Assembly (NCBI GenBank): GCA_947365485.1 | Contig: CANAXK010000029.1 | Location: 1 to 11,975, forward strand | Origin: an uncultured bacterium | GTDB taxonomy: Bacteria; Cyanobacteriota; Vampirovibrionia; Gastranaerophilales; Gastranaerophilaceae | DNA length: 11,975 nucleotides | Direction of reading: 5' to 3' | Shown here: positions 1 through 11,975 of the stretch, in pieces | Layout: each line of letters opens with the position of its first letter | Numbering within the stretch: position 1 is the stretch's first letter | The notes under the pieces: model-generated | Databases searched by the model: none | Seen by the model: the letters and a program-made list of their open reading frames with translations, nothing else | Told to the model about the DNA's origin: nothing | Made by a program: the position numbers and the translations under genes

Positions 1-640
1 TAATCCGACGGGCTCTGTTATTCCGGACTGGATGCTTGAAAAGATTGTTGAAATCGCGCAAAAGAAAAATGTCTGGATTCTCTCTGACGAGGTGTATCGC
101 GGGTTGAATCTTATTGGAAAACCTTATTCAAAATCGATTGCTGATTTGTACTCAAAAGGAATTTCGGTTGGAAGCATGTCTAAAACCTACTCGCTTCCGG
201 GACTTCGCGTTGGCTGGATTGCAGCAAGGGAAGATTTGGTCGCAGAAATCAACCACCAGAGACAGTACAACACAATCAGTGTAAGTATTCTGGACGATTA
301 TTTTGCCTCTGTTGCGCTTGAAAACAGAGACGAAATTGCGCAACGGAATTTTTTAATAATGCATTCGGGATTGAAGATTTTAAAAAACTGGCTTGAGCGA
401 GAGCCGCAAGTTGACTGCGTAATGCCGATTGGAGGCACGACTGCGCTAATCAGGTACAATAAAAATATTCCTTCTCGAAAACTCTGCCGTGATTTGCAGG
501 CAAAAACAGGGGTTGCAATCCTTCCGGGCGAGACTCTGGAGATGGAAGGGTATTTGAGAGTTGGCTACTGCGTTGTGCCGGAGTGCTTGGAAGCTGCGCT
601 GGAGAAGTTTTCGGAATTTTTGAGGTCATTATGTCTATAA
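1..640 (+). CDS. Class I/II PLP-dependent aminotransferase, C-terminal part (5' end outside the window)
   Basis: The frame is open from base 2 and begins with Asn-Pro-Thr-Gly, the NPTG motif of fold-type I aminotransferases, so the gene starts upstream of the window and the ATG at 32 is internal. Next comes LSDEVY, where the Asp pairs with the PLP pyridine nitrogen and the Tyr is a cofactor contact. SMSKTYSLPGLRVGW follows; its Lys (codon 182-184) should form the Schiff base with PLP and its Arg should bind phosphate. Near the C-terminus GYLRVGY carries the Arg expected to bind the substrate carboxylate. The enzyme would transfer an amino group between an amino acid and a 2-oxo acid in the cytoplasm. 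The visible part is about 213 residues of a protein normally near 370-400. The substrate cannot be told from this half. The last 10 bases overlap the next gene. Confidence 0.93.
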   Translation, partial: NPTGSVIPDWMLEKIVEIAQKKNVWILSDEVYRGLNLIGKPYSKSIADLYSKGISVGSMSKTYSLPGLRVGWIAAREDLVAEINHQRQYNTISVSILDDYFASVALENRDEIAQRNFLIMHSGLKILKNWLEREPQVDCVMPIGGTTALIRYNKNIPSRKLCRDLQAKTGVAILPGETLEMEGYLRVGYCVVPECLEAALEKFSEFLRSLCL

Positions 641-783
641 ACGAAAAGAATGAAAAAGTTTTTACATTAAGAATAAAAAACGAACTGTTTGAGCGCATCA
701 AAAAAGATGCAGAGGATAACAAACGGTCTATTACAAAACATATTGAATACATTTTGGAAAACAGCTTGAAGTCTGAGAAATAA
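631..783 (+). CDS. Small ribbon-helix-helix (Arc/MetJ-type) DNA-binding protein, 50 aa
   Basis: This 50-residue protein starts at an ATG inside the last codons of the aminotransferase gene (10-base overlap, different frame). GAGG at 622-625 stands 5 bases before the ATG, which supports this start over a longer upstream one. Residues 9-15 (KVFTLRI) form a short strand with alternating residues. They are followed by two predicted helices, NELFERIKKDAEDN and SITKHIEYILEN, with Ser/Thr at the second helix cap: the ribbon-helix-helix layout in which a dimer inserts a two-stranded sheet into the DNA major groove. Such proteins are often antitoxins or autorepressors. No toxin partner is visible: the aminotransferase is upstream and recJ converges from the other side. 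The overlap suggests translational coupling to the aminotransferase. Family call by pattern only. Confidence 0.72.
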   Translation: MSINEKNEKVFTLRIKNELFERIKKDAEDNKRSITKHIEYILENSLKSEK

Positions 784-807
784 CATTAAGCTCAGCAGAA
801 AGGGTGT

Positions 808-3144
808 TTAACCCAAATCAATCACCATAAACTTATTCTTGTAATCATTAATAGTGTTCATCAACTCCACAAATTCCGCATACTTCAATGTGTGCAAGGT
901 CTTGGAAAGCTCAACCGACGATATAAACTCGATTTTGAACGATTCCTCGCCGCGCTCCTTAATCTTAATCATGCCGGTGTCTTCAAACATCTCGAGCAGA
1001 GTTTCAATAACCACATTTGTTACACCCAGAGCGGAAGCTGCACGGCAAAGACTGAAATCCCCGTCAAGAGTGTTGCAGGTGTAACGAATCATGCCGGAAA
1101 AGACCTTGAGAACCCCTTCTTCGTTGATTTTGTAGTTCTGATAATTCATGTAATGAATCGCGTCAGCTGCAAAGGTTGTCATTACGCTCTGCATTACATC
1201 CTCGTCTGCCGGATAATCAAAAAACATTAAAACATCGCTCTTGTGAGCATTCGAACGTGTTACAATGCAGTCGCAAATGCTCTTGAACGGCTTTAACTTC
1301 TCTAAAATGCTCCTGTCTTCAACAAAAGCGCAAATGCTTAGCTTCGAATTTTTGATGTAGTCGTTGACCTGTGCAAGAATATTTGTTTTTTTACGGTGGT
1401 CGTATATTTTAACCTTAGAAGTCTCTTCTTCCTTCAAACCGTCAGAATGCACATCCTTCAGGATTAATTGCACGGAAGTCACACCGTTAAAAGTATTCAG
1501 CTGCGGCGCAAACGCAATATCCATCCTGTCACCCTGAATAAGCGGAATATCGCCTCTTGACCACCACACGCAGTCAATTGTTCCGTTTGGCGCTTCGACT
1601 GTGAGCTTTAAGTGGTCCTTTGTTGAGCCCATTAATTTCTTTTGTTTTAAAGCAAGATTGTTTACAACAAAAGTCGGCGACGGGTTTGAGGCTCCGAACG
1701 GCTCAAGCTTGGAAATCTCCTCAACAAGCGAAACATCAACCTCGTCTATTGAAAGCTCCAAATCAACATCAATCGACGGGTTGAGCTTTTGCCCGTTAAG
1801 CATTTCATCAATGGTTTTGTTCAAGGCTTTTTTTACCGTGTCAAAAGAAGCCTTTTCCTCTGAAAACGCAAACCCTGCTGCAAGCTGGTGCCCGCCAAAA
1901 CCTTCAAGGTGCTCTGAAATGTTTGAGATAATATCGTAAAGGTTTAATTCCTTAACCCCACGCGCAGAACAGCGGAACATTTTTGTTTCTTCCGAATAAT
2001 TCATTATGAAAGTCGGCTTGTAATACTTTTCAACAAACTTTGAAGCCACAATCCCGATTATTCCGATGTGCCAATCTTTTGAAAACAGCACAATTGCGTT
2101 GTCACGGCTTTTTGAAGCGCGCCACATCTCATCAGCCTCTGCAAACATCTGGGAACACATTTCCTGACGGAGCTTGTTGAAGTTCTCGAGCGTGATTATT
2201 GCCATTTCGATTTCCTGCTTGTTTTCAGAAATCATAACCTTGATAGCAGAATCAACGGTGTCGATTCTGCCTGATGCGTTGATTCTCGGTGCAATCGTAA
2301 ACGCGATTTGCTCTGCTGTAAGCCCGTTGTCTGTTCCGACTCCGGCAACATCAAGCATTCTTTTTAACCCGTAATGCTTTCCTGATGCAATAAGCTCAAG
2401 CCCTTTTGTCACAAAGTACCTGTTTTCACCGATAAGCGGTACGATATCCGCGATTGTTCCGACTGTTACGAAAGGTAGAATTTCATAAGAGAAAGACAGC
2501 TTGTCGTATTTTTCAAGCACAGCCTGTGCAAGCTTAAATGCAACCCCGACGCCTGCAAGCGAGGTTAGTGACTCGATTTGTGCAGGGGTAAGTTTTTCAT
2601 CAAGCGCGTTCATTGCCTTTGGGTTGATGATAGCAAGTGCAGGAGGAAGCTCTTCCGGTGCTTCGTGGTGGTCTGTGATGATTACGTCGCGCTGGAAGCT
2701 GTTTATGAACTTAACTTCTTCAACGCTGCTAATGCCGTTGTCAACCGTGATTACGAGTTTTGGTTTTTTCTTTGTAAGAAGCTGAACCAGAGCCTTTGTA
2801 TTAAGTCCGTGGCCTTCGGATTCTCTGTCCGGGATGTAATAATCAACATTCGCGCCGAGGTAGACAAGGGTTTTCATAAGAACAGAGGTTGAGGTTACGC
2901 CGTCTGCGTCAAAATCGCCGTAGATAAGGATGTTTTCCTTTTCGTCTATGGCTTTAACAATACGCTCAACTGCTTTTGGCATATCGCAAAAAGCGTTAGG
3001 GTGCATTAACGTTATCCCCAACGGGTTAAGAAATTCTTCCTTTGCCGCTTCGGTCGTAATGCCCCTAACTTCTAATAATCTGTCTATTAAGGATTTTTTG
3101 CTTGTTTTATCCCCTTTTACTATCCATTCTTTTGTACAAGACAT
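808..3144 (-). CDS. recJ: Single-stranded-DNA-specific 5'-3' exonuclease RecJ
   Basis: A 778-residue DHH/DHHA1-family nuclease, close in length to the long Bacillus-type RecJ (about 780) and longer than E. coli RecJ (about 577). Metal-binding motifs are in order: YGDFDADG (75-82), VDNG (134-137), TDHH (157-160), GTIADIVPL (229-237) and RINASGRI (287-294). The DHHA1 domain carries IGIVASKF (363-370) and GFGGHQLAAGF (415-425). An OB-like region and an additional C-terminal domain (about 560-778) follow. RecJ degrades 5' ends of single-stranded DNA during RecFOR recombination, mismatch repair and base excision repair. The ATG is preceded by GGAAG at suitable distance. The start lies inside the 3' end of ctpA (25-base overlap), so the two are almost certainly co-transcribed and translationally coupled. 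It is convergent with the small RHH gene, with only 24 bases between. Confidence 0.97.
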   Translation of the reverse strand: MSCTKEWIVKGDKTSKKSLIDRLLEVRGITTEAAKEEFLNPLGITLMHPNAFCDMPKAVERIVKAIDEKENILIYGDFDADGVTSTSVLMKTLVYLGANVDYYIPDRESEGHGLNTKALVQLLTKKKPKLVITVDNGISSVEEVKFINSFQRDVIITDHHEAPEELPPALAIINPKAMNALDEKLTPAQIESLTSLAGVGVAFKLAQAVLEKYDKLSFSYEILPFVTVGTIADIVPLIGENRYFVTKGLELIASGKHYGLKRMLDVAGVGTDNGLTAEQIAFTIAPRINASGRIDTVDSAIKVMISENKQEIEMAIITLENFNKLRQEMCSQMFAEADEMWRASKSRDNAIVLFSKDWHIGIIGIVASKFVEKYYKPTFIMNYSEETKMFRCSARGVKELNLYDIISNISEHLEGFGGHQLAAGFAFSEEKASFDTVKKALNKTIDEMLNGQKLNPSIDVDLELSIDEVDVSLVEEISKLEPFGASNPSPTFVVNNLALKQKKLMGSTKDHLKLTVEAPNGTIDCVWWSRGDIPLIQGDRMDIAFAPQLNTFNGVTSVQLILKDVHSDGLKEEETSKVKIYDHRKKTNILAQVNDYIKNSKLSICAFVEDRSILEKLKPFKSICDCIVTRSNAHKSDVLMFFDYPADEDVMQSVMTTFAADAIHYMNYQNYKINEEGVLKVFSGMIRYTCNTLDGDFSLCRAASALGVTNVVIETLLEMFEDTGMIKIKERGEESFKIEFISSVELSKTLHTLKYAEFVELMNTINDYKNKFMVIDLG

Positions 3145-4328
3145 GTCATTTCTTCCAATACTTCAATAGCTTTCTTCAGTTGAACGTCCTCTTTAGCGTC
3201 GGCGTTCTCCTTAGTTAATTCTACCACAATATCAGGAGTTATGCCTTTTTTGTGAATATCAGTTCCTGATGGAGTCAAATACCTCTGAATAGTAATGTTC
3301 ATGCCTGCTTCATCCGGAAGCCTGTTGATTTCTTGCACAAGCCCTTTTCCGAAAGACTGCTCGCCGATGATTGTAGCTCTGTGATTGTCTTTGAGCGCGC
3401 CGGAAAGGATTTCACTTGCAGAAGCCGAGCCCTTGTTAATCAAGACCACAATCGGCTTGTCTGTTGCCTGCTGGTATCTTGCACGGGTGGTGTTTTTGTA
3501 GCTGTCTCTGTCAACCGTGCTTACAATAACTCCGCCTCTTAAAAGCATGTCAGAAATGTAAATTGCGTTGGTCAAAAGCCCGCCCGGGTTTGAGCGAAGG
3601 TCAATGATGAAGCCTTTCATTCCGCTTGAGTTGCTAAGGATTGATTCGATTTCAGAAGCAGCGTTTTTGCTTATAAACGAGCTCAACCTGATGTACTGGA
3701 TATCACCCGGAATCTTTGTTGTTTCAAACGGAGGCTTGCAGGATACTGATTTGACCTCGATTTCGTCTCTTACAACGCTGTAAGTCTTGTTTGGAACGCC
3801 TTTTCTCTGGATAAGAAGTGTTACTGTTGTACCTTTTTCACCGCGGATTTTGTCCGCAGCAGCTTCGATGTTTATGCCTTTTGTGCTCTCGCCGTTGATT
3901 TCCAGAATGTAATCGTCAGCCTGAAGCCCTGCTTTTTCAGCCGGAGAGTCTTCAAGAGGTGCGATGATTACGAGGTTTCCGTCACGGAGCCCGATTTGTG
4001 TCCCGATACCTTTTAGAGAACCTTTTATTGATTGGGTTTCTTCTGAAAACTCTTTAGGGTCTAAGAATCTTGTGTAGGGGTCGTTAAGGCTTGAGAGCAT
4101 TGTCTCGATTGCAACATAGGCATCTTCTTTTGTCTTAAGCTTGTTTTCGTAACGATATCTCCACTTTGTCCAATCCTGTGAATTGTTGGTCGGGTCATAG
4201 TACTTTTTGTTTACGATTTTCCACACGTCGTCATACAATTCAGCCGGCGTTGCTGCGTAGGCGCTTCCAATCGCCATTGATACCGCAGACATTAATATTA
4301 AACTTGATTTTATAAATCTTTTTTTCAT
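3120..4328 (-). CDS. ctpA: Carboxyl-terminal processing protease, S41 family (CtpA/Prc-like)
   Basis: 402 residues with a Sec-type signal peptide: basic MKKRFIK, a hydrophobic stretch to about 20, and an AYA cleavage site near 23-25. The mature enzyme should act outside the cytoplasmic membrane. A PDZ domain spans about 103-180 (GIGTQIGL ... AGLQADDYILEINGEST). The S41 protease core follows, with RSNPGG (245-250), GSASASEIL (300-308) and SFGKGLVQ (325-332). Spacing matches the Ser-Lys-Gln set of E. coli Prc, giving S303, K328 and Q332 as likely catalytic residues. It would cleave proteins near their C-termini, in envelope protein turnover or maturation; the target is unknown. GGAGGAG stands 8 bases before the ATG. 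It is the first gene of a ctpA-recJ pair, which joins an envelope protease to a repair nuclease without obvious functional logic. Confidence 0.95.
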   Translation of the reverse strand: MKKRFIKSSLILMSAVSMAIGSAYAATPAELYDDVWKIVNKKYYDPTNNSQDWTKWRYRYENKLKTKEDAYVAIETMLSSLNDPYTRFLDPKEFSEETQSIKGSLKGIGTQIGLRDGNLVIIAPLEDSPAEKAGLQADDYILEINGESTKGINIEAAADKIRGEKGTTVTLLIQRKGVPNKTYSVVRDEIEVKSVSCKPPFETTKIPGDIQYIRLSSFISKNAASEIESILSNSSGMKGFIIDLRSNPGGLLTNAIYISDMLLRGGVIVSTVDRDSYKNTTRARYQQATDKPIVVLINKGSASASEILSGALKDNHRATIIGEQSFGKGLVQEINRLPDEAGMNITIQRYLTPSGTDIHKKGITPDIVVELTKENADAKEDVQLKKAIEVLEEMTCLVQKNG

Positions 4329-4365
4329 TAACTATACTCCTCCATAGTCAAAAAGCGCTCTTTAT

Positions 4366-4397
4366 ATTATACTACACAATTTGTTTCTGTGTTTCAA
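4366..4397 (-). promoter_or_regulatory. Candidate ctpA-recJ promoter
   Basis: On the minus strand a perfect TATAAT (plus coordinates 4366-4371) lies about 37 bases before the ctpA ATG. The only good -35-like hexamer upstream is TTGAAA (4392-4397), at a non-ideal 20-base spacing. The -10 is convincing; the -35 assignment is weak. Confidence 0.4.
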
Positions 4398-4413
4398 ATA
4401 AAAAGATGATTAT

Positions 4414-4442
4414 TTGACGATTGTGGAGAAAAGTTATATAAT
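4414..4442 (+). promoter_or_regulatory. Near-consensus sigma-70-type promoter facing right, antisense to the 407-aa gene
   Basis: TTGACG (4414-4419), a 17-base spacer and a perfect TATAAT (4437-4442) match the housekeeping promoter consensus at 11 of 12 positions with ideal spacing. Transcription would start near 4449-4450 and run rightward through the hairpin at 4454-4486 into the 3' end of the minus-strand gene at 4489-5712. No plus-strand gene follows for several kilobases, so it may make a small or antisense RNA. Activity is inferred only from the match. Confidence 0.5.
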
Positions 4443-4453
4443 CGATTTTTAAT

Positions 4454-4486
4454 AATACAAGGGCGGCAATTTGCCGCACTTGTATT
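4454..4486 (-). terminator. Strong inverted repeat after the 407-aa gene, candidate terminator
   Basis: Arms aatacaag-g-gcggcaa and ttgccgc-a-cttgtatt pair over 15 positions with one mismatch around a very tight loop. It begins 3 bases beyond the stop codon of the 407-aa minus-strand gene, the usual place for a terminator. In neither direction is it followed by a long U tract (only a short gttt on the plus side; attattaaaaa on the minus side), so it may instead stabilise the 3' end or fold the leader of an RNA from the promoter at 4414. Confidence 0.5.
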
Positions 4487-4488
4487 GT

Positions 4489-5712
4489 TTATCCGAATAT
4501 TTTTTGCGCAAGTGCTTTGAGTTTTTCAAAGTCGTAACCTCTGGTGATAGAGCCTTCATAACCAAAATTATTCTTGTTTATATCATACGAGGCCTCATTT
4601 TTTGAATAACTTATTTCTGCACCATCAAAACTTGAACCATCTGGTTTAACATTTGGTGTTGTGTCATGTGAAACAAGTATTTTTTCAATCTCACCATTGC
4701 TACCATATTTTACTTCAATCCATCTTCCATCAGGAAGTTTTGCATTTGCCCAACCTTCGCCTTTTGTAATCTCAGGCTTAGGATTCATGTTAGCGACCTC
4801 TGCAAGCAATTTATTCGCATCATCAAAAGTCTTTTGGACTTTTGGGGCGTTATTATATGCTTTTAGATTAGTAGTATAATCATCTTTAACCTGTCGCTCT
4901 TTTGATGCAATATCTTTAGAAAGCGATTTTATTTCAGATTTCATTGCATTAAAAGACCAACGCTTTGCACTTTTCTCATAGAATTGACTGCGAGTCATTT
5001 TTTGCTCACCTTCTCCAATGCTAAAGTTTGCATCGTCTCCTTTTTCTCCCAGAGGCGTTAAAATGTATTTAATAACATCATCCTGCTTGTATCTAAATTC
5101 GTGTATTTTGTCAATGACATCCGGAAAATATTCTACAACATAGATTACATTATCCTTGTTTATCAATTTCAAGGCATTTTCTAACTGATTAAGATTTTCA
5201 GAAGTTCGTGCTTGGGCGAATGCATTAAACGCATTTTTGATTTTGTCCGCAACTTCTCTGCCTGCTTTTTGATTTTTGATAATAGAATCAACCTCTGCTT
5301 TGTTTGTCGGTTTAGCAGCTTTAGGTACTGTGACTTTGACCGATTCAGCGTCTTTTGCTGTCTGGGCTTCATCTACAGTTGGAGGCGTTTGCTCATCGGG
5401 GTTTGTTTGAGCAGGCGCCGGAGTTTCATTTCCCTCAGCCGGAGCCGGTGCTTCCGCTCCAAGCCATTCTTTTGCAAGGTCGTTTACTGCTTTGTCTGCG
5501 GTTGCTGCGTTTTTTACCGCGTAGGTGGTAATAGAGTTCATTGCTGCAACAACATCAATCGACTCTTTGATTGTTTTTCCGCCTTTGTCTGCGACGAACT
5601 CGTTCCAGATGGACGCGTTGATTTTTCCGTCTTTCTTGCCGTCTGCTGCGTCGAGTTTTTGCGCGATTTTTCCGGCGAGAGTGCCGTTCAATAGTGGGTT
5701 TACTTCTGTCAT
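4489..5712 (-). CDS. Hypothetical protein, 407 aa, with degenerate EF-hand-like N-terminal loop
   Basis: I do not recognise this as a named family. AGGAGA stands about 5 bases before the ATG, supporting the start. There is no signal peptide or membrane segment, so it is probably cytoplasmic unless exported by another route. Visible parts are: a compact N-terminal region with an EF-hand- or dockerin-like loop (DGKKDGKI, 24-31) that lacks the acidic residue at loop position 12, so calcium binding is doubtful; a Pro/Ala/Glu/Thr-rich flexible linker (about 86-115); a helical region (about 137-222); a charged, likely coiled-coil stretch (about 255-310); and a C-terminal part with PDGRWIEVKYGSNGEIEKIL (328-347), recalling short beta-hairpin repeats. 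It is monocistronic, between the MITE-like element upstream and a hairpin downstream. The layout suggests a scaffold or interaction protein, but no function can be assigned. Confidence 0.8.
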   Translation of the reverse strand: MTEVNPLLNGTLAGKIAQKLDAADGKKDGKINASIWNEFVADKGGKTIKESIDVVAAMNSITTYAVKNAATADKAVNDLAKEWLGAEAPAPAEGNETPAPAQTNPDEQTPPTVDEAQTAKDAESVKVTVPKAAKPTNKAEVDSIIKNQKAGREVADKIKNAFNAFAQARTSENLNQLENALKLINKDNVIYVVEYFPDVIDKIHEFRYKQDDVIKYILTPLGEKGDDANFSIGEGEQKMTRSQFYEKSAKRWSFNAMKSEIKSLSKDIASKERQVKDDYTTNLKAYNNAPKVQKTFDDANKLLAEVANMNPKPEITKGEGWANAKLPDGRWIEVKYGSNGEIEKILVSHDTTPNVKPDGSSFDGAEISYSKNEASYDINKNNFGYEGSITRGYDFEKLKALAQKIFG

Positions 5713-5735
5713 ACAAGTCTCCTTTATATAAATTA

Positions 5736-5747
5736 AGTTACATCAGG
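5736..5747. repeat. 12-bp direct repeat, left copy
   Basis: AGTTACATCAGG just outside the left inverted repeat matches AGTTACATTAGG at 6109-6120 at 11 of 12 positions. The right copy overlaps the right inverted repeat, so this is not a clean target-site duplication. GTTACA (5737-5742) also forms a dyad with TGTAAC (5748-5753). Confidence 0.55.
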
Positions 5748-5773
5748 TGTAACACAATACTATTCTGTTACAT
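5748..5773 (+). repeat. Left terminal inverted repeat of the MITE-like element
   Basis: Begins TGTAACACAATAC and ends TATTCTGTTACAT. Against the reverse complement of 6089-6115 it shows one substitution and one single-base gap over 27 columns. Confidence 0.75.
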
Positions 5774-5878
5774 GTGCTACGCACGTAGACCGTCTTGCCC
5801 TTATGGTATTTGGCCTACAGGCTTGGCGCTTTTGGGCTTGTTTTGTGACTACAAGTTGGGCGCGTTCCCTCCCTGGAT

Positions 5879-5897
5879 GGGGAGGGTTAGGGTGGGG
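5879..5897 (+). other. G-quadruplex motif, plus strand
   Basis: Four G runs, GGGG-A-GGG-TTA-GGG-T-GGGG, with loops of 1, 3 and 1 bases meet the standard G4 rule. The tract can alternatively pair with the C-rich tract at 5926-5946 as an imperfect stem. Confidence 0.6.
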
Positions 5898-5925
5898 TAC
5901 AACAAGCGCCAGACAAGGGATTGCT

Positions 5926-5946
5926 CCCTCACCCCAACCCTCTCCC
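5926..5946 (-). other. G-quadruplex motif, minus strand
   Basis: The plus strand reads CCC-TCA-CCCC-AA-CCC-TCT-CCC, so the minus strand carries four G runs with loops of 3, 2 and 3 bases. It lies 28 bases from the plus-strand motif and is partly complementary to it. From memory, similar ctcacccc-aaccctctccc text is a common dispersed intergenic repeat in bacterial genomes. Confidence 0.6.
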
Positions 5947-6088
5947 TTTTCAACAGGCGGAGTAGCCTAAATTCAAGACTACAAGCTTATTTTACCTCCA
6001 GGGCGAGGGAATTTATTTATAAACTTTTGTAACAATTTCATCTAAAGCCCTAAAGTTTTCCGGATTTGTGCCGTAAATATAAGTACTT

Positions 6089-6115
6089 ATGTAACAGAAT
6101 AGGTATTGAGTTACA
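6089..6115 (-). repeat. Right terminal inverted repeat of the MITE-like element
   Basis: ATGTAACAGAATA...GAGTTACA is the inverted partner of 5748-5773. It ends 13 bases before the recR stop codon, so the element sits immediately downstream of the yebC-ybaB-recR operon. Confidence 0.75.
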
Positions 6116-6128
6116 TTAGGAGGTAAAA

Positions 6129-6725
6129 TTATAGCTCTCTTCGGCCTTCAATAGCGCGCGCAAGGGTAACTTCATCTGCATATTCCAAATCAGCGCCTAC
6201 TGGAAGTCCGAAAGCTATGCGCGAAATCTTGATACCGAATGGTTTTATGAGTTTTGTTAAATAAAGGCTTGTAGCTTCGCCCTCAACAGACGGAGAAAGC
6301 GCAAGTATAACTTCCTGAACTTCTTCGCTCGTAAGCCTTGTGAGCAGCTCTTTTATCCTGATGTCCTCTGCTCCAATTCCGTCCATCGGCGAAAGAAGCC
6401 CCTGTAGTACATGGTAAAGTCCGCGGTATTCGTTGGTTTTTTCGATTGCTATAAGGTCTTTGGTCTCTGCTACTACACAAATTACCGAGCGGTTGCGATT
6501 TCTGGACTCGCAAATCTCGCAAGGGCTCTGGGATGATATGTTGTAGCAGATTTCACAGGTCTTAGAGCTCTTTTTTGCGTCAAGAATAGCATTTGCAAAT
6601 TTCTCAACCTCGCTCAAAGGCATCTTTAGTACCTGAAAAGCCATCCGTTGGGCTGACTTTGGTCCAACGGACGGAAATTTCTGAAACTGCTCAATTAGTG
6701 TTGCTATTGACTTTGGATAAATCAT
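6129..6725 (-). CDS. recR: Recombination mediator protein RecR
   Basis: 198 residues, the usual RecR length. The N-terminal helix-hairpin-helix region is at about 10-35 (FPSVGPKSAQRMAFQVL). A four-cysteine zinc finger follows at C57, C60, C69 and C72. The Toprim domain spans about 80-175, with the acidic VVAETKD (84-90) and SPSVEGEATSLYL (144-156). The typical C-terminal FGLPVGADLEYADEVTLARA (172-191) closes the protein. RecR works with RecO and RecF to load RecA on gapped single-stranded DNA covered by SSB. It is the last gene of the yebC-ybaB-recR operon; the ybaB-recR order is widely conserved. The 81-base gap to ybaB is filled by a GC-rich repeat, which also supplies the only purine-rich stretch before the ATG (GAGGGG, only 2 bases away, and GGAGGG farther upstream), so the ribosome site is non-ideal. 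The N-terminus fits the family. Confidence 0.96.
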   Translation of the reverse strand: MIYPKSIATLIEQFQKFPSVGPKSAQRMAFQVLKMPLSEVEKFANAILDAKKSSKTCEICYNISSQSPCEICESRNRNRSVICVVAETKDLIAIEKTNEYRGLYHVLQGLLSPMDGIGAEDIRIKELLTRLTSEEVQEVILALSPSVEGEATSLYLTKLIKPFGIKISRIAFGLPVGADLEYADEVTLARAIEGRREL

Positions 6726-6726
6726 A

Positions 6727-6775
6727 ACCCCTCATCCGCCCTCCGGGCAACTCCTCCCGCAAGGGGCGGAGGCAC
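6727..6775. repeat. GC-rich palindromic repeat between ybaB and recR
   Basis: TCCGCCC (6735-6741) and GGGCGGA (6764-6770) form a perfect 7-bp stem, and CCC-GCAA-GGG adds a smaller hairpin inside. The composition contrasts sharply with the surrounding AT-rich genes. The text 'cctcatccgccct...cccgcaagggg' resembles a widespread intergenic repeat family that I recall only from memory. It lies inside an operon and overlaps the recR ribosome-binding region. Confidence 0.6.
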
Positions 6776-6806
6776 AGAACGCGTTTTCAAGACCTCTCTA
6801 CAACCC

Positions 6807-7142
6807 TTAGAACAATCCCGGGATGCTGATACCGCCGGTTACAGATTTCATTTTTTCTTCCATAACCTTGATAGCTTTGCCGGAAGTCTGGTTGATTGCT
6901 GTTGTGATAATATCTTCAAGCATTTCAATAGTGTCTTCTGAAACAGAAGAGGGGTTTTCAGGGTTGATTGCTTCTGCGGAAAGCTTGATTGATTTAAATA
7001 AGCCCTTGCCGTCGCAGATAACTTTCACAGAGCCGTTTGCTGCTTCGCCTGAAATATCCATGCTGTTAAGCTCGTCTTGAGCCTCTTTCAATCTCTTTTG
7101 AATATTTTGCGCCTGTTTCATCATATTCATCATGTTCATCAT
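6807..7142 (-). CDS. ybaB: YbaB/EbfC-family nucleoid-associated protein
   Basis: 111 residues, normal for the family. The Met-rich N-terminus (MMNMMNMMKQAQ) leads into a long helix (about 5-28, KQAQNIQKRLKEAQDELNSM). The conserved strand region EAANGSVKVICDGKGLFKSIKLS follows at about 33-55, and then a C-terminal helix (about 68-103). YbaB/EbfC dimers form tweezer-like structures that bind and bridge DNA. GGGAGG stands about 10 bases before the first ATG; two more in-frame ATGs follow within a few codons, so the exact start is uncertain by up to 7 residues. The gene starts 15 bases after the yebC stop and precedes recR, matching the conserved ybaB-recR neighbourhood. Confidence 0.95.
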   Translation of the reverse strand: MMNMMNMMKQAQNIQKRLKEAQDELNSMDISGEAANGSVKVICDGKGLFKSIKLSAEAINPENPSSVSEDTIEMLEDIITTAINQTSGKAIKVMEEKMKSVTGGISIPGLF

Positions 7143-7157
7143 AGTTGATTGTCCTCC

Positions 7158-7916
7158 CTAGATTTGTTCTTCTATTTTTGCCATTAAGTCGTCGTCAATA
7201 TCAAAATTTGCATATACATTCTGCACATCATCGTGCTCCTCAAGCCTGCCCAAAAGCCTCATAATGCTTACCGCAGTCTTCTCATCAGTAACCTCTATCG
7301 TGTTCTGCGGAACTCTTGTGAACTCGGCAGAAGTCGATTTGAAACCTTCCTTTTCAAGCCCCTCTGTTACAGACTGCAAGTTTGGAATTGAAGTGTAAAC
7401 CTTGTATTCCTCCTCCTCTTCAACAATATCCTCTGCATCAAGGTTTATTGCTGCCTCAAAAAGCTTTTCAAAATCAACATCTTCGCTGTTAAACGTAATA
7501 CATCCTTTTTTGTCGAACATCCAGCCAACACACCCTGTTTCACCAAGATTTCCGTTGAATTTGGTGAAATAGCTTCTGACATCGCCAGCCGTTCTGTTTT
7601 TGTTGTCAGTCATAGCTTCTACTACAACTGCCACACCGCCTGCTGCGTATCCTTCGTAAACCATTTCATCATAGTTTTCGTTGCTGCCTGCGCCGGAGCC
7701 CTTTTCAATAGCTCTTTTGATGTTGTCATTTGGAAGCCCAGCTGCCTTAGCTTTTTCAATAGCTGTTCTCAGACGGAAATTACCGGCAGGGTCTGGCCCG
7801 CCAAGCTTTGATGCCACAATTATTTCTCTTGAAAACTTTTGAAACTCTGCTGCTCTAAGCGAGTCAGTTTTTGCTTTTTTATGCTTAATAGTTGACCATT
7901 TTGAGTGTCCGCTCAT
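7158..7916 (-). CDS. yebC: YebC/PmpR-family protein (TACO1 homologue)
   Basis: 252 residues, full length for the family, beginning with the hallmark MSGHSKWSTIKHKKAKTD. Next are EFQKFSREIIVASKLGGPDP (24-43), the helical region with NFRLRTAIEKAKAAGLPNDN (46-65) and YEGYAAGGVAVVVEAMTDNKNRT, all standard YebC signatures. The C-terminal acidic half ends in DDDLMAKIEEQI. Members have been described as transcriptional regulators (PmpR) and, more recently, as ribosome-associated factors that help translation of difficult sequences such as proline stretches; the mitochondrial homologue is TACO1. Which role applies here is not visible. AAGGGG stands 7 bases before the ATG. It is the first gene of the yebC-ybaB-recR operon and is divergent from queF. 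Confidence 0.97.
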   Translation of the reverse strand: MSGHSKWSTIKHKKAKTDSLRAAEFQKFSREIIVASKLGGPDPAGNFRLRTAIEKAKAAGLPNDNIKRAIEKGSGAGSNENYDEMVYEGYAAGGVAVVVEAMTDNKNRTAGDVRSYFTKFNGNLGETGCVGWMFDKKGCITFNSEDVDFEKLFEAAINLDAEDIVEEEEEYKVYTSIPNLQSVTEGLEKEGFKSTSAEFTRVPQNTIEVTDEKTAVSIMRLLGRLEEHDDVQNVYANFDIDDDLMAKIEEQI

Positions 7917-7952
7917 TTGATATCCCCTTTAATAATCTTATTGTGCTTTTTA

Positions 7953-7981
7953 ATAATACCTGAAACCTGTCGGAATGGCAA
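7953..7981 (-). promoter_or_regulatory. Promoter of the yebC-ybaB-recR operon
   Basis: On the minus strand TTGCCA (plus 7976-7981) and TATTAT (plus 7953-7958) are separated by exactly 17 bases, each one mismatch from consensus. The start would lie about 30 bases before the yebC ATG, leaving room for the ribosome-binding site. Confidence 0.65.
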
Positions 7982-8029
7982 GTTTTAAAGCCCGATGTCT
8001 TAAAATTTTAATTGTAAACTTTTGTAATG

Positions 8030-8160
8030 TATAAACATGGATTATAAACCCCTTGGCAGGCTTGAGCTACGTAAAAAGTTGGATTCATACATCTTGACAG
8101 AGGGAGAAGAGTGTCCAGAACGATGAAGAATCGAAGAGGGGAGTCGGCTTTTTAACGGCC
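8030..8160 (+). other. Unassigned, locally GC-richer stretch upstream of queF
   Basis: This is most of the 306-base gap between yebC and queF that the promoters do not explain. It holds a 29-codon frame (ATG 8037 to TGA 8126) overlapping, through ATGA, an 11-codon frame (8124-8156); neither has a ribosome-binding site. A small hairpin CGAT-gaaga-ATCG is at 8121-8133. The stretch could be the structured leader of queF, a small RNA or gene debris. I looked for a preQ1 riboswitch consensus and could not make one fit. Confidence 0.3.
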
Positions 8161-8162
8161 TA

Positions 8163-8190
8163 TTGATAAAAAAATTCCATTGTTTAATAA
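8163..8190 (+). promoter_or_regulatory. Weak candidate promoter for queF
   Basis: TTGATA (8163-8168), a 16-base spacer and TAATAA (8185-8190), about 33 bases before the queF ATG. The area is so AT-rich that this could be chance. Confidence 0.3.
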
Positions 8191-8222
8191 TTTAATATAT
8201 AAACTTGAATTAGGAGAATAAA

Positions 8223-9122
8223 ATGGCTGGCAGAACAGATGAAATCGCATCAACATTTTTAGGCAAAAGAACAAGCGGCAGTAAAACTTACGACCCGTCT
8301 TTATTAGTAGCTGTCCCGAGGCTTGAGAACAGGAAGCAGTATGACATTGACACAGGCCGTCTTCCTTTTGCAGGGTGGGATGTCTGGCATGCTTACGAGT
8401 TCTCCGCTATGACAAACAACGGGATTCCGGTAACCAGAGTGTTGAAGCTTCGTTACAATTGTTACAACTGTTACATTGTGGAATCAAAATCTCTTAAGTT
8501 ATACTTAAACTCCTTCAACATGTCATGTTTTGGAGATACAGTTGAGGAGTGTTTAGAAATCTGCAAAAAAACAATAGAAAGAGATTTAAAAAGTGTTTTA
8601 AAAACAAACGTTGAATTAAATTTTCTAGCCCCAAATTCAGAGCGTATTGAAATTTATCAGGATTTCAGGAACATAATGGATTTTGTGGATGAAAAGAATC
8701 TAAAAATCGAGCACTTCAAAGAATCACCGGAACTTATTGACATAAAACCTTGTGAAAAACCAAAGGAGTATTATCTGCATTTTGATTCATTGCGTTCAAA
8801 CTGTAGAGTAACGCACCAACCGGATTTTGGGGACTTGTTTATTTATTACCGCTCCAGAGTCCATTTCAAGGAGGATTGTCTTGTAAAATACCTGTGTTCA
8901 TTCCGTTCAGAGTACCATTTCCATGAGGAATGCTGCGAGATGATTTACAAGCGGTTACATGACTATCTTTATTCTGAAGACCGGCTTTTTGTTTCTGCGC
9001 TTTATACGAGAAGAGGCGGAATAGACATTTGCCCTTCACGCTGGAGTCGCAACTGCAAACTTGAAGACATCGAAAAATTAATCGACACCACAAAATACGC
9101 AAGATTTGGGATTAAGCAGTAA
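8223..9122 (+). CDS. queF: NADPH-dependent 7-cyano-7-deazaguanine reductase QueF (long form)
   Basis: 299 residues, the two-domain long form typified by E. coli QueF (about 282). It reduces the nitrile preQ0 to the amine preQ1 with two NADPH, in queuosine biosynthesis for tRNA. The first T-fold half carries the QueF motif ESKSLKLYLNSFN (87-99), which binds substrate and NADPH. The second half has NCRVTHQPDFGDL (193-205) with the nucleophile C194, which forms a thioimide with preQ0, and D201 seven residues later, as in E. coli Cys190/Asp197. HFHEEC (232-237) and YTRRGGIDICPSRW (261-274) complete the site. AGGAG stands 6 bases before the ATG. A 9-bp tandem repeat (8452-8478) encodes YNCYNCYIV just before the QueF motif. 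No other queuosine gene is nearby; the two genes downstream are unrelated by family. Confidence 0.97.
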   Translation: MAGRTDEIASTFLGKRTSGSKTYDPSLLVAVPRLENRKQYDIDTGRLPFAGWDVWHAYEFSAMTNNGIPVTRVLKLRYNCYNCYIVESKSLKLYLNSFNMSCFGDTVEECLEICKKTIERDLKSVLKTNVELNFLAPNSERIEIYQDFRNIMDFVDEKNLKIEHFKESPELIDIKPCEKPKEYYLHFDSLRSNCRVTHQPDFGDLFIYYRSRVHFKEDCLVKYLCSFRSEYHFHEECCEMIYKRLHDYLYSEDRLFVSALYTRRGGIDICPSRWSRNCKLEDIEKLIDTTKYARFGIKQ

Positions 9123-9126
9123 GGTT

Positions 9127-9711
9127 ATGCAAATCAGGGCGTTTCAGAATTCGGATATTTCAGAGGCTTCCAGGCTTGCAAAGCTTACTTGGGGTGATTT
9201 TTATACTCATGAAAGTTCTGAGTTGCAAGCTTTGATTTACAGTTTTATGGTGGAGTATTACGACCTTAACCGCGAATATTCATTTAGTATAATTGAAGGC
9301 GGGTTAAAAGGATTTACACTTGCGTTTAAGAAATCTGACAAATACGAAGGCGATTTTACAAAAAAGGTGCAGTCTCTTGCTGATAAGAAGGAGCAAAAAA
9401 TTGCGTCAGACTTATTTGATTATCTTGAAGCTTGTGGACATGAGGTCAAGAGTGTAATGGATGAAAATGACGTCATGTTAGGTTTATTTGTGAGTATACA
9501 GAAGGGTTGCGGGAAAATGTTGCTTGCGAGGCTCAACGAGGTTTGCAGGGCTAGTGGAATCAAGAGCATATATCTTTGGACAGATACAACCTGTGATTGC
9601 AATTATTATCAGAAGAATAATTTTGATTTATGCAAGGAGAAAGAGGTTTGTGTCAATGGCAAGGTGATAAGGATGTTGGTTTACAGGAAGAAGGTTGAGT
9701 TTGAACAATGA
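9127..9711 (+). CDS. GNAT-family N-acetyltransferase
   Basis: 194 residues from the ATG at 9127, only 4 bases after the queF stop. A TTG at 9106 would add 7 residues and overlap queF, but MQIRAFQNSDISEASRLAKLTW is a classical GNAT N-terminus. The region QKGCGKMLLARLNEVCRASG (residues about 124-143) matches motif A, the acetyl-CoA pyrophosphate-binding R/Q-x-x-G-x-G/A loop and helix. IYLWTDTTCDCNYYQKNNF then matches the following strand and the YxKxGF-like motif B. Acetyl transfer from acetyl-CoA to an amine is expected; the substrate is unknown. A middle segment (about 60-115) between the usual strands is longer than in minimal GNATs. The ribosome site is weak (AAGG 2 bases away), consistent with coupling to queF. 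Its end overlaps the XRE gene. Confidence 0.85.
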   Translation: MQIRAFQNSDISEASRLAKLTWGDFYTHESSELQALIYSFMVEYYDLNREYSFSIIEGGLKGFTLAFKKSDKYEGDFTKKVQSLADKKEQKIASDLFDYLEACGHEVKSVMDENDVMLGLFVSIQKGCGKMLLARLNEVCRASGIKSIYLWTDTTCDCNYYQKNNFDLCKEKEVCVNGKVIRMLVYRKKVEFEQ

Positions 9712-10030
9712 ACAATTAAAAAAAGATTTAGGTCTCAAGATAAAATCCATAAGAAACAGCAAGAATTACACGCAAGAGCAGTTTTGCGAGCTTATAGGAT
9801 TGGAGCAGCCGAATTTATCCAACATTGAGAACGGGAAAAACTTTCCGGATATAACAACTTTATTTTCGATTATAAAAAATGCCGGTGTAGAGCCTAATTT
9901 CTTATTCAGTTTTAAAAGTGAGGATGCAGCACAGGCATCTAATTTAGATTACGAAATACTGGACATGTTAATAAATTTATCCGAAGAATCTAAAATTCGG
10001 GTAAAGAACATTATTGAAATTATTAAGTAG
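9701..10030 (+). CDS. XRE-family helix-turn-helix transcriptional regulator
   Basis: About 109 residues from a TTG start at 9701; a second TTG at 9695 would add 2 residues. The ATG at 9708 is out of frame, so a TTG start seems forced. AGAAGG stands 6 bases before 9701. The HTH domain covers roughly residues 8-65 (LGLKIKSIRNSKNYTQEQFC, then ELIGLEQPNLSNIENGKNFP), matching the Cro/C1 fold with QPNLSNIE as recognition helix. A short helical tail (LDMLINLSEESKIRVKNIIE) may dimerise. The 5' end overlaps the GNAT gene by 11 bases, so the pair is probably co-translated. It may repress its own operon; HTH plus GNAT pairs also occur among toxin-antitoxin modules, but that is speculation here. It is convergent with the next gene, 14 bases away. 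Confidence 0.88.
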   Translation: MNNEQLKKDLGLKIKSIRNSKNYTQEQFCELIGLEQPNLSNIENGKNFPDITTLFSIIKNAGVEPNFLFSFKSEDAAQASNLDYEILDMLINLSEESKIRVKNIIEIIK

Positions 10031-10044
10031 CCAAATTGTCTTGT

Positions 10045-11487
10045 TTACTTATCAGCCCGCTTCATTATTCTGCGATACGAGCTTTCGCTGATATTTAGTT
10101 TCTGACAAATCTCTTTTACGGTTTTACCGGCAAGTTTCAGGTCTTCAATTTGTTGTTTTGATATATTCGAGATTCTCTCTGAAGACTTTCTGTGGTTTGT
10201 ACTTAGATTATATTTTCTAAGCAGTGCTGTATAGTTTGCATAAGTAATATTGAGTTCATTGCAAATTTCTTTAGTAGACATACCAGAATCAATCATGGTC
10301 TGGATTTTTTCTTTTGGAATAGAAGCTATATCATCAATAGATTTTCTATACAGAGTATTAACCTTAGCGAGCTTTGCCTTTTCATGATAAGTCTCTTGCG
10401 CAATTCCTAATTCTTCTGTTATTTCTTTTACGGTTTTACCATAGGTGGCCAGTTCTTCAAGTTTTTCCTTAGGAATATTAATTTCTCCAATATGGTGAAG
10501 GTAGTCATAATTGATATTCAAACGTTTCAGCAATCTATAAAACATCTGTTTAGTTATGCCCAAATTTTCAGTAAGCTCCGTAGGAGACAATTTTTCATCA
10601 ACCATTCGTTGCAAAGTTACCGCATCGATGCTAGCAATCTTTTGTTTTGAGATATTGCGTTTGGTGATTATCTCAAACTTATTCAACAAACGTGTATATG
10701 TACGGTCATTAATATGCAAAATTTCGCAGATTTCTTTTACAGGTATGCCGCTGTCAACGAGTTCCTGCATTTGTTCTTTAGTTATCGCTGCGATATTTTC
10801 TTTTTGCGCTTTTTGTTCGGTTGTAATTCCAAACTTGGCAATCAAGGAAGAATATACATCTGCAGTAATTTGCAGCTCCTCCAAAATCTCTTTAAACTTT
10901 TTGCCGGATTCCAATAAACCTATAAACCGTTCTTTGGATATTGAATCATGATGAGCAATACTTTCTTTTCTTGGAGTTTGAATATCATATTTCTTCAGCA
11001 AGCCATAATATATCCACTCCTCAATATTAAAATAGCTGCAAATCTCTTTTGTGCTTAGTCCTGAATTTACTTTCGCCAGCAATTGTTCTCTGCTTATAGA
11101 AGCGTTTTTCTCTTTTTTTAATTGCAACTGGCTTTTCAATCCAAAGTTTTCAATCAATTTATAATAAGCATTTTCTTTAATTTTCAGTGTTTTACAAATT
11201 AGTGCGACCGGTAAATTTTGCTCCAACAGTTCTGATAATTTTTCTTTTGTGACATGTGCTGTTTTTCCGGAAGGCTTTTGTTTGTTGTATGGAATATTAC
11301 GCTCGCGCAACAGTTTATAATAAGTATCAACTGCGATACCCAGCTGCGAAGCAATTTCTCTTACACTTTTCCCGCTTTGAATAAGTTCTACAATATGCTC
11401 TGTAGGAATATCTGAAGTTTTGCCCTGAAAGTTAACAGGACTTGATTGTTTTGGGCTTGTTTGGTATGGTTTAAAAATTATTTTCAT
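10045..11487 (-). CDS. Tandem helix-turn-helix repeat protein, nine 52-residue repeats, 480 aa
   Basis: I do not recognise a named family. From the ATG at 11487 the N-terminus is MKIIFKPYQTSPKQSSPVNF followed by QGK; a GTG at 11544 would add 19 residues, but neither start has a clear ribosome site. The rest is nine repeats beginning at about residues 27, 79, 131, 183, 235, 287, 338, 390 and 442: a period of 52, once 51, with the last repeat shortened. The consensus is I-[ST/P]-KEKL-x-EL-x3-GK-x-VKEIC-x2-L-x-I-x4-YY-x-LL-x-K-x2-I, then a basic linker. Each unit looks like a trihelical HTH as in resolvase or Psq-type domains: SGKSVREIASQLGI resembles helix 2 and the turn, and the Tyr-containing segment resembles the recognition helix. 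Residues flanking the Tyr vary most. No catalytic domain, signal peptide or membrane segment is seen. A nucleic-acid-binding array is the natural guess; regulation, chromosome organisation or host interaction all remain open. Confidence 0.85.
   Translation of the reverse strand: MKIIFKPYQTSPKQSSPVNFQGKTSDIPTEHIVELIQSGKSVREIASQLGIAVDTYYKLLRERNIPYNKQKPSGKTAHVTKEKLSELLEQNLPVALICKTLKIKENAYYKLIENFGLKSQLQLKKEKNASISREQLLAKVNSGLSTKEICSYFNIEEWIYYGLLKKYDIQTPRKESIAHHDSISKERFIGLLESGKKFKEILEELQITADVYSSLIAKFGITTEQKAQKENIAAITKEQMQELVDSGIPVKEICEILHINDRTYTRLLNKFEIITKRNISKQKIASIDAVTLQRMVDEKLSPTELTENLGITKQMFYRLLKRLNINYDYLHHIGEINIPKEKLEELATYGKTVKEITEELGIAQETYHEKAKLAKVNTLYRKSIDDIASIPKEKIQTMIDSGMSTKEICNELNITYANYTALLRKYNLSTNHRKSSERISNISKQQIEDLKLAGKTVKEICQKLNISESSYRRIMKRADK
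10048..11409 (-). repeat. Array of nine coding repeats, 156-bp period
   Basis: Repeat units begin at plus coordinates 11409, 11253, 11097, 10941, 10785, 10629, 10476, 10320 and 10164, reading leftward. Spacing is 156 bp, with one interval of 153. DNA-level similarity is limited to short blocks such as tcttttacggttttacc at about 10112 and 10424, so the array is old rather than freshly duplicated, and selection has kept the period. Confidence 0.85.
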
Positions 11488-11554
11488 AGTTATTACATAA
11501 AGACAGTCGGTTTGATGGTTTTTTACAGAAAGCTTAATAAACACTAATTTTATA

Positions 11555-11975
11555 TTAAATTATTTGAAAGCCTATATCTTTTAAACAAATATAATCACCT
11601 GAAAATAATTCTTTAGCTCCCTTTATTCTTTCACCATTAATAAAAACATTATCAGCCAAAGGTTCTATTCTATAACCATTAGTAGTTGATGTCAATGTAG
11701 CAATACTTGTCTTTATTGGGCTTCTATGTTTTATACATCTATAAAGTATACCAACAGTGCTGTTATCATCAAAATATTTAGAAATTAAATTAGTAGTATT
11801 TTTAGGATCTGTTATTTTATATGGAAATACTTCCGGTACAATATTTCGAGAGGTATTGCCTATACTGAACACATTACCATGCATTGCATCAAATAAATAC
11901 GTATCAGTTTGTGTTTTTATCTCATTCCAAGCATGTCCACCGCCATTATAATAACCATGTACCATTCTACATTTT
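11555..11975 (-). CDS. Transglutaminase-like protein with FHA-like C-terminus (N-terminal part outside the window)
   Basis: The frame continues past the window edge upstream of the Met at 11965 (…Lys-Cys-Arg-Met-Val-His-Gly), so that Met is internal and the gene is partial. GGGHAWNEIKTQTDTYLFDA is the His and Asp part of a transglutaminase/papain-like catalytic triad (H at 11 and D at 26 from the visible Met). The catalytic Cys should lie in the missing part. After a linker, residues about 95-136 (GYRIEPL...VFINGERI...LFSGDYICL...FQII) resemble the second half of a forkhead-associated domain: the NG turn and 'L..GD.I' are typical. FHA domains bind phosphothreonine, but its key N-terminal Arg/Ser loop cannot be confirmed. 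Expected to be a cysteine protease or amidase-like enzyme. It lies 67 bases upstream of the HTH repeat gene on the same strand, possibly in one transcript. Confidence 0.6.
   Translation of the reverse strand, partial: KCRMVHGYYNGGGHAWNEIKTQTDTYLFDAMHGNVFSIGNTSRNIVPEVFPYKITDPKNTTNLISKYFDDNSTVGILYRCIKHRSPIKTSIATLTSTTNGYRIEPLADNVFINGERIKGAKELFSGDYICLKDIGFQII

Follow-up and report, generated by a model that had tools for sequence, protein, structure and literature searches.

TAL effectors of Xanthomonas are built of repeats of 33-35 residues of a non-helix-turn-helix (HTH) type, with a few varying residues in each, and carry an N-terminal type III export signal; proteins of the AvrB_AvrC family are type III effectors. 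The DNA-binding domain of Hin and gamma-delta resolvase (HTH_7) is a single HTH unit whose helix 3 we take to be located as in the units described here, and the tandem HTH proteins known to us whose role on DNA has been tested have a few units each. The archaeal proteins Cbp1 and Cbp2 (NF040595; PDB 2lvs) contain tandem HTHs that arose by domain duplication and lie in order along one DNA element (PMC10883916). Selectors of the Tn7 TnsD type (PF15978) have C-terminal regions with multiple HTHs (PMC10293859).

Here we describe a nine-unit HTH array encoded in a stretch of 11,975 nucleotides (the window) from an uncultured bacterium of the Gastranaerophilaceae, and we evaluate whether it reads DNA and where it would do so.

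Results

A gene for nine HTH units

The features of the array gene are listed in Table 1. The list of open reading frames extends the gene to an upstream GTG at 11544; the relatives begin at the ATG. An earlier note on this DNA had proposed nine units with periods of 52, 52, 52, 52, 52, 51, 52 and 52 residues, and this spacing was confirmed by the starts of nine HTH anchor motifs (first residues 49, 101, 153, 205, 257, 309, 360, 412 and 464). The BLOSUM62 self-similarity of the protein was 0.82 at a lag of 52 and 0.97 at a lag of 311, whereas the maximum over all lags in 1000 shuffles was -0.08. The residues flanking the conserved aromatic residue are those that the note had listed, except that the aromatic residue of unit 6 is Phe, not Tyr. 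Among 25 of 66 Pfam families listed, repeated matches were found for HTH_23 (2.3e-29; 100.8 bits, gathering cut-off 24.6), HTH_28 (7.7e-26; 90.3 bits, cut-off 25) and HTH_7 (6.4e-13; 49.1 bits, cut-off 23.8), which places the sequences of the units in the HTH_23/HTH_28/HTH_7 superfamily at unit level.

Table 1. Features of the array gene in the window and of the protein it encodes
Feature	Position	Strand	Remarks
Gene of nine-unit HTH array protein	10045..11487	(-)	480 aa; ATG at 11487
N-terminal tag, residues 1-23, Phe20 in PVNFQGK	11419..11487	(-)	Phe20 identical in all compared pairs, residues 4-19 mostly free
HTH unit 1, residues 25-76	11260..11415	(-)	No linker helix of at least 4 residues predicted after unit 1
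HTH unit 2, residues 77-128	11104..11259	(-)	Anchor motif and AF2 helices
HTH unit 3, residues 129-180	10948..11103	(-)	Anchor motif and AF2 helices
HTH unit 4, residues 181-232	10792..10947	(-)	Anchor motif and AF2 helices
HTH unit 5, residues 233-284	10636..10791	(-)	Starts the core retained by both five-unit relatives
HTH unit 6, residues 285-335	10483..10635	(-)	Followed by a conserved non-helical linker
HTH unit 7, residues 336-387	10327..10482	(-)	Anchor motif and AF2 helices
HTH unit 8, residues 388-439	10171..10326	(-)	Anchor motif and AF2 helices
HTH unit 9, residues 440-480	10048..10170	(-)	Anchor motif and AF2 helices

Two other parts of the window deserve mention. Positions 11555-11965 encode the C-terminal portion of a protein whose GGGHAWNEI stretch looks transglutaminase-like by eye; the gene is cut by the window end, and the protein had no Pfam match at E<=1. 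The frame at 4489-5712 has an N-terminal stretch resembling D-x-K-D-G-K-I, EF-hand-like by eye, in common with L098:4893-5213, the start of L099 and L104:1976-3325, and this stretch is perhaps another signature found lineage-wide.

Predicted structure and structural matches

AF2 predicted the helices H1-H2-H3 in 9/9 units (pLDDT 83.3), consistent with the trihelical HTH that the note had suggested, and the model consists of HTH units and not of a non-HTH solenoid. The regular superhelix of nine units that had also been envisaged was not borne out, the packing being uncertain for the nine units (pTM 0.51) and for a six-unit relative (pLDDT 86.0, pTM 0.43); in these models, single units are well predicted and their mutual packing is not. 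A linker helix was predicted between units 2-3, 3-4, 4-5, 5-6, 7-8 and 8-9, and was absent between units 1-2 and 6-7.

The sequence matches of the family profile in the PDB were mainly DNA-binding HTHs, most of them weak, including response-regulator and transposase domains, and also resolvases, Hin and Sleeping Beauty PAI (E 0.02-0.6). The best match was the CAP repeat 8vd6 (1.8e-13), which is a computer design to judge by the title of PMC12339374, where it is named. The CRISPR repeat-binding protein 2lvs was matched by the profile at E 3.8e-4 and weakly by Foldseek (E 0.36), and the NCBIfam Cbp1 model matched the array protein with 72.5 bits, as would be expected of a Cbp1-like binder of CRISPR repeats. 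However, the model has a cut-off of 140 bits, Cas1 was found in only 2/18 array-bearing genomes and not in the window's own genome (84% complete), and Cbp1 has three HTHs (PMC10883916). A Cbp1-like role thus fails on both the score and the co-occurrence of Cas1, and we consider it extremely improbable.

Relatives keep the units in one order

A search of 5.8 billion proteins returned 40 matches including the window's own protein, 38 of them at E 5e-49 or better; the 2 weak ones were other multi-HTH proteins. Nine unit matches were found in relatives of 474-488 residues with 34-55% identity, and one relative was 93% identical. The family profile matched in 32/65 genomes of the genus. The nine-unit form was present in nine of these 65 genomes at ten places (two in G080), eight units were found in G066 and five in G075 and G084, and the remaining genus matches were more distant arrays. 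Order-wide, 44/383 genomes matched at E<=1e-10, all 44 of them within the window's own family. The dN/dS ratio was 0.11-0.19 in the 5/7 pairs with estimable dS (dS 1.4-2.1 in three), indicating purifying selection with no sign of host-tracking diversification.

We scanned 18 entries with nine profiles, one specific to each unit; the entries comprised 11 shorter relatives (8 distinct proteins, three fetched twice), 6 other arrays and 1 nine-unit control. The shorter relatives, with 7, 6 or 5 units, read 3-9, 4-9 or 5-9 in order, with missing units only at the N terminus, and a tag-like Phe was found near the start in all eight distinct proteins. The unit types that fitted best in the six other arrays were out of order, with margins that were mostly small. 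Left out of the assignment were P0018 (seven unit matches, lacking the C-terminal end), P0024 and L020 (eight units, without the last one) and the untagged relatives P0036, P0038, L048 and L049, all of which may be fragments or broken copies. Nor were the variable residues shared among orthologues irrespective of unit position, and the outcomes that the note had named as refuting its idea did not arise. As to the proposed reader with one short word per repeat, the shorter relatives were never shuffled, so that the array of this family would resemble a fixed sentence, its unit order being locked in the assigned relatives, and not freely shuffled words.

Bacterial-type HTHs, a stable unit order and purifying selection would also fit a fixed genomic target, so that the array could be an intracellular regulator or architectural protein on one or a few long sites of its own chromosome, with an internal role for the tag. 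The setting of the gene agrees with this, since its neighbours in the window are housekeeping genes (recJ-, ctpA- and recR-like by eye, QueF by Pfam), within a genome of 1.63 Mb. However, the distribution is patchy, with the nine-unit form in 9/65 genus genomes, eight units in one more and five in two, unlike that of a nucleoid protein, an alternative of the earlier note that gained nothing here; and no neighbour gene family recurred in more than 5/36 clustered loci. We regard a role on the own chromosome, the main rival of the explanation preferred below, as conceivable but somewhat doubtful.

Other multi-HTH arrays of the lineage have up to twelve unit matches. A second tagged array, with six unit matches, lies in the window's own genome (G000:C35:2210-3115, L079). 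In the longer arrays L051, L052, L053, L054 and L026, the units are followed by a few hundred residues of uncharacterised C-terminal sequence, which is similar by eye in some of them, and an untagged 11-unit array (L059:250-2463/L085) has a weakly Mrr_cat-like end (18.2 bits, cut-off 21). Twelve predicted viral proteins matched at E<=0.001, some of similar length and one annotated as an endonuclease, indicating that long HTH arrays occur elsewhere too. The Mrr_cat-like end, the viral matches and the multiple HTHs of TnsD-like proteins (PMC10293859) would suit a component that directs a defence or mobile system to its DNA target as the site reader for a nuclease or transposase. This is improbable for the nine-unit protein, for which no catalytic domain was present among the 25 of 66 Pfam families listed; no adjoining defence or mobile genes were recognised by eye, and no tblastn match was found in 50,697 phage records.

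Charge and conservation of the putative recognition positions

The residues that the earlier note had named as variable sit in helix 3, and helix 3 together with the linker is net basic. By register position, net charge was basic at 34, 37, 38, 45, 46 and 49 (+0.24 to +0.61) and acidic at 6 and 20 (-0.64 and -0.77); positions 5 and 16 in H1/H2 were basic as well, and the pI was 9.2-9.8 in 35/35 aligned proteins. Similarity between units is lowest at these recognition-helix positions and in the linkers; across orthologues, each unit nevertheless keeps residues of its own there, which is clear in clade A and not in clade B. Within one protein, the likeness between units was 0.14 for the recognition contacts (30, 33, 34 and 37) and 0.20 for other exposed positions. 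Same-unit conservation among clade A orthologues was 0.48 for the contacts compared with 0.32 for other exposed positions, whereas in clade B the contacts were no better kept (0.37 versus 0.41). Between clades, with row P0032 placed in neither, the contacts were slightly better kept (0.31 versus 0.24), best in units 5 and 6 (0.42 and 0.56) and least in units 4 and 9 (0.07 and 0.15). This pattern would fit a site that is conserved within a clade and changes in parts between clades. For position sets of our own choice, the mutual information between residue and unit averaged 1.10 bits for recognition positions and 1.18 for linkers, compared with 0.66 for exposed H1/H2 positions (Mann-Whitney p 7.6e-4 and 7e-5, respectively).

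These results support the array as a modular reader of a DNA site. We infer DNA binding, and helical repeats of other kinds bind RNA or protein, so that a protein- or RNA-binding scaffold has to be weighed; given an HTH-type helix 3, a net basic helix-3/linker side and matches mainly to DNA binders, it is quite unlikely, and binding to DNA is probable. As nine HTH modules stand in one fixed order in the relatives, the array likely reads one long DNA site.

A Phe-centred tag at the N terminus

The new element found in this analysis is a short N-terminal tag, consisting of a variable polar lead and then Phe in F-x-[GAS]-[KRN], which is carried by most multi-HTH arrays of the lineage, by AvrB-family proteins and by orphan proteins. 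Met1 and Phe20 never differed in the pairs compared, whether from clade A (19 rows) or across clades A and B (8 rows). Ile3 agreed in about 60% of pairs; Lys23 was shared by 72% of the pairs from clade A and by 44% of those across clades; residues 4-19 varied widely.

The tag was found in 24/33 multi-HTH proteins, whereas two downstream windows gave 0/33 each. A slightly wider pattern, applied to a second set that overlaps the first, detected it in 20/25 family-like arrays and in 11/13 others, with 0 and 2 in the respective pair of control windows for each; some untagged arrays have uncertain starts. Because the pattern was derived from arrays, these counts are partly circular, and control windows, ordinary proteins and the AvrB family served as checks. 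In ordinary proteins the motif was near background (19/244 versus 12 and 13; 23/331 versus 14 and 12), and a position matrix at threshold 9 gave 18/568 versus 3, 2 and 4 in controls. A tag on about 70-85% of arrays and near background on other lineage proteins speaks against a regulator of the own chromosome.

One tagged protein matched AvrB_AvrC with 43.9 bits (cut-off 23.2) over the C-terminal third of the profile, and AvrB_AvrC matches were found in 43/63 genus genomes, including that of the window. Of the 46 matches, 31 loci were opened and the start was visible in 25; for the remaining six, either a different gene had been taken or the locus end truncated a long frame. By eye, a short lead with F-x-[AVIS]-N was seen at 24/25 starts and F-R-Q-K at one, and a strict regular expression matched 14/31 loci versus 1 and 0 in control windows, these proteins being homologues and counted as one family. 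A Pfam domain over cut-off was present in 2/21 tagged non-HTH proteins (AvrB and HD) versus 9/10 random untagged proteins of 200-660 residues; the 21, which exclude the AvrB member picked as such, were chosen by score and eye, and some are shorter than the untagged set. Because the tag is common to the array and to relatives of known injected proteins, the array may act outside its own cell, which lends circumstantial support to the alternative, raised in the earlier note, of an effector acting on host DNA.

Export systems and the tag

FHIPEP was present in 63/63 genus genomes, with two full-length score classes in most of them among the matches listed. FliP was found twice in 6/7 genus genomes and once in the window's own (incomplete) genome, and YscJ/FliF twice in 7/7 (one a piece in the window's genome). 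In three array-bearing genomes of other genera (G112, G363 and G311), FliP and YscJ/FliF were found once each with scores near the second class, and there were 0 flagellin matches, compared with 7-19 (fragments included) in each of the seven genus genomes. With classes assigned by scores and gene neighbours, the simplest interpretation is that the lineage has a second type-III-like system for export, apparently a non-flagellar one. VirB4-type T4SS was over cut-off in 0/63 genus genomes. According to PMC4040986 (2014), only a subset of flagellar genes is present in 6/9 Gastranaerophilales genomes, and the second export gene set may account for the subset counted there.

Several further observations concern these genes. 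L098, L099 and L118 contain a second set of FliP/FliQ/FliR-, FliF-, FliH- and FlhA-like genes, apparently kept in G112, G363 and G311; sets of this kind had been taken for incomplete flagella in an earlier paper. Some genus flagellin matches lie in frames of 1000-2600 residues. A third, orphan protein that matches only the C-terminal half of FlhA/SctV is encoded at L102:4026-5495 and, in many genomes of the genus, by frames of roughly 500 aa, and a tagged orphan protein of 650 residues lies between flhB- and flhA-like genes (L103:6577-8529).

Outside the family, FHIPEP at cut-off was absent from 35/35 f8 genomes (one weaker match below) and 3/3 f9 genomes, and was present in 15/15 f10-f14 genomes. 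The tag was compared across families in one genome per group and two for the genus, with the matrix at threshold 8. The genus gave 15/304 (controls 4, 2, 3) and G112 gave 3/147 (1, 2, 0), hardly above control. The values were at control level in f8 (4/142; 2, 0, 0), in which FHIPEP is absent, and in f10 (4/141; 0, 3, 3), f14 (1/130; 1, 1, 1) and f13 (0/115; 1, 1, 0). As there was no enrichment in the FHIPEP-bearing groups f10, f13 and f14, the tag does not simply track the export system. On these sequence counts, the window's genus shows the tag clearly, and the comparison across families speaks against a simple coupling of the tag to the export system, a result that also agrees with a regulator of the own chromosome.

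Discussion

The earlier interpretation is partly supported, for the predicted HTH units and their variable helix-3 positions and not for the regular superhelix. In the explanation that we prefer, the nine predicted HTH units of the chain likely bind one after another along a single long DNA site, and the Phe-centred tag likely sends the protein out of the bacterium; since the tag would direct export, the DNA on which the array acts would be that of a host cell or a neighbour. In this view each unit would occupy one groove, the tag would serve as an export signal, and the second gene set would form a working non-flagellar exporter that carries the array protein. For export taken by itself the chances are somewhat below even, and the whole explanation, a tagged DNA-binding array that is likely exported and would act on foreign DNA, is put forward tentatively. 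Against it speak the cross-family tag counts, the dN/dS values, the four untagged relatives, and the lack of an activation domain among the 25 of 66 Pfam families listed. It is preferred to a regulator of the home chromosome at odds that are not much better. We also considered that the Gastranaerophilaceae may export, through their own non-flagellar type-III-like machine, a repertoire of Phe-tagged HTH arrays of about 3 to 12 units, each of which would read a long DNA site in a eukaryotic host or prey cell, beside AvrB-like co-effectors. This would be a second natural answer to the TALE problem, and in this full form it is unlikely. If the array reads DNA, it would be a modular reader on a very common bacterial DNA-binding fold, and if the tag is an export signal, it would allow the effectors of a gut lineage that is still studied mostly through metagenomes to be traced by sequence.

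Among known systems, TAL effectors resemble the array in having tandem repeats with a few varying residues and, if the tag acts as we propose, an N-terminal export signal. By repeat type, the array is not a TAL effector, because a period of 52 residues and an HTH fold replace the non-HTH repeat of 33-35 residues; its unit order is fixed, and no C-terminal domain follows unit 9. Its tag, compared with a TAL-type export signal, is common to AvrB-family proteins but does not track export systems across families. TnsD differs in its TniQ-type core with a zinc finger, whereas the TnsD match of the array lies within the HTH repeats and, at 27.1 bits, is below the cut-off of 32.4, so that a TnsD/TniQ identity was rejected. 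In the CAP repeat 8vd6, five HTH-like stretches aligned with the array, and these follow one another in steps of 33 residues. Hin and gamma-delta resolvase are alike in the fold of the single unit, which they carry once on a recombinase; the array has nine units and no recognised enzyme part. Cbp1 and Cbp2 are similar in their tandem HTH units, but they have three or two units and target CRISPR repeats, and cas1 was not found in 16/18 array-bearing genomes. Compared with the three units of Cbp1, the array family holds nine in a locked order.
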